Origin: Shewanella vesiculosa
GTDB taxonomy: Bacteria > Pseudomonadota > Gammaproteobacteria > Enterobacterales > Shewanellaceae
Assembly: GCF_021560015.1 (NCBI RefSeq)
Contig: NZ_CP073588.1
Location: 4,014,501-4,078,500 of the forward strand
Direction of reading: 5' to 3'
DNA length: 64,000 nucleotides
A program made the translations under genes and the position numbers. Below the pieces are notes generated by a model. The model saw only the letters and a list, made by a program, of their open reading frames with translations, was not told where the DNA came from and did no database searches. Below, one piece after another: positions 1 through 64,000 of this stretch. Every line of letters starts with the position of its first letter. Positions within the stretch are counted from its first letter, which is position 1.

Positions 1-936
1 ACGTTCTGGCATTCTGTCTTTGTTTAATAAAATGTCGGCATCGTCAAAATGGTTTAACAAGAATTGACGGAAACCTTCTTTGGAATTTTCAACAATCTTA
101 CCTTCGCGATAAGCTGCGCCATCCCAAATACGTGATGAATCAGGGGTGCCAACTTCATCCATGTAAATGAGTTTAGCGTTGCCGTCTTTATCGTTGACAT
201 AGCCAAACTCGAATTTGGTATCGACAAACACTTGGTCAAGCTTGGCTAGCGCATCAGATATTACCTTAAAGCCTTGCTTGAGCAGAACTTCATACAGGTC
301 GATATCTTGTGGTTTTTCAAAGCCAAATGCTTGGTAGTTGGCTTCAATATCACTGCGGCTAATATTGACGTCATCCTGTGCTGGCACACCAGGAATACCA
401 GCTAGAATACCTTTGGTAGACGGGGTGATTAGCAGTTCAGGTAGCTTTTGATCTTTGCTTAAGCCTTCTGGCAGGGTGATGCCACAAAAGACTCGTTCAC
501 CTTTTGAATAAGCACGCCACATTGAACCCGTTATGTACTGACGGCAAATCGCTTCCACTTTAATCGGGCGAGCTTTTTGAACGATCCACACAAAAGGGTG
601 TGGAATGTCTAAAATGTGGCTATCGGCTAAACCATTTTCAGCGAACAAGCCAAACCAATGATTAGAAATGGCATTGAGTGCTGCTCCTTTACCTGGGATC
701 CCCTGCAAGTTACCTTCGCCATGAAAAATGCAGTCAAATGCAGAAATGCGATCACTGATCACCATAATCGCCAGCGGAGTATCTTCAGGTACATCGTAAC
801 CTTTGTCGCGAATTAAGCGGCGGCTATCAGCATCTGTTAGCCAGTAAACACTGCGAACTTTACCACTGTGAACAGGCTTGTCGGTACGGATAGGTAAATC
901 ATTGTTAACTGCAAGAACGGAATCAGCAAGACTCAT
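1..936 (-). CDS. purC: Phosphoribosylaminoimidazole-succinocarboxamide synthase, C-terminus beyond the window
   Basis: SAICAR synthase joins L-aspartate to CAIR using ATP in cytosolic purine synthesis. Reading the minus strand from the ATG at 936 gives 312 open codons that run off the left edge, so the C-terminus is missing. Visible family motifs are SGKVRSVYW (ATP-binding N-lobe), SDRISAFDC, and [11 protein letters not shown] followed by WF. The length already exceeds the roughly 240-residue E. coli form, so this is the long type of about 365 residues that I recall from Shewanella and Vibrio. It is divergent from the EamA transporter, with about 210 bp between them. I found no convincing PurR operator there. 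Confidence 0.93.
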
Positions 937-1146
937 GCGAGTGTTCCTTAGGTTGAAGGGCGTATAGGGTTTTTATGGCGGCTATTTTACCTGCATTAAA
1001 CGGGTTTGCCACGGGAAAGGGTGAGTTGAAATAGGCTTTTTTGTTATGCGAACAATCTTTGGGTAGTTTAGCAATATCTTGTTCAAGACTTTGTGAGGTT
1101 AATCAGGCAAAATTCATTTCCTAAATAGTGTTTGGAATAACAACAA

Positions 1147-2115
1147 TTGAACAGCGAACAAGAAAATATTAATAACCGTTTGGGGCTGATATTCGTGTCT
1201 ATTGCGGTATTTTTCTGGGGTATTTTGCCTATTGCGTTAAAGCTATCCGGTGGTTTTATTACCCCAGTTACCCTGACTTGGTTTCGGTTTGTCATGGCAT
1301 TAGTGGTGACCTTGTTAATTCAATGGCGCTTAGGTGCATTACGCCAATTTGTAGGACTGCCGGCAGCGATATGGATGAAATTGGTATTAGCTGGGGTATT
1401 GTTGATGTGCAACTACGTATCGTTTGTATATTCATTGGGCTATTTAGCCCCAGGCACTGCGCAGCTTAATTTTCAAACCGCACCGTTTTTTTTAGCCTTT
1501 GGCGGGGTGCTGTTTTTTAAAGAGCGCTTTAATGCATTTCAACTGAGTTGTTTTGCCACTCTAGGATTGGGGATGTTGATGTTTTTCCATCCACAGCTGG
1601 ATTTAAACCAAGCCAGCGATCATCAGGTATTGATTGGCATTATGATTGTGCAATTTTCGGTGATGTCGTGGACCAGTTATGCATTATTGCAGAAATCGGT
1701 AAGTCAGCGGTTATCACCCAGTAATGTGCTGTTATTTATTTACGCATTAGGCATTGTGCTTATGGCGCCATTTAGTGATTTTAGTCAGTTTGAAGCAATG
1801 ACATTAAACCAATGGTGGATCGTCCTGTTTTGTGGTGCCAACACCTTGATTGCATATGGCTGTTTTGGTCAAGCAATGCAATATTGGCCCACGGCACAAG
1901 TCAGTGCCATGTTGGCATTAACACCGGTATTGAGTTTTACTGCGACAGAAGTTGTGGTCAATCTTGGTTGGTGGAGCGGGGTATTTGCCGGTGCCGATAT
2001 TGATGTGTTGTCATTTGCTGGCATCGTTATGATTGTGTGTTCGGTGTTTGCCGTGCAAATTGTACCCTTGTATCAAAAGCGTAAGCAGGCCAAAGCGTTC
2101 AGGACTGTACTATAG
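1147..2115 (+). CDS. EamA/DMT-family inner-membrane transporter
   Basis: A predicted metabolite exporter of the drug/metabolite transporter superfamily, substrate unknown. The 322-residue protein is almost entirely hydrophobic with about ten membrane segments. It shows the two-fold EamA repeat: the first half begins LIFVSIAVFFWG and the second VLIGIMIVQFSVMSW. The N-terminal hydrophilic stretch and the basic C-terminal tail (KRKQAK) are probably cytoplasmic. The frame is closed by a stop at 1138, so the TTG at 1147 is the first usable start, with only a weak ribosome binding site. The family call is secure; the substrate cannot be told from sequence. Confidence 0.85.
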   Translation: MNSEQENINNRLGLIFVSIAVFFWGILPIALKLSGGFITPVTLTWFRFVMALVVTLLIQWRLGALRQFVGLPAAIWMKLVLAGVLLMCNYVSFVYSLGYLAPGTAQLNFQTAPFFLAFGGVLFFKERFNAFQLSCFATLGLGMLMFFHPQLDLNQASDHQVLIGIMIVQFSVMSWTSYALLQKSVSQRLSPSNVLLFIYALGIVLMAPFSDFSQFEAMTLNQWWIVLFCGANTLIAYGCFGQAMQYWPTAQVSAMLALTPVLSFTATEVVVNLGWWSGVFAGADIDVLSFAGIVMIVCSVFAVQIVPLYQKRKQAKAFRTVL

Positions 2116-2138
2116 TACTTTAGTGATACGGATTATCA

Positions 2139-2365
2139 CTAGGGTCGCTTCGCTGCTAGGGCGGACTGCGTCCTGCTAGAAAATGATAACAAGCGAACGC
2201 TGCGCTCACGGATAAAACGGTCTAGCGCCTAATCTCTCTCGTCATCTCTCTCGTCATCGCTTGCTATCTCAGGAATAGGGACAGCTTCGCTGCTAAGATT
2301 TTATAGCATCTAGCAGCGTAGCGATCTAGGCTCTTGCTATAGCATCTAGCCGTGTAGCGACCTAG
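2139..2365. repeat. Cluster of CTAG-bounded imperfect repeats
   Basis: Three 20-21 bp units begin and end with CTAG: 2139-2159, 2310-2329 and 2346-2365. The last two share the pattern CTAGC-N-G-N-GTAGCGA-Y-CTAG. The first is the same motif in the opposite orientation (GGTCGCTTCGCTG core). A partial copy, GCTTCGCTGCTA, lies near 2284-2295. The stretch between the EamA gene and the deaD terminator has no credible ORF, so this is intergenic repeat DNA. Whether it is dispersed genome-wide cannot be seen from one window. Confidence 0.6.
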
Positions 2366-2483
2366 AACCTAGAAATAGTGGGAATAACCATTTTCCTTAA
2401 TCATCCTCCCACCTAATGGTAATAGGCAGGTTGATGGGTATTAATTATTTTCAAACTTATTTTGTAGAATAGAAACTAAAAAC

Positions 2484-2511
2484 AAAAATGGAGCCCTTAG
2501 GCTCCATTTTT
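2484..2511 (-). terminator. Rho-independent terminator of deaD
   Basis: A perfect 12-bp stem (2484-2495 with 2500-2511) and a CTTA loop lie about 20 bases past the deaD stop. The minus strand reads GGAGCC, loop, GGCTCC, then a T run. Because A and T runs flank both sides it could also work on the plus strand. Confidence 0.88.
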
Positions 2512-2531
2512 TGTGTCATTCAACTGAATGA

Positions 2532-4421
2532 TTAACCGTTGTCACGTGGCTTACGTGGACGACGTTCTGCACTTGCAGGGCGGTCACTAGCCGGACGATC
2601 ACCCGCTGGGCGGTCAGTACGTGGACGGTCACTACGAGCACGATCACTACGTGGACGACGTGGAGCGCCTGCGCCGCGAGTCGTGTCAGCGAACACTTCA
2701 TCACCCGCTTCACGAATGTTTAAAGGACGACCACAAACACGCACTTTTCTTAGGTGTGAAAGGATGTCTTTAGGCATTCCGTCTGGTAAATCAACTGTTG
2801 TGACTTGATCAAACAATTGGATTTGACCAATGAAACGGCTGTCGATGTTTGCTTCGTTAGCAATTGCACCAACGATGTTACCTACACCAACACCATTTTC
2901 ACGACCTACATCGATAACATAACGATTCATTTTCACGTCTGGGTTATCTTTTAAGCCTTCTGCATCACCAAAGCTGTTTGGTGCTGGACGGCTGCTACGC
3001 TCGCCACGGTCACTGCGTTCACGACGTGGACGATCGCCACGGTCGCTATTGCGGTCACCACGGTCGCTACTACCACGTTCGTCACGTGAATCACGTTGAC
3101 GCTCGGTAATAGTCGGTAACTGTAGTGGACGTTCTTGCTGTACTTGTTGTAACAAAGCAGCAGCCAGTAAATCGGTATCAACTTCAAGTTGTTGACATAA
3201 TTCTGCGACAGCATTTTTCATGAAATCTAAGTCACCGTTGATGGTTTCTTGGATTTGCTCGCCTAAACGAGATAAACGACGCTCTGCAACTGATTCAGGG
3301 CTAGGTACTTTCATTGGCGAAATACGGCTGTTTGTAGCACGTTCGATAGTGCGTAACATGCGCATTTCACGATTGGTTACAAATAGAATTGCCATACCAG
3401 TACGACCAGCACGACCAGTACGACCGATACGGTGTACATAGGCTTCTGAATCATAAGGAATATCGTAGTTTACTACGTGACCAATACGTTCAACGTCTAG
3501 ACCACGAGCCGCAACGTCAGTCGCGATTAAAATATCTAACTTGCCGCGCTTAAGCTGCTCTACAGCACGCTCACGAGCTTGCTGATTCATGTCACCATGT
3601 AATGGCGATGAAGCATAACCACGGGCTTCTAATTTTTCTGCTAATTCAACACAGCTGTTACGGGTACGAACGAAGATGATAATACCTTCAGTATTTTCAA
3701 CTTCTAAAACACGTACTAACGCTTCTAGTTTATTGTGTTGTGATACTTGCACATAACGTTGGTCAATAGACTCAACTGTTGTCTGGCTAGACGCTATGCT
3801 GATATTCACTGGGTTAGATAAGTGCTTAGCTGCAACGCGCTTAATTTGCTCAGGCATAGTCGCTGAGAATAATGCAAGTTGGCTATCAGCAGGCTTGTGC
3901 TCTAATACCCATTCGATATCGTCGATGAAGCCCATTTTTAGCATTTCATCGGCTTCGTCTAATACTAACGCTTTTAAGCTATCTAGTTTTAATGTGCCAC
4001 GACGCATGTGATCCATTACACGACCTGGAGTACCAACAATCACTTGTGGTCCACGCTTAAGGGCGTTTAATTGTTGTTGCATGCTTTGACCACCGTAAAT
4101 CGGTAGTACGTGGAAGCCTTTCATGAATTTGGCATAACTACCAAATGCTTCGGCAACTTGAACCGCTAATTCGCGGGTTGGAGCTAACACCAAAATCTGT
4201 GGAGCATTGATTTTCATGTCGATTTTGTTTAGTAAAGGCAGGGCAAATGCGCCTGTTTTACCAGTACCAGTTTGTGCTTGACCGATAATATCTTTACCAG
4301 CCATAAGCGGGTCGATACTCGCAGCTTGAATTGGAGTTGGGTTTTCATAACCTAACTCGTCAAGCGAACGCAACAAAGACTCAGACAGGCCGAGTTCGCG
4401 GAAAGTTCTTTCAGATGACAT
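2532..4421 (-). CDS. deaD: ATP-dependent DEAD-box RNA helicase DeaD (CsdA)
   Basis: Cytosolic RNA helicase that unwinds structured RNA during ribosome assembly and cold adaptation. The 629-residue protein shows the ordered motifs: Q motif (PTPIQ, about 28-32), Walker A AQTGTGKT (49-56), PTRELA, DEAD near 155, SAT, then in the second RecA lobe ARGLD and HRIGRTGRAGR. A DbpA-like RNA-binding domain follows (KMNRYVIDVGRENGVG region), and the tail is rich in RSDR/DRP repeats, as in long DeaD proteins. The coding repeats near 2560-2680 reflect that tail. A strong promoter about 100 bases upstream leaves a long leader, which fits the long cold-shock leader of E. coli csdA. Confidence 0.96.
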   Translation of the reverse strand: MSSERTFRELGLSESLLRSLDELGYENPTPIQAASIDPLMAGKDIIGQAQTGTGKTGAFALPLLNKIDMKINAPQILVLAPTRELAVQVAEAFGSYAKFMKGFHVLPIYGGQSMQQQLNALKRGPQVIVGTPGRVMDHMRRGTLKLDSLKALVLDEADEMLKMGFIDDIEWVLEHKPADSQLALFSATMPEQIKRVAAKHLSNPVNISIASSQTTVESIDQRYVQVSQHNKLEALVRVLEVENTEGIIIFVRTRNSCVELAEKLEARGYASSPLHGDMNQQARERAVEQLKRGKLDILIATDVAARGLDVERIGHVVNYDIPYDSEAYVHRIGRTGRAGRTGMAILFVTNREMRMLRTIERATNSRISPMKVPSPESVAERRLSRLGEQIQETINGDLDFMKNAVAELCQQLEVDTDLLAAALLQQVQQERPLQLPTITERQRDSRDERGSSDRGDRNSDRGDRPRRERSDRGERSSRPAPNSFGDAEGLKDNPDVKMNRYVIDVGRENGVGVGNIVGAIANEANIDSRFIGQIQLFDQVTTVDLPDGMPKDILSHLRKVRVCGRPLNIREAGDEVFADTTRGAGAPRRPRSDRARSDRPRTDRPAGDRPASDRPASAERRPRKPRDNG

Positions 4422-4526
4422 TGAGTTGTAGCCTTGTGGATGCGCACGAAGTTCGGAAGCTCGTGCTAAAGTTTCACAGACAGAAAATCAACCCCGTGTC
4501 GATTTCCCGCGCCGATAAGGGGGCGT

Positions 4527-4555
4527 ATTATAGCAGCAAGATTGCAAGTTGACCA
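4527..4555 (-). promoter_or_regulatory. Sigma-70 promoter of deaD
   Basis: On the minus strand a consensus -10 TATAAT (4532-4527) is preceded by 17 bases and a -35 TGGTCA (4555-4550, four of six consensus positions). Transcription would start near 4520, giving a leader of about 100 nucleotides before the deaD ATG. No other ORF fits this orientation. Confidence 0.7.
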
Positions 4556-4675
4556 CGTAAAAACTGAAAATAAACATTAATTTGGCCATTAAAGCTGAAG
4601 ATTGGCCTGATTCTTGATTTTTAAAATCTGTTAATTGATTGAAAAGTGAACACTTGTTGTCGCAGATTAAGCGAT

Positions 4676-5659
4676 TTATGGGGCTTTGGTCAGCTTATCG
4701 ATACTGATCATTTGATACACTGTTTCAGCAACCGCCACGATGAAGTCTATGTCTAAAGTATCGATTGTGTCTTCGGGTGTATGGTATTGAGCATGCGGTG
4801 GCACCCCAAAGTACACCCAAGGATAACCCGCTTGGTGAAATGGATAATGATCAGATGCCCTAAGCCAGTCGGTTTTATTCATCCTTCCACTTAACAAATT
4901 GCTGCGATGAGTCTTAATGCATAATTGAGTTTTTTGCATTAATTCTTGCTCAATCGATTCAAAATCAACTAGGTTTTTCTGGCCTTCCATGTAAATGGCT
5001 TTGCGACGATCGGGATGACCTATCATGTCTAAATTGATGCTCAGTTCAATTTCCATTTGTGGATATTGTTGTAATAAGGCAACTAAAGCATAGCTACCAT
5101 ATAGGCCGGGCTCTTCTGCGTCAGTAGCCACTAGCATTAAGTTCACATCATCTAACGGCGGATCACCTTGCCATTGGGCTGCAATCGCCATCATTCCTGC
5201 AATACCTGATGCATTATCATCGGCTCCTGGATAGCGTTTACTGGCTGTTTGACCTAAGTGATCGTAGTGGGCAGTAATAACTCGCCATCGGTTGGAATTG
5301 GTTTTTGCCGCAATAGTGGCAATGATATTGACTCCTGAGGCGGTCGAAAATTGATAATCATAACTAAATGGTACGGCAAATGTTGCTTGCCAGGGTTGTA
5401 ATCCCATTTCAGCAAAGCGTTTGATTAAGAACTCTTGCGTGAGGCGAGCACCTTGCGTGGCGGTTTTGCGCCCTTGAAATTCTGCAGTGGTTAAGATTGA
5501 GATATCTTGGGTGATTTGTTGATGAGCATCGGGCCAGCTGCTTAGTATAGCTGATGAGCATTGGCGCGGCGTTTGACTACAGCCGCTGAGTAAGGCTATT
5601 GATAAGCCACACCATAAGCCAAAGCTAACCACCTTAAAACAAGTTTGAGCAGTAAACAT
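4676..5659 (-). CDS. M28-family zinc peptidase, lipoprotein
   Basis: A predicted exported metallo-aminopeptidase. The N-terminus is a lipoprotein signal with lipobox LLSGC (lipidated Cys27). The M28 metal-site motifs follow in order: HYDHLG (His ligand), DDNASG (bridging Asp), EEPGLYGS (catalytic Glu and Glu ligand), NLDMIGHPD (Asp ligand) and a late His in the PPHAQYHTPED region. At 327 residues it is one catalytic domain without extra modules. A GAGGAG ribosome binding site precedes the ATG. It lies 40 bp downstream of uvrA on the same strand, so it may be cotranscribed, but no functional link is implied. The substrate is not predictable. Confidence 0.85.
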   Translation of the reverse strand: MFTAQTCFKVVSFGLWCGLSIALLSGCSQTPRQCSSAILSSWPDAHQQITQDISILTTAEFQGRKTATQGARLTQEFLIKRFAEMGLQPWQATFAVPFSYDYQFSTASGVNIIATIAAKTNSNRWRVITAHYDHLGQTASKRYPGADDNASGIAGMMAIAAQWQGDPPLDDVNLMLVATDAEEPGLYGSYALVALLQQYPQMEIELSINLDMIGHPDRRKAIYMEGQKNLVDFESIEQELMQKTQLCIKTHRSNLLSGRMNKTDWLRASDHYPFHQAGYPWVYFGVPPHAQYHTPEDTIDTLDIDFIVAVAETVYQMISIDKLTKAP

Positions 5660-5699
5660 GGGTGTTATCTCCTCTTATTTGCTTAAGGTGGCGGCTTGG

Positions 5700-8552
5700 T
5701 TATTTCATTTTTGCACGTTGTTTGTGAAGCGCCAACATTGGCTTTAAAAATCTAGCGGTATGCGATTGAGGATGTTCAGCTACATCTTCTGGAGTGCCAG
5801 CAGCTAAAATCATGCCGCCGCCAGCGCCACCTTCAGGGCCTAAATCAATAATCCAATCTGCGGTTTTTATCACATCTAAATTATGTTCAATCACTACCAC
5901 AGTGTTGCCATGAGATTTCAAGCGATGCAGTACATCTAACAATAGTTGAATGTCGGCAAAGTGCAGTCCTGTAGTGGGTTCATCCAAAATATACAAGGTT
6001 TTTCCGGTATCGCGTTTAGACAACTCTTTAGCCAGTTTTACTCGTTGAGCTTCACCCCCAGACAAGGTCGTTGCACTTTGGCCTAAGCGAATATACGCCA
6101 AGCCGACATCGATTAAGGTTTGCAGTTTGCGCGCAATAGAGGGAATGGCATCAAAATAGACGCGAGCATCTTCAACGGTCATCTGCAGCACTTCGTGAAT
6201 GTTTTTGCCTTTGTATTTTACTTCTAAGGTTTCACGGTTATAACGCTTACCTTTACACGAATCGCAAGGCACATAAACATCAGGTAGAAAGTGCATTTCG
6301 ACTTTAATTAAACCATCACCTTGGCAGGCTTCACAACGACCGCCTTTGACGTTAAACGAGAAGCGCCCCACTTGATAACCCCGGGTACGTGATTCTTGCG
6401 TGCCAGCAAACAGCTCACGGATTGGGGTAAAAATACCGGTATAAGTAGCAGGGTTTGAACGCGGTGTGCGACCAATGGGGCTTTGGTCAATATCAACGAC
6501 TTTGTCACAATGCTCCATGCCTTCAATGCTTCTATAAGGCGCAGGTTCATCGACGGTAGCGCCATTGAGCATCCTATGGGCTATTTTAAAGAAGGTGTCG
6601 TTAATCAGTGTCGATTTACCTGAGCCAGATACCCCGGTAATACAAGTAAATAAGCCAACAGGTATGGTTAAATCAACATCTCTTAGGTTATTACCCGATG
6701 CGCCAAATAGTTCAATCACTTGTTTTGGGTTCATCGGCGTGCGCTCGTCACTAATGTGAATTTGCTTTTTACCGGAAATATACTGACCCGTGACCGATGC
6801 TTCACAGTTAAGAATGTCTTCTAAGGTACCGTCACAAATTACTTCGCCGCCATGCACACCAGCACCTGGGCCGATATCAATAACATGGTCTGCAAGGCGA
6901 ATAGCATCTTCGTCGTGTTCAACCACAATGACGGTATTGCCCAAATCACGTAGGTGAATAAGAGTTTGCAGTAAGCGTTCATTATCGCGTTGATGCAAGC
7001 CGATTGACGGTTCGTCCAGCACGTACATTACGCCTACTAGCCCGGCACCGATTTGGCTGGCTAAGCGAATGCGTTGTGCTTCGCCACCTGATAAGGTTTC
7101 GGCTGATCGCGATAAGCTCAAATAGTTAAGGCCAACATTAACCAAAAAACCTAAACGTTGGCTGATCTCTTTTAATATTTTTTCGGCAATCTGTGCACGT
7201 TGCCCTGCAAACTCAACTGTGTCGAAATACTGTTTGGCTTCGCCAATTGACCACGTGGTGAGCTGCGGTAGATTGAGTTCGCCAATAAACACGTTACGGG
7301 CTTCTTCACGTAAGCGCGAACCACCACAGCTGTTACACGGTTGCATATTAATAAATTTAGACAACTCATCGCGCACCGAATTACTTTCGGTTTCGCGGTA
7401 GCGGCGATCCATATTATTTAAAATGCCTTCAAACGGATGGTTACGCACCACCACATCACCGCGATCGTTGATGTATTTAAAGGCAATACTTTGTTTGCCT
7501 GAACCGTATAGAACAATCTTTTTGATTTTGTCACTCAGCTCGGCATAGGGTTTTTCAACGTCGAACTTATAATGCTCGGCGAGTGAGCTGAGCATTTGAA
7601 AATAATAAAAGTTGCGTCTGTCCCAACCTCTAATGGCGCCGCCGGCTAAGGATAATTCATCGTTAGCGATCACTCGGTCGGGATCAAAAAACTGCTGTAC
7701 ACCTAAACCGTCACAGGTTTGGCACGCCCCAGCGGGATTGTTAAACGAAAAGATCCGCGGCTCAAGTTCTGCCATCGAATAGCCACAGTGCGGACAGGCA
7801 AAGTTAGCCGAAAAAATCAGTTCTTCTTTACTGCTATCTTCCATGCTGGCTATTTTGGCAATACCGCCAGACAGCTCTAATGCGGTTTCAAATGACTCCG
7901 CTAAACGCTGTTTCATGTCTTCACGTACTTTGAAGCGGTCAACGACCACTTCAATAGTGTGTTTAATGTGTAAATCTAATGTTGGTGGATCGGTTAAGTC
8001 ACACACCTCGCCATCAATACGCGCACGGATATATCCCTGTGCTGATAAGCTTTCCAGCAGTTTAACGTGTTCGCCTTTACGATCATTAACCACAGGCGCG
8101 AGCAGCATTTGGCGACTGTCTGCTGGCATGGCCAACACTTTATCAACCATTTGGCTAACCGTTTGCGCCGACAAAGGCTGATTATGTGTTGGACAGCGCG
8201 GTTCGCCCACTCGGGCAAACAGCAAGCGTAAGTAGTCATAGATTTCGGTAATAGTACCGACCGTTGAACGCGGATTATGTGAAGTGGATTTTTGTTCAAT
8301 TGAAATGGCGGGGCTTAAGCCTTCAATATGATCAACATCAGGTTTTTCCATTAAGCTCAAGAATTGACGAGCATAGGCTGACAGCGATTCAACATAGCGA
8401 CGTTGGCCTTCTGCATACAAGGTATCGAAGGCTAATGATGATTTTCCTGAACCGGATAACCCAGTTATCACAATAAGTTTGTCACGGGGAATGGTTAGAT
8501 TGATATTTTTAAGATTGTGGGTTCGGGCACCGCGTATTTCAATTTTATCCAT
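5700..8552 (-). CDS. uvrA: Excinuclease ABC subunit A
   Basis: Damage-recognition ATPase of nucleotide excision repair, acting as a UvrA dimer with UvrB. All family landmarks are present in 950 residues: first Walker A GLSGSGKS (31-38), zinc-finger cysteines CPHC and CQTC in the first insertion, signature [12 protein letters not shown], second Walker [10 protein letters not shown], zinc module CEAC...CDSC, second signature [12 protein letters not shown], and Walker B segments ending in LDEPS and LDEPT. The length is typical. It is divergent from the YajR-type exporter. I looked for a LexA box in the 255-bp gap and did not find one, although E. coli uvrA is LexA-regulated. Confidence 0.98.
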
Positions 8553-8807
8553 CGTTTCACTCTATGACTTATGTAAATAAAACAGCGATCAGTATCGCAT
8601 AGTTTGCTAGCTGACTTCATATCAATTTTGATTAAGTCGATTTTATGGTACGCATCGAACCGCGCTAAAGTTCAGGACTAAAATTTAACATGTACAAATA
8701 AAAGACCTTATATACAAAACTGTGATTTCCTTTTGAGCTAATTTATGACGCTGTGATAATATGCGCATCTTATAATATTGTTGAATGACTTATCGAAGGG
8801 CAACAGC

Positions 8808-10175
8808 ATGGCCAGTAATGGACTGTCGGGTATGGAGAAAAAGGTCGCATTTTCGTTAGCCAGTGTGTTTGGCTTACGCATGATGGGCTTGTTTATGATT
8901 ATGCCTGTCTTCGCGCTGTATGGTCAGCATTTAGAAGGTTTCTCGCCGCTTTGGGTTGGTATTGCCATTGGTGCCTACGGATTAACTCAAGCTTTTTTAC
9001 AGATCCCTATGGGGATTTTGTCCGACAAATACGGACGAAAGCCAATTATTCTTGGTGGTTTAGTCTTGTTTGCCATTGGGAGTTTAATTGCTGCATCGTC
9101 TGACCATATTTACGGTGTGGTGTTTGGCCGCGCAGTACAGGGTATGGGCGCCATTGCTGCGGCAGTGCTAGCACTTGCTGCCGACTTAACCCGAGACGAA
9201 CAACGTACCAAAGTCATGGCCATTATCGGCATGTGCATTGGTTTTTCATTCGCCTTGTCATTATTGGTTGGACCGATTGTAGCGCAATACATGGGCTTAA
9301 CTGGGCTGTTTTTGTTAACTGCAGTGTTAGCGGTATTGGGGATGTTGATAGTGCAGTTTTTTGTGCCTAATCCTATTCGCCATGCGCCTAAAGGCGATAC
9401 CGTCGCGACACCGACAAAACTTAAACGTATGTTGCAAGACCCACAGCTGTTTCGCTTAGATGCTGGGATTTTTATTCTGCATTTAGTGCTCACCGCTGTG
9501 TTTGTTGCATTGCCGCTCGATTTAGTTGATGCCGGCTTAGTGAAAGAAAAACATTGGATGCTGTATTTCCCCGCTTTTGTTGGTGCCTTTTTCTTAATGG
9601 TGCCATTAATCATTATTGGGGTTAAACGCAACAATACTAAAACCATGTTTCAAATCGCGTTGATCATCATGATGGTATCACTGGCGGCGATGGGGCTTTA
9701 TGCCAACAACCTCTGGGTGTTAAGTGGCGCAGTGGTATTATTTTTTACCGGTTTTAATTACCTCGAAGCATCATTGCCGAGTTTAATTGCTAAGTTTTGT
9801 CCTGTTGGCGATAAAGGGTCGGCTATGGGCGTGTATTCAACCAGCCAGTTTTTAGGTGCATTCTGTGGCGGCATGTTAGGCGGCGGAGCCTATCAACTTG
9901 TTGGCGCTTCTGGGGTGTTTTTTGTCGCATTAGGGCTAATGTGTGTGTGGTTATTGTTAACTATAGGCATGCAAAAACCTGTGTTATTGAAAAGCTATAC
10001 GCTTGAAGCAACAGTAAAAGATAAATCCGACGCACAAAATATGGCCAGTAGTTTGTCGCAACTAATCGGTGTTGTCGAGGCCATAGTCGTGCTTGAAGAT
10101 AAAGTGGCTTATTTAAAGGTCGATGATAAATTCAATTTAAGCGAAGCGCGAGCTGTGTTAGGCTCTGTGAATTAG
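8808..10175 (+). CDS. yajR: MFS exporter of the YajR type
   Basis: Inner-membrane major facilitator protein, probably a proton-coupled exporter of unknown substrate. The 455 residues carry about twelve membrane segments and the loop 2-3 signature GILSDKYGRK (MFS motif A). A soluble C-terminal domain of about 65 residues (from the KSYTLEATV region to the end) matches the YAM domain of E. coli YajR in place and size. An upstream TTG at 8778 is in frame, but GAAGGG sits about seven bases before the ATG at 8808, so I use that start. It is followed by ssb 65 bp downstream. The symbol rests on architecture and is less certain than the family. Confidence 0.85.
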   Translation: MASNGLSGMEKKVAFSLASVFGLRMMGLFMIMPVFALYGQHLEGFSPLWVGIAIGAYGLTQAFLQIPMGILSDKYGRKPIILGGLVLFAIGSLIAASSDHIYGVVFGRAVQGMGAIAAAVLALAADLTRDEQRTKVMAIIGMCIGFSFALSLLVGPIVAQYMGLTGLFLLTAVLAVLGMLIVQFFVPNPIRHAPKGDTVATPTKLKRMLQDPQLFRLDAGIFILHLVLTAVFVALPLDLVDAGLVKEKHWMLYFPAFVGAFFLMVPLIIIGVKRNNTKTMFQIALIIMMVSLAAMGLYANNLWVLSGAVVLFFTGFNYLEASLPSLIAKFCPVGDKGSAMGVYSTSQFLGAFCGGMLGGGAYQLVGASGVFFVALGLMCVWLLLTIGMQKPVLLKSYTLEATVKDKSDAQNMASSLSQLIGVVEAIVVLEDKVAYLKVDDKFNLSEARAVLGSVN

Positions 10176-10240
10176 ATCGTGTTGATCGTACAGCTTAGTA
10201 TTCAGATAAAGTAAACAGATAAAAATCTCAGGAGATTTCG

Positions 10241-10951
10241 ATGGCCAGTCGTGGTGTGAATAAAGTAATTTTGGTAGGTAACTTAGGTAAAGATCCTGAG
10301 GTTCGTTACATGCCAAACGGCAACGCCGTAGCCAACTTTACTATAGCGACAAGTGAGTCGTGGAAAGACCAGCAAGGTCAAATGCAAGAACGTACTGAGT
10401 GGCATAACATTGTGATGTATCGCCGTCTTGCAGAAATTGCTGGCGAGTACTTAAAAAAAGGCTCTAAAGTTTATTTAGAAGGCAAATTGCAAACCAGTAA
10501 ATGGCAAGATCAGGCTACCGGTCAAGACCGTTACAAGACTGAAATTAACGCGATGGAAATGCAAATGTTAGACAGCCGCAACTCTGGTGATAACAGCGGT
10601 GGTGGTCAATATCAGGGACAAGGTCAAAGCTCTGGACAAAACATGGGACAACAACAGTCTCGTCCTGCACCGGCTCCTCAAGCTCGTCCGCCACAGGCAC
10701 AATACAACCAAGCAGCACCTGCCACAGGTAATGCAGCTTACCAAGCTCAGCCAAATGCCGGTCAGCAAGGCGGTTATCAGCAACAGGCTGCGCCAGCACA
10801 ACAAGCTGCACCAGCTTACGCACCAAAGCCAGCGGCACCACAGGGTAATTTCCAACCACAAAATGCCCCTGCACAGCGTCCTGCTCCACAGCCACAGCAA
10901 AATTTCACCCCAGATTTAGATGAAGGTTGGGATGACGATATCCCGTTTTAG
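10241..10951 (+). CDS. ssb: Single-stranded DNA-binding protein
   Basis: Coats single-stranded DNA and recruits repair and replication proteins through its C-terminal tip. The first ~110 residues are the OB fold (begins [20 protein letters not shown]). A long Gln/Pro/Ala/Gly-rich linker follows (about 115-220), then the acidic tip [10 protein letters not shown], the conserved docking peptide. The 236-residue length is long for SSB because of the linker. AGGAG precedes the ATG. A near-identical copy of the last codons and stop lies 7 kb downstream at 17975-18011. No LexA box was found upstream. Confidence 0.97.
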
Positions 10952-10955
10952 GACA
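10919..10955 (+). repeat. 37-bp direct repeat, copy A (3' end of ssb)
   Basis: This stretch covers the last ten ssb codons, the stop and four following bases. It matches 17975-18011 at 36 of 37 positions in the same orientation. The two copies bound the block with ycdX, the DUF6500 gene and the mla/partner-switch operon, like the direct repeats left by insertion at the 3' end of a gene. Confidence 0.85.
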
Positions 10956-10983
10956 CATGATTTATCGTGTTAACTAAACCTTT

Positions 10984-11009
10984 AAGGCCTGCTTTTGCAG
11001 GCCTTTTTT
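10984..11009 (+). terminator. Rho-independent terminator of ssb
   Basis: A perfect 9-bp stem (10984-10992 with 10997-11005) has a TTTT loop and is followed by a T run. It lies 32 bases past the ssb stop. It can also serve the converging ycdX gene. Confidence 0.9.
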
Positions 11010-11065
11010 ATGTCAGATAACTAAGATCGCTGTGCCTGTCACAGTGCCGTTTGGGATAGGATCAG

Positions 11066-11812
11066 CTAGTCGATTAAAGCAGAGTATTCGTTAAGTGACT
11101 TATGACCTCTAGCCGTCAGAAAGTTCAACAACGCTTCAGGACTTCGGTTTAGTAAGCGTTCAATTGGAAACGCGACTGTTTCAATGACCTCAACAGCTTT
11201 TTCAAACTCGCCTAAGCTAAACGCGACATGAGAATCAGAGCCCATAACCAGCAGTCCACCGGCTTCTTTTACGGCATTAGCAATTTCAATACAATTTGGT
11301 GCACTGCCTTTTCTAGAGGCTAAAAAAGAGGAGTTATTTATCTCTAGTGCCACGTTATATTTTGCTGCGGCCGCGGCAACACGCTGAATATCGATGGGAT
11401 ACGCGGGATTGCCAGGATGAGTAATGATGTCGACATTACCGCTTGCAATCGCATTGATTAGCGCCGTGGTGTGAGCCTCTTTGGTTGATGGCGGAAAAAC
11501 GGGTTCATGAAAACCTGCCAATACAATATCGAGTTCTTTTAAATAATCGCCAAAAAAGTCAATTTCGCCATGTTCATTTTTGATATTAGCTTCAATGCCG
11601 CGCAGTACACCAATGCCATCAACAATTCGAGGTAACACTTTCATATTCACAAAGTGCCAAAAATGGGGGGCGTCAGCCATATCTGGACCATGATCGGTAA
11701 TGGCGAATAACTTAAGCCCTTTGGTTTTCGCAACTGACAGGTAATCGTATAAGGTACTATAGGCGTGAGACGACGCTATAGTATGAGCGTGAGTATCAAC
11801 AAGGAATTTCAT
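11066..11812 (-). CDS. ycdX: PHP-domain phosphatase of the YcdX family
   Basis: Predicted metal-dependent phosphatase with a trinuclear zinc site in a distorted barrel. The motifs follow E. coli YcdX closely: DTHAHT and SHAYST at the N-terminus, [37 protein letters not shown] with SRKGS, and GSDSHVAF. I chose the ATG at 11812 (protein starts [11 protein letters not shown], 248 residues) because it matches the family start; an in-frame ATG at 11824 would add four residues. It converges with ssb. The physiological substrate is not established. Confidence 0.88.
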
Positions 11813-12129
11813 GGCGAGTCTCATTGTCCAAATTAAAGAATGTAGACATTCAGTCTACTCCGTTACGTGACTGTTCTCTATGATCACTCCAGCTAAAATA
11901 GTAAACCCTCTCATTAAATGAAACGTTATATTAATACTTCGAAGACAAGTATAACGATGATTTAACAGTTTATTTATTGTTTAGCGTTGATTACTTTTTT
12001 AGCATAGTACTGTTGATTATTGTATTGGTTACTCTAAGGCGATGTGCTAAACATAGCACTATCTGTGTATCAGATATTAATAAGATATAGGCTATTTTTA
12101 GTCAGTTAATTTTAAGTGAAGAGGACATA
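11813..12129. other. Intergenic region without a gene
   Basis: About 315 AT-rich bases between the divergent ycdX and DUF6500 genes. It must carry both promoters, but no hexamer pair is good enough to name. A GAAGAGG ribosome binding site lies at the right end, before the ATG at 12130. No RNA gene, terminator or clear dyad was seen. Confidence 0.6.
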
Positions 12130-12348
12130 ATGAGAGCCGAACTAAGAGCAAAAATCATCGAAGTGTGTGATAAGAAAATGGCCTTGAAAGGCGATAACGT
12201 CGGTTTGTCATTTTATGCTTTCTTTGCCAATAAAAATGATAATCCGGCACTATTGATGGAAGCGGCAACATGGTGGATTGAAACCCATCAACTAGACCAT
12301 TTTGTCAAAGCCCATAAAATTAAACACATGGTGAATAATGGCTTGTAA
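12130..12348 (+). CDS. Small conserved protein, DUF6500 family
   Basis: A 72-residue soluble protein of unknown function. The sequence begins MRAELRAKIIEVC and contains GLSFYAFFANKND and EAATWWIETHQLDHF. That pattern matches the small gammaproteobacterial family I know as DUF6500; this is recognition from memory, not a search. There is no signal peptide or membrane segment, and the composition suggests a compact helical fold. GAAGAGG sits eight bases before the ATG. It is followed after 270 bp by the mla operon and is probably a separate transcript. No function can be assigned. Confidence 0.7.
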   Translation: MRAELRAKIIEVCDKKMALKGDNVGLSFYAFFANKNDNPALLMEAATWWIETHQLDHFVKAHKIKHMVNNGL

Positions 12349-12618
12349 TCATCTGCAGCACTTATACGCTATGGGTCATCATTAATTCAATAAGCCATCT
12401 CGATAGTAAGCCTTCTGATGCCTTGATTGATGAGCGGTTGCATATTGTGAACTCAATGATCGAATAAATTATTTTTGAACGATCAATCAAATTGTATTTA
12501 TCGTTTGCATGGTTTTAATGTTATATTTTCAATCTTGAGCACAATTAGCTGAGCTAAATATAATGCTCACTACCAATATAGGTAGCAGATTTTTTCAATT
12601 TTAAAGCTGGAGTTATGA

Positions 12619-13416
12619 GTGAAAGTGATGGGGCGATTAGTTGTGATTGTAGGCACTTTACTCTTGTTAAGTGGGTGTGCTAGTACCTCAACACCGGGCG
12701 ATCCGTTCGAAGCGGTTAATCGAAAAAGCTGGGATTTTAATTACCAGATTATGGATAAATATGCGTTAAAACCAGCAGCTCAAGGCTATGAAAACGTTCC
12801 TCAGCCTATCCGACAAGGTGTGACTAACCTTTTATCAAATCTCAGTGAACCGCTTTACGCATTAAATAACCTCTTGCAATGGAAAGTGACTGACAGTGGC
12901 AGTAGTGTGTTACGTTTTGTCGTCAACACAACAATCGGCTTAGTCGGTATTTTTGATCCTGCTACAGACATGGGACTGGCTAAAAAAGAAGAAACATTCG
13001 CACAAACCTTTGGTGTTTGGGGGATCGGTAATGGACCATTCATTATGTGGCCTGTTTATGGGGCCAGCACGGCACGTAATACCGTCGGTGATTTTGTTGA
13101 TATTTTTGTCTATCCCTTGTCTATTCTGACATTTGAGCAAAGAGCGGGAAAATTTGTGCTTGAAGGGTTAGACAGTAGGATTGAATTTCAGCAATATGAA
13201 CCTATCTTAGATAAGTCATTAGATCCTTATGGCTATGTTAAAGATGTCTATCTACAGCGAGATGCGCACTTAGTCAGTGACGGAAAAGTAGATGAGGCTG
13301 ATACAGAAGAATTTGATCTAGAGTTCGATGACGAACTATTAGATGATGAGCTATTAGATGAAGCTCCAGTAGATAAAAAAATAGGCGATCAAACTGATAT
13401 AAAAAATACGGACTAG
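12619..13416 (+). CDS. mlaA: Outer-membrane lipid-asymmetry lipoprotein MlaA (VacJ)
   Basis: MlaA sits in the outer membrane and removes phospholipids that stray into the outer leaflet, handing them to periplasmic MlaC. The N-terminus is a lipoprotein signal with lipobox LLSGC (Cys20). The body has the family pattern DPFEAVNRKSWDFNY, PQPIRQGVTNLLSNLSEP and a Gly-rich middle (GVWGIGNGPF). After about residue 225 there is a strongly acidic tail that is not part of the core domain. The GTG at 12619 has GGAG six bases upstream. It is the first gene of the run ending in the RsbU-like phosphatase; the next start is three bases after its stop. E. coli mlaA is not linked to mlaFEDCB. Confidence 0.92.
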   Translation: MKVMGRLVVIVGTLLLLSGCASTSTPGDPFEAVNRKSWDFNYQIMDKYALKPAAQGYENVPQPIRQGVTNLLSNLSEPLYALNNLLQWKVTDSGSSVLRFVVNTTIGLVGIFDPATDMGLAKKEETFAQTFGVWGIGNGPFIMWPVYGASTARNTVGDFVDIFVYPLSILTFEQRAGKFVLEGLDSRIEFQQYEPILDKSLDPYGYVKDVYLQRDAHLVSDGKVDEADTEEFDLEFDDELLDDELLDEAPVDKKIGDQTDIKNTD

Positions 13417-13419
13417 CCC

Positions 13420-13821
13420 ATGTCAAACATCAAAACGTTTTCATCTTGTACAAGTGAATTAAAAAATATTCGCCAATTTGTGGAACATGCTTGCCAAGAC
13501 TTTCCCTTTCGCGAAGATAAAGTTAATGAAATCGTATTAGCCGTTGATGAGGCTTGCGCCAATGTGATTCGTCATGGTTACCACATGTCGAAAAAAGGCT
13601 GTTTAGAGATAGAGATCAGCAGTGACCATGAACATGCGCGATTTGTGATTAAAGACGTGTGTTCGCAGATTACTGATAAACAATTAATACCGCCAGAAAA
13701 CAATTTATGTGAACCGGGTGGCCTAGGCCTTTGCTTGATCCATTATGTGGCAGAAACCGTAAGATTGCTCCCACATAAAGGTAAAGGTAATTGGTTAGAA
13801 TTGACGGTTAAATTTGAGTGA
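13420..13821 (+). CDS. RsbW/SpoIIAB-like serine kinase (anti-sigma-type ATPase)
   Basis: A single HATPase_c_2 domain of 133 residues, the kinase of partner-switching modules, which phosphorylates a STAS antagonist. The N box DEACANVIRHGY (about 43-54) supplies the magnesium Asn48, and the G2 box GGLGLCLIHYVAE is clear. The G1 box reads KDVCSQ, so the usual glycine after Asp-x is Cys. It lies between mlaA and a STAS gene (six bases apart), so the STAS protein is its likely substrate. No sigma factor gene is nearby. The output could be the Mla ATPase itself rather than a sigma factor; that is inference. Confidence 0.85.
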   Translation: MSNIKTFSSCTSELKNIRQFVEHACQDFPFREDKVNEIVLAVDEACANVIRHGYHMSKKGCLEIEISSDHEHARFVIKDVCSQITDKQLIPPENNLCEPGGLGLCLIHYVAETVRLLPHKGKGNWLELTVKFE

Positions 13822-13827
13822 TATGAA

Positions 13828-14157
13828 ATGAATATTGAAATTGAGCAACAAAATAATTATCAAGTCGTTAAGCTTTATGGTGAAGTCGATTTGAGCAATT
13901 CACGCAGCATTAAACTCGACATCATCAAATTAATTAAGAGTAAAAATAACGTTATTGTCGATTTTACCCATCTGCAATATATCGATAGCTCAGGAATGGC
14001 GTCATTAGTTGAGGCATTTAATGAGGCCAAAGAAAACCATACTGAGTTTCATATTGTTGGTGCTAATGGTTCGCCGCTTCAAGTATTGCAATTAACCCGC
14101 TTAAACACAGTGTTTAACTTAGCGGATTCAGTAGGTGCTGTAACTCACAATGGTTAA
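13828..14157 (+). CDS. STAS-domain protein, MlaB-like or anti-sigma antagonist
   Basis: A 109-residue single STAS domain. The conserved loop is VDFTHLQYIDSSGM; Ser55 aligns with the phosphorylated serine of SpoIIAA/RsbV. In E. coli the gene in the mla cluster is mlaB, whose STAS protein binds and stabilises MlaF but is not known to be phosphorylated. Here the protein could do both jobs: its gene follows an RsbW-like kinase and its last eight bases overlap the MlaF gene. The overlap suggests translational coupling and a matched subunit ratio. The STAS fold is secure; the dual role is inference. Confidence 0.87.
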   Translation: MNIEIEQQNNYQVVKLYGEVDLSNSRSIKLDIIKLIKSKNNVIVDFTHLQYIDSSGMASLVEAFNEAKENHTEFHIVGANGSPLQVLQLTRLNTVFNLADSVGAVTHNG

Positions 14158-14947
14158 GCCTATTATTACCGTAGAGCATTTGTTTGCCCAGTATGGTGAC
14201 ACCCAAGTACTTAAGGATGTCAATTTAGAGGTCAACCCCGGAGAGATTCTGGTGGTGATAGGCGGTTCTGGCTCAGGTAAAAGTACTTTACTCAATCATA
14301 TGCTTGGGCTTAAAACACCGGTTTCTGGCACTATCATGATTGATGGTGTGAATATTTTTACGGCTAAAAGTAAGCAATTACGTCATTTACGTCAAAAAAT
14401 GGGTGTCGCTTTTCAAGGTGGCGCACTGCTGAGCTCGTTGACTGTGGCCGATAATGTCAGGTTACCCTTAGAGCAGAATACTTCTTTAGACACCCAAACT
14501 ATCGATATTATGGTGCGGATGAAGCTTGAACTCATGAATATGGCCGGCACTGGTCATATGATGCCCTCTGAATTATCGGGTGGCATGTTAAAGCGTGCCG
14601 GCTTAGCTAGAGCGGTTATCATGGACCCTAAGTTACTATTTTTTGATGAACCGTCGGCAGGACTTGATCCGACTACCGCAGTAGAGTTGGATGAGCTTAT
14701 TTTAACCTTAAGAGATGCTATGAACATGACCATAGTGGTGGTGACTCATGAGCTTGAAAGTGTGTTTAAAATTGCCGATCGTGTGGTGGTATTGTTTAAC
14801 GGCGAAGTCGTGGCAAATGGCACGGTTGACGAGATTAAAAATTCGCCAGATGAACGTATTCAAAATATGATTAACCGCCAACCTAATACTTACCGAGACG
14901 ATGGCGAGGTTTACTTCAATCGACTGTTAGATAAGGACAATATTTAA
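14150..14947 (+). CDS. mlaF: Phospholipid ABC transporter ATPase MlaF
   Basis: Cytoplasmic ATPase of the inner-membrane MlaFEDB complex. Visible motifs are Walker A GGSGSGKS (38-45), a Q-loop (AFQGGALL), signature LSGGMLKRAGLARA, Walker B LLFFDEPSAGLDP and the switch His in VVTHELES. The signature LSGGM rather than LSGGQ is normal in this family. The length of 265 is typical. It overlaps the STAS gene by eight bases and ends in an ATG/TAA one-base overlap with mlaE. Confidence 0.93.
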   Translation: MVKPIITVEHLFAQYGDTQVLKDVNLEVNPGEILVVIGGSGSGKSTLLNHMLGLKTPVSGTIMIDGVNIFTAKSKQLRHLRQKMGVAFQGGALLSSLTVADNVRLPLEQNTSLDTQTIDIMVRMKLELMNMAGTGHMMPSELSGGMLKRAGLARAVIMDPKLLFFDEPSAGLDPTTAVELDELILTLRDAMNMTIVVVTHELESVFKIADRVVVLFNGEVVANGTVDEIKNSPDERIQNMINRQPNTYRDDGEVYFNRLLDKDNI

Positions 14948-15741
14948 TGACCGCCTTATTTAATGCGATCAGTAACCTGGGCGCCACAACACGAAAAAAC
15001 ATCGACAGTTTAGGCCTAGCGACAATGTTTTTACTGCGCATTGTTAGCAGCCTATTTACTGGGCTGGTGTCATTTAAACAAGTGCTCAAGCAAATATACT
15101 TTATCGGTAATCGGTCTTTAATCGTTATTATTGTCGCAGCATTATTTACTGGCATGGTTGTGGCGCTGCAATTTTACGATACCTTAGTGCGCTTTGGATC
15201 GGTGGATTTGTTGGGTTCGGCAGTGGCCTTGAGTTTGATTAAAGAACTGGGCCCGGTAATGACAGCATTGATGCTGATTGCGCGAGTAGGCTCTGCTACC
15301 TGCTCTGAAATTGGTATTATGCGCAATGAGCAGCAGTTTGATGCACTTGATTGCATGGCGATTAACAGTTACCGCTATGTTATGTTGCCACGTTTACTTG
15401 CTGCGTTAATTTGTGTGCCTATTCTAACGGCAGTGTTCGACCTGGTTGGGATAAGCGGTGGTTATATCGTTGGCGTTCACATCCAAGGCGAAAACCCCGG
15501 TGCATATATTCAAGGTGTGCTGGATACGATTAGCTTTAAAGATGTGCTGGTTGGTCAAATAAAGTCGTTGGTATTTGGTTTATTTATTATGTGGATACCT
15601 TTGTATTACGGCTTTTACTTACACCTGAATCAAAAAAATATGGGCGCTGAAGGCGTCAGTAATGGCACCACTCAGGCAGTGGTAATGAGTGCAATTATTA
15701 TGCTATTTAGTGACTACATCGTTAGCTCATTAGCGCTATAA
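14947..15741 (+). CDS. mlaE: Phospholipid ABC transporter permease MlaE
   Basis: Integral permease of the MCE-type lipid transporter. The 264-residue protein has about five membrane segments and the family stretches SLIKELGPVMTALMLIARVGSA and EQQFDALDCMAI, which contact MlaF. The start overlaps the mlaF stop by one base. The gene is intact and of normal length. With MlaD it forms the path through the inner membrane. Confidence 0.93.
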   Translation: MTALFNAISNLGATTRKNIDSLGLATMFLLRIVSSLFTGLVSFKQVLKQIYFIGNRSLIVIIVAALFTGMVVALQFYDTLVRFGSVDLLGSAVALSLIKELGPVMTALMLIARVGSATCSEIGIMRNEQQFDALDCMAINSYRYVMLPRLLAALICVPILTAVFDLVGISGGYIVGVHIQGENPGAYIQGVLDTISFKDVLVGQIKSLVFGLFIMWIPLYYGFYLHLNQKNMGAEGVSNGTTQAVVMSAIIMLFSDYIVSSLAL

Positions 15742-15753
15742 CTCGAGGTAACA

Positions 15754-16203
15754 ATGAAAAACAATTACGTCAATTTTCTCGTCGGCCTGTTTGTGCTGTG
15801 CGGGATTGGAGCCTTGGTATTTATGTCTGTTACCATTGGCGGGGCATCGATTTCTAATAGCGGTCAATATACCTTAGTCGCTAAATTTGAAAACTCTTCA
15901 GGTTTAAAAGAGGGGGCTTTTGTTGAAATGTCCGGTGTAAGGGTTGGGTTAATTAAATCGATTAAGTACGACCCTAAAGCGTATGAATCTGTGGTTACAG
16001 TGTCATTAGACAACAGTATTACCGTGCCAGATGATTCCGTCGCGTCTATTCGTACATCTGGGATTATCGGTGACAGGTTTCTTAAAATATCCAGCGGTGG
16101 ATCAGACATCAATATGGAAGATGGTGATGAGTTTATTGATACAGAGTCATCAATTAGCATCGAAGAATTAGTTAGTAAATATATGTTTAGTCAGGATAAA
16201 TAA
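15754..16203 (+). CDS. mlaD: MCE-domain lipid-transport protein MlaD
   Basis: Anchored periplasmic MCE protein that forms a hexameric ring over MlaE. Residues about 7-28 form the single membrane anchor (FLVGLFVLCGIGALVFMSV), followed by the MCE domain with YTLVAKFENSSGLKEGAFVEM and SGVRVGLIKSI, then TSGIIGDRFLKIS. The 149-residue length is slightly shorter than the E. coli protein (about 183), with a reduced C-terminus. Its stop overlaps the mlaC start by one base, and GAGGT precedes its ATG. Confidence 0.92.
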   Translation: MKNNYVNFLVGLFVLCGIGALVFMSVTIGGASISNSGQYTLVAKFENSSGLKEGAFVEMSGVRVGLIKSIKYDPKAYESVVTVSLDNSITVPDDSVASIRTSGIIGDRFLKISSGGSDINMEDGDEFIDTESSISIEELVSKYMFSQDK

Positions 16204-16778
16204 TGAAATCGATAATAGCTTTAATCATAATGTTAGTGATGCCGTCTGTAGCTTTAGCAGCACAAGGACCGACGGATCGGGTTAAATTGGGTGTGTCAGA
16301 TATCATTAGTATTGCTTCTGATAGTGCTTTGTCTGTTGAACAAAAAAAACAATCGCTCAGTGATGTGATTGAAAAGCATGTGGATATTCAAGCGTCTGCG
16401 CAACGCGTATTAGGTAAGTATTGGAGAGAAGCAAGCGATAGCGAAAAGCGTCAATTTATGGTGTTGTTAAAAGGCGTGCTAGTCGATACTTATATTGTAT
16501 TGTTAGAAAAATATGACAATGAAACCGTTGCTTACACTGGCGAGACCATCAAGAAAAAAGTCTATGCAACGGTAGATACCGACATACATACCAAAGACAA
16601 TATCATTCCAGTTTCTTACCAGCTTTATCAGCGCAATGATGAATGGAAAATTTACGATTTTGTAGCGGAAGGTTTATCAATGATCCGTACCTTTAGTAAA
16701 GACTATCAAAGTACCTTAAAGAAAAGTGGTGTTTCTGGTTTAAATGAAGCCCTTGCTGCTAAATTAGCCCAAAAGTAA
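16203..16778 (+). CDS. mlaC: Periplasmic phospholipid-binding protein MlaC
   Basis: Soluble periplasmic carrier that moves phospholipid between MlaA and MlaD. It has a cleavable signal peptide (MKSIIALIIMLVMPSVALA) and the MlaC/Ttg2D domain, with VEKHVDIQASAQRVLGKYW-type and GLSMIRTFSKDYQSTLK-type stretches. The length of 191 is close to the family norm. It overlaps mlaD by one base and is followed by the RsbU-like gene after ten bases, which ties the phosphatase to the same transcript. Confidence 0.9.
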   Translation: MKSIIALIIMLVMPSVALAAQGPTDRVKLGVSDIISIASDSALSVEQKKQSLSDVIEKHVDIQASAQRVLGKYWREASDSEKRQFMVLLKGVLVDTYIVLLEKYDNETVAYTGETIKKKVYATVDTDIHTKDNIIPVSYQLYQRNDEWKIYDFVAEGLSMIRTFSKDYQSTLKKSGVSGLNEALAAKLAQK

Positions 16779-16788
16779 GGTCTTCCCT

Positions 16789-17947
16789 TTGAGTATAGAC
16801 AGAGCATTAGCTAATAATATCATTGATGAAACCTTGTGGTTTAAAACCACCTTGGCGCTCACGTTAACTGAGTTTAATTATTACCTCATTAAGAAAAATG
16901 GCCAAATTAGCTGTAATTTTTCATCCTTGTGTGATCAACATTACACTAACCTGTATAAACAGTTTCAAGCATTGTCGTTACAGCACAGTACCATTGAGAT
17001 ATTGCCATTAAATGATGATGGCAAGACGTCTTGGGCACTGCCTTTTGGTAAAGATTCGAGCTTATTTGACTGTATCATTTTGCTCGATTTGCCTGCCAAT
17101 GTAGAGTCGCATCATGTTAGTTCATTGTATTTCAAGCTTTTATACCAGCTAAAAAGTTTTCAATTCTCTGAAGCATCTTCACAGCTCAATGCCGCTCAAG
17201 TATGGATCCGCGATGAGATAGAAGAGATTACCCGCTTACAACAGCTGATGTTGCCAGACAAAGGTATTGAACTCAGCTCCGTTAAAATGGCCTACACCTA
17301 CAAAGCAATGAAAGGCGCCGGTGGCGATTATTTAGATATTGTCGATCTCGGTAAAAGTCGTCCTGACATTCAAGGTGATATAGGAATGATTATTGCCGAC
17401 GTATCGGGGCATGGCCCAGCCGCTGCCGTAGAGACGGCAATGATAGATGCGATTTTACGCACCTTTGAGCCGAAGAACTTATCCAGTAGCTCTTCAGAAG
17501 TACTCAATTATATCAATCAACACTTTTTCACTAAAAAGCCCCGCGGCAGTTTTTTAACTGCCACAGTGCTTCGTTATAATTGTAAAGACAAAGAACTCAT
17601 TTATGCCAATGCTGGCCATCCGCATGCGTACTTGAAAAAAAGCCAATCGACTGGTTGCTCTAGATCAGGGCGGGATACCGATAGGTGTACTGCGTGAGCA
17701 AAATTGGGATACCTACAGGGTTAGCGTGGATGTTGGTGATATTTTGTTTGTTTATACTGATGTTGTCATCGAAACTCAAAATGCCCAAAAAGAGCTATTC
17801 GGCTTTGATCGCTTAGAAAAAGCCATTAGTGCCGCCCCCGATGAACCCGAAGCTATGCTGGAGTATCTTGAACAGCAAATGAAACTATTTTGCGGTTTTT
17901 CAGAGTTTCAGGATGACTTAACCATGTGTGCTATCCAGTTTATTTAA
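16789..17947 (+). pseudogene. RsbU/SpoIIE-type PP2C phosphatase, frame broken at an A7 run
   Basis: The first frame (TTG at 16789, AAGG about eight bases upstream) gives an unrecognised N-terminal region of about 140 residues, then a PP2C domain beginning LQQLMLPDKGIE. Metal-site motifs are GAGGDYLDI and IADVSGHGPAAA. After AGHPHAYLKK the frame runs into unrelated residues and stops at 17697. Dropping one A from the seven at 17635-17641 restores the reading (RLVALDQGGIPIGVL, then GDILFVYTD) to the family ending DDLTMCAIQF at 17947. As the partner of the kinase and STAS proteins it should dephosphorylate the STAS serine. It may be an inactivated gene, a sequencing error, or a slippage-decoded gene. 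Confidence 0.85.
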
Positions 17948-17971
17948 GTTAATAGAGTATTTAATCATTGA

Positions 17972-18011
17972 GAAGATGAAGATTGGGATGACGATATCCC
18001 GTTTTAGGACA
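17972..18011 (+). repeat. 37-bp direct repeat, copy B: orphan ssb 3' end
   Basis: Bases 17975-18011 match 10919-10955 at 36 of 37 positions. In frame it reads DEDWDDDIPF and a stop, a good SSB tip, but a TGA at 17969 closes the frame just upstream, so it is not a gene. It is followed by a strong terminator (18050-18081). It looks like the original end of ssb, displaced by insertion of the 7-kb block, or a relic of a lost ssb copy. Confidence 0.85.
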
Positions 18012-18049
18012 TCTCCAGCCATAGGTTTAATCGTTTTTTATCAATAACT

Positions 18050-18081
18050 AAAAAGCCCTGAGTTAACGCTCAGGGCTTTTT
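18050..18081. terminator. Bidirectional terminator between the mla/rsbU operon and hmp
   Basis: An 8-bp GC-rich stem (18055-18062 with 18069-18076) is flanked by AAAAA and TTTTT, extending it to 13 bp. It lies between converging genes and suits both strands. Confidence 0.88.
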
Positions 18082-18105
18082 CTATCTTACGGGTTTGTTG
18101 GGTGA

Positions 18106-19287
18106 TTAAGCGCTTAATGCTTCAGTTGGGCCAAAGAATTCATAATGAATTTGGTTTTCTGGTATACCTAAGCTGGTGGCGATAGCTAATGCTGCTTTCA
18201 TAAAGCCAGTAGGGCCAAGTAGGTAAAATTCTACATCGCGGTCTACAGGCAGTTGCTCCGCAATCAATGATGCATCGATGAAGCCTGTCGCATGAGGTTG
18301 GCAATATTGTCCTGGTTGGCTGTAAACATACAACGGCTTGATGTGGTCATGGGTTAAGGCAAGTTGATCAACATGGTGTTTAAACGCATGAACATCACTA
18401 TTAAGAGCCGCATGAATAAAGCGAATATCACGGCCTGAACCAGCTTCAGTATTGAGCATACTAATTGCAGGCGTAATGCCCACACCGCCTGTGAGTAAAA
18501 TTAATGGTTTGGTATTTTTGCGTAAAGTAAAATCGCCACTGGGGGCACGCAATTTCACTTTATCACCTAACTGAATGTGGTTATGTAAGTGATTTGATAC
18601 CACACCATTAGGTTCACGCTTGACGCTAATTCTTAAGTAATCTTTGCCTGCCGCGTCAGATAAACTGTAGTTACGACGCATTGATACGCCATCGATATCA
18701 TCAAATACTAAGGTTAGAAATTGACCGGCTTCAAAGCTTGGCAAACTTTTATCATCAAATGGTTGAAAGTAGAATGAGGTAATTACTGAACTTTCATCTA
18801 CACGTTTGACTACAATAAACTCACGCTCGCCGCGCCAGCCACCAGTTTTCTGTTCGTTCTGTGTGTAAATTGACTCTTCAGCCGCAATTAATATGTTGGC
18901 TAACTGACCGTAAGCTTTGGCCCAAGCATCAATTACTTCGTCTGTTGCAGCATCGCCGAGTACGGCTTTAATGGCCTGTAATAAACAGCTGCCAACCGCA
19001 TCATATTGATGCGGCAATATACCTAGTGCGGTATGCTTTTGGACAATTTTACTGACCGCAGCGCTTAAATTACCTAGCTCATCAATATTGGCACCATAAG
19101 CAATCACAGCGTTAGCCAGTGCTTTAGGTTGAGTGCCTTTAGCTTGGTTAGTTTGGTTGAAATAAGGCAATACTTCAGGATGCTGGGCAAACAGTAATGG
19201 ATAGAAATGGCTGGTAATGTCATTGGCGTAAAGTTGTAACGCGGGGACAGTGGCCTTAATAATTTGAACAGTTGCAGTGTCTAACAT
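18106..19287 (-). CDS. hmp: Flavohemoglobin, nitric oxide dioxygenase
   Basis: Converts nitric oxide to nitrate with O2 and NAD(P)H in the cytosol. Residues 1-140 are the globin domain, including the proximal His in VQKHTALGILPHQY. It is followed by a ferredoxin-reductase FAD domain (RNYSLSD) and an NAD domain (LTGGVGITPAISML). The C-terminal EFFGP stretch is conserved. The length of 393 matches E. coli Hmp (396). AGGA precedes the ATG by seven bases. It is divergent from norR, with NorR-type sites, an FNR-like site and a sigma-54-like promoter between, so NO-dependent control is very likely. Confidence 0.96.
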   Translation of the reverse strand: MLDTATVQIIKATVPALQLYANDITSHFYPLLFAQHPEVLPYFNQTNQAKGTQPKALANAVIAYGANIDELGNLSAAVSKIVQKHTALGILPHQYDAVGSCLLQAIKAVLGDAATDEVIDAWAKAYGQLANILIAAEESIYTQNEQKTGGWRGEREFIVVKRVDESSVITSFYFQPFDDKSLPSFEAGQFLTLVFDDIDGVSMRRNYSLSDAAGKDYLRISVKREPNGVVSNHLHNHIQLGDKVKLRAPSGDFTLRKNTKPLILLTGGVGITPAISMLNTEAGSGRDIRFIHAALNSDVHAFKHHVDQLALTHDHIKPLYVYSQPGQYCQPHATGFIDASLIAEQLPVDRDVEFYLLGPTGFMKAALAIATSLGIPENQIHYEFFGPTEALSA

Positions 19288-19353
19288 TCATGATTCCTTT
19301 TTGGGGAGTAAATAGCGATAAGCTTCAATCAATTACCTTGTATACCTAGACAT

Positions 19354-19369
19354 TACACAGAACGTGCCA
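19354..19369 (-). promoter_or_regulatory. Sigma-54-like promoter of hmp
   Basis: The minus strand reads TGGCACG (19369-19363, exact -24 element), four bases, then GTGTA (19358-19354) where TTGCW is expected, a three-of-five match. The -12 GC is degenerate. Placement about 67 bases before the hmp start, downstream of the NorR-type sites, supports it. Confidence 0.55.
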
Positions 19370-19410
19370 ATATTTATCACACTGATTTTAAACATATAAA
19401 TTTTATAAAG

Positions 19411-19468
19411 GTTAAATTGACCTAGATCAATAAGTGTGTCAAATTAACCTAAATTAGGTTTATTTGAC
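19411..19468. promoter_or_regulatory. Three NorR-type sites, GT-N7-AC
   Basis: Three copies of the NorR core GT(N7)AC occur at 19411-19421, 19438-19448 and 19458-19468. All are AT-rich inside, and two end in TTGAC. E. coli norVW also has three such enhancer sites. They sit 40-100 bases upstream of the sigma-54-like hmp promoter and next to the norR start, so NorR may activate hmp and repress itself. Confidence 0.65.
19417..19430. promoter_or_regulatory. FNR/EtrA-like site
   Basis: TTGAC-CTAG-ATCAA differs from the FNR consensus TTGAT-N4-ATCAA at one position. It overlaps the first NorR-type site, so the anaerobic regulator (EtrA in Shewanella) could compete with NorR at hmp. Confidence 0.5.
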
Positions 19469-19473
19469 TTATT

Positions 19474-21054
19474 ATGAATATTGTTCCCTTTATCGACATT
19501 GTAGAAGACTTAAATCGTGACTTGATAAAATCGGAGCGTTACTTGCGGCTGATTTTAGCGATTCAACGCGCCATTCCGTGCGATGTTGTAGCCTTACTGA
19601 AGCTTAAACAGGATCATTTGGTGCCTGTAGCTGTGGTGGGCTTAAAGCAAGAAGCGTTAGCGCGACAATTTTCGATTAACCACCATCCACGCTTGCAGCA
19701 AATTTTAACTAACCCACACATTACCCGCTTCGATGCCGACTCAACACTGCCCGATCCCTATGACGGTTTAGTCGATGATGGCAGTGAACAATTGCACGTG
19801 CATGACTGCATGGGCAGCACCATTTATATCGATGGTAAAGCCTGGGGCGTTTTAACCTTGGACGCTATGCAAGCAGGTAGTTTTGATTCGCTTAATCCAA
19901 CCGAAACCCGTGCTTATATTGCTGCTGTGGCCGCTGCGATTAGTACCAGTGAACATATTGAAGCGTTAGAAATTCAAGTTGAACGTAATCATCAAGTGGC
20001 ACAGTGCATGTTAGGGAGTGCAGGGCCGTCAAGTATTATTGGTAACAGTGGCGCAATTACGGATTTATTGTCAGAGATAAATACTGTTGCCGCCAGCGAT
20101 CTATCGGTATTAATTACCGGGGAAACTGGTGTGGGTAAAGAGTTGGTTGCCAAAAGCATTCATCAACAATCACGTCGCAGCGAGCAACCGTTAGTGCAAA
20201 TTAACTGTGCAGCACTGCCAGAAAGCATCGTTGAAAGTGAACTCTTTGGTCATGTAAAAGGTGCTTATTCTGGTGCGGTAAGCGATCGTCGGGGCCGCTT
20301 TGAGCTTGCCGATGGCGGCACATTATTTTTAGATGAAGTGGGTGAATTACCGTTAGCGGTACAAGCTAAGTTATTGCGTGCATTGCAAAATGGTGAAATT
20401 CAGCGTGTTGGTAGCGACAATATTATTGTGGTGGATGTCAGAATTATTGCTGCAACTAATCGAAATTTGCAGCTAGAAGTTAAAGAAGGTAGGTTTAGAG
20501 CTGACTTGTATCATCGTTTAAGTGTTTATCCACTGCCTGTGCCAGCATTACGAGATCGCGGTAAAGACGTTATTTTATTGGCAGGCTATTTTTTAGAAAA
20601 AAGCCAACATCAACTTGGGGTCGCGAAACTGAGGTTGCAACAAAGCGCGATTAATCAATTAGCCCAATATCATTGGCCTGGCAATGTGCGTGAGTTAGAG
20701 CACTTGCTTAGTCGCGCTGCCTTAAGGGCCATTAGTGAACAAGGTCGTCATGCTCGTATTATTAGTATTAGCCCTGTGCATCTGGGGTCAGAGTTTATGG
20801 CGAGCCATTCTGAAGCACCACAGCAAACCGCGATGGAGAATCAATCCACCAATGATTCAACGGCTACGTTATCCCAAGTGATAACCCAAGGACTGCGTGA
20901 TGCCACCGATGAGTATCAGCGGCAAGTCATACAAACAGTATTCGTGACTGAGCGAGGTAACTTAGCTGCAGTTGCAAGGTCCTTAAAGCTAGATAGAAGT
21001 AATTTAATTCGTACCATGCGTCGTTTAGCGCTTGATCCTAATACGGGTGAGTAA
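19474..21054 (+). CDS. norR: Nitric oxide-sensing sigma-54 activator NorR
   Basis: Enhancer-binding protein that activates sigma-54 promoters when an N-terminal GAF-domain iron centre binds NO. Residues about 1-180 are the GAF region. The AAA+ domain has Walker A GETGVGKE (about 215-222) and Walker B LFLDEVGELP. The sigma-54 contact loop is GAYSGA (263-268) instead of GAFTGA. RFRADLYHRLSVYPLPVP follows, with the arginine finger. The C-terminus is a Fis-type helix-turn-helix (LAAVARSLKLDRSNLIRTM). At 526 residues it matches NorR (504 in E. coli). It is divergent from hmp, whose promoter region holds its likely sites. Confidence 0.92.
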   Translation: MNIVPFIDIVEDLNRDLIKSERYLRLILAIQRAIPCDVVALLKLKQDHLVPVAVVGLKQEALARQFSINHHPRLQQILTNPHITRFDADSTLPDPYDGLVDDGSEQLHVHDCMGSTIYIDGKAWGVLTLDAMQAGSFDSLNPTETRAYIAAVAAAISTSEHIEALEIQVERNHQVAQCMLGSAGPSSIIGNSGAITDLLSEINTVAASDLSVLITGETGVGKELVAKSIHQQSRRSEQPLVQINCAALPESIVESELFGHVKGAYSGAVSDRRGRFELADGGTLFLDEVGELPLAVQAKLLRALQNGEIQRVGSDNIIVVDVRIIAATNRNLQLEVKEGRFRADLYHRLSVYPLPVPALRDRGKDVILLAGYFLEKSQHQLGVAKLRLQQSAINQLAQYHWPGNVRELEHLLSRAALRAISEQGRHARIISISPVHLGSEFMASHSEAPQQTAMENQSTNDSTATLSQVITQGLRDATDEYQRQVIQTVFVTERGNLAAVARSLKLDRSNLIRTMRRLALDPNTGE

Positions 21055-21204
21055 AGCGAAACAACACTGGTTAAGTCAGTAAACGGTTCGAGCTTATCTT
21101 ATTGAGTCAGAGTATTTTTTTGTTGTTTGAGAAATTTATTAGCACAAATTCAGGTCAATGTAAGTTGAGTGAGATAAATTAGGATTACCTAAAGGATGAA
21201 TGTG

Positions 21205-21951
21205 ATGCAAAAAAGCAGTTTAAGTAATATTGCGTTAGTGGTGGCATTGGTTGCAGTAGCACTTGCCGTATTAATGGTATTTGGATCGACAATAGGATTA
21301 TGGGATCCCATAGTCGGCTTCATGGCCAGCCGTAATTACAATAACTTGCTGGGATATGTTGTCGTCGTGATTGGGTTAGTTGCATTAATTACCAGCTTTA
21401 CCATTAAGCAAAACAGTCGTGCTAAGGGTAGAGGGCTTATCAATTCGACCATAGCATTAGTGCTTGGATTAGGCATATTGGCGCCGAGTATTGTGGCATT
21501 GGTTATTGAGCCAGTTAAATACCCACCTATTCACGATATAACCACTAATACCCAATCGCCACCGCAATTTGAATTTTTAACTGACAGCCGTGAAGGCGCT
21601 AAAAACAGCTTAGTTTATGGTGGACCCGAAATCGCTGCGCAGCAACTGCAAGCTTTTCCTAATATTAACCCTATAGTGTCAGACTTAACCGCTGATGCGG
21701 CTTATCAAAAGGCACTTATGGTTGCGGAGTCAATGGGTTGGACTATTGTCGCTCAAGACCCAAAGGCACGTCGTTTTGAAAGTACCTCAAGAACCCCATT
21801 TTTTAACTTCGCAGACGATATTGTTGTGGTCGTGTCTGTATTAGAGCAGGGTAGCCGTATTGATTTACGCAGTGTATCGCGGGTTGGAATCGGCGATCGC
21901 GGTGTCAATGCACAACGCATTCAAGAATTTAGCCTGCGGTTTGCTGAATAA
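21205..21951 (+). CDS. DUF1499 membrane-anchored protein
   Basis: A 248-residue protein with three predicted N-terminal membrane segments (about residues 5-105) and a C-terminal DUF1499 domain. Recognisable stretches are KYPPIHDITTNTQSPPQF, DAAYQKALMVAESMGW and SRIDLRSVSRVGIGDRGVN. The family is widespread in proteobacteria with no established biochemical role. An upstream in-frame ATG at 21196 exists, but AAGGA lies eight bases before the ATG at 21205, so I use that. It stands alone behind norR with its own terminator. Confidence 0.85.
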   Translation: MQKSSLSNIALVVALVAVALAVLMVFGSTIGLWDPIVGFMASRNYNNLLGYVVVVIGLVALITSFTIKQNSRAKGRGLINSTIALVLGLGILAPSIVALVIEPVKYPPIHDITTNTQSPPQFEFLTDSREGAKNSLVYGGPEIAAQQLQAFPNINPIVSDLTADAAYQKALMVAESMGWTIVAQDPKARRFESTSRTPFFNFADDIVVVVSVLEQGSRIDLRSVSRVGIGDRGVNAQRIQEFSLRFAE

Positions 21952-21975
21952 ATTAAGTCGCAGGTTTTAACAAGT

Positions 21976-22001
21976 AAAAGGAGCATAGAATGCTCCTTTT
22001 T
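21976..22001. terminator. Terminator after the DUF1499 gene
   Basis: An 11-bp perfect stem (21976-21986 with 21990-22000) has a three-base loop and A/T runs on both sides. It lies between converging genes, so it can stop both. Confidence 0.85.
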
Positions 22002-22096
22002 ACTTGTTAGCTATTAAATAAAGAGGTGCCCAAATGCGTTACAGTGATGGATATCTTGTTCCACAATCTAGTGCGTCATTATGTGGCTTATTGTTT

Positions 22097-23832
22097 CTAT
22101 TGCTCAGGAGTCACGCAGATAAAGTTAACTGCATCTTCCATGTTACCTGTACCGCTATAGGTTGCCACTTGTGGGAAAGAGCATAATGGTCTTGTCCGTG
22201 TTTTAGACCAGTTAGCGGGTAACTCAGTATTTTCAGAACGAACAGAAGCATTTATGCTCTCAGGTGCTTGCCCTTGTTCTACCCATGCAACGAGAGAGTC
22301 AAGCATGTCAAAGCGGTCTGTAGCTACCCCTTACCGCAATGGTTCATACCAGGGACTAAATATAAGCGAGCAAACTCGTCGGCTTGATTTTCATTGACGT
22401 TCTGCAAGCCTTTGTACCAGTTAACTGTATCGTTAGGTGAAAATACTGCGTCAGAAGTACCATGAACGACCATTATCTTAGCGCCACGATCTCTCAATAC
22501 AGTCAGATCAGTTGGATTTGGTGGTGTCATGAATGTCATACCTGACTGGGTGTAAGTATCATCAATCGCATAAATACGCTCAACATCGGTATCCATATCA
22601 AAAGGCATCACAAATTCATATGCACCGAGTTCCGTTGAACCATTATAAGGGGTTGGTGCGGTTGAGAATATAAATGCCACAGCGCCTGGATCTCTCATCA
22701 TCGCCATGAAAAATTCCCAGTTATAATAATCATTGGTGCCCATGCCCGCATCATAAGGGAAGTCTGAATAAATGGCCGCATCTGTATTGCTATTACGTGG
22801 CCCAGACATAATGTTTGTCATTACAGACTTCTGCGCAGCAGTTAAACATGTGCCATCTCGGTCAGCAGGACAGGTTGGCACATCTCGATCTAAATCAAAT
22901 GCATCTTGGCAACCATAAGTATCTTGTACCATTCCGTCGCTTGCACCATCTAATGCGTCACATTGCTGTGCGACTTTACTTGAAACGAGTGCAAACTCTT
23001 CTTGGGTGAAGCCATTTTGTAAAGATGCGAGCACATTTTCGACGTCAATATCTACTAGGCTTGAATATTGCTGAATACCATAAAGCTGTGAAACAGCTGC
23101 TTTGGGTAAGTTGAACCCAGGGTTACCCACTAAGAAACCATCATATAAATCGGCATAGCGTGTTGCGGCAACCATGGTATGGCGTCCACCATTTGAGCAA
23201 CCTCCAAAGTAAGAACGATCAGGCTGTTTACCATACGCGGTTTCAATTAAAGATTTAGCCATTGGCGTGAGTTCGGCAACCGCATTGTAGCCATAATCTA
23301 AGCGTGCCTGAGGATCTAGCCCAAACATGGGTGTTGCTGATGCGTGTCCGGTGTCGGAACTGATGACTGCAAAGCCTTTGTTTAGCGCACCAGAATCCTT
23401 GCTTGCAGATGTAAGGAAACGACCAACGGCTTTTTGCACTTTTCCATCTAAGCCGCCATTGGCTTGGTAATAAAAACGGCCATTCCAGTCAGACGGTAAA
23501 CGCATTTCAAAACCAATAGCGTACTCGGCATCACCATCCATCCCTATGCCAGTTCTTTCGTTCATTTTCCCTGTGATTAAACAATGTGAAGGAGACGGGT
23601 AAATTTCGCCTGCGTCATATTCCACATCACCCGCGGGGATAAGTTCTGCACTGATAATTGTAGTGTCGGCATAATTGAACTCAGTTGCGAGTGTGGCACA
23701 ACTGGTGATACTTGCAGGTATGGCGGCCTCAAGTTGTGGAATGCCTTCCGAAGATGAGTCACTATTGCAGCCGTAAAGAGCAATACACAAAGGTGCTAAA
23801 GCTAAGGGAATCCATAGATTTTCCGTTTTCAT
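22097..23832 (-). pseudogene. Tannase/feruloyl-esterase family lipoprotein, frameshifted near the C-terminus
   Basis: A serine esterase of the tannase/feruloyl-esterase family, which cleaves phenolic esters such as gallates or hydroxycinnamates. The ATG at 23832 has GAGGA upstream and starts a lipoprotein signal with lipobox ALYGC. The nucleophile lies in GGCSNGG (Ser213). The acid is probably the Asp of GTSDAVFSP and the base the His of GMNHCG, giving the family CS-D-HC triad. After HCGKG the frame stops. The missing end (ATDRFDMLDSLVAWVEQG) continues in another frame to 22097. Adding one G to the four at 22327-22330 restores it. It shares an upstream dyad with the flavoprotein gene. Substrate is inferred from family only. 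Confidence 0.85.
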
Positions 23833-23863
23833 ATTAATCCTCATTGTCTATACTTGAATGGTA

Positions 23864-23888
23864 ATATGTCAAACGTATAACATATGAA
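23864..23888. promoter_or_regulatory. Candidate GntR operator upstream of the tannase gene
   Basis: ATATGT-N10-ACATAT, a perfect 6-bp dyad, lies about 30 bases before the tannase start. The 25-base stretch matches 25172-25196 at 20 positions and both are preceded by GGTAATAT. A GntR/FCD regulator is encoded between the two. The 335-bp gap around it (23833-24167) otherwise holds only the GntR terminator. Confidence 0.6.
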
Positions 23889-24104
23889 TTGCAGGGTAAA
23901 TACTGATAAGAATTTAATGACTAATGGGTCTCAGTTTCTACATTGTTGGGAAATAGATCGCAGTTGGTTTGACAAAACAGAAATTTAAGTAGCTTTTAAC
24001 TAAGATAAATACTTTGCTAGCAATGTGATAATGTCATTTGGGTTGGCTGAGGTGTTTTGTACAGAGGCTGCAAATCTTGTTGAGCTTTGTTTTACTATGG
24101 GTAT

Positions 24105-24135
24105 AAAAACAGGCTCATGAATAAACATGAACCTG
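24105..24135 (-). terminator. Terminator of the GntR gene
   Basis: A 10-bp stem with one G-T pair (24110-24119 with 24126-24135) is followed on the minus strand by TTTTT. It lies 33 bases past the GntR stop and separates it from the tannase gene. Confidence 0.75.
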
Positions 24136-24167
24136 CGTATAATCAAGACTGTACAGTATAATAATGC

Positions 24168-24887
24168 TTATTTTTCAGTGTCTCTATAATCTTTTTCTAC
24201 AGCGTTGAGCCTTAGGGTAAATGCTTGTAAGTGTGTGCGCATTTCTGCCTCAGCTTGTTGACCATCTTGTGCGATAACCGCTGCAATAATTGCATCATGC
24301 AGGCCTACTGGATGGACTTTGTCATGGCTAGGTTCAAATTTTGAAGTTGCATTACTGATAACTTGCAACAGAGATTTGACGATAGCCGCGAGAAAACGAT
24401 TTCCTGACATATCAGCTAAAATATAATGCACTTTCTGGCGTGAATAAACGGTATCAGAATAGTCTAATATGTGTTCTTCACAGCGAGAGGCCTCACGTAA
24501 TTTTTCTGCCAGTTCAGGGGTGCAATTTTGCGCTGCTAATTTAGCCACCATAGGCTCAATTTGTAATCTTGCCTCGCAGACTTCGGCGAATGACATTTTT
24601 TCCATGATGAACAATTCCTGACACACATTAGTCAGTCGTTCAAATGTCATCAGTTTTACGAAAGCGCCACCCATCGCACCTTGTTTAATTTCTACAAGGC
24701 CACTCGCTTCAAGTCCTTTAATTGCTTCTCGCACTACAGTGCGACTTATTTGAAACAATTCAATGAGTTCTCGTTCGGATGGTAGTTTATCACCAGCTAA
24801 ATACTTACCTTCAAAAATAGCATTCTTTAGTTGGTTTCCTATTTCATCGGAAGCTTTCATGTGTTTGACTGAGGTAAAGTTAACCAA
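24168..24887 (-). CDS. GntR/FadR-type regulator with FCD ligand domain
   Basis: A 239-residue transcription factor. The N-terminal winged helix is GntR (GDKLPSERELIELFQISRT, then VVREAIKGLEASGLVEI). The C-terminal all-helical FCD domain contains LQIEPMVAKLAAQN and His-rich sites likely to bind metal and a small carboxylic acid, as is common in the family. The TTG at 24887 gives the usual N-terminal length; an ATG at 24860 is an alternative. It lies between the tannase gene and the divergent flavoprotein operon. Both carry a similar dyad, so it probably controls both in response to the pathway substrate. Confidence 0.88.
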   Translation of the reverse strand: MVNFTSVKHMKASDEIGNQLKNAIFEGKYLAGDKLPSERELIELFQISRTVVREAIKGLEASGLVEIKQGAMGGAFVKLMTFERLTNVCQELFIMEKMSFAEVCEARLQIEPMVAKLAAQNCTPELAEKLREASRCEEHILDYSDTVYSRQKVHYILADMSGNRFLAAIVKSLLQVISNATSKFEPSHDKVHPVGLHDAIIAAVIAQDGQQAEAEMRTHLQAFTLRLNAVEKDYRDTEK

Positions 24888-25171
24888 GTTCAGTGTCCTA
24901 AATTTGTTCTGGTTTATATTCTATCATGCTCATACATATGCTTAATAGTTATGCTGATGAAATATCCTTGTTTTCCCGCTCCTATTTATGCGTCACAACT
25001 GCTTGTAAGTATATGACTCAAATTCGATTATTTGCTTTCTGTTGATATTCATCTGTTGAATTTCTCTCATCGGTAATGCCTATTATATTTTTGTTGTTAG
25101 AAAGTCACAAAATCACTTTTTTTTGAGAGCTACTCCATAGATGTAATAACTATCCCTTTATGGGTAATATC

Positions 25172-25196
25172 ATATGTCATACATTTAACGTATCAA
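25172..25196. promoter_or_regulatory. Candidate GntR operator upstream of the flavoprotein operon
   Basis: ATATGT-N10-ACGTAT, an 11-of-12 dyad, matches the tannase-upstream copy at 20 of 25 bases. It lies about 175 bases before the flavoprotein start within a 480-bp gap (24888-25368) that holds no gene. Two sites with the same half-sites and spacing on either side of the regulator gene are unlikely by chance. Confidence 0.6.
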
Positions 25197-25368
25197 ATTT
25201 GGGGTTAACATTAACTATTATCATATTAAGACTTTTCCCCACTTTCTGAGCGAACCCTACTTTTGATGCAAGTAGAACACAGTAGCTCTGTACGGTTATG
25301 AGCGGGTCCAATATCGCAGTTAATGCTGTTGGACCCATTGTGACAGTGAGGGCAAAAGGAGTATGACA

Positions 25369-27048
25369 ATGAGTAATAATGATTCAAAGAAGCCGGAAGC
25401 AATCGATCAATACACCGCGAATGTCCTGCAAAATGGTATTTCACGACGTAGCTTTTTAACTCGTGCTGCAGTGGGTACTGGCGCAGTTGCATTTACCGGT
25501 CTAAGTGGCGGAATGGCTTCTGCTGCAACAGATGAAGCCTGCCAAAACGCAGCTAAAAGTTCAGATGGCGGCGCAACGTTAGAGTTTATGCCTAAGCCGA
25601 AACCGATTTCTGACAGACTGATCGTATCGACACAAACGTTCGACGTGGTTGTGGTTGGTGCCGGTGCTTCAGGTGTTCCTGCGGCACTATCAGCGGCTGA
25701 GAATGGCGCTAAAGTTGCGGTATTACAAAAACAAGCGATTGTCGTTTCTCAAGGTAACACAGGTTCTGGTATTGATTTGGCGAACAGCGATAAGGCTGGT
25801 GTCGAAGCCATGGTTAGCCGTTTAATGAGCGACAGTGCTCACCGTTGTCACCCTGAACTTGTTAGAGAATGGGCGTATAACTCTGGTGAGGCAGTTTCTT
25901 GGGTTATCGATCGTGCTAAAAAAGGTGGCGCGCAAATCGTAGACCAAGGCACTAAAGTGCAACATGGTATTCGTGGTGTCACTGAACATAAGCTCAATTT
26001 TGTGACCTCATTTTGTGGCCCTAAGCCATATACCACAGGTGACGGCATGCGTGATTTAGCTAAAGTAGCTGAAAAAGCGGGTGTTAAATTCTTCTTCAAC
26101 ATGCCTGCACAACAACTAATCCAAGATGAATCTGGCAAAGTTATTGGTGTTATTGCCAAAGACCGTGATGGCAAATACCACAAATACCTTGCTAAAAAAG
26201 GTGTGATTTTGTCGTCTGGTGATTATCAGAATAACGAAGCAATGTGTAACTTCTTCATTCCTGATTTGAAGCATTTTGAACGCAAGCAAATGGATCGTAC
26301 TGGCGATGGTTTCTCTATGGCTTACTGGGCCGGTGGCGTAATCGAACCTATCGGTCATACCAAAATGTTGCACGATTTTGACGCCGGTCCAGCTTCAATG
26401 TGTGATATGCCATTCCTTGCTGTTAACCGCAAAGGTAATCGTTTCGTCAATGAAACGGTTGAAATGTCATTGATGAATAACTACCTACGTGATGCAGAAA
26501 ATGCGGGTAACTACTCTCAAGTCTTTGATTCTAATTACATGGACCAAGCTGCTAACTGGCCTGGAAAACTGTACTCACCTGAAGAAATGAAAATCTATAT
26601 GCCTGAAGATCCAGCGCCTAAGGTCGGCGTGTTTGCATCTCAGACAAATACCTACTCAGCCAATACCTTGGAAGAGCTTGCAGTAAAACTGGAATGTGAC
26701 CCTAAAACCTTCGTTGCCAATGTTAAGCGCTATAACGAGCTTTGCAAAACCGGTAAAGATGACGATTTTGGTAAGCCTTCATCAAAAATGCTTCCTGTTG
26801 TTAAAGCCCCTTTCTATGGCATTCACCGCCGCATGCGTATCTCAACCCTTTGTTCAGGAATGCTAGTCGATAAAAATCATCAAGCGCTTGATGCTGATGG
26901 CAACAAAATTGGCGGCTTATTCGTTATCGGTAACTTAGGTGGTGGCTTCTATGGTGGCGTTGATTACCCACTGACTGTATTCGGATTGTCACTAGGACGT
27001 TGTTATACGTTTGGCTACTTAGCAGGTAGGTATGTGGCCAAGCTATAA
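25369..27048 (+). CDS. Tat-exported FAD flavoprotein, fumarate-reductase-like, substrate unknown
   Basis: Periplasmic flavin subunit of a two-gene flavocytochrome. The N-terminus has a twin-arginine signal (SRRSFLTRAAVGTGAVAF). The FAD site VVVGAGASGVPAALSAAENG follows, then the family motif NRKGNRFVNE and a C-terminal GNLGGGFYGGVDYPL segment. Aligned by eye to FccA, the catalytic Arg402 position is Met, the proton-path Glu378/Arg381 positions are Ala/Cys, and the substrate Arg544 is in a DYPLTV context. Hence it should not reduce fumarate. AGGAG is seven bases before the ATG at 25369, so I prefer it to 25363. A cytochrome gene and a porin gene follow. It may be a reductase of another unsaturated compound. 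Confidence 0.82.
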   Translation: MSNNDSKKPEAIDQYTANVLQNGISRRSFLTRAAVGTGAVAFTGLSGGMASAATDEACQNAAKSSDGGATLEFMPKPKPISDRLIVSTQTFDVVVVGAGASGVPAALSAAENGAKVAVLQKQAIVVSQGNTGSGIDLANSDKAGVEAMVSRLMSDSAHRCHPELVREWAYNSGEAVSWVIDRAKKGGAQIVDQGTKVQHGIRGVTEHKLNFVTSFCGPKPYTTGDGMRDLAKVAEKAGVKFFFNMPAQQLIQDESGKVIGVIAKDRDGKYHKYLAKKGVILSSGDYQNNEAMCNFFIPDLKHFERKQMDRTGDGFSMAYWAGGVIEPIGHTKMLHDFDAGPASMCDMPFLAVNRKGNRFVNETVEMSLMNNYLRDAENAGNYSQVFDSNYMDQAANWPGKLYSPEEMKIYMPEDPAPKVGVFASQTNTYSANTLEELAVKLECDPKTFVANVKRYNELCKTGKDDDFGKPSSKMLPVVKAPFYGIHRRMRISTLCSGMLVDKNHQALDADGNKIGGLFVIGNLGGGFYGGVDYPLTVFGLSLGRCYTFGYLAGRYVAKL

Positions 27049-27115
27049 AACGAACACCCAGTTAAATGGATGCCTGACACTTGGCAACCTTCCCAATGAA
27101 TAATGGAATAACACA

Positions 27116-27472
27116 ATGAAGAAATTAACACTGCGCAACATCATGCTTTGTCTTGCATTGAGCTTTTTCGCAAGCGGTGCAATGGCAAACAATAACACCT
27201 TATTGGATCAAACTCATGCGGCTAAAGGACTCAAATGTGCTAGCTGCCACGGTAAAGCTGAAATTCGTGAACCTGTGACTATGTCTAAATGCGTGACATG
27301 TCATAACACCCAAAAGCTAGCAGCCAAAACCAAGAATGTGAAACCAACAAATCCACATGAAAATCGTCATTTTGGCACTGAAACTGACTGCCTTAAATGT
27401 CACAGCGTACACCAAAAGTCAGAGAACTACTGTGGCAGTTGCCACCTTCGTTTTGACTTTGTTGTGCCATAA
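27116..27472 (+). CDS. Small periplasmic tetraheme cytochrome c
   Basis: A 118-residue exported cytochrome with signal peptide ending SGAMA and four CxxCH heme sites: CASCH, CVTCH, CLKCH and CGSCH. In size and spacing it resembles the heme domain fused to FAD in FccA, so it is probably the electron-donor subunit for the Tat flavoprotein encoded 67 bases upstream. Electrons would come from the menaquinol oxidase CymA in Shewanella; that is established for FccA and inferred here. Confidence 0.88.
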   Translation: MKKLTLRNIMLCLALSFFASGAMANNNTLLDQTHAAKGLKCASCHGKAEIREPVTMSKCVTCHNTQKLAAKTKNVKPTNPHENRHFGTETDCLKCHSVHQKSENYCGSCHLRFDFVVP

Positions 27473-27537
27473 GTCGGCCATTTGGCACCTTAATATCTCG
27501 ACCATAAGAAAACTTAACAATAATTAGGATGAGAAAA

Positions 27538-28791
27538 ATGATGATGAAAACAAAACTACTACCTTTGGTTGTGGCATGCCTAGCAGCAAGCCCAGCCTTT
27601 GCGGCCGAGCCAATGGCCAATTTATTTAATGACGGCAGTGTAAATGGTCAATTTCAATTATTTGACTTCCAACGTAACTTTGATGGCGATAGTACTGATC
27701 GACGTGATACATCATTCGGTGGTCTTTTCTACCTGCGATCCGGAGAAGCTAACGGTATAAGCTTTGGCAGTTCATTTGCTTCAGCTAACCCAATTTGGGA
27801 TGCAAACGATGATGGTCTGTATGGCCTTGTTGGTGGTGGAGCGCCGGGCTCTAAGGTTGAACGTACATCTGTTAACCGTTTGCAAGAATACTTTGTTAGC
27901 GGCAACTGGTACGACACTAAAATAGTGGTTGGTGCGCAAGAGTTACGAACTCCCATGATGAACCCGTTCCCATTAAGAGCAATCCCGTTCACCTATCGCG
28001 GTGCCAGTATTAAGAATACCTCAATTGAGAACTTGGGCGTGTCAGCGCTGTATATCACTGATTACATGGGCTGGACCAACGAAGAGTTTGCCAGTGTGGC
28101 TGATGGTATCCGGGGGGAATTTGCACGTAAGGGCGTTTTCATCGATGTTGAAGACAACCCTATTTACGCCTTAGGTTTAGATTACAATCTGCCGTTAAAT
28201 GCGGTCAAAGCCAAAACCAGTCTGTGGTACTACTCCATGGAAGACGTTTACAATCAGTATCATGTGAAATTGGACATGAGCGGTAAAATGGGCGCTGCCA
28301 ACTGGTACTTCATTCCGTCTTATTTAAAACAAGACTCTACAGGTAAGCTAGATCAGAGCGCTGCACAGTTTGACACTTACCAGGCTGGGTTCCATTTAGG
28401 GATGAAATGGAGTGGGTTTGATGCCACGATTAAGTACGCAAAAACCGGTGATGGCGATGTTGTTGCCCCATTTGGTGATGAAAAAGTGATCATTCAGCAG
28501 GTGGTTCAGTCTTCACGTGCTAATGAAGAAGGTTACGGTGCTCAGCTAGCATACAACTTTGCACCTGACTCAGCTCTCAGTGGTGTGAGCACATATCTTA
28601 ACTGGGCTAGTTATCAAATAGATGGTGATTCAAGCAAAGACATTGATGAAACCGACTTGTCTGTTACTTATGATCTTTCACAGTTTGTAAATGGTCTAAG
28701 TGTGCGAGCCAGACATGCCATTGTTAATTACTCTACAGGCGATGACCTAACTGACACTCGTTTTTACGTCTACTATAAATTTGCTTTGTAA
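27538..28791 (+). CDS. Outer-membrane porin (OprD-like)
   Basis: A 417-residue beta-barrel protein with signal peptide ending SPAFA. The mature part begins with NLFNDGSVNGQFQLFDFQRN, like OprD-family porins of marine gammaproteobacteria, has alternating beta-strand patterns, and ends in KFAL. The ATG at 27538 is favoured because AGGA lies eight bases upstream; 27529 is in frame. As the last gene of the flavocytochrome operon it probably admits the electron acceptor or its ester precursor into the periplasm. Confidence 0.82.
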   Translation: MMMKTKLLPLVVACLAASPAFAAEPMANLFNDGSVNGQFQLFDFQRNFDGDSTDRRDTSFGGLFYLRSGEANGISFGSSFASANPIWDANDDGLYGLVGGGAPGSKVERTSVNRLQEYFVSGNWYDTKIVVGAQELRTPMMNPFPLRAIPFTYRGASIKNTSIENLGVSALYITDYMGWTNEEFASVADGIRGEFARKGVFIDVEDNPIYALGLDYNLPLNAVKAKTSLWYYSMEDVYNQYHVKLDMSGKMGAANWYFIPSYLKQDSTGKLDQSAAQFDTYQAGFHLGMKWSGFDATIKYAKTGDGDVVAPFGDEKVIIQQVVQSSRANEEGYGAQLAYNFAPDSALSGVSTYLNWASYQIDGDSSKDIDETDLSVTYDLSQFVNGLSVRARHAIVNYSTGDDLTDTRFYVYYKFAL

Positions 28792-28840
28792 TTGGGTTAC
28801 AGCATATAGACTAGCTCTAAAATAGAGTGACGTTTTGTTA

Positions 28841-28870
28841 AGCCAGTTGGAATATCCAACTGGCTTTTTT
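28841..28870 (+). terminator. Terminator of the flavocytochrome-porin operon
   Basis: A perfect 11-bp stem (28841-28851 with 28855-28865) has a three-base loop and a T run, about 50 bases past the porin stop. Confidence 0.92.
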
Positions 28871-28995
28871 ATGTCAGTTAGCTTGAACAATATGTGGTTT
28901 AGGTTGTCAGCATAAAGTGAACGACGCTGATTCCCTCGGTGTAGGACTCAAGTGTGTCGTTATAATTTTTCTGGAATTATGAATGGATTAATTAT

Positions 28996-29404
28996 CTATT
29001 TCGGATGTTTATCATTTAACTGCAGTAAATCCCAAAGATTGCCATAAAGATCTTCAAATACCGCCACAGTGCCATAGTCTTGCTCTTGAGGCGGGCGCAC
29101 AAACTTAATCCCATCAAGTTGCATGCGGTTATAGTCGCGCCAAAAGTCATCGGTATTCAAAAAAAAGAAATACCCGTCCGCCAGCTTGGTTACCAATAAA
29201 ATCATGTTGCTCTGGTTTGGATGCCCGCGCTAACAGCAAAGATACCCCGTTTGAACCCGGAGGTGCGACTACAACCCAGCGTTTGTCTTGTTCTGCTTGA
29301 TAGGTGTCTTCAATCAATTCAAACTTCAATTTATTGACATAAAAATCGATGGCTTCATCGTAATCATTCACCACTAGCGCGATGTGAACTATAGACTGTT
29401 TCAT
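28996..29404 (-). pseudogene. VOC-family (glyoxalase-like) protein, frameshifted at a T8 run
   Basis: The N-terminal frame (start 29404, MKQSIVHIALVVNDYDEAIDFY) shows the first half of a vicinal-oxygen-chelate domain and stops just after GGRVF. The second frame continues the same fold (LNTDDFWRDYNRM, then FEDLYGNLWDLLQ) to the stop at 28996. Removing one T from the eight on the minus strand (29159-29166) joins them into a normal single domain of about 135 residues. Function could be a lyase or dioxygenase. Either the gene is broken or this is a homopolymer read error. Confidence 0.8.
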
Positions 29405-29629
29405 TATTATCCTTTGATAGCTTTGTAAGTTAGCGTTGTATATTAGCTAGTGAGTTAATGCAAAATTTACTGTGCCATCGATTATGCATTAATTAATCTG
29501 AACTCGGGATAACAAATACCTCGCAAACAGCCCTTTGCCTTGCTAACTGCGTTATTTTTTACATGAGAAGACTTGCAACAGGCCCGCTATCGGCGCGTTA
29601 ATTGGTTAGGTTTGGAGATATTGACGCAT

Positions 29630-29657
29630 AAAAAAAGCCACAGTAATGAACTGTGGC
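29630..29657 (-). terminator. Terminator of fccA
   Basis: A 7-bp stem (29637-29643 with 29651-29657) is followed on the minus strand by a run of Ts (29636-29630). It lies about 37 bases past the fccA stop. Confidence 0.85.
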
Positions 29658-29693
29658 CTACTGATACTAGCGAGTCAGTTAATTCTAAATCGA

Positions 29694-31484
29694 TTAGTTC
29701 TTTTTAGAATATTTTGCCGCTTCTTCACCTGCTAAGCGACCGAAGGTGATGATGCCTGAAATTGCATTGCCACCTAAGCGGTTAGCACCATGAACACCAC
29801 CAGTGACTTCACCAGCGCCATACAAGCCAGGTATAACCTGTTTCTGAGCATTCATGACTTCAGTTTTGGTGTCGATCATCACGCCACCCACAGTGTGGTG
29901 AACCCCAGGTGTCACTTCGATTGCATAGTAGTTACCTTCGTTTAGCGCACGAGGTAGATTTGGACGCTCAAAATCAGTGTCTTTACCGCTGCTCACTAAG
30001 CTATTATAACGTGCAACTGTTTCGGTTAACGCTTTACCGTCAATACCTTCCATCTTGCCTAATTTCACTAAGCTGTCTGCCGATGGTGCAACACCTAAAC
30101 CAATATACTTATCGATTTTAGACAGTGATTTACGTACAGAGTCATCAAAAATCAAATAAGCTGATTTACCCGTTTGCGCTAATATTGCCGCTGATGCTTT
30201 ATCACGAGTGGTAATTTCGTTAACGAAACGCTTACCTTCACGGTTAACCAAAATCGCACCATTACCACGTACCGCTTCAGTGACCATTACACCACCTTTT
30301 ACTGATAGTGTTGGATGAGCTTGGATGTATTCCATGTCTTTCAAAGCGCCACCGGCATTTTCAGCCACATCCAGACCATCACCTACAGCGCCAGGTTGGT
30401 TAGTAGAGATAAAGCCTTTTAATGAAGGATCAAGCTTAGCGACACGTTCGTTATTTTTAGCAAAACCACCCGTTGCTAAGATGACCGCATCGGCTTTCAC
30501 CCAGTAGTAACCTTTATACATTCCCTTAACCAGAATACCTTTCACTTTGCCGCTGTCATCTTTAAGCACTTCAATACCACGAGTGTTCATGCGTAAGTCG
30601 ATATTGCGTTTTACGGCATTATCATAAAGCACTTGAACAACATGAGCACCCACACCTGCGCCACCAGTTGGACGGTGTGCACGCTTAACCGATGCACCAC
30701 CCATCATGCCAACATCGGTTAAATCGGCGCCCATTTTGGTCATCCAATCAACTGAGCCTTTAGAGTGTGAGCTTAATACTTCAACTAATGCTGGATCGTT
30801 TATATCACGGCCGCCTTTCATGGTGTCTTTGAACATTAGCTCAGGGCTATCTTTAATTTCTTTGGCTTTTTGTTGATCAGTCCAAGCAGCGTTCATGCCA
30901 CCTGCAGCCAATTTAGCGTTACCGCCGATAACCGGCTCTTTTTCAATCAGAATGACTTTCGCACCATTATCTGTTGCCGATATTGCCGCAGAGAAACCTG
31001 CGCCACCAGAACCGACAACCACTACATCAACCGTATCGTGAGGTGCACTAGCAAGAGCAGCCTGACGTTCTGCTTTATCTTTGGCCAGTTCAGCAATAGT
31101 GGGTTCGTCACGTTTCCATTTTTTAGCATATGGCATATTGAAATCGAAGCTGTGGCAAGAATCACAGTACACCATCGATTTTTCGTGCGCGCTGTGACAT
31201 GAGGTACAAGCCACTTCACCAGGAAAATGTGAAGCATGGGCATTGTAATGTTCATGTTTTGTGGTTTCAGCCACTTCAGCTAAAGTGCCATGGCAAGAAA
31301 CACATTGGGCATTTTCATAGGTTAAGCTGTCGTTTGATAGCTCGCCATCTGGAGTATGACAGCTATCACACTCTTGGTTTTGCTCATGGAATTCAGCTAA
31401 GTTATCAGCCGCAACAGCGTTGCCCATTAGGCCTGCTGTGCCCATTAGCGTGGCAAGGCAGACTGCCAGTTTCATTTTTTTCAT
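29694..31484 (-). CDS. fccA: Periplasmic tetraheme flavocytochrome c3, fumarate reductase
   Basis: Soluble periplasmic terminal reductase of anaerobic fumarate respiration in Shewanella, fed by CymA. The signal peptide ends GNAVA (cleavage after 25). Four CxxCH hemes follow (CDSCH, CVSCH, CTSCH, CDSCH) in the first ~115 residues, then the FAD domain [17 protein letters not shown]. Active-site residues are all present: mature His365 (QAHPT), Glu378/Arg381 (TEAVRG), Arg402 (EITTRDK), His504 (GVHHTVGG) and Arg544 (GANRLGG). Sequence and length are close to the structurally known S. frigidimarina enzyme. It is divergent from a two-component system with two palindromes between. Confidence 0.97.
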
Positions 31485-31558
31485 TTTTGCTCCTCCTTCT
31501 AAACCTAATGATGCTTAGTTGATTAGGTATAAAAGCCAGTTATTGTTTTAGTGTGGCT

Positions 31559-31770
31559 GAAGTGAGATCACTTCACTTTAAAAGTTCGGTCTAAAATTAG
31601 GTGTTAAGTTGTTCAGCGGTTACTTCTGCTTACCTTAATCTTTATCCATGCCACTAAAACCAGCAATAAGATAAACACCAGCAGTGACAGAAATGACAAC
31701 TCAATCACATGCATGAAAAGGTGCTATGCAAAGATGCATAGCTATAAGGGCGTGTATGCACTTTTGCATA
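31559..31770. promoter_or_regulatory. Palindromic operators between fccA and the sensor kinase gene
   Basis: Two perfect TATGCA-N4-TGCATA palindromes lie at 31725-31740 (extended to 8-bp arms, 31723-31742) and 31755-31770. Their centres are 30 bp apart, on the same face of the helix within error. A third, different palindrome (GAAGTGA-GA-TCACTTC, 31559-31574) lies nearer fccA. The 401-bp gap holds no gene. The natural reader of the TATGCA pair is the response regulator encoded next door. Confidence 0.7.
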
Positions 31771-31885
31771 GCTTATGTGGCGCTAGATCACATCAAATTA
31801 ATATTTAGGTAAAAGGTACATAATGATTTACTAATTCGCGGAATGCGGCACAGTTTCAAATGAGCGAAATAGTTAACATCGCAGT

Positions 31886-33853
31886 ATGAAGATCCTATTA
31901 CTATTAGTTATTACCCTCACTTTTCCTGCATTCGCGCAAGACAGCATTGTGCTAGGTGTGCATTCAAAAACAGCGCCATTAGAGTGGCGTAATAACGGAG
32001 TGGATCAAGGATTTAACATTGAGTTGATGGATAGAATTGGTCAGCTTACTAACAAGCGCATTCTTGTGCGGCGTAAGAGTTTTCAGCAATTAGTTCAAGA
32101 TGTGTATAACCCTAACAGTGATATTGACGTGATTGTTGTGGTGAGCCCGGTAAACATGGATCGTAAGTTGGCCCAATCTGATCCCATTTATGCCACCCAT
32201 GCTAAAGCTTATACTTTGCAGGGTAAGGGATTAATTAATAGTTGGGCTGATTTGATTGGTAAGCGGGTGGCCATTAAAAAAGGCGCTTTTGTTGATGTTT
32301 TTTTATCTGATCATCTGCAAAACTTTGATCGCGTGGATGTTGATTTGTATGAAACCGGTTTTCAATTACTGATTAAAAATCAAGTCGACGTGGTGATTGC
32401 TGAAAGCTTTGTTGCGCGGCGTTTACTTCCGCTGTATCCATCGGTGCGCAGTTCGAGTGATGCTCTCATTTATGGCGCGTTTAATTTTGTCGCTAATGAG
32501 TCGAAAACTGAACTCATGTATCAAATTAATGAAGCGCTTAGGCAGTTAAAATTATCAGGCGAATACGACCGACTGGTTAATAAATGGTTTGGTACCGGGC
32601 GTGAAAAAGTGGATTTAACCTCTTCTGAAAAGCGCATGTTTGCTCTAGCTATTTTAGTGGCGATTATTTCTGCTATCGGGATGATTTTCACCGGATTGAT
32701 AAGCGCTAGTTTACGCCGTCATACTAAAGCCCTTGATGCCGAACTCATTCAGCGCAGGCGCATTGAAGCTGAGATATCTGAACTGTCTAAACAGTTCCAA
32801 TCTGTTCTCGATGGCATCCCCAATGGTGTAACCATAGTAAACCAAGACTTGCAGCATTTATGGAGTAACGATAACAATATTCATTTGTTAGATTCAGCAG
32901 CATTTTACTATATCGACAACCATGCATTTGTTCTTAAAACGGCGGTGCTCGAGGTACTCTCTAGCCAAACCCCCTTGATTGCAGAAATGCGCTATCAACA
33001 GCAGTTTTGGCAATTACAAATCCATCCTATTGCAGAAAAACAAGTGGTGATTCTACTTGAGGAAACCACTGAGCAGCATAGATTGAGGCAAGCAAATGAA
33101 GAAGTTAGCCGCTTAGCGTCACTAGGGGAGTTGTCTGCGGGAATTGCTCATGAAATCAATAATCCAACCGGCCTGATTGTGCATGCGGTATCATTATTTA
33201 CCGCGGCGTTAAAAGACTTAACCCCAGCAGCAAGGCACTATCAGCAACAAAATCCTTTTTGGCTTATTGCAGGATTAACCCCAGATGTTGCCATTGAAGA
33301 GCTTCAGTACAGTTGCGGCTCTATTGAAGAGGGCGCCAAACGTATCAGCCGAATTGTTAATGATTTAAAACGTTACGCCATGCCGCATATTGCCGATCAA
33401 TATGCTCGAGTATGCCTAAATGACGTGGTTCAAGTTGCCCAGCGTCTTACCGCTAATCAAACCAAGGTCCATCAGATCAGCATGAGGTTATGTCAACCTA
33501 GCCCTATAATTAAGGGCGATGCGCAACAGTTACATCAGGTATTAATCAACCTTATTCAAAATGCTTGTCATGCCTGCACTGAACAACATGGCGAGATTAT
33601 TATAGAAACTCGCATTGCTGGCAATACGGCAATATTGAGCATTATCGATAACGGTTGCGGCATGAATAGCGCCACGCTCAAACGTATTACCGAGCCCTTT
33701 TTTACCACCCGTCGCAACGAGGGCGGCAGTGGTTTGGGTTTGTCGGTATGCAGCAAAATAATTAAAGAGCATCAAGGCGAAATGCAGATGCAGTCGAGTT
33801 TAGGTAAAGGCACGCAAATTAGTCTGATTTTTGCATTGGAACAACACACATGA
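31886..33853 (+). CDS. Sensor histidine kinase with periplasmic solute-binding domain
   Basis: A 655-residue membrane kinase. It has a signal peptide ending PAFA, a periplasmic SBP_bac_3 domain (about 20-235, starting IVLGVHSKTAPLEWRNNG), a single membrane segment (about 250-275) and a PAS-like linker (SVLDGIPNGVTIVNQ). A kinase core follows, with phospho-acceptor His422 in GIAHEINNPTG, N box NLIQNACHAC, G1 box DNGCGM and G2 box GGSGLGLSVC. The binding domain suggests direct sensing of a small molecule in the periplasm. Divergence from fccA makes fumarate or a related dicarboxylate the first guess. It overlaps the regulator gene by four bases (ATGA). Confidence 0.9.
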   Translation: MKILLLLVITLTFPAFAQDSIVLGVHSKTAPLEWRNNGVDQGFNIELMDRIGQLTNKRILVRRKSFQQLVQDVYNPNSDIDVIVVVSPVNMDRKLAQSDPIYATHAKAYTLQGKGLINSWADLIGKRVAIKKGAFVDVFLSDHLQNFDRVDVDLYETGFQLLIKNQVDVVIAESFVARRLLPLYPSVRSSSDALIYGAFNFVANESKTELMYQINEALRQLKLSGEYDRLVNKWFGTGREKVDLTSSEKRMFALAILVAIISAIGMIFTGLISASLRRHTKALDAELIQRRRIEAEISELSKQFQSVLDGIPNGVTIVNQDLQHLWSNDNNIHLLDSAAFYYIDNHAFVLKTAVLEVLSSQTPLIAEMRYQQQFWQLQIHPIAEKQVVILLEETTEQHRLRQANEEVSRLASLGELSAGIAHEINNPTGLIVHAVSLFTAALKDLTPAARHYQQQNPFWLIAGLTPDVAIEELQYSCGSIEEGAKRISRIVNDLKRYAMPHIADQYARVCLNDVVQVAQRLTANQTKVHQISMRLCQPSPIIKGDAQQLHQVLINLIQNACHACTEQHGEIIIETRIAGNTAILSIIDNGCGMNSATLKRITEPFFTTRRNEGGSGLGLSVCSKIIKEHQGEMQMQSSLGKGTQISLIFALEQHT

Positions 33854-35229
33854 AACTGGCCAGAAATATTCTGTTAATCGACGATGAAGCCGCCTGGTTA
33901 CGCACACTCGCGATAACCCTTAACCGTCTCGTTCCTGAGGCTGAAATAGATACTTGTTTAGATAGCCGTCAAGTACACAGCCGCTTACAAGTGGGTGATT
34001 ATGCGCTAGTACTGGTCGATCTTACTATGCCATTTCACTCTGGCGAAGAGCTATTAGCGATGATCCGCAGTGACTTTCCCAATACTCGGGTGATTATTGT
34101 GACTGGGGTGAATGAGGTTGATACCGCAGTGCGCTGTATTAAAAATGGCGCTTATGACTACTTTATCAAAACAGACAATGTCGATAATCTCGCGCGTACG
34201 GTACGCCGAGCGCTAGAAGTGGTTGGGCTTGAAAGAAACTACCTGTATATCAAAGAAAAATTCTTAAGTCGTACTTTAGATAACCCGCAAGCGTTCAATA
34301 ATATTTTAACTTGCGAGCCACAGTTATTAGATCAATTTCGTTATCTTGAAGCCGTATCTTGTAGCCCTGAACCCTTGCTAATTTATGGTGAAAGCGGCAC
34401 TGGCAAAAGCGAGTTCGCCAAATCTTGCCATGCGCTTTATAACCCTAATGAACCTTTTATTAGCATTAATCTTGCCGGTATTAGTAGCGAGTCCTTTGAG
34501 CAAAAAATGAGTGGCCAGCTGTATCATCACCATAATGGCGAGCTTGAAGCGGTTGCAGGCCTATTGCATCAAGTAGGAAGTGGGGTGCTGTATTTGAATG
34601 AAATAGGCGCGTTGCCTCTGGATGCACAAGTTAAGCTATTAGCGCTGTTAGACACTAAACAATATTACCCTTTAGGCAGCGACACCGCTTATCCGGTTAA
34701 ATGTAAGTTTGTGGTATCGACTCAAGATGACTTACTCAAACTACACCAAGCTGGTGAGTTTAGAAGCGATTTACTCTACCGCTTACGGGCTCATAAAATT
34801 AAATTACCACCGTTAGCAGAACGGCAGTTAGACATTGCTATGTTAATCAATCATTTCATCGCCCTTGCTGCCGCTGAAATGAATCTACCTGCGCCTATTC
34901 AGCCTCCCGATTTAGCGCCCAAACTCGCCAGTTATGATTTTCCTGGTAACCTTCATGAACTCAAAGGCATGGTTTTTGATGCTGTGAGCAGAAGTGATGG
35001 CATAGCGCTTAATACCTCTGCTTTTATGGAAGCGATTAATGAACACAAGTCATTAACGGCAGCGCCGCAAGATCGCATTATTTTTCCCAAACAACTGCCC
35101 ACGATAGCGCAGATGAACCAAGCATTAATGGACGAAGCCATGAGCCGCACTGCCAATAACCAAACCGCAGCAGCGCAAATACTGGGTATTAGTCAAAGTG
35201 CGCTGAGCCGCCGGCTTAAAGGGAGTTAG
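33850..35229 (+). CDS. NtrC-family response regulator lacking the GAFTGA loop
   Basis: A 459-residue regulator. The receiver domain has acidic residues IDDE, phospho-acceptor Asp57 (VLVDLTMP), Thr in VTGV and Lys in YFIKTD. The AAA+ domain has Walker A GESGTGKS (180-187), a Walker B-like VLYLNEIGALP and FRSDLLYRLR. Where NtrC proteins carry GAFTGA, here about 218-240, the sequence is KMSGQLYHHHNGE, so it should not open sigma-54 promoters. The C-terminal helix-turn-helix (TAAAQILGISQSALSRRL) is intact. It is therefore likely a sigma-70 regulator or repressor, like TyrR. Its probable sites are the palindromes upstream of fccA. Confidence 0.88.
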   Translation: MKLARNILLIDDEAAWLRTLAITLNRLVPEAEIDTCLDSRQVHSRLQVGDYALVLVDLTMPFHSGEELLAMIRSDFPNTRVIIVTGVNEVDTAVRCIKNGAYDYFIKTDNVDNLARTVRRALEVVGLERNYLYIKEKFLSRTLDNPQAFNNILTCEPQLLDQFRYLEAVSCSPEPLLIYGESGTGKSEFAKSCHALYNPNEPFISINLAGISSESFEQKMSGQLYHHHNGELEAVAGLLHQVGSGVLYLNEIGALPLDAQVKLLALLDTKQYYPLGSDTAYPVKCKFVVSTQDDLLKLHQAGEFRSDLLYRLRAHKIKLPPLAERQLDIAMLINHFIALAAAEMNLPAPIQPPDLAPKLASYDFPGNLHELKGMVFDAVSRSDGIALNTSAFMEAINEHKSLTAAPQDRIIFPKQLPTIAQMNQALMDEAMSRTANNQTAAAQILGISQSALSRRLKGS

Positions 35230-35329
35230 AGCTAAATACAGAATATTTATAAAACATAATTTTGTTCCTATTTACGCTTTTCGCATTTCAATATGGCTCT
35301 TTGAGATTCATTTACCTAACAACGTTCAC

Positions 35330-35346
35330 CTTAACCTCGCCTTAAC
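35330..35346 (+). promoter_or_regulatory. PmrA/QseB-like direct-repeat box
   Basis: CTTAAC-N5-CTTAAC, an exact 11-bp-period direct repeat, matches the PmrA/QseB box pattern CTTAA-N6-CTTAA. It lies about 50-65 bases upstream of the efflux operon, whose last genes encode an OmpR-type regulator and kinase. A -10-like TATGCT follows at 35359-35364. Confidence 0.6.
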
Positions 35347-35396
35347 CCCTCCATCAGTATGCTAGTGCCATTATTGTGTAATACACAGGTTTGGGG

Positions 35397-36809
35397 ATGC
35401 AGTTGATGATGGTAAAACCGGCGCTACGAAAAGCGATGCTGGCACTGATGGTGACGAGCCTGTTGGGCTGCAGCAGTGTCGATAATGTCAATTACGCTGA
35501 CCGAGCCAGTCAAGCAGAGGCGGATACGAGCCAACGTTTAATTGATCAGTTGCTGCTGGCCTCAAAGACACAAGATGTGCCGACACAATCGATAGCGCGA
35601 TTAACGGATTTGGTTAATGTGCCTGAATTGCAGAGCTTTATATCTGCTGCTTTGCAGAATAACCCTAGTTTGCAACAAAGCGTAGTGGCATTGAAAATGG
35701 CCTATGCCCAACACGGTATTACTTCTGCTAGCCGTTTGCCGTCAGTAGATGCCAGCTTCAGCGGCACTTCAACCGAAGACAGCGATGACAGTTATACCAC
35801 TGATATTACCGTGAGTTGGGAGTTGGATTTATGGCAAAAAATTGCTGACAGCAGCAACGCTGCATTAAAAGACATTGCCAGCACGCAAGCCAGTCTTCAA
35901 AGCGCGCAAGACTTAGTCGCCGCCAACGTGATGCGCAGTTGGTTAGACATTAGCCTTAAACAACAACTTGTGGCGATTGAAACCCAGCGTTTAACGGTAT
36001 TAGACAACAATAAAGCACTTATTTTAGCGCGTTATCGTGTTGGCTTAGGCAGTTTAGAAGATCTCGATAATGCCAATACTAGTGTCGCCAGTACACAAGC
36101 TACCTTAGCCGATTATCAACAACAGCTTGCCCAAAGCAAGCGTGATTTGACCTTGCTTACAGGGCAATGGACCGGCAACGATTTAGCGGTAAACATTACT
36201 GCGGAATTTCCTGCAGTGTTGAATCCCATTAACTCACTAGGGCAACAAAATCTAAGTCAACGTCCTGATATTAAAACTGCATTTTACAATATTGAAGCCG
36301 AAGCATTACGTACCGATGCCGCCTATAAGGCTATGCTGCCGTCGATCAGTTTATCAGCCAGTTTGACCGACATGGCGCAGTCGCCAACTGATGCATTACT
36401 CACCGGACCTTTATGGAGTGTGCTTGGGCAATTATCTGCGCCCTTGTTCCAAGGTGGCAAATTATCATCACAAGCTGAGTTAGCCCAATTAACCACAGAG
36501 CAGCGCTATTGGGTCTATCAAGAAACCCTATTAAATGCGGTTAACGAAGTGGAAAATACTGTGGGCCAAGAATACTCCCTCGCCAAACAACAACAGCATT
36601 TAATCGAAGCGCAACTCAGCGCCGAGCGCAGTTTTGTCAGTTACGAGCAAAAGTATCGTCAAGGCTTAGTCGACATTTTTGATTTACTAACCGTGCAACA
36701 GCAAACCTTTGATGTTGAAGCGCAACTTGCTAACACCATTTATAACCGTCTTATAAACCGTATTGATTTAGGCCTAGCGTTGGGCTTAGGGGTATTACAT
36801 GAAGCTTAA
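35397..36809 (+). CDS. Outer-membrane efflux lipoprotein (TolC/OprM family)
   Basis: Outer-membrane channel of a tripartite RND pump. The N-terminal signal has lipobox SLLGC, and the rest consists of two repeats of the OEP domain with long alpha-helical coiled-coil strands (LIDQLLLASKT..., LTGQW). The end EQKYRQGLVDIFDLLTVQQQ is typical of the NodT/OprM group. The start is uncertain among TTG 35391 and ATGs at 35397, 35406 and 35409; AGG seven bases before 35397 decides weakly. It overlaps the adaptor gene by eleven bases. Confidence 0.88.
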   Translation: MQLMMVKPALRKAMLALMVTSLLGCSSVDNVNYADRASQAEADTSQRLIDQLLLASKTQDVPTQSIARLTDLVNVPELQSFISAALQNNPSLQQSVVALKMAYAQHGITSASRLPSVDASFSGTSTEDSDDSYTTDITVSWELDLWQKIADSSNAALKDIASTQASLQSAQDLVAANVMRSWLDISLKQQLVAIETQRLTVLDNNKALILARYRVGLGSLEDLDNANTSVASTQATLADYQQQLAQSKRDLTLLTGQWTGNDLAVNITAEFPAVLNPINSLGQQNLSQRPDIKTAFYNIEAEALRTDAAYKAMLPSISLSASLTDMAQSPTDALLTGPLWSVLGQLSAPLFQGGKLSSQAELAQLTTEQRYWVYQETLLNAVNEVENTVGQEYSLAKQQQHLIEAQLSAERSFVSYEQKYRQGLVDIFDLLTVQQQTFDVEAQLANTIYNRLINRIDLGLALGLGVLHEA

Positions 36810-38007
36810 TCGTCTAAACGTTATTGTCACCGTATTATCATTGGGCAGTATTTTTGCTGCCTTAGGTTATACCGTCTCGCAATTACCGCCTGCGCCTAAC
36901 CAACAAGCATCTACTACAGAGCAACCTATTAACCCAGTGGCGAGTACAGCAGCAATCTCATTATTACCTCAAGTGGGGGTAGTGGCTGTCAACGGACAAC
37001 AATATCAAGCTGAAGTCATCGGTTTTGGTGAAGCAAGACCACGTTATGAACTTACGTTAAGCGCCGAAGTAAGCGGTAAGATTGACAGTGTTCATCGTCA
37101 GTTTGAATCCGGTCTGGTGATTAAAAAAGGCACAGTATTAGGCCAAATTAATGATATCAGTTATCAGCAAGCATTAACGCAAGCGCAAACCGATGTCGCC
37201 CAGGCTGAGCTCGATTTACTCGAGGAACAACGCCAAGGTGAACAAGCAAAATCAGAATGGTTACGTTCAGGTTTTTCTGGTGAGCCTGAATCACCGTTAG
37301 TGCTCAGAACACCACAATTGGCCCAAGCGACTGCCGCATTAGAAAATGCCAAGTTAACCCTTAAAAAAGCTAAGCAAGATGTGGCCTATACCAAGATTAC
37401 TGCACCATTTGATGCGCTAGTGGTGAGTCGTGATATTCAGCCCGGAAGTTATGTACAAACCGGCACCCAACTGGGCACTTTATACAGCGTTGCAGACGTT
37501 GAAATTAATGTGCCATTGTCAGATTTACAGTGGCAAAACCTGCCAGAGTTTGACAATGCACAGCTTGCTAAAACCCCTTGGGATGTCACCTTGTACAGCG
37601 CCGATGGCCGTAACCAGTGGCAAGGTTATATTGAGCGTGTTGAACAACATTTAACCCAAACTAGTCGTCAACGTTCATTAATTGTGGTGGTCGACAATCC
37701 ACTCACGCAACAAACTCACTTGTATCCAGGCACCTTTGTTAAAGCACAAATCAACGGCAAATCATTAAGTGATTTATGGCAATTACCGTCGTCGGCTATT
37801 TCACAACAAGGTGATATTTGGTTTATCAATGATAGCAGTCAATTGGCTAAATCAGCTGCCAATATCGCCTTTGAAAAAGACGGTTTTGTGTATGTATTGC
37901 CTATTGTTAGTGAGCAAAGAGGTCGACCGAGCTTAATCCAAATTGTTAAGCGCCCTTTAAGCAGCTTTAAAGTGGGCACTAAGGTGCTTGCTAAGTTAGA
38001 GGTTTAA
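36799..38007 (+). CDS. RND efflux periplasmic adaptor subunit
   Basis: A membrane-fusion protein that links the RND pump to the outer-membrane channel. The 402 residues include an N-terminal membrane anchor or signal (LNVIVTVLSLGSIFAALGY) and a lipoyl-like half (LSAEVSGKIDSVHRQFESG, then KKGTVLGQI). A helical hairpin with ALTQAQTDVAQAELDLLEEQ, the second lipoyl half (TAPFDALVVSRDIQPGSYV) and a C-terminal beta-barrel region follow. The next gene begins three bases after its stop. Substrate unknown. Confidence 0.92.
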   Translation: MKLNRLNVIVTVLSLGSIFAALGYTVSQLPPAPNQQASTTEQPINPVASTAAISLLPQVGVVAVNGQQYQAEVIGFGEARPRYELTLSAEVSGKIDSVHRQFESGLVIKKGTVLGQINDISYQQALTQAQTDVAQAELDLLEEQRQGEQAKSEWLRSGFSGEPESPLVLRTPQLAQATAALENAKLTLKKAKQDVAYTKITAPFDALVVSRDIQPGSYVQTGTQLGTLYSVADVEINVPLSDLQWQNLPEFDNAQLAKTPWDVTLYSADGRNQWQGYIERVEQHLTQTSRQRSLIVVVDNPLTQQTHLYPGTFVKAQINGKSLSDLWQLPSSAISQQGDIWFINDSSQLAKSAANIAFEKDGFVYVLPIVSEQRGRPSLIQIVKRPLSSFKVGTKVLAKLEV

Positions 38008-38010
38008 GCC

Positions 38011-41000
38011 ATGTCGGGATCTCAATCTACACATTCAGGGGCGATAGCCTGGTTTGCTAGAAATTCAGTAGCGGCTAACTTGCTGTTAATTGCCATGATA
38101 ATCGTGGGTCTTTTCTCCTTAGGCAGCTTACGCAAAGAGGCCTTTCCGAGTTTAGAACCCGACAGGGTGACAGTGTCGGTGACTTACGACAGTGGCGACC
38201 CAGTGCTGGCTGAAGAAGGCATAGCAATTAAAATTGAAGATGCATTAGAAACCGTGCCGGGCATAAAACGGATAACGTCAACATCCAACGCCAATGGCAG
38301 TAGTGTGATAATTGAGAAAACCAGCGCTTATGATTTAGACACTTTACTCACTGACATTAAAACCAATATTGATGCGATTTATAACTTTCCTAGTGAAGCT
38401 GAAAAACCCGTTATTGATAAAATGCGCATGCAAGATCATGCCTTGTGGATTGAGATCTACGGCGATGCCGACCGTGCGACGTTGCAGGCATTAGCCGAAC
38501 AACTTAAATCGGATTTATTAAGTCAGTCAGCCATTCACGATCTCGAGATTAAAGCCAAAGCCGAACCGATGATTTCTATAGAAATTGATGAAGCTAAGTT
38601 GCAAGCCTATGGACTGACGTTTGCCTCCGTGGCCAGTGCTGTGAATGCCGAATCGTCAGCATCCATTTCGACTAGCCTATATAACGACAACAAAACCGTG
38701 CGGCTAAAAGTATCACAGCAAGCTTACCAATTAGACGATTTTATGGCGATTCCGGTGATCACCAACAGTCAAGGTTCGCTGATAACCTTAGGTGATATTG
38801 CGACTATTAAAGACGGTTTTGCCGACGATACCTTTGTGTTGTCGCGTTATAACCAAGCTAACTCAAGCGCGATTGAAATTGTGATGGACGAAAATGGCGA
38901 TATTGTTGATATTGTTGAGCAAGCTAAGCAAGTCGTCGAAAAATGGCGCAGTTCTAATGTATTACCCGACAACGTCAGTATTGCTACTTGGCATGACAAA
39001 AGCACGCTGATTATCGAACGCTTAAGCTTATTGGTTAAAAATGCCTTGAGTGGTATCGCTTTGGTATTCATTATTTTAGCGTTATTTTTAAACTTGCGAG
39101 TGGCGTTTTGGGTTGCTGCAGGGTTACCGTTTGTGTTCTTCGGCACCTTGTTTTTTATGAGCAATACTTTTGCTGGCTTAAGCCTAAATGAAATGACCAC
39201 TTTTGGATTTATTATGGCGCTGGGGATTGTCGTCGATGATGCAGTGGTGGTGGGCGAGAGTGTTTATAGCACTCGGCAAAAATACGGCGACAACATCGAC
39301 AACACTATCAAAGGTACTTTAAAAGTGGCGACCCCAACGATATTTGGTGTGTTAACCACAGTAGTCGCTTTTGTTGCCTTAGCTAATGTTGAAGGTAATT
39401 TAGGGCAGATTTATGCCCAGTTTGGTACTGTCGTTGCCATTTGTTTGATGTTGTCGTTGGTTGAATCTAAATTTATTCTACCGTCGCATTTAGCGCATAT
39501 TAATACTCAAAAAAGTGCCAAGAAATCATGGTTCAATCATATCCAACATGCTGCCGATAGTGGTTTGCAGTGGTTTAGTCGAGTGATTTATCAGCCACTT
39601 ATTGAGTTTGCATTACGGTTTCGTTATGCGGTGGTATTGCTGTTTATCGCACTGTTTATTGTGGTTGCAGGTATGCCAATAACGGGCAGCGTGCGAGTGG
39701 CATTTTTTCCTGATATTGCTGGCGACACTGTCGTTGCCGACTTTTCGATGCAAAATGACGCCAGTTTTGGCCAGACCTATAAAAATTTAATGACCTTAGA
39801 AACTGCTGCAAAACAAGTCGATGCTCAGCTGGTGGCCGAACAACAGCATAATAAGGACAGCTATTTAACCAGTTTGCATGTTATGGCAAGCAGCAGTGAC
39901 TCGGGCCAAGTTCAGGTTGAGTTAGCGCCAGACAGTCCTTATAGACTCAAAGAATTTAGCCAAAAATGGCTTGAGCTTGTTGGCCAAATGGAAGGTATAA
40001 AAAAGCTTAAAATATTATCGAAGCAAGAAATGCTCGATAATTTTAAAGTGGAAATTAAAGCCAGCGATACCGATTCCGTCTTTGCTGTTGGCCAAGCGAT
40101 AAAAGCGCAGCTAGAAACCATGGATGGCGTCAGTGGTATCGATAACAATTTAGACATAGGCGAGCCGCAATATCGTTTTGAATTAACCGCGCAAGGTCGT
40201 GCCCTAGGATTTGACACCGAAACCTTATCGAGCCAGATATTGCAGTCATTTGGCGGCGGTGTAGTACAGCGTTTTCAACGTGGTAAAGATGAGGTAAAAG
40301 TTCGAGTACGTTACCCTGATGAAGATCGTCAAACCATCGAAGATATTAAGCTTGCCAATGTTCGAACTAGCGACGGTACTATTGTGCCTTTAAGCCACGT
40401 GGCGCAGATTTTTAATGATTACCAACCGTCGAACATTACCCGTATTGACAGTCAACGGGCGGTATACATCAGTGCTGTACTAGACAAAGATAAAATTGCC
40501 TCAAACGAGCTTGTTAGTCAGCTAAAGCAGACGTTAGTGCCGCAGTTAGCAGTGCAATACCCCGGTGTGAGTTTCAATTTTGCCGGTGAAGCTGAGCAAC
40601 AAGCTGAAACCACAAGTTCGATAGGGTCGATGTTTGTGCTGGCGTTAATTGCCATTTATGCCTTGCTAGCCATCCCGTTAAAATCATACATACAACCGGT
40701 GATTATCATGACCGCGATTCCGTTTGGTATTGTTGGCGCCATTTTAGGCCATTGGTGGAATGACTTAACCATTAGTATTTTATCGTTAAATGGTATTTTG
40801 GCCTTAAGTGGCGTGGTGGTAAACGACAGTCTATTGCTGGTATCGCGCTATAACGAGTTGATTAAAGAAGAGGGTTTGTCGGTACACGATGCTATTGTTG
40901 AGTCATGTACCAGCCGCCTTCGTGCGGTATTGCTTACCTCAGTGACGACCTTTGCTGGTTTAGCACCTTTGTTGGGCGAAACCTCGTCACAAGCACAGTT

Positions 41001-41172
41001 TTTAATACCTGCTGCGGCAGCGCTGGGTTATGGTATTTTATTTGCTACCGTCATCACCTTGATTTTGACGCCATCTTTGTTGCTCATTCAATGTGAGTCG
41101 AAAGCATTTATCAATCACGTTATGGCTAAACTGCGCCCAAATCATCATACGACAAGCTCAGTGGCGTCGTAA
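38011..41172 (+). CDS. RND-family inner-membrane efflux pump
   Basis: Proton-driven trimeric exporter of 1053 residues. There are about twelve membrane segments in two halves, each with a large periplasmic loop. The segment GIVVDDAVVVGE in TM4 holds the paired Asp residues of the proton relay. GALEE-type and FPS repeats characteristic of the AcrB superfamily are visible (RKEAFPSLEPDRVTVSVTY). By its pattern it belongs to the heterogeneous HAE-1-like group with unknown drug or metabolite substrates. It is part of a five-gene transcript with its own regulators. Confidence 0.93.
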   Translation: MSGSQSTHSGAIAWFARNSVAANLLLIAMIIVGLFSLGSLRKEAFPSLEPDRVTVSVTYDSGDPVLAEEGIAIKIEDALETVPGIKRITSTSNANGSSVIIEKTSAYDLDTLLTDIKTNIDAIYNFPSEAEKPVIDKMRMQDHALWIEIYGDADRATLQALAEQLKSDLLSQSAIHDLEIKAKAEPMISIEIDEAKLQAYGLTFASVASAVNAESSASISTSLYNDNKTVRLKVSQQAYQLDDFMAIPVITNSQGSLITLGDIATIKDGFADDTFVLSRYNQANSSAIEIVMDENGDIVDIVEQAKQVVEKWRSSNVLPDNVSIATWHDKSTLIIERLSLLVKNALSGIALVFIILALFLNLRVAFWVAAGLPFVFFGTLFFMSNTFAGLSLNEMTTFGFIMALGIVVDDAVVVGESVYSTRQKYGDNIDNTIKGTLKVATPTIFGVLTTVVAFVALANVEGNLGQIYAQFGTVVAICLMLSLVESKFILPSHLAHINTQKSAKKSWFNHIQHAADSGLQWFSRVIYQPLIEFALRFRYAVVLLFIALFIVVAGMPITGSVRVAFFPDIAGDTVVADFSMQNDASFGQTYKNLMTLETAAKQVDAQLVAEQQHNKDSYLTSLHVMASSSDSGQVQVELAPDSPYRLKEFSQKWLELVGQMEGIKKLKILSKQEMLDNFKVEIKASDTDSVFAVGQAIKAQLETMDGVSGIDNNLDIGEPQYRFELTAQGRALGFDTETLSSQILQSFGGGVVQRFQRGKDEVKVRVRYPDEDRQTIEDIKLANVRTSDGTIVPLSHVAQIFNDYQPSNITRIDSQRAVYISAVLDKDKIASNELVSQLKQTLVPQLAVQYPGVSFNFAGEAEQQAETTSSIGSMFVLALIAIYALLAIPLKSYIQPVIIMTAIPFGIVGAILGHWWNDLTISILSLNGILALSGVVVNDSLLLVSRYNELIKEEGLSVHDAIVESCTSRLRAVLLTSVTTFAGLAPLLGETSSQAQFLIPAAAALGYGILFATVITLILTPSLLLIQCESKAFINHVMAKLRPNHHTTSSVAS

Positions 41173-41189
41173 ACCGAGGAATATATTCG

Positions 41190-41873
41190 ATGTTCACCGA
41201 CAAGTTGCAGTTGTTATTGGTTGAAGACGATCTTGATTTAGCTACCGCGGTGATCGAGTACCTAGAGCTAGAAGGTATTCTTTGTGACCATTCTGCCAAT
41301 GGCAGTGCAGGGCTGAATCTGATTTTACTCAATCGCTATGATGCAGTGATATTGGATTTGAACTTACCTAAAATGAACGGTTTGCAAGTGTGTGAATCTT
41401 TGCGGCTGCAAGGTATCGATGTACCAGTACTGATGCTTACCGCGCGCGACACGCTTAACGATAAGCTCGATGGCTTTGCCAAAGGTGCTGATGATTACCT
41501 CATTAAGCCGTTTGCAATGGAAGAGCTCATTGTACGCATTCGAGTATTATCCCGTCGCCGAAGTGGTCAAGCTATGCGCCTAACCGTGGCCGACTTGGTC
41601 CTCGATTTGCAGCAGAAGCAGGCGTTTCGTAATGGGGTTGGCTTAAAGCTATCGCCGACAGCGTTTAAAATTTTAGACGTGTTAATACGAGCGAGCCCTA
41701 ACCCTGTGTCGCGTGAAAAACTGATGCAAAGTGTGTGGGGAGATGACCAACCAGACAGTAATAGTTTAAAAGTACACATGTTTAATTTACGTAAACACCT
41801 TGATGGCAACCAGGAACTCAAGTTGCTGCATACCGTTAGTGGTCATGGCTTTGCCATTAAAGATAACCAGTAG
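41190..41873 (+). CDS. OmpR-family response regulator
   Basis: A 227-residue regulator. The receiver has VEDD (acidic pocket), the phosphorylated Asp in VILDLNLPKMNG, Thr in MLTARD and Lys in YLIKPFAMEEL. The C-terminal winged helix ends LRKHLDGNQ and GHGFAIKD, the OmpR/PhoB type. It sits 17 bases after the RND pump gene and 12 bases before its kinase. Proteins of this class bind direct repeats with an 11-bp period, and such a repeat (35330-35346) precedes the operon, so self-regulated pump expression is likely. Confidence 0.93.
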   Translation: MFTDKLQLLLVEDDLDLATAVIEYLELEGILCDHSANGSAGLNLILLNRYDAVILDLNLPKMNGLQVCESLRLQGIDVPVLMLTARDTLNDKLDGFAKGADDYLIKPFAMEELIVRIRVLSRRRSGQAMRLTVADLVLDLQQKQAFRNGVGLKLSPTAFKILDVLIRASPNPVSREKLMQSVWGDDQPDSNSLKVHMFNLRKHLDGNQELKLLHTVSGHGFAIKDNQ

Positions 41874-41885
41874 GATAGCCATTAC

Positions 41886-43142
41886 ATGAAATTAACTCCG
41901 AGCCTGCGAATTTTTGTACTACTGGTCATGTTGTTTACTGGTATTAGTACCATTTTAATTTTATCGATGCTCAGTGTGCACTATTTTATTTCTGGTATGG
42001 ACCAAATCTTACAATCTACCATGTACGCTCAAGCACAAGATCAACAGGTTATCGATGGTCAGCCGAAAACATCACATTTTTTTACGGTGGCTTCACGTTG
42101 GCAAGACCTACCCGAAGAGATCCAACAAAATATTAAGTCTGAGCCTAGCGAGTTTAACGTCTTGTATAAAAACATTATTGGCGGCTCGCCCATTACGCCC
42201 CCTGTAAAAGGCTTTTTTGTTATCAAAGTGCTTAAAGGCAATGAGGTGCGATATGTCTCCAGTACCTTTGACAGTCAAGCTGGCACTATGTCTCCTCCTA
42301 AAGGCATTCCCTTTTTTGTGGTGATATTAGCGACTGCAATTTTAGGTATTGTGATGTTTACTATCGTGTTGATGTTAATGATGCGAAAAGTGGCGCGGCC
42401 AATGAAGCGTTTAAGAACTTGGGCGAAAGGATTAAATAGCCAGCAATTAGCTCAGCCAATACCCGACTTTCATTTTAGCGAATTAAATACCTTAGCCGAT
42501 ATTGTTAAAACGAGTTTAGGTACTGTGCAGGAAAGCTTAGATCGTGAGCAACAATTTTTAGGCTATGCCAGCCATGAGTTACGCACCCCAATAGCGGTTA
42601 TTCGGACTAATACTGAATTACTGCAAAAGTTGATAAGCAAAGGTGGTAGCGCAGAAAAGCAAGCCCAAGTGCTTAACCGTATTGAACGTGCAGGGCTCAC
42701 CATGACAGATCTCACCGAAACCTTATTGTGGTTAACCCGGCGCGAAGGTAAAAGCTTACCCTTGAACGACGTTAATTTGGGTCAGCTTATTCGTCAGCTT
42801 GTGCAAGAGTTAAAGTATTTAATCCACGGCAAGAATATTGAAATTAGTATTGAAACCGATGACTCTACTCATCAACTGCCTGATACTCTCTGTCGAATTA
42901 TTATCACCAACATAATCCGTAATGCTTTACAGCACACCATTGAGGGCAGCGTAACCATTCGTCAATCGTCCACATTGGTGAGTATCGCTAATCAGTGTGA
43001 CTCTTATGCTGATAGCTTTGAAGAGCTCGGCTTTGGTTTAGGGCTTGAGTTAACCACTAGACTCATTACGCAATATGACTGGGATTATCAAAATCTAGAT
43101 ACTAATCGCGGCCACAAAGTGTCTATCGATTTTAGCCGTTAA
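41886..43142 (+). CDS. Sensor histidine kinase of the RND efflux operon
   Basis: An EnvZ/QseC-type kinase of 418 residues. The first membrane segment is about 10-30, a periplasmic loop of about 110 residues follows, the second segment is about 140-163 (VVILATAILGIVMFTIVLML), and then a HAMP linker. The phospho-acceptor His is in GYASHELRTPIAV, the N box is NIIRNALQHT, and the G2 region is GFGLGLELTTRL. The canonical DxGxG G1 box is not obvious (SIANQCDSYAD), so ATP binding may be weakened. It is the last gene before a strong terminator. Confidence 0.9.
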   Translation: MKLTPSLRIFVLLVMLFTGISTILILSMLSVHYFISGMDQILQSTMYAQAQDQQVIDGQPKTSHFFTVASRWQDLPEEIQQNIKSEPSEFNVLYKNIIGGSPITPPVKGFFVIKVLKGNEVRYVSSTFDSQAGTMSPPKGIPFFVVILATAILGIVMFTIVLMLMMRKVARPMKRLRTWAKGLNSQQLAQPIPDFHFSELNTLADIVKTSLGTVQESLDREQQFLGYASHELRTPIAVIRTNTELLQKLISKGGSAEKQAQVLNRIERAGLTMTDLTETLLWLTRREGKSLPLNDVNLGQLIRQLVQELKYLIHGKNIEISIETDDSTHQLPDTLCRIIITNIIRNALQHTIEGSVTIRQSSTLVSIANQCDSYADSFEELGFGLGLELTTRLITQYDWDYQNLDTNRGHKVSIDFSR

Positions 43143-43221
43143 AATTGCTCTTTAACATTAGGCTACAGGGTAAAGATAGCCATTGTTTACACTATCAATC
43201 ACGATGAATATCTACCTAGCC

Positions 43222-43252
43222 AAAGCCAGCGACACCATCGCTGGCTTTTTTG
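43222..43252 (+). terminator. Terminator of the efflux operon
   Basis: A perfect 11-bp stem (43222-43232 with 43238-43248) has a five-base loop and a T run, 80 bases past the kinase stop. Confidence 0.93.
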
Positions 43253-43295
43253 CGGGTCATTTGTGATTACGTCAATTCAGATAAAACTAATCGTT

Positions 43296-43319
43296 ATAAT
43301 GTGATTACAATTACATTAT
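43296..43319. promoter_or_regulatory. Dyad upstream of the SulP gene
   Basis: ATAATGT-N10-ACATTAT is a perfect 7-bp inverted repeat about 95 bases before the transporter start. It also contains an inner ATTAC/GTAAT-type symmetry. It is probably an operator, but no regulator gene is adjacent and I cannot name the factor. Confidence 0.45.
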
Positions 43320-43412
43320 CATTAGGTGTTAACTTAATTCGATTGTACTGCAAAGTAATCGGCCTATAATGAGGGGTATCTTGACGCCGTACTAGGTTAT
43401 GGGATCGCTGCA

Positions 43413-45134
43413 ATGAAATACCTCACACATTTATTTTCTCTTCGTATTGGGCATGCGCTCAGAGAGTCGTTAAAAGACGCTCCCTACAAAGCCAATGCAT
43501 TCTCTAAAGATTTGTTAGCTGGTTTAACGGTTGGCATTATTGCCATTCCACTGGCGATGGCACTGGCAATTGCTATTGGTGTTGCACCGCAATACGGATT
43601 ATATACCGCCATTATTGCCGGGTTTATTATCCCGCTGACCGGTGGCTCACGTTATAGTGTATCTGGCCCGACTGCGGCGTTTGTGGTGATCCTTTACCCC
43701 ATAGTGCATCAATATGGTCTGTCTGGATTATTGCTAGCGAGTATTTTGTCTGGAGTGATACTCATCGCTATGGCGTTGTTACGCCTGGGTCGCTATATCC
43801 AATATATCCCCGAGTCAGTCACCTTAGGGTTTACCGGCGGTATTGCGGTAGTGATTGCTGTGCTGCAAGTTAAAGATTTTTTTGGTTTAAGCATCAGTGA
43901 CATGCCTGAAAATTTTGTCGGTAAAGTTGCCGTATTAACGCAAGAATTACCGACATTGTCATTGCCTACACTGGTGGTGGGGTTAAGTGCGTTAGTGATG
44001 TTTATTTTGTGGCCTAAGCTCAAGTTACCTGTGCCAGCACATCTTCCGGCTGTGGTGGTTGCCAGTCTGGTGGCGCTAGTGCTCAATCAGCAAGGCTTTC
44101 CTGTTGCGACGATTGGTTCTACTTTTAGTTTTACTTTCGCCGATGGTTCAATTGGCGCCGGTATTCCATCCATGTTGCCTGATTTTCAATGGCCTTGGCT
44201 GCGGACCCAGTCGGGCGAATTACCTATTGAACTCAGTTGGCAATTGGCTAGCGATTTATTATCGGCGGCATTTGCGATTGCCATGTTGGGGGCAATTGAA
44301 TCATTACTGTGTGCTGTGGTGCTCGACGGCATGTCGGGTAAAAAGCACAGTGCTAATAGTGAATTGCTCGGCCAAGGTATCGGTAACATTATCGCGCCAT
44401 TTTTTGGCGGTATTACTGCTACAGCGGCCATTGCTCGTTCAGCGGCTAATTATAAAGCTGGCGCGGTGAGTCCGGTAGCAGCGATGATCCATGCACTGGT
44501 GGTATTAGTGTCTTTGTTATCGCTGAGTACCATTTTGGCGTATATCCCCATGGCGGGCATGTCGGCATTACTCATTATGGTGGCTTGGAACATGAGCGAA
44601 GCCCCTAAGATTGTGCATCTTATAAAAAAAGCGCCCGCAAGCGAGGTGCTGGTATTGCTGGTGTGCTTGTTATTGACCATCTTCTTCGACATGGTTATTG
44701 CGATCAGTGCGGGGATCATTTTGGCGTCGTTGTTGTTCATGAAACAAGTGGCTGATATGACCAAGGTGCAAGACATTAGCGAGCAGAAAAAGCATATTCA
44801 TGTTGAATTACCGCCGCGTTGGAAAGTCTTTAAAATCAATGGTCCGTTATTTTTTGCTGCCGCGGACAGTGTCTTTGGTGAGTTGGCGCATTTGAGCGCT
44901 GATCAAGATGGGGTGGTGTTGTATTTCGATGGGGTGTCTATTTTAGATTCTGGTGGTGTTTCTGCATTGTATAAGTATATTGCTAAATGTAAGCACCACA
45001 ATACCCGAGTATTGCTCGCGGATTTTCAATTTCAGCCACTTAAAACCTTAGCTAAAGCAGGCTTTAAGCCAGATGGCGTGCAGTGTGTTACTTACTCAAC
45101 CTTGGCCGATGCACTCGATGATGTGGTCAGATAG
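43413..45134 (+). CDS. SulP/SLC26-family anion transporter with STAS domain
   Basis: Inner-membrane transporter of 573 residues. The conserved N-terminal signature LLAGLTVGIIAIPLAMALAI is followed by about 12-14 membrane segments. A cytoplasmic STAS domain (about 470-570) contains LFFAAADSVFGEL and VLYFDGVSILDSGGV. Family members carry sulfate, bicarbonate or dicarboxylates; the sequence does not tell which. The ribosome binding site is weak. It stands alone between a strong terminator and converging genes. Confidence 0.93.
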   Translation: MKYLTHLFSLRIGHALRESLKDAPYKANAFSKDLLAGLTVGIIAIPLAMALAIAIGVAPQYGLYTAIIAGFIIPLTGGSRYSVSGPTAAFVVILYPIVHQYGLSGLLLASILSGVILIAMALLRLGRYIQYIPESVTLGFTGGIAVVIAVLQVKDFFGLSISDMPENFVGKVAVLTQELPTLSLPTLVVGLSALVMFILWPKLKLPVPAHLPAVVVASLVALVLNQQGFPVATIGSTFSFTFADGSIGAGIPSMLPDFQWPWLRTQSGELPIELSWQLASDLLSAAFAIAMLGAIESLLCAVVLDGMSGKKHSANSELLGQGIGNIIAPFFGGITATAAIARSAANYKAGAVSPVAAMIHALVVLVSLLSLSTILAYIPMAGMSALLIMVAWNMSEAPKIVHLIKKAPASEVLVLLVCLLLTIFFDMVIAISAGIILASLLFMKQVADMTKVQDISEQKKHIHVELPPRWKVFKINGPLFFAAADSVFGELAHLSADQDGVVLYFDGVSILDSGGVSALYKYIAKCKHHNTRVLLADFQFQPLKTLAKAGFKPDGVQCVTYSTLADALDDVVR

Positions 45135-45135
45135 A

Positions 45136-45172
45136 AATAAAAAAGCGCCCTACTGAACATCAATAGGGCGCT
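45136..45172 (-). terminator. Terminator of the M1 peptidase-DUF6702 operon
   Basis: A 9-bp GC-rich stem (45144-45152 with 45164-45172) is followed on the minus strand by a run of Ts. It lies 26 bases past the DUF6702 stop. It could also stop the converging SulP gene, though without a T run on that strand. Confidence 0.8.
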
Positions 45173-45197
45173 GGATATTGGCTCGAGCTATCAGTGT

Positions 45198-45713
45198 TTA
45201 TTCGCTGGCTTTTGCCACTTCAATGTAATGCCAAGAATCTGCAATATGCAGTCTTGCTGAGGTTACGTGTTTATTGCGCTCAACATTAATGTGGTTAGTT
45301 TGTTCTGACCACAATTCTTGAAGGGTCGTCATCTTAAGATAAAAACCCTCCATATTCGTGGTGATCGGTGTTTCCTGATAAACCCACAAATACTTACCCT
45401 GTAACTCAGTGCCCACATAGGTCAGGGTTAACGGATGTTGCTGCTGATCCTGCATCGAAAATGTCGATATAGCGTAATATGCAAAAGCTTCACGACTCAC
45501 GGGATCGCTAATCAAATCAGCATTGCTATCAATGACTTGCTGAGCAGCATGCTCAGCGTCGTGCAAGTAAAATCGATGCTGAATTTCCAGCATACCGCTG
45601 CGCTGATTAAACACAATACTGGTGTAGGCTTCTTTTTGCTGGTGGCCATGGGCTTGGCCAGCCAATAAACTTAAGCCAATAACACTCAGTAATATTAGAA
45701 CCAATTGACGCAT
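45198..45713 (-). CDS. Exported protein of the DUF6702 type
   Basis: A 171-residue protein with a signal peptide (LLSVIGLSLLAGQAHG) and a predicted beta-rich body (YTSIVFNQRSGMLEIQHRFYLHDAEHA). The pattern resembles DUF6702, a family often next to M1 peptidases; recognition is from memory. Its ATG overlaps the last base of the M1 peptidase stop, so the two are translationally coupled and probably act in the same periplasmic process. No catalytic motif is visible. Confidence 0.7.
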   Translation of the reverse strand: MRQLVLILLSVIGLSLLAGQAHGHQQKEAYTSIVFNQRSGMLEIQHRFYLHDAEHAAQQVIDSNADLISDPVSREAFAYYAISTFSMQDQQQHPLTLTYVGTELQGKYLWVYQETPITTNMEGFYLKMTTLQELWSEQTNHINVERNKHVTSARLHIADSWHYIEVAKASE

Positions 45714-48169
45714 TACTTTTTCTTCACTTTAATTTCAGGATCTTTCAGGGCTTCTTTATTGTCATGCATGATATCGCGATACTTATTACCCTTACGCTCT
45801 TCCTCTTTAAAGGCTTCAATGCGTGATGGGATAATTTGACGAGGATAATAGTTATTTTCAATATCCACATCGGCAGTTTCGCCGCGACGATCAACCACAG
45901 CAGACACTAATACATTATCTTTGTCGGTCACAATCAGTTTGCTGACTTCAAACGGTGAGCGGCGCCAAATTTCAGCTGGCAGCACCAATGACTCGGTATC
46001 ACCATTTTCAAACGTGAGTTCGAGCAAAATTGGCATCACTAAACCACCAAGATTGGAGAAGTTAAACACATAGTAGTTTTTATCTTCTTTCAATGCCCGC
46101 GCCAAGACTTGTTGCTCCCACGGATCCAGTTCGGCGTGTTTTTTGTTGTACTTGTTACGATCTTTATTGGTGACGCTGAATTGATCATGTTGGTCATGAT
46201 AATCGGTATTACCTGGATTAAGTTCTACCCAGGTTTTTTGGCCACTTTGTTGATTACGTTCAACCGAATAAGGCATAGGTTTATCGTTATAATCTTGGCG
46301 ACGACGATCAAAATCAATATCAGGATTATTGCTGTCTAAGCGCAGTTTATAAATACGATCTAGCGAGATATCGACATGATCTGTGGTGTAAAACCAGCCA
46401 CGGAAAAACCAATCTAAATCAACCCCAGAGGCTTCTTCCATGGTGCGGAAAAAGTCGCTTGGTGTCGGGCGCTTATTCATCCAACGACGGCTGTATTCTT
46501 GAAAGGCAAAATCAAATAGCTCACGGCCTAATATCACTTCACGCAAAATGTTTAATGCAACAGCAGGTTTAATGTAGGCATTAGGACCAAGCTGCAACAC
46601 ACTGTCTGACTGAGTCATAATCGGAACTTGGACATTAGACTTCATGTATTCAATAACATCAGTTGGCTCACGTCCCCAAGATAAATTAGGGTCCCATTCG
46701 CGGGTGGCAATGCCGTCTAAAAAGCTGTTTATGCCTTCATCCATCCAAGTCCATTGACGCTCGTCTGAGTTGACTATCATCGGAAAATAGTTATGACCGA
46801 CTTCGTGGATCACCACGCCGATTAAGAATTGTTTTTCAGCCAAGGTGTATGTGCGACTGCCATCTTCATGCCAAATAGTACGTGGGCCATTAAAGCTGAT
46901 CATCGGGTATTCCATGCCGCCAACGGGACCATTAACACTGATCGCTGCAGGGTAGGGATAATCGAAGGTAAAGCGTGAATAGACTTCAAGTGTATGAATC
47001 ACTGCCGCTGTTGAATATTGCTGCCACAGTTCGCCACCCTCTTTAGGATAAAACGACATCGCCATTACATGTGGGTTTTGGCTGTTTTTTTGTTGGTAGC
47101 CTTGGGCGTCCCAGATAAATTTACGTGATGATGCCCAAGCAAAGTCGCGCACATTTTCGGCTTTAAAATGCCAAGTTTTAGTGCCTTTGGCTGTACTCGA
47201 TTCATTGGCTAGAGCTTCGTCTTTAGAGACAATAAATACAGGTTTGTCAGCTTTTTTTGCGCTATCTAAACGCTTGAGTTGTTCAGATGACAGCACGCTT
47301 TTACTGTTTTGGAGCACGCCGGTAGCGGCCACAATATGGTCACTAGGTACTGTCATGCTCACATCGTAATTACCAAACTCGAGCGTAAACTCGCCGCTGC
47401 CTAAGAATTCTTTGTTATGCCATGCTTCGTAATCTGAATAACTGGCGACTCGCGGAAACCACTGCGCTAATAAGAAGATGTCATTGCCACCTTCACGATT
47501 ATCGTCTGGAAAATGCTCATATCCAGAGCGTGCACCTACGGCATCTTCTTCTAAAATATTGTAGCCGTAATTAATGCGCAGTTGCGTCGATTGCTTGCTC
47601 TTTAGGGGCGTCGGTAAATCGACCCGCATTTGAGCGCCAACTATGGTGTATTTCAGTGGTTTTTTATTGGCACCGGTTACCGCCGCAATTTGGTAACCCA
47701 AGTTATTGTCGGCTAAAAATTGTTGGCGACGAAGATCTTGCAGGCTGATCTTTGCAAATGCGCTATCGCCATAAGTGTTCTCAGCCCTAATGCTCCCATC
47801 AACCCCATAAAAGGCGCTGCTTCGTTCAGCAATCGAGTCAGATTTAAAACGATTTTGTTCTAATTGGAACCACAGATATTTAAGCGTATACGGAGAATTA
47901 TTATGATAAGTAATGACTTGCTCACCTTGAATAGCACGCTTTTGTTCATCTAATGTGGCATTGATTTTATAATCTACTTGTTGTTGCCAATATTCTTTAC
48001 CTGGTTCGCCAGCAGCATTGCGATAATCATTTGGTGTGGGAAGGCCCTCTTCAAGTTGACGAAATTTGTCGTCGAACCGACCTTTACTTTGGACAATTTC
48101 TGAAGCCGAACTGGTGAAGATTGCTGAACTGCTCAATGCCAATATCAGCAGGTGAAGATACACGCGCAT
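45713..48169 (-). CDS. M1-family zinc aminopeptidase, exported
   Basis: An 818-residue metallopeptidase with a signal peptide ending in SSAS. The zinc site is complete: HEVGH, then exactly 18 residues, then Glu (WTWMDEG). The substrate-binding GxMEN motif appears as GGMEYP, so Asn is Tyr. The N-terminal beta domain precedes the catalytic domain at about residues 400-560, and the C-terminal part is beta-rich rather than the usual long helical domain. It probably cleaves peptides in the periplasm. It is followed by the DUF6702 gene with a one-base overlap. Confidence 0.9.
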   Translation of the reverse strand: MRVYLHLLILALSSSAIFTSSASEIVQSKGRFDDKFRQLEEGLPTPNDYRNAAGEPGKEYWQQQVDYKINATLDEQKRAIQGEQVITYHNNSPYTLKYLWFQLEQNRFKSDSIAERSSAFYGVDGSIRAENTYGDSAFAKISLQDLRRQQFLADNNLGYQIAAVTGANKKPLKYTIVGAQMRVDLPTPLKSKQSTQLRINYGYNILEEDAVGARSGYEHFPDDNREGGNDIFLLAQWFPRVASYSDYEAWHNKEFLGSGEFTLEFGNYDVSMTVPSDHIVAATGVLQNSKSVLSSEQLKRLDSAKKADKPVFIVSKDEALANESSTAKGTKTWHFKAENVRDFAWASSRKFIWDAQGYQQKNSQNPHVMAMSFYPKEGGELWQQYSTAAVIHTLEVYSRFTFDYPYPAAISVNGPVGGMEYPMISFNGPRTIWHEDGSRTYTLAEKQFLIGVVIHEVGHNYFPMIVNSDERQWTWMDEGINSFLDGIATREWDPNLSWGREPTDVIEYMKSNVQVPIMTQSDSVLQLGPNAYIKPAVALNILREVILGRELFDFAFQEYSRRWMNKRPTPSDFFRTMEEASGVDLDWFFRGWFYTTDHVDISLDRIYKLRLDSNNPDIDFDRRRQDYNDKPMPYSVERNQQSGQKTWVELNPGNTDYHDQHDQFSVTNKDRNKYNKKHAELDPWEQQVLARALKEDKNYYVFNFSNLGGLVMPILLELTFENGDTESLVLPAEIWRRSPFEVSKLIVTDKDNVLVSAVVDRRGETADVDIENNYYPRQIIPSRIEAFKEEERKGNKYRDIMHDNKEALKDPEIKVKKK

Positions 48170-48338
48170 AAATACTCCTATGACTTCAGCAAGCTGATGC
48201 CATTAATCCCAAAATGATGATTTATTATTTTTTTGTTGGCGCAGTGTAACGAAAATGACAAGGTTATGCAGTGAGAAGAGTGTTACTAAGTTTTGCACCT
48301 TGCTGATGCCAATTCCCTCTGGCATAAAAACAGCGAGT

Positions 48339-49130
48339 TTAATCAAAGATAGGTAAAAACTTTTGCAGGTTTTTATAGCGGGCGTCGGCTGAGGTGACTT
48401 CCGGTAATATTTTGTATTTATCCAAAATTTGCTTATATTCGCCATTGGCTTTTAGCATCTGTATGCCGCGGTCAAAAGCGCTCACATAGGCTTTATTTTG
48501 CGGGTTAAAACCAATATATAAAGGAACCGGTTTACCTATAGTGCCTGCATAACGAAGTTGTTGATTTAAGTTTAGTTGACTTGCGGTGTACTCAATGACA
48601 TTTTTGTTGTCGATAATCACCGAGTGGCGGCCTTTTATAAGGCGAATAATGTTCATCGCGATAGGGTCATTACCCGAGGCAAAATAGGTGCTCGGGTGGG
48701 AGTTAAGCCATGTATCCAGTTCTTTGCCATATTGGTAGCCAGTGACAACGGCAACCTGTTGGGTATTATTGAGGTCGGATATTTGCTCAAATGACTCAGT
48801 GCTGTCAACTAGAGTATAAAAGTCGTTACTTTTATAGCCCACAATCACGTCATTACTCAGTAATTGATAGTTGCCTATCGCTTTTTTAGACAATCCAATG
48901 ACAGCATCGACGTTGTTCCTTTGAAGTTCAAGCATGACTCGTTTAAAAGGGGCTATCATAAATTCAACAGGTTGATTTTGAATTTCAAAAGCGCGACGAG
49001 TCAATTCCACAACATAACCAGTGTTAGTATCACAGGCATAGGGACACCAAATATCTGAGGCAATACGAATTGGCGCGGCATGGGCGTGAATACTGAAAAC
49101 AGACAGTAAAATGAACAGGTACTTTAGCAA
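48339..49130 (-). CDS. Periplasmic solute-binding protein, family 3, orphan
   Basis: A 263-residue exported protein with signal peptide ending HAHA and the SBP_bac_3 fold (begins IRIASDIWCPYACDTNTG; ends with a GEYKQILDKYKIL-like pattern). The TTG start at 49130 has GGAG eight bases upstream. No ABC permease or ATPase gene is nearby. Such solitary Shewanella/Vibrio proteins often act as sensors or in unknown uptake, so transport is only one possibility. It has a CPYAC pair near the mature N-terminus that may form a disulfide. Confidence 0.85.
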   Translation of the reverse strand: MLKYLFILLSVFSIHAHAAPIRIASDIWCPYACDTNTGYVVELTRRAFEIQNQPVEFMIAPFKRVMLELQRNNVDAVIGLSKKAIGNYQLLSNDVIVGYKSNDFYTLVDSTESFEQISDLNNTQQVAVVTGYQYGKELDTWLNSHPSTYFASGNDPIAMNIIRLIKGRHSVIIDNKNVIEYTASQLNLNQQLRYAGTIGKPVPLYIGFNPQNKAYVSAFDRGIQMLKANGEYKQILDKYKILPEVTSADARYKNLQKFLPIFD

Positions 49131-49326
49131 GTATTGTGCTCCATGGGATGAACGGGCGCGTATAGTAATTGTTTAAAGTGAAGAGGCAATCTTTTTTTGA
49201 TTAAAAAAGATACTATTTAAGTATTTACTAACAAATATGTTCATATTGTGAACAGCTACAGTGTGCCAATAACAGATAGTTAACATTGGTTACTTTTTAA
49301 CTGCAATTAACCGAGAGAACATTTTT

Positions 49327-50331
49327 ATGGCGACATTAGATAGACAATTTACTCATGTGATGGTTGAGCAACCCGGCGAACCTAGCGTGATGACCATGGC
49401 ACAATCTACGCTTGCGATGCCATCCGCGGGTCAAGTGACGATTAAGGTCCATGCTGCTGGAGTGAATGGCCCAGACATTAAACAGCGTGTGGGGGCTTAT
49501 CCACCGCCAGCAGATGCTAGTCCAATCCTAGGTTTAGAAGTGGCCGGTGAAATTGTTGCCGTGGCAGATGATGTAACTCAGTGGCAGGTCGGCGACAAAG
49601 TGTGTGCGTTAGTGCCTGGTGGTGGTTATGCCGAGCTGGTTAACACTTATGCCGCCCATTGTTTACCTATTCCTACCGGTTACAGTTACGTACAAGCGGC
49701 AGCTCTGCCAGAAACCTTTTTTACCGTGTGGGGTAACTTATTTATTCGTGGCGGGCTTAAAGCAGGTGAAACCGTACTGATCCATGGTGGATCTGGCGGT
49801 ATCGGCACGACCGCAATCCAAATGGCCAGTCGCTTAGGTGCTAAGGTATTTGCGACTTCTGGTAGCGCTGAAAAATGCCAATATTGTTTGGAGCAAGGGG
49901 CCAGTGTGGCCATTAATTATAATGAAGAGCATTTTGTCGAACCTATCTTAGCGGCAACGGATGGCCTAGGGGTCAATGTGATTATGGACATTGCTGGTGG
50001 TGACTTTATTAATGAAAATCTCAAAGCCATAGCCACTGATGGGCGTATGGTGTCCGTCGCGATGCAACGGGGTCCTCAGGCAAATGTAGATATTTTCCGC
50101 ATTATGGCAAAACGGGTAGTGTGGACAGGTTCAACATTACGACCACAAAGCGTGCAAAATAAAGCGCAAATTGCTCAAGGCTTAGCGCAATATGTATGGC
50201 CATTATTAAACAGTGGTGAAATGAGTATTCCTGTTGATAGCGTATTTGCTTTTGCTCAAGTCGTCGAGGCACATCAGCGTATGGAATCTGGGCAACATAA
50301 AGGCAAGATTGTATTAAATCTACAAGCCTAA
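49327..50331 (+). CDS. NAD(P)H:quinone oxidoreductase, zinc-free MDR family (PIG3-like)
   Basis: A cytosolic 334-residue medium-chain dehydrogenase/reductase. The cofactor-binding loop is HGGSGGIGTTAIQMASRLGA, and the N-terminal catalytic fold has AAGVNGPDIKQRVGAYPPP, the quinone-reductase pattern. The zinc ligands of alcohol dehydrogenases are absent. GAGA lies nine bases before the ATG. It probably reduces quinones or reactive enones with NADPH. It is a single gene with no clear partner. Confidence 0.92.
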   Translation: MATLDRQFTHVMVEQPGEPSVMTMAQSTLAMPSAGQVTIKVHAAGVNGPDIKQRVGAYPPPADASPILGLEVAGEIVAVADDVTQWQVGDKVCALVPGGGYAELVNTYAAHCLPIPTGYSYVQAAALPETFFTVWGNLFIRGGLKAGETVLIHGGSGGIGTTAIQMASRLGAKVFATSGSAEKCQYCLEQGASVAINYNEEHFVEPILAATDGLGVNVIMDIAGGDFINENLKAIATDGRMVSVAMQRGPQANVDIFRIMAKRVVWTGSTLRPQSVQNKAQIAQGLAQYVWPLLNSGEMSIPVDSVFAFAQVVEAHQRMESGQHKGKIVLNLQA

Positions 50332-50702
50332 GCCTCAGCGTTATGTGTGTGCCGATCCATTCGGAATATTTATCAGCATATATTTTGCTAAAAAACTTGA
50401 AGCTTGATTTTTTTAAGCTAAAGTCGTCAAGACAAAGTGGTTAGCCTAAAAGTGGCTAATTGCCTTTGTGGACGATTATTTTGTGAGAAAAAAGACAGTA
50501 AAGTGTTAAAAATCGACTACGACGGACATTTTTATGCGATTACTTGAAAAAATCATCGTTTTAGGCATTGATTCTCAGAAATATTCTGTTTAAATACCCA
50601 CGTAAATACAGAACAAATAATCGTGTTGTAGATTGGCTGTTTTATTAGCCATCAAGCTGCATCATTTTTAGGATATGTGTTGATTTAAGGGCGTTAGCAT
50701 AT
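50332..50702. other. Intergenic region with a possible 19-codon ORF and a hairpin
   Basis: Near 50432-50476 an imperfect hairpin pairs CAAAG...TTAGCC with GGCTAA...CTTTG. At 50534-50593 an ATG opens a 19-codon frame (MRLLEKIIVLGIDSQKYSV) with no good ribosome binding site. Neither is supported beyond being visible. No promoter was assigned for the following gene. Confidence 0.3.
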
Positions 50703-51137
50703 ATGTATAACACAGCAAAAAAACAGGTTTGGTTTGGTGAATTAAGAACATCAAAAGGTAATACTATTGTTGTTCATGATAACCAACTGCCACAAGCGTC
50801 TCCAGGGCGCATCTACTTTTACAATACAATTCGTAATACGATTGTTGAGTATGTAGAAGACATCGTTAAAGTGAATTTACATGACTTAGATGATGAGCAA
50901 ACAAAAGCGGCAATCGCTGAGTTTAATGATGCTTGGAAAGCGGCACGTGCTGAGTTTATGTTAAAGCATCAATCACGTATCGACTTGTCAAAAGTACCAG
51001 ACACAGCGCCTCGTAAGGCTAAACCAGTGCCAGAACCAGATGAAGTTATTGATTCAGATGATGACATTCCAGAATTTGATGACTCAGATGATGATGATGA
51101 CAGCTTTGATGAAATAGGTGATAGCATAGACGATTAA
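50703..51137 (+). CDS. Conserved-looking cytosolic protein with acidic tail, function unknown
   Basis: A 144-residue protein I do not recognise. The first ~100 residues look folded (begins MYNTAKKQVWFGELRTSKG; contains GRIYFYNTIRNTIVEYVED). The last ~35 are almost all Asp, Glu, Ser, Pro and Ile (SDDDIPEFDDSDDDDD), resembling the acidic docking tails of SSB-type proteins. There is no signal or membrane segment. The codon use is like its neighbours. Two strong hairpins follow it. It may bind nucleic acid or a basic protein, but this is a guess. Confidence 0.65.
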   Translation: MYNTAKKQVWFGELRTSKGNTIVVHDNQLPQASPGRIYFYNTIRNTIVEYVEDIVKVNLHDLDDEQTKAAIAEFNDAWKAARAEFMLKHQSRIDLSKVPDTAPRKAKPVPEPDEVIDSDDDIPEFDDSDDDDDSFDEIGDSIDD

Positions 51138-51144
51138 TTTTGTG

Positions 51145-51175
51145 CAATACATTAAGTTTTAGACTTAATGTATTG
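51145..51175 (+). terminator. Hairpin after the acidic protein gene
   Basis: A perfect 13-bp stem (51145-51157 with 51163-51175) lies eight bases past the stop, but no T run follows. It may protect the 3' end of the mRNA, with termination at the next hairpin. Confidence 0.5.
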
Positions 51176-51219
51176 TGTGATTAGCCGCATTACTGGTTTA
51201 TATTGGTCATAGATTGACA

Positions 51220-51256
51220 ACGTCATAAGCAATAATTTTTTTATTGCTTATGACGT
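51220..51256. terminator. Bidirectional terminator with 16-bp perfect stem
   Basis: Bases 51220-51235 pair exactly with 51241-51256 around a TTTTT loop, between converging genes. The left arm on the plus strand and the right arm touch the DUF2391 stop at 51257. It is unusually long for a terminator. Confidence 0.7.
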
Positions 51257-51673
51257 TTATTCTTTGTCAAAACTATCAACAATAATTGCGCCCATCGATG
51301 CGGGCATCGCAATTAATATCATCCGCTTAAATGCTAAAATGGGATCGTCCCATAACGGCAATTTATCTAATGCTAAAAGCACTATTCCCACGACTAATAA
51401 CGTTAATATATAGGCAGCAACAACTCGTAATAGAAATGCTTGTCTGCGCTTAATAATATTGGCCTGAAATACACTCTGGTAGGCAAATAAGGCAATAAAC
51501 GCTAGCGACAGTACCACGATCAAGACCAAATTTAAGCTTGGTAAGCTGGCTGATAAATGCCAAGCTTCTTCAGAAAATGCAATCGGCACCGACAGGGCAA
51601 AAGCCCCTATGGCAATTTGGCCAATGTCTTCAGCATTAAAATTAGATTTAACAGGCGGATTATTCTGCATCAA
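51257..51673 (-). CDS. Integral membrane protein, DUF2391 type
   Basis: A 138-residue protein with four predicted membrane segments. The pattern [16 protein letters not shown] near the N-terminus matches the DUF2391 family as I recall it; function unknown. It overlaps the 3' end of galM by 14 bases, so it is probably cotranscribed with galK-galM, although a role in galactose metabolism is not implied by the sequence. Confidence 0.7.
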
Positions 51674-52694
51674 ACTGATATCGAGTGATGTGATGATAAA
51701 CGTGTCCCGGTTTTACCCACACATCACCAGCTAAGTCTGGTTGATTAGGTGAATCAGGTAGCATCTGCGGTTCAATACACACGGCTTGGTGATCGCAAAG
51801 TGGCCGTTGTTTTTTACCAATAGTGCCTTGCAAAAAATTAGCGCCGTAAACTTGTACGCCGGGTTGGTTAGTATAAACCGTCATACTGCGGCCGCTATTT
51901 GGGCTGGCTAAGCAACCAAAACGTTGCAAGTCTGCCCCTGGGTTATCTAACACATAACAATGATCAAAACCTTTAGTGGCGGCTAATGCTGCGCGCTCGG
52001 TCTGCACCGACATTGGTGTAGGTACAGCCATGTCTAAATCGCTGCCTGCGGTAGCTTGCATTGAAGTTGGTATGCCAACATCATTCATTGTGAGGTAATG
52101 TTTAGCATCCACTTGTAGAGTATGTTGAGCATTGGTATCGCTACGATTACCGTCTAAATTAAAGTAGCTATGCTGGGTTAAACTAATGGGGCAGGCTTTA
52201 TCTGTGCTGGCCAGCATTTCAATGTACACATTGTTACCCGCTAAGCGGTAATCGAGCTGTACGGTGCAATTACCTGGAAAGCCCATGTCGCCGTCAGGGC
52301 TTTTTAAGGTTAAACGCATGCCATCACTTAATGGCCCAAGCTGCCATAATTTGCGATTAAACCCCTCCGCGCCACCATGTAAACAGTTAGTCGCTTGGTT
52401 AATACTCAGTGAGTATTGTTGGCCATTATATTGAGTTTTACCATTGGCAATACGATTGCTATAACGTCCTGCAATCGCACCTAAATGTGCTTGTTGGGCT
52501 AAATAATCTTCGGCGCTGTCGCAACCTAAGACAATATTTTTACGTTCACCATTGCGATCGGGAGTCCATAATGATCGAATAATGCCGCCTAAACTTAATA
52601 CTTCGAGTGCGATGATGCCATTATCGATTCTTACCCGTTCAATCTCTCCACCACGGGGATCTTGCCAAGGTTCCAATACACTAAAACGTACCAT
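51660..52694 (-). CDS. galM: Aldose 1-epimerase (mutarotase)
   Basis: Interconverts alpha and beta anomers of galactose ahead of galactokinase. The 344-residue beta-sandwich protein shows the family stretches [14 protein letters not shown] (N-terminal Arg/Asn), [11 protein letters not shown] with the catalytic His, and a C-terminal [14 protein letters not shown] containing the catalytic Glu. It is 25 bases downstream of galK on the same strand. It appears intact. Confidence 0.93.
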
Positions 52695-52719
52695 TTATGC
52701 TTCCCACTTTTGTAAAATA

Positions 52720-53862
52720 TTAACTGATGCGTCCTGCACCGCCACTTGCTGAACACAAGTATATTGTTGCTTCGATACCTGTTTGCTTAAAATATTGCTT
52801 TTCAACCACATTAATCACCTCATCGGTGAGATCATGATTAACCAGAGCTAATACACAGCCATCGCTCATCCGCACACCGCCTTGTTCGCCGATCAGCGAT
52901 GCAACCATAGTCACCAAGCAATCGATTTCAGGGGTAATAATCTCAAAGTCATCACGCATTGAAACTTGAGACTGCGCCATTAACTCACTAAAACGAGCAA
53001 TATTAATCTGTTGTAATGCTCGGGCTGCATTACTGGTGCGTTGGTTTTCAGTGATCACATGGCGAGCACGGCGAAACTGTTCATCACTCAATACCTCTTT
53101 ATTTAGATTCAGTTGGGCGAGTGATAAATCGCGTAGAGAATCGAGGCCAAGTATCGCAGTGATCTGACTGCATTCTTGTTTGCGCTGTTCAAACTGCTGT
53201 GTAAAAGCATGACGATCTTGTTTTATATCAATCACAATCAAGCTTAATTCTTCAGGCAATAGCACAGCTTCGCTTTCTAGTTCTAAGCAATCAATCAATA
53301 AGGCATGATCGGGCTCTGCCATCGCACTGATAATTTGGTCCATCATGCCGCAATTTAATTGCATAAATTGGCTTTCACCGCGCTGTGCTAATTGGGCAAT
53401 AGCAATAGGTGATAAATGTAATTGGCTGGCATTACTGATAGCAGTACCAAAAGCGATTTCCAGTGCTGCTGAAGATGATAAACCTGCCCCAAGCGGCACA
53501 TCACCGACAATCGCTAAGTCTAAGCCTTTTGCCTGTAAACCTGATTGGTTCATTGCGGCTGTAACGCCCTTTAAGTAATGGCTCCAATCATCGCCAGCAG
53601 CTAAGGTTCCTTCTTCGCCAAAGTACCATTGTTTAATGTGCCCCGGAAAAGCGGTACTGACCGCGCGAAATAAATCATCATCGCGATGCTTTACAGCAAT
53701 AACAGTATGAAAATTAATGGCGGCAGGTAATGCGAGGCCTTCGTTATAGTCGGTATGTTCGCCCATAATGTTAACTCGCCCGGGCGCTTGGTATAAATCA
53801 TCGGGCTTAGTGCCAAAAGTTTGCACGAATAATTTAGTCGCGCGTTGAGCAGGGTTTGACAT
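52720..53862 (-). CDS. galK: Galactokinase with a shortened glycine-rich motif
   Basis: GHMP-family kinase that phosphorylates galactose at C1 in the Leloir pathway. The 380-residue protein has the galactose signature GRVNIMGEHTDYNEG and the phosphate loop PLGAGLSSSAALE. Where other galactokinases have MTGGGFGGC (motif 3), this one reads MSDGC, a four-residue in-frame shortening at about 52855-52872. That motif lies at the active site, so activity is doubtful. The rest is intact. No galT or galE was seen in the window. The product call is secure; whether it functions is not. Confidence 0.9.
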   Translation of the reverse strand: MSNPAQRATKLFVQTFGTKPDDLYQAPGRVNIMGEHTDYNEGLALPAAINFHTVIAVKHRDDDLFRAVSTAFPGHIKQWYFGEEGTLAAGDDWSHYLKGVTAAMNQSGLQAKGLDLAIVGDVPLGAGLSSSAALEIAFGTAISNASQLHLSPIAIAQLAQRGESQFMQLNCGMMDQIISAMAEPDHALLIDCLELESEAVLLPEELSLIVIDIKQDRHAFTQQFEQRKQECSQITAILGLDSLRDLSLAQLNLNKEVLSDEQFRRARHVITENQRTSNAARALQQINIARFSELMAQSQVSMRDDFEIITPEIDCLVTMVASLIGEQGGVRMSDGCVLALVNHDLTDEVINVVEKQYFKQTGIEATIYLCSASGGAGRIS

Positions 53863-53989
53863 ACTTCAAAAAATCCAACAAAGGGTGACAAGAAAAAGTC
53901 TTATTAGTGGAGTTATAGCATGACTTTACTCGATCTGTAACTGTGATTTGTTTATCCGATGCAAAATTGAAAATACGTTGTGGAAAACA

Positions 53990-54019
53990 AAAACGCCTAG
54001 AGATATTTCTAGGCGTTTT
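53990..54019 (-). terminator. Terminator of the CPA2 antiporter gene
   Basis: A perfect 12-bp stem (53990-54001 with 54008-54019) lies 28 bases past the stop and is followed on the minus strand by T-rich sequence. It separates the antiporter gene from the galK promoter. Confidence 0.88.
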
Positions 54020-54046
54020 AAATGGATCGCAACTTAGGGACAGATT

Positions 54047-55717
54047 TTATGATGTTGACTTAACGGGCTGCTCATCTGCTGCTATAGCGTGATTCTCATT
54101 GGTTATTTCGCCGGCGGATTCAGATGCGATGACTGATGGTGAATCAAGTAGCTCTTTAATCACATGGTCAACAAAACCTCTACCTGCAGCTTCATACAAG
54201 TTGTACACAGTATTCACACCTGAGTCTTTTAACGAATCGGCGTCTTCTGTGTATTGTACAATGGCGCTGATTTTACCTTCGTAATTTAATCTTTTCAGTT
54301 GTTGAACGGCAAACAAGTTACCGACGTGATTTGGCATTGCCAGTAAAACCAACTCTAAATTAGGAGCCCGTTCGAGCTTTTCCCAAAAATCGGTATCGCC
54401 AGCATCCCCTTGAACGACATTACGACCTTGATTGCGATGAAAGTCGACCAGCTCTTGTTTATGCTCAATACCTAATATTTCGCCTATGTATTTTGAACGT
54501 AATTCATCATAAGCACCTGAACCAATTCGGCCCATACCTAAAATTAAGAAGCGTGGATTACCAATTGGGATCTGGCGATCTTCAGGGTGCAAAGGATGGC
54601 GTTCCAGTCTCATTAGTCTGGTTTGATAACGTAAATAAATCTTCGCGACGCTGTTATTCAGCGGTGCTGCAAATAAGAAACTAATACTTAACGCGACCGC
54701 AATAATAATCAGCCATTGCGGTGGTAACCAACCTTTTTGCGCCGCAACAGCAGCTACAATTAAACCAAACTCACTGTAGTTACCTAAGTTAAATGAGGCT
54801 AATAACGAGGTGCGCGAACGTAATTTAAAGCGGGTTAGCAAGTAGATAAACATAACAATCTTAACCGGGATTAACACCACTAAAATAGCGGCTAAGCCGA
54901 TATCTGCCAGTGTCGGCAAACCGTTTAAACCAATGGTTAAGAAAAATGCGACTAAGAATAGCTCTTTAAAGAAATAAATCGATTTAGCTAATTCAGATGA
55001 TTTAGCATGTCCTGCGAGTAAAATCCCCACAATTAGAGCGCCTAAATCTGGCTTTAAACCTACGGCTTCAAATAGCCATGCGCCCACAACTAAGGCCATG
55101 ACTAGGCCAAATAACACTAACATTTCACCGTGGCCTACTCGGTCAAACACTTTGTATATCAGTGGCTTTGCTAATGGGAGTAACAACAAGGCAAAGGCCC
55201 AAACAGATGGAATGTTACCTTTGGAAATGGTTAAAAATATTACCGCGAAGATATCTTGCATAATTAAGATACCAATCGCTACTCGACCATATAGAGACTG
55301 CATATCACCGCTGTCTTCAAGTACTTTTACCGCAAATACAGTACTTGAAAAACTCAGAGCAAACGCAACTAGCATCAGTTGATTAAAGCTAAACCCATCT
55401 AGTTGCTCAATGCCTAAAAAGCCTAATACCTTAAGTACAGGCACAAAAAACAGAATTGAACCGATTAAATGCAAACTTGAACCAGCCCATACTTCGGCTT
55501 TAAAAAGACTCTTTAGATCAAGTTTAAGGCCAATGGAAAACAGCAGTAAGGTAACGCCTAGGTCGGCAAGCTGTTGCAAAATAGGCAAGCTAGTGTCTTT
55601 AATTCCTAAGGTAAATAATACAAAACCAGCAGCAAGATAACCTATGAGTGGCGGTAAACCAACACGGCTAACCAACATACCGCAAAGCAGAGTGATAATA
55701 AGGATAGCGGGTTCCAT
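54047..55717 (-). CDS. CPA2-family cation:proton antiporter with TrkA-N domain (YbaL/KefB-like)
   Basis: Inner-membrane transporter of 556 residues: about twelve membrane segments (to ~370), with the family stretch ALSFSSTVFAVKVLEDSG, then a cytoplasmic Rossmann domain FLILGMGRIGSG that binds NAD(H) or a nucleotide. The length and domain order match E. coli YbaL (558) and KefB/KefC, which exchange K+ or Na+ for protons. The glutathione-binding ancillary subunit of KefC is not nearby. Ion choice is not clear. Confidence 0.9.
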   Translation of the reverse strand: MEPAILIITLLCGMLVSRVGLPPLIGYLAAGFVLFTLGIKDTSLPILQQLADLGVTLLLFSIGLKLDLKSLFKAEVWAGSSLHLIGSILFFVPVLKVLGFLGIEQLDGFSFNQLMLVAFALSFSSTVFAVKVLEDSGDMQSLYGRVAIGILIMQDIFAVIFLTISKGNIPSVWAFALLLLPLAKPLIYKVFDRVGHGEMLVLFGLVMALVVGAWLFEAVGLKPDLGALIVGILLAGHAKSSELAKSIYFFKELFLVAFFLTIGLNGLPTLADIGLAAILVVLIPVKIVMFIYLLTRFKLRSRTSLLASFNLGNYSEFGLIVAAVAAQKGWLPPQWLIIIAVALSISFLFAAPLNNSVAKIYLRYQTRLMRLERHPLHPEDRQIPIGNPRFLILGMGRIGSGAYDELRSKYIGEILGIEHKQELVDFHRNQGRNVVQGDAGDTDFWEKLERAPNLELVLLAMPNHVGNLFAVQQLKRLNYEGKISAIVQYTEDADSLKDSGVNTVYNLYEAAGRGFVDHVIKELLDSPSVIASESAGEITNENHAIAADEQPVKSTS

Positions 55718-56023
55718 AAAACTCCTTAGATGAGGAATATAAAAATTATATTGTATAAGAAAAAGGTTAACTTACGGTGACTTTAATACCACAAAAGCAA
55801 AAAACAGCATCTTTAGTGATTAAAGATACTGTTTTATATTGTGTTCTAGGCAAAGATTTTACTAACAGATTATCTTTATAACTGCACTTAATACCCTACT
55901 TACAGCTAAGTATGATGAGCAACATAGCCTGTTAGGTAACTTATTTAGTCAATAAAGTGAATGCATTATATTTGCCGTGTAAATATCGCGCATTGCGTTA
56001 ATGCGCGATATTACTCAGGCGAT
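55718..56023. other. Intergenic region with two hairpins
   Basis: An imperfect 15-bp hairpin (55801-55815 with 55821-55835, one mismatch) and a perfect 13-bp hairpin (55982-55994 with 56000-56012) are present. The second follows dsbD on the minus strand at a distance of about 12 bases, but has no T run. The rest carries the antiporter promoter region. No ORF of credible quality. Confidence 0.6.
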
Positions 56024-57892
56024 TTATTTTGCTAAAAGGATATCTAAATGGGCTGCAAAGTCTTTTGGTCCCATAAATCCGGTTACCCGTAAATCTTCAC
56101 GTTGTTTGCCGTCGGTATTGAACATTAATAATGTCGGTAAACCCAATACGCCATAATGCTCTAACAACTCAATATCAATATCATCACTGGCAGTCACGTC
56201 CGCTTGTAATAACACCATTTGTTTCATCCGTGCTTCTACATCAGCATTTTTAAAGGTAATGGCTTCAAACTCTTTACAAGCCACACACCAGTCGGCATAT
56301 AAATCTAACATTACCGTTTTGCCGCTAATACTGGCCTTATCTAATTCTACTTCTAAATCGTCTAGCGATTTAATGCGGATAAAGTGATTCGCTTCGGTTT
56401 TGGTTTTACCTTCAACACCCGCTTGGTTCATCTGCATAGAGGTATGGCCAAAGCCAGCCATCATTGCTTGGAAACCATAAGAGAAGCTTGCCATTAACGC
56501 CAACAATAGCAGTACTCCACGGGTGCTTTGTTTCCAGTTAAACTCTGACAATCTATTTTGATGCATTAAGTAAGCAATTAAGCTGATTGCCCATACAGAC
56601 CAGAGTAAATCGGATACTAAACCTGGCCAAATGCGGCCAATCATCACGATAGACACTGAAATCAGCAAGAAGCCAAAGATGGTTTTAATAATGTCCATCC
56701 AAGCCCCTGCGCGAGGTAAAATTTTACCACCGGAAGTGCCAATAACTAATAACGGTAAGCCCATGCCCATACTCAGTACATATAGGGCTAAAAAGCCTTG
56801 TAGCAAGTCGCCAGACTGCGCCACGTAAATAAGCACGCCAGATAATGGCGCTGTGGTGCAAGGTGAGGCGACTAAGCCTGAAATCACGCCCATCATGAAC
56901 ACGCCAATCAGGTTGCCACCTTTTTGGTTGTTCGACATTGAGTTCATTTTTTCCTGCCATTTAGATGGCAGTTTTAAATCGTACATGCCAAACATCGACA
57001 AACTCAGCAATACAAACATTACTGCTAAGAAAATCAAAATTGCAGGGTGTTGCAAGGCTGCTTGAAACTTAAGTCCAGCAGAGGCAACAACTAGTCCAAG
57101 TAAGGAGTAAGTAATCGCCATGCCTTGTACATAGGCCATTGAGAGGGTGAAGGCTTTGGCCGTTGACAATTTTTGGCCTTGGCCAACAATAATGCCCGAT
57201 AAAATAGGGTACATAGGGAACACGCATGGTGTTAATGCTAAGCCGATACCTAAACCAAAGAAAATCACTAAGGTCCACAACAGGCTATCGTTTTGCAGCA
57301 TTTGGTTTAACGTGTCTTGCTCAGTGATAGGGGTTGCAGGAGCATCAGTTGCATTGGTTACCTTTGCTGATTGCGTGTCATCAGGGGCGCCAATCACTTT
57401 TTTGCTGACTATCTTGCCATCATTCGCTTCAATGGCTGATAAGGTTACATCACGCTTGGTCGGTGGGTAACACAAAGTACCTTCAGCACAACCCATAAAG
57501 GTGACATGAAACACCGCACCTTCTTGGGCTTCTTTAAATGCAATCGGAATTTCAACGAACGAGTAAAACACCTCTTGGTCGCCAAAATATTCGTCATGGT
57601 GGTTTTTACCATGAGGTAATTCAATATCACCAATAACTGCACCATCAACAGAAAACTGCAGCTTGTCGCGGTATAGATAATAACCCTCAGCAATCACAAA
57701 GTTGATTTTGAGCTGATTACCTTGTTGCTGGTAGTCAAACACAAAAGCATCGTTGACCTTCATTAATTCAGGTTCACTGCTTAAAAAGCTGAATTTATTC
57801 CCCAAGGCATTCGCGCTGTGTGCTACTGGCGCGAGGAGGATCGATGACATCAGTAACAGAGATGTTAGGCATAGTGCGACGATTTTTTTCAT
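56024..57892 (-). CDS. dsbD: Thiol:disulfide interchange protein DsbD
   Basis: Moves electrons from cytosolic thioredoxin to periplasmic DsbC and CcmG. The 622-residue protein has a signal peptide (ending APVAHSA) and an N-terminal domain with Cys pair GCAEGTLCYPP. The eight-segment membrane domain carries cysteines in LTPCVFPMYP and SPCTTAPLSG, and the C-terminal thioredoxin-like domain has DWCVACKEFE. All six working cysteines are present. The start at 57892 overlaps the cutA stop in ATGA, so I prefer it to 57916. The length is a little above E. coli DsbD (565). Confidence 0.95.
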   Translation of the reverse strand: MKKIVALCLTSLLLMSSILLAPVAHSANALGNKFSFLSSEPELMKVNDAFVFDYQQQGNQLKINFVIAEGYYLYRDKLQFSVDGAVIGDIELPHGKNHHDEYFGDQEVFYSFVEIPIAFKEAQEGAVFHVTFMGCAEGTLCYPPTKRDVTLSAIEANDGKIVSKKVIGAPDDTQSAKVTNATDAPATPITEQDTLNQMLQNDSLLWTLVIFFGLGIGLALTPCVFPMYPILSGIIVGQGQKLSTAKAFTLSMAYVQGMAITYSLLGLVVASAGLKFQAALQHPAILIFLAVMFVLLSLSMFGMYDLKLPSKWQEKMNSMSNNQKGGNLIGVFMMGVISGLVASPCTTAPLSGVLIYVAQSGDLLQGFLALYVLSMGMGLPLLVIGTSGGKILPRAGAWMDIIKTIFGFLLISVSIVMIGRIWPGLVSDLLWSVWAISLIAYLMHQNRLSEFNWKQSTRGVLLLLALMASFSYGFQAMMAGFGHTSMQMNQAGVEGKTKTEANHFIRIKSLDDLEVELDKASISGKTVMLDLYADWCVACKEFEAITFKNADVEARMKQMVLLQADVTASDDIDIELLEHYGVLGLPTLLMFNTDGKQREDLRVTGFMGPKDFAAHLDILLAK

Positions 57893-58215
57893 GATGGTGA
57901 GTTGTCTTTTATCCATTGTAAATAAGGGCCAAAACCACCGATAATCGGAGTGGCAATGAATTCTGGTACTTCATAAGGATGCATTTTGATCACGAGTTGT
58001 TCAATTGAATGATAATCAGATGCCATACATTTTATTTGTATTGGTACTTCATTTGACTGACAAATTTTATTGTCCCAGCGATAAATTGACTCAACGGCTT
58101 GGCCTATTTGTACGCATGCTGCCAATTTCGCTTCGACTAATTTTGTCGCAATACCTGCAGCGACCTCAGCATTTGGGCAAGAGGTTAAAATAAGTAGCTG
58201 TTCAGGTTTATACAT
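57889..58215 (-). CDS. cutA: CutA1 divalent-cation tolerance protein
   Basis: A 108-residue trimeric cytosolic protein linked to copper tolerance, with no enzyme activity established. The family features are YKPEQLLILTSCPN, LAACVQIGQAVESIYRWD and HPYEVPEFIATPI. The ATGA overlap with dsbD repeats the cutA-dsbD pairing known in enterobacteria. The upstream ribosome binding site is weak. Confidence 0.94.
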   Translation of the reverse strand: MYKPEQLLILTSCPNAEVAAGIATKLVEAKLAACVQIGQAVESIYRWDNKICQSNEVPIQIKCMASDYHSIEQLVIKMHPYEVPEFIATPIIGGFGPYLQWIKDNSPS

Positions 58216-58417
58216 AAGTTGTCTTAAAGTTTACTTAAGTTAAAGGCGTTATACTGCAACGCATTACAGTACGATGTTTTAGCATCATTTTCATTAAACT
58301 GAGATGATATTCGTGACGCGTCTTGAAAATAGACCCGTTCACCCCCATTTAAGTTTCATCGGCAACAGTTATTTTATCGGTCGCCACTCTATCAAAAAGC
58401 GATCATTAGAGGCCAAT

Positions 58418-59064
58418 ATGTTTTTTATTTTATTGTTAATATTTGTTTTAGTACCCGTTATAGAGCTCAATGTACTCATTGAAGTTGCCAGTTCAATTGG
58501 CTCATGGACTACCGTCGCCTTGGTACTTTTTACTGCCGTTGTTGGTGTGTCATTGGTACGTAGCCAAGGGTTAAGCACGTTAATGAGCGTGCAACAAAAA
58601 TTAGCTCGTGGTGAAGCACCCGGACAAGAAATTGTTGAAGGTATGATGCTTGCCGCCGCCGGTGTTATTGCTTATTCCAGGTTTTGTGACCGACTTTATT
58701 GGTTTAATTCTATTAACCCCATTAACCCGCTCTCCCATTGCCGCGTTTTTATATAAGCGTATGCAATTGCGTGTGGTCGCCAATGGTGGTTTTAAACCTG
58801 GTTTTGGGTGGCCAAAGTCCTTTCGGACAATCGGGTCCTTTTGCGGGGCAAAAGCCATTTGATCAGCAGGGTAATACCTTCGACGGTGATTTTGAGCATA
58901 AAAATGATCGCCCACGTAGCCATCAAATTGAGCATGAGCAACATGATGTTGATGTGAGTGAAAACCCGCCTCAAGATAAGCATGCCAAAACGGATCACAA
59001 TCAGGATGACGATATTATTGATGTTGAGCCGATTAAGCCAAAAGACGACCACAAACCGTCTTAA
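58418..59064 (+). pseudogene. fxsA: FxsA-type membrane protein, two frameshifts
   Basis: FxsA is a small cytoplasmic-membrane protein; in E. coli its excess suppresses exclusion of phage T7 by F. The ATG at 58418 has AGAGG upstream. Frame 1 gives MFFILLLIFVLVPVIELNVL and GMMLAAAGV, then derails near 58667. Frame 2 continues LLLIPGFVTDFIGLILLTPL to GGFKPGFG. A second break in the GGG at 58806-58808 leads to frame 3, a Gly/Gln-rich then acidic His-rich tail ending at 59064. Each break is one extra base. It is either a decayed gene or poor sequence. As in E. coli, groES-groL is nearby. Confidence 0.8.
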
Positions 59065-59151
59065 TCGCACTAAACGAATTTAATCTTTGATCAACGTTAT
59101 CTGCAGTGTTGGTTGACGAAATATTGCGTTTTGATGACAGATAAGAATAAG

Positions 59152-59188
59152 CAGCCGATTGATGCAGATCCATTACTCGGCTGTTTTT
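59152..59188 (+). terminator. Terminator-like hairpin after fxsA
   Basis: A 7-bp GC-rich stem (59152-59158 with 59177-59183) has an 18-base loop and is followed by TTTTT. The long loop makes it weak but the position, 88 bases past the fxsA stop, is sensible. Confidence 0.55.
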
Positions 59189-59204
59189 GTATTTATTGCG
59201 GTTT

Positions 59205-59567
59205 TTATTTTTGTAGCTGAAGCTGCTTGTCTTGCTGCGCGCCTAACCAAAATGCACTAATAATACTTAAGCCCCAGTTGGCCAAAAACACCCAAGTTAA
59301 GGCCGACATGCTGGCACCTGCAGTGTCGAGTGCCGCCCCAGAGACAGCAGCATAAATGGAGCTTAAATCATTGCCAATCTCACCGGCCAAAATTTGCTCA
59401 GCAATCACTTGGGCGCGGCTAATTATCTGGTTCATTATCACCAACACGCACAGCAAACTGACACTGATAAACCCCCAGCCGAGTAGCTTTTTCCCTAACC
59501 AGAGTTGGCCACTGCCAGGGCAAATAATGCCTGAGAGCATGGCGGCATAAATGGACTTTTTCATCAT
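59205..59567 (-). CDS. Small membrane protein, TM2-like
   Basis: A 120-residue protein with three predicted membrane segments. The N-terminal PGSGQLWLGKKLLGWGF resembles the TM2 pattern of a Gly-rich turn between helices. A hydrophilic middle segment (about 55-85) and a C-terminal helix follow. I do not recognise a function. It lies just downstream of the MATE gene on the same strand, 88 bases away. Confidence 0.65.
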   Translation of the reverse strand: MMKKSIYAAMLSGIICPGSGQLWLGKKLLGWGFISVSLLCVLVIMNQIISRAQVIAEQILAGEIGNDLSSIYAAVSGAALDTAGASMSALTWVFLANWGLSIISAFWLGAQQDKQLQLQK

Positions 59568-59655
59568 AAACCAGATTTATTGCGATCAAAATATAAGCTT
59601 ATTAATCACCTTAGCGCGATTAAAAAGCAAGTTCGGCGGCCATTATTAACACAGT

Positions 59656-61110
59656 TTAATATTCACTGAGGCGAGTACTTGGCTTGGTTGCATCGACTTG
59701 ATCGTCCGATGTAGCAGCATCGTCAGATGCGGTGTGATTAGCGTTATCTGGGCAAGGCACAGCATGCTTAATCTTTTCGGGTTCGCTAATTTTAGTCGCC
59801 AGATAATAACAAGCTATACCCATTAACGTATTGGCGATGGGGAGTGCCAATAAAATCCCTTTCACGCCACCAATATAAGAGCCTAGCGCCGCCAGCGGTA
59901 GCATCAATAGCATTAAGCGGCATAAGTTAATTACCAGTGAACTCAAGGGTCTATGATAAGCATTTAAGCTAGTAGCAACCATAATCACAATGGCAAGCGG
60001 CCCATAAGAGACAGGCAATATCATAATATAAAAACTCAGCCATTCGATAACCAGTGGGTCATGAGTGAATAGCCCGGCAATAGACTCAGCATAAAAAAAC
60101 AGCGGAATAAACAATAACGTTTGAAACACAAATGCAAACCGCAATGACATCAATAAGGCTTTTTTAGCGCGATCATGTTGCCCTGCACCTAAGTTTTGCG
60201 CAATAAACGGCATTAAACTCGACGACAGCGCCATCACCACAATCAACAATACCGACTCTAGGCGAATACCGGCACCAAATGCGGCCACACCAGCATGATC
60301 AATTCGGGCCAACATCGCCATAATAATGCCGTTGGCAATCGGATTAATCACATTCATTAATGCTGCCGGGCGGGCAATATGCGATAAGACTTTCCAGTGT
60401 AAAATTAACCGGCCAACATCAAAGTCTGCAAACTGCACCAGTTTACGTTTGACAATGATCAGGTAGCCCGATAGTGACATGGCCACCACCCAAGACAGTG
60501 TTGTCGCAATCGCCGCACCTTGGATTTCAAGTCGTGGAAAAGGCCCAATACCGAAGATAAGTAGCGGGTCGAGGATCAAATTAACAATCGCGGCTAACAT
60601 CATAATTTTAGCCGGAGAATGAGTGTCACCCGTGGCGCGTAATGCTTGATTACCCACCATTAATAACACCAGCGCTGGAGCGCCTAAATACCAGTACCAC
60701 ATGTAGTCATTAATGAGCGGCAAGCTGGCGCTATTAGCACCCAGTAAACTGAAAACGGGTTCTATAAAGATACAACCGAGAATCGATAAGCCCCAAATAA
60801 TCACAAAGGTCATACACAAGGCGTCATATAAAAACACTCTGGATTCGGGCGCATGCCCAGAACCAATCAAGCGACCTAAATTGGTCGACACGCCGGCGCC
60901 AATGCCAATACCAATACTGGAAATGACTAAGGTTATCGGGAAGGTAAAGCTGACTGCCGCGAGCGATTCTGTGCCTAACTGACTGATAAAAAAGATGTCT
61001 ACCAGACTGCCACCAAGAATGGTCATAATCCCAATCAGGTTCGGTAAGGTCATGTTAAGCAGCACACGACCAATTGGCGCTGTGAGCAACCCGTGTCTGT
61101 CTTTCATCAA
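59656..61110 (-). CDS. MATE-family multidrug exporter
   Basis: Sodium- or proton-coupled inner-membrane exporter. The 484-residue protein has twelve predicted segments in two six-helix halves, with the MatE stretches LPNLIGIMTILGGSLVDIFFISQLG and GVAAFGAGIRLESVLL split across the repeats. The C-terminal tail is polar and acidic (DAATSDDQVDATKPS). The ATGs at 61110 and 61107 are adjacent; the first is used. Substrates unknown. No regulator is linked. Confidence 0.92.
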   Translation of the reverse strand: MMKDRHGLLTAPIGRVLLNMTLPNLIGIMTILGGSLVDIFFISQLGTESLAAVSFTFPITLVISSIGIGIGAGVSTNLGRLIGSGHAPESRVFLYDALCMTFVIIWGLSILGCIFIEPVFSLLGANSASLPLINDYMWYWYLGAPALVLLMVGNQALRATGDTHSPAKIMMLAAIVNLILDPLLIFGIGPFPRLEIQGAAIATTLSWVVAMSLSGYLIIVKRKLVQFADFDVGRLILHWKVLSHIARPAALMNVINPIANGIIMAMLARIDHAGVAAFGAGIRLESVLLIVVMALSSSLMPFIAQNLGAGQHDRAKKALLMSLRFAFVFQTLLFIPLFFYAESIAGLFTHDPLVIEWLSFYIMILPVSYGPLAIVIMVATSLNAYHRPLSSLVINLCRLMLLMLPLAALGSYIGGVKGILLALPIANTLMGIACYYLATKISEPEKIKHAVPCPDNANHTASDDAATSDDQVDATKPSTRLSEY

Positions 61111-61209
61111 TTCTCAGCTTTGATATTTTAACGGAGCCGAATTCTATCAGGATTAGCGTTACTTTAATAAAACAGACTTAAAAAAAGTAGAGTTTTTTTT
61201 AAAATTCCC

Positions 61210-61238
61210 CTTGGATCTGCGACTAACCACCCCCATAT
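61210..61238 (+). promoter_or_regulatory. Sigma-32 heat-shock promoter of groES-groL
   Basis: CTTGGAT (61210-61216), 14 bases, then CCCCATAT (61231-61238) closely fits the sigma-32 consensus CTTGAAA-N11-15-CCCCATNT. It lies about 80 bases before the groES ATG. Confidence 0.82.
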
Positions 61239-61319
61239 CACATGCATCAAGGGGAAAACCCTTATTTGTTAGTCAATAGCCTCGTTTTTTGGGCATCAAA
61301 TCATTAGGAGAGTTCATAG

Positions 61320-61610
61320 ATGAATATTCGTCCATTACATGACCGCGTTATCGTTAAACGTTTAGAAGTTGAATCTAAATCTGCAGGTGGCATCGTGCTT
61401 ACAGGCAGCGCAGCAGAAAAATCAACTCGCGGTGAAATCCTTGCTGTAGGCAACGGTCGTATTTCAGAAAATGGCACAGTTACTCCACTTGACGTTAAAG
61501 TGGGCGACGTAGTGATCTTCAATGAAGGTTACGGCGTTAAGAAAGAAAAAATTGACGGTGAAGAAGTCTTAATCCTGTCAGAAGCTGACCTGATGGCAGT
61601 AGTAGGCTAA
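61320..61610 (+). CDS. groES: Co-chaperonin GroES
   Basis: The 96-residue lid of the GroEL folding chamber, a heptamer in the cytosol. The sequence begins [17 protein letters not shown], includes the mobile loop [15 protein letters not shown], and ends [12 protein letters not shown], as in gammaproteobacteria. GGAGAG lies seven bases before the ATG. It is the first gene of the heat-shock operon, 57 bases upstream of groL. Confidence 0.98.
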
Positions 61611-61640
61611 GCCTCACGCATCAATCGACTTTCCACTTAA

Positions 61641-63305
<1,665 letters not shown>

Positions 63306-63316
63306 TCTAGCTTGTC

Positions 63317-63400
63317 TAAATCGGTGATAACTGCGTTGCTTCACCACTCGTTTAAGAAAGCTAAACGTCGTGGTAAAGCGCCTTGTTCTAACCCGATTTA
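63317..63400. repeat. 84-bp imperfect inverted-repeat element
   Basis: TAAATCGG at 63317-63324 is the exact reverse complement of CCGATTTA at 63393-63400. Inside, GCGTTGCTTCACCAC pairs imperfectly with GTGGTAAAGCGC. It is too short for a gene and lies between groL and its terminator, so it may be transcribed as a large stem-loop. It resembles a MITE or REP-type element. Confidence 0.55.
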
Positions 63401-63470
63401 TCCTGCGCTATATACATTGCTGGTCTAAAGCCTAAAAGCTTAGAGCAAAACTTCTTGAAAAAGAAAAGAG

Positions 63471-63505
63471 AAAGCCTCGATACTTAACGGTATCGAGGCT
63501 TTTTG
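63471..63505 (+). terminator. Terminator of the groES-groL operon
   Basis: A perfect 13-bp stem (63471-63483 with 63490-63502) has a six-base loop and T tail, about 165 bases past the groL stop. The region 63506-63739 beyond it is AT-rich and without a gene. Confidence 0.92.
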
Positions 63506-63739
63506 TTATTGGTTATTTGGGGATTTAAGAATAAGTTTACTCTGAGCCCATTTATTGCATTTATTGGTTTATTAGGTATGTAAAACATCTATTTCCAAAG
63601 TAATTTTTAAATTAACATCTAATTTATGTTTATTATCTCTTATGTGTTCTGGGTGTTGAAAATTGTTTTTATTTACTATAAGGTACTGTTATATAGATAA
63701 ATATCCCCTTAGAAACTTTGAGTGCCACGGTAAAATTAT

Positions 63740-64000
63740 ATGGAACATAACGATATTCTCCAACAGTTGAAAGATAAACTGTTAAAAAGCAAAAGCCAAG
63801 TAATTATTGTTCCTCAAAAATTTGTATTCGTTGATAATGGCATTTATGATTTTAATAATGTTACGAATTTTTTTGACTGGAGTATTAGCGATATTCATGT
63901 TGAAATTGATTTATCTAAATGTACAACTACAAATTATCAGGCCATTTCAATTATTATTTTATATGCTTGGAAATTAAAATCTCAAAAGTGTCGAGTTGTA
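63740..64000 (+). CDS. Partial protein of unknown function, N-terminus only
   Basis: An ATG at 63740 opens 87 codons that run off the right edge. The protein begins MEHNDILQQLKDKLLKSK and has a region VEIDLSKCTTTNYQAISIII followed by a helix with WKLKSQKCRVV. The alternating strand-helix pattern with a conserved-looking DLSKC-N...A-I is like STAS-type or ATP-binding regulatory proteins; this is only a pattern impression. The A+T content is clearly higher than in the rest of the window, which may mark the edge of an accessory region. The ribosome binding site is not strong (GGTAAAATTAT). Confidence 0.5.
   Translation, partial: MEHNDILQQLKDKLLKSKSQVIIVPQKFVFVDNGIYDFNNVTNFFDWSISDIHVEIDLSKCTTTNYQAISIIILYAWKLKSQKCRVV

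Follow-up and report, generated by a model that had tools for sequence, protein, structure and literature searches.

In the E. coli lipid transporter MlaFEDB the C-terminal tail of the ATPase MlaF docks at the interface with the STAS subunit MlaB, and deletion of this tail left an MlaF-MlaB pull-down intact (PMC7367683, available text). The exchange T52A in MlaB kept the complex and abolished its ATPase activity (PMC5016091, available text). What determines the amount of active MlaB was called an open question, for which phosphorylation was proposed (PMC7367683); in their available text, both papers mention a possible phosphorylation of MlaB and leave the kinase unnamed. Here we describe an operon of Shewanella vesiculosa in which a candidate kinase and a candidate phosphatase are encoded together with such a transporter. 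With a probability of about 0.7, we read it as a second Mla-type lipid transporter, complete in its components, which is switched by phosphorylation of its STAS subunit in a partner-switching system.

The operon and its transporter genes

The window, i.e. the whole stretch of 64,000 nucleotides that was analyzed, carries on its + strand (12619–17947) the genes mlaA, kinase, STAS, mlaF, mlaE, mlaD, mlaC and phosphatase in this order (Table 1), with spacings of +3, +6, −8, −1, +12, −1 and +10 bases according to the ORF coordinates. All operon proteins, both phosphatase pieces included, score above the curated Pfam cut-offs, and the ORFs together with Pfam confirmed the gene order, strand, spacing and families proposed in the initial annotation. 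Promoter-like sites number 26 in the region (16.6 expected from shuffles) and terminator-like hairpins 6 (4.8 expected). A neighbouring gene is flavohemoprotein-like.

Table 1 Features of the operon region, in window positions.
Feature	Position	Strand	Basis
Possible sigma-70-type promoter, TTGAGC-18-TATAAT, 5' of mlaA	12535..12564	+	consensus match only, 10/12
mlaA, outer-membrane lipoprotein component	12619..13416	+	PF04333, 219 bits
RsbW/SpoIIAB-like serine kinase	13420..13821	+	PF13581 (HATPase_c_2), 79 bits; match to RsbW 6m36_A
SpoIIAA/RsbV-type STAS protein, putatively MlaB-like and the target of phosphorylation	13828..14157	+	Pfam STAS, 69.9 bits
Ser54 codon, first Ser of DSSG	13987..13989	+	alignments; coordinates via STAS gene frame
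mlaF, ABC ATPase, C-terminal extension motif YFNRLL	14150..14947	+	PF00005 (ABC_tran), 110.4 bits
mlaE, permease	14947..15741	+	PF02405, 238.5 bits
mlaD, MCE protein	15754..16203	+	PF02470, 72 bits
mlaC, periplasmic lipid carrier	16203..16778	+	PF05494, 136.1 bits
SpoIIE/RsbU-type phosphatase, piece 1: N-terminal domain, helix, start of PP2C domain	16789..17697	+	PF07228 positions 3-92, 62.2 bits; model of P0019
A run breaking the phosphatase frame	17635..17641	+	length 1 base off compared with 7/7 relatives
SpoIIE/RsbU-type phosphatase, piece 2, different frame	17726..17947	+	PF07228 positions 122-191, 41.8 bits
Terminator-like hairpin 3' of operon	18050..18081		13-pair stem, listed for − strand only

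As the families MlaA, MlaC, MlaD and MlaE are encoded together with an ABC ATPase, identified as MlaF by its similarity to the E. coli protein (169 bits against 6xbd_I), the genome has here a second Mla system with all its components. The canonical mlaFEDCB operon, which encodes a separate MlaB, and another mlaA are sited elsewhere in the genome, which holds two MlaA matches in total, one of them that of the operon described here. In the 10 kb surrounding the canonical operon no match to the kinase, the STAS protein or the phosphatase was found, and the idea of a kinase for the canonical MlaB was rejected for this stretch. The retrograde direction of lipid transport by the new operon is an assumption.

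The MlaF of the operon retains at its C-terminus the motif YFNRLL, of the kind docking at the STAS interface in E. coli, and the STAS gene lies within the transporter operon, as expected for an MlaB-type subunit. None of three weaker ABC ATPases carries the motif, a thin control of only three proteins. Since the E. coli pull-down survived tail deletion, the motif is indirect evidence for STAS binding.

Kinase, STAS protein and phosphatase

Among the nine PF13581 matches of the genome the kinase is the only small stand-alone protein. It possesses the residues characteristic of the RsbW/SpoIIAB type, in motifs which we take to be the N-box (Glu and Asn), G1 (Asp) and G2 (glycines), and E44, N48, D79, G100, G101 and G103 are conserved in all 77 mla-linked kinases. 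The G1 glycine is substituted, by Cys81 here and mostly by Ala in the other kinases.

In the STAS protein the segment D53-S54-S55-G56 places Ser54 at the SpoIIAA phosphosite; RsbV and TM1442 have their phosphosite at the aligned position, and E. coli MlaB has Thr52 there. The phosphoserine had originally been numbered Ser55, which is off by one. As far as the aligned sequences go, conservation alone gives no choice between the two serines: in alignment A3 of STAS relatives (n = 44) Ser55 is present in 44 and Ser54 in 43, the single exception (P0133) carrying Cys at position 54. Outside the genus DSSG is retained in 59/59 mla-linked STAS proteins. The predicted model of the STAS protein aligns with SpoIIAA over residues 1–109 and comprises extra elements at 97–99 and 102–107, so that it departs from the short form of E. 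coli MlaB, which is without the fifth strand and the last helix. The protein may work like MlaB, though we do not class it as MlaB.

The phosphatase frame is split in the window into pieces of 302 and 73 aa, whereas all seven relatives possess an intact frame of 385 aa, from which the window deviates by one base in a run of A. Of a full partner-switching module, the kinase and STAS families are present, and the phosphatase family is present with a frame that is broken in this assembly and unbroken in 7/7 relatives. A real frameshift would mean that the phosphatase is lost and the STAS protein stays phosphorylated, leaving the switch dead in this strain; such a loss would add to the main reading, and the break does occur in a one-contig assembly. 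We nevertheless consider it unlikely, given that the break sits in a homopolymer, that the intact 385-aa form P0019 (14 members on 72 contigs, the longest of them from another genome) is 99% identical, and that a gene resembling, by eye, a SulP transporter likewise lies in two frames in the same assembly, a second split gene which fits the expectation of homopolymer sequencing error. The N-terminal domain of the phosphatase gave no Pfam match on the piece from the window. In the predicted model of P0019 this part is built of strands and helices, with a long helix ahead of the PP2C domain, and the 50 matches listed from a Foldseek search with the model were phosphatase or RssB chains.

Distribution and the proposed switch

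The kinase was found in 8 of 129 congeneric genomes, and the MlaE of the operon in the same eight; no MlaE of this kind was found without the kinase among the 129. All eight kinase genes lie beside mla, and the gene order is kept in 7/7 other congeneric genomes having the kinase, so that the absence from close relatives named earlier as a refutation was not seen and the suggested synteny holds. Locus arrangements were read with HMMs from the operon in the window, its relatives and the canonical operon; gene gaps at these other loci are approximate because starts were chosen mechanically. Among the additional kinase loci sampled from the class, 52 of 62 adjoin MlaE/MlaF genes, in 32/34 families; since the searches started from mla-linked kinases, such rates do not describe RsbW-like kinases at large. 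Chance adjacency is ruled out by the co-occurrence in the genus and the recurrence across the class. The commonest arrangement comprises MlaE, MlaF and a long MCE protein, to which L119 adds an ABC_trans_aux lipoprotein. The f225 kinases are more distant and more loosely linked to MCE genes (10/24 f225 loci).

RsbW-like kinases are classically anti-sigma factors, and partner switches acting on RpoS have been reported in gammaproteobacteria (PMC6482189, available text). The kinase-STAS pair might accordingly act on a sigma factor or some other regulator, being no more than co-transcribed with mla and affecting lipid transport, if at all, indirectly; MlaE/MlaF genes are indeed not adjacent at 5/10 order, 10/62 class and 16/28 phylum loci (28 of 37 new matches examined in the phylum sample). 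We regard this explanation as improbable. The ten Sigma70_r2 matches of the genome are all more than about 660 kb away from the operon, i.e. none is encoded with the module as in an anti-sigma/sigma system, and sigma-factor control was rejected for this genome. Furthermore, the pair recurs beside variously arranged MCE transporters in those 32 class families, the operon's MlaE was not found without the kinase in the genus, and the MlaF tail is conserved. In the five order genomes whose kinase-STAS pair is detached from mla there is one MlaE match each, and in 5/5 the mlaFED genes are without a STAS match (0/5 STAS genes in the operon of the MlaE match). The sigma-independent, post-translational switch anticipated in the initial annotation is thus the best-supported reading, with the kinase beside mla in 8/8 genomes.

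For the preferred partner switch on the transporter we infer the following sequence of events. The unphosphorylated STAS protein would bind MlaF much like MlaB does, keeping MlaF assembled with MlaE and MlaD and its ATPase active. The RsbW-like kinase would bind the STAS protein and phosphorylate Ser54, at the centre of the surface expected to contact MlaF; the phosphorylated STAS protein would release MlaF and transport would be switched off. The SpoIIE-type phosphatase, with its N-terminal domain as putative driver, would dephosphorylate the STAS protein and turn transport on again. As MlaB T52A abolishes ATPase activity yet keeps the complex, the phosphosite may do more than gate binding. 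The same assembled complex without ATPase (PMC5016091, available text) is what the opposite sign of control would build on: the STAS protein would bind MlaF, but the ATPase would work only with a phosphorylated STAS protein or by virtue of the Ser54 hydroxyl, and the phosphatase would stop transport. This sign appears quite improbable, since MlaB T52E binds MlaF more weakly, the authors expecting phosphate repulsion there (PMC7367683, available text), and phosphorylation blocks partner binding of SiaC to SiaD (PMC8457831, available text).

Beyond this operon, it seems rather probable that gammaproteobacteria generally control their MCE-family lipid transporters by partner switching, gating inter-membrane lipid traffic quickly and without transcription. 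A detachable STAS subunit would then be phosphorylated by RsbW-like kinases and dephosphorylated by phosphatases with sensor domains such as GAF, HDOD and others. If so, this would establish a so far undescribed regulatory class among ABC transporters.

Comparison with described systems

The arrangement had been thought undescribed, which needs qualification in so far as possible MlaB phosphorylation is in print (PMC5016091, PMC7367683, available text); the encoding of kinase and phosphatase with the transporter is new. No description of a kinase/phosphatase switch on an Mla transporter was found in the accessible open-access literature (subscription papers and preprints lie outside this scope), and RsbW did not occur among the matches listed for open-access papers on phospholipid transport or MlaE. 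The operon and its recurrence in many gammaproteobacteria suggest an answer to how such transporters are regulated, and the question of MlaB control becomes directly testable because more than 30 bacterial families have candidate kinase and phosphatase genes alongside those of the transporter. If the proposed switch is true, a lipid-transporting ABC machine joins the outputs of partner switching and outer-membrane lipid composition is under fast control, with sensor domains hinting at the signals.

The operon shares with E. coli MlaFEDB the MlaF, MlaE, MlaD, MlaC and MlaA families, a STAS protein encoded with the ATPase, the MlaF tail motif and a Ser/Thr at the equivalent STAS position; it differs in that a kinase and a phosphatase accompany its STAS protein, which has the full length of the SpoIIAA type and carries DSSG. 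The following comparisons refer to the available text of the cited papers. The chimeric Mla-Pqi system Mpc of Brucella resembles the commonest MlaE-MlaF-long MCE arrangement found here and likewise ties a STAS domain to the permease (fused in MpcE; PMC12436622), whereas the STAS protein described here is separate and adjoins kinase and phosphatase. SiaABCD of Pseudomonas aeruginosa also combines a phosphatase, a kinase and a STAS-like protein with no sigma factor, the unphosphorylated STAS-like protein binding and activating an enzyme (PMC8457831); its output is, in contrast, a diguanylate cyclase, SiaC belongs to DUF1987 (PMC8457831), and the phosphorylation is reported to be on threonine (PMC7647112). 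In SypE-SypA of Vibrio fischeri a STAS protein is itself the output and is inactivated by kinase phosphorylation, but SypE is kinase and phosphatase in one and no transporter is involved (PMC10120452, PMC8256260). With RsbU-RsbV-RsbW and SpoIIE-SpoIIAA-SpoIIAB of Bacillus, finally, the operon shares three protein families and the same presumed phosphosite, whereas the output of those systems is a sigma factor.

The operon and its genomic setting

The operon consists of eight genes in the order 5' to 3' mlaA, HATPase_c_2 kinase, STAS protein, mlaF, mlaE, mlaD, mlaC and SpoIIE-type phosphatase (see table), which according to the ORF reading are spaced by +3, +6, -8, -1, +12, -1 and +10 bases. 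All eight genes exceed a Pfam cut-off. The spacings of -8 to +12 and the Pfam families bear out the compact operon with gaps of at most 12 bases described in the initial annotation. The two genes downstream are apparently unrelated to it.

Coordinates of the operon, its flanks and the comparison loci (unprefixed positions are those of the window)
Feature	Position	Strand	Remark
Promoter-like site	12535-12564		consensus match only; such sites moderately above chance numbers
Eight-gene operon	12619-17947	+	
Phosphatase, first frame	16789-17697	+	ends at a stop
A run	17635-17641		length differs by one base from relatives
Phosphatase, remaining catalytic domain	17726-17947	+	other frame
Hairpin	18050-18081		consensus match only; such sites moderately above chance numbers
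Downstream gene	18106-19287		presumably flavohemoprotein-like
Downstream gene	19474-21054		GAF and sigma-54 activator (Pfam); presumably NorR-like
Split gene	L024:1200-2100		genome C1, ~2596000
Receiver-SpoIIE-HATPase_c_2 protein	L136:9295-11019		
CHASE2-guanylate cyclase gene	L119:1146-3386		
225-aa frame	L165:9350-10024		no Pfam match
225-aa frame	L161:9214-9888		

Elsewhere the host genome (4.78 Mb, one contig) carries another mlaA and a canonical mlaFEDCB operon (locus L035), which encodes a 99-aa MlaB of its own; the window operon is therefore a complete, separate Mla set. MlaF identity between the two operons is 38%. The only SpoIIE-type phosphatase gene of the genome (two matches, one gene) is that of the operon. 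Among nine PF13581 matches the operon kinase is the sole small stand-alone protein; the remaining eight are parts of 432-1041-aa frames. The six STAS matches comprise the window STAS (111-aa frame), MlaB (109-aa frame) and four in frames of 189-595 aa, the 189-aa one belonging to the split gene of L024. Three further genomes (L208, L209, L210) were also found to possess a kinase-linked transporter together with a canonical-type mla operon, which includes its own small STAS-like protein (D-S-A-G).

A phosphatase of the SpoIIE type does close the operon, as initially proposed, but its frame is broken here, while it is intact in 7/7 relatives. An intact 385-aa phosphatase (library protein P0019; 14 members, 72 contigs) matches with 99% identity over 94% of the query. 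Taken at face value the break would be a real frameshift mutation, which we consider unlikely. Another gene of the same assembly, by eye a SulP transporter, likewise falls into two frames, near a C run, suggesting assembly errors of the homopolymer kind; the phosphatase break is thus likely a sequencing error.

Linkage of the kinase to Mla transporters

Within Shewanella the kinase is present in 8/129 genomes and MlaE of the window type (E<=1e-90) in the identical eight, i.e. within this sample transporter and switch are found jointly or are both absent. Conserved synteny of kinase, STAS and mlaF had been named as a check, and all eight genes indeed occur in the same order in the seven other kinase-bearing congeners. 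A profile built from an alignment of 18 kinases (A1, E<=1e-8) matched in 13/394 genomes of the order, 60/369 of the class and 40/398 of the phylum. MlaE or MlaF adjoins the kinase in 5/10 order loci outside the genus, in 52 of the 62 class loci besides that of the window, every one of which was retrieved (32/34 families), and in 12/28 phylum loci, the last count resting on 28 loci fetched of 37 new. A phosphatase match nearby, or a kinase frame of fusion length, accompanies 47 of the 59 mla-linked loci outside the genus; among ten proteins scanned, phosphatases bearing a GAF (L119, L136) or an HDOD domain (L126, L131) were confirmed, as were phosphatase-kinase fusions in L126 and L136.

The transporters are arranged in different ways: kinase-STAS-mlaF-mlaE-mlaD-mlaC-phosphatase (Shewanella and order relatives), phosphatase-kinase-STAS-mlaE-mlaD-mlaA-mlaC with mlaF on the opposite strand, phosphatase-kinase-STAS-mlaF-mlaE-mlaD-mlaA-mlaC, and, most commonly, phosphatase-kinase-STAS-mlaE-mlaF-long MCE, followed in L119 by an ABC_trans_aux lipoprotein. 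In the kinase tree, which has few columns and 41 of 105 inner branches open, the arrangement labels cluster well beyond shuffles (19 changes versus 52.9), and the Shewanella type possibly forms one group (support 34). The guanylate cyclase gene of L119 adjoins the transporter operon. In L136 the receiver protein, whose domain layout we take to be like that of CrsR/HsbR, lies upstream of the fused phosphatase-kinase adjoining the transporter. In genomes of f225, a family with more distant kinases, the 225-aa frame occupies the expected MlaF place of an MlaE-MCE operon and is followed by a TPR protein, kinase and STAS.

In five order genomes (L082-L086) kinase and STAS are adjacent at a locus containing no mla genes. 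Each has one MlaE match (E<=1e-10), which shares 51-56% identity with a kinase-linked MlaE and lies in an mlaF-mlaE-mlaD operon whose MlaF has the tail motif; no match to two STAS HMMs was found there within the 11.5-14.5 kb fetched, and the detached STAS suggests itself as the absent subunit. Among the ten class loci free of MlaE/MlaF, two stop at contig ends (L112, L125), two (L143, L148) encode the second kinase of a genome that also has an mla-linked one (L131 and L104, respectively), two belong to one genome with neither kinase mla-linked (L130, L139) and four are stand-alone (L113, L116, L121, L144). In the phylum 16/28 loci have no MlaE/MlaF beside the kinase.

Putative phosphosite, proposed switch model and known systems

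Ser55 had been designated as the SpoIIAA-type phosphoserine; the residue that lines up with MlaB Thr52 and with the established phosphosite is instead Ser54. Both serines are conserved in STAS relatives, so only the alignment separates them. Phosphomimetic MlaB T52E is reported to bind MlaF more weakly and the complex purified without MlaB to be also without MlaF (PMC7367683), and phosphorylation of MlaB has been hypothesised (PMC5016091). In the simplest model, by analogy with these reports and the classical partner switch, unphosphorylated STAS would keep MlaF in the transporter, the kinase would phosphorylate Ser54 and thereby release MlaF, and the phosphatase, on a signal, would restore the MlaF-holding STAS; both the sequence of these steps and their sign are inferred. 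The opposite sign is allowed by MlaB T52A, for which ATPase is reported to be lost though the complex forms (PMC5016091), yet it appears quite improbable, and we retain release of MlaF upon phosphorylation.

The transporter and the three protein families of the switch have all been described before, whereas the wiring between them is, as far as found, apparently undescribed: in agreement with the initial annotation, no report of an RsbW/RsbU-type pair joined to an Mla or MCE transporter was found among the open-access papers listed. The loci with a long MCE protein resemble the Brucella Mpc system, in which the STAS domain is fused to the permease (PMC12436622). Precedents for a switch without a sigma factor are SiaABCD, HsbA-HsbD and BgrV-BgrR, which act on an enzyme (PMC8457831), and SypE-SypA, whose target is described as unknown (PMC10120452, PMC8256260).
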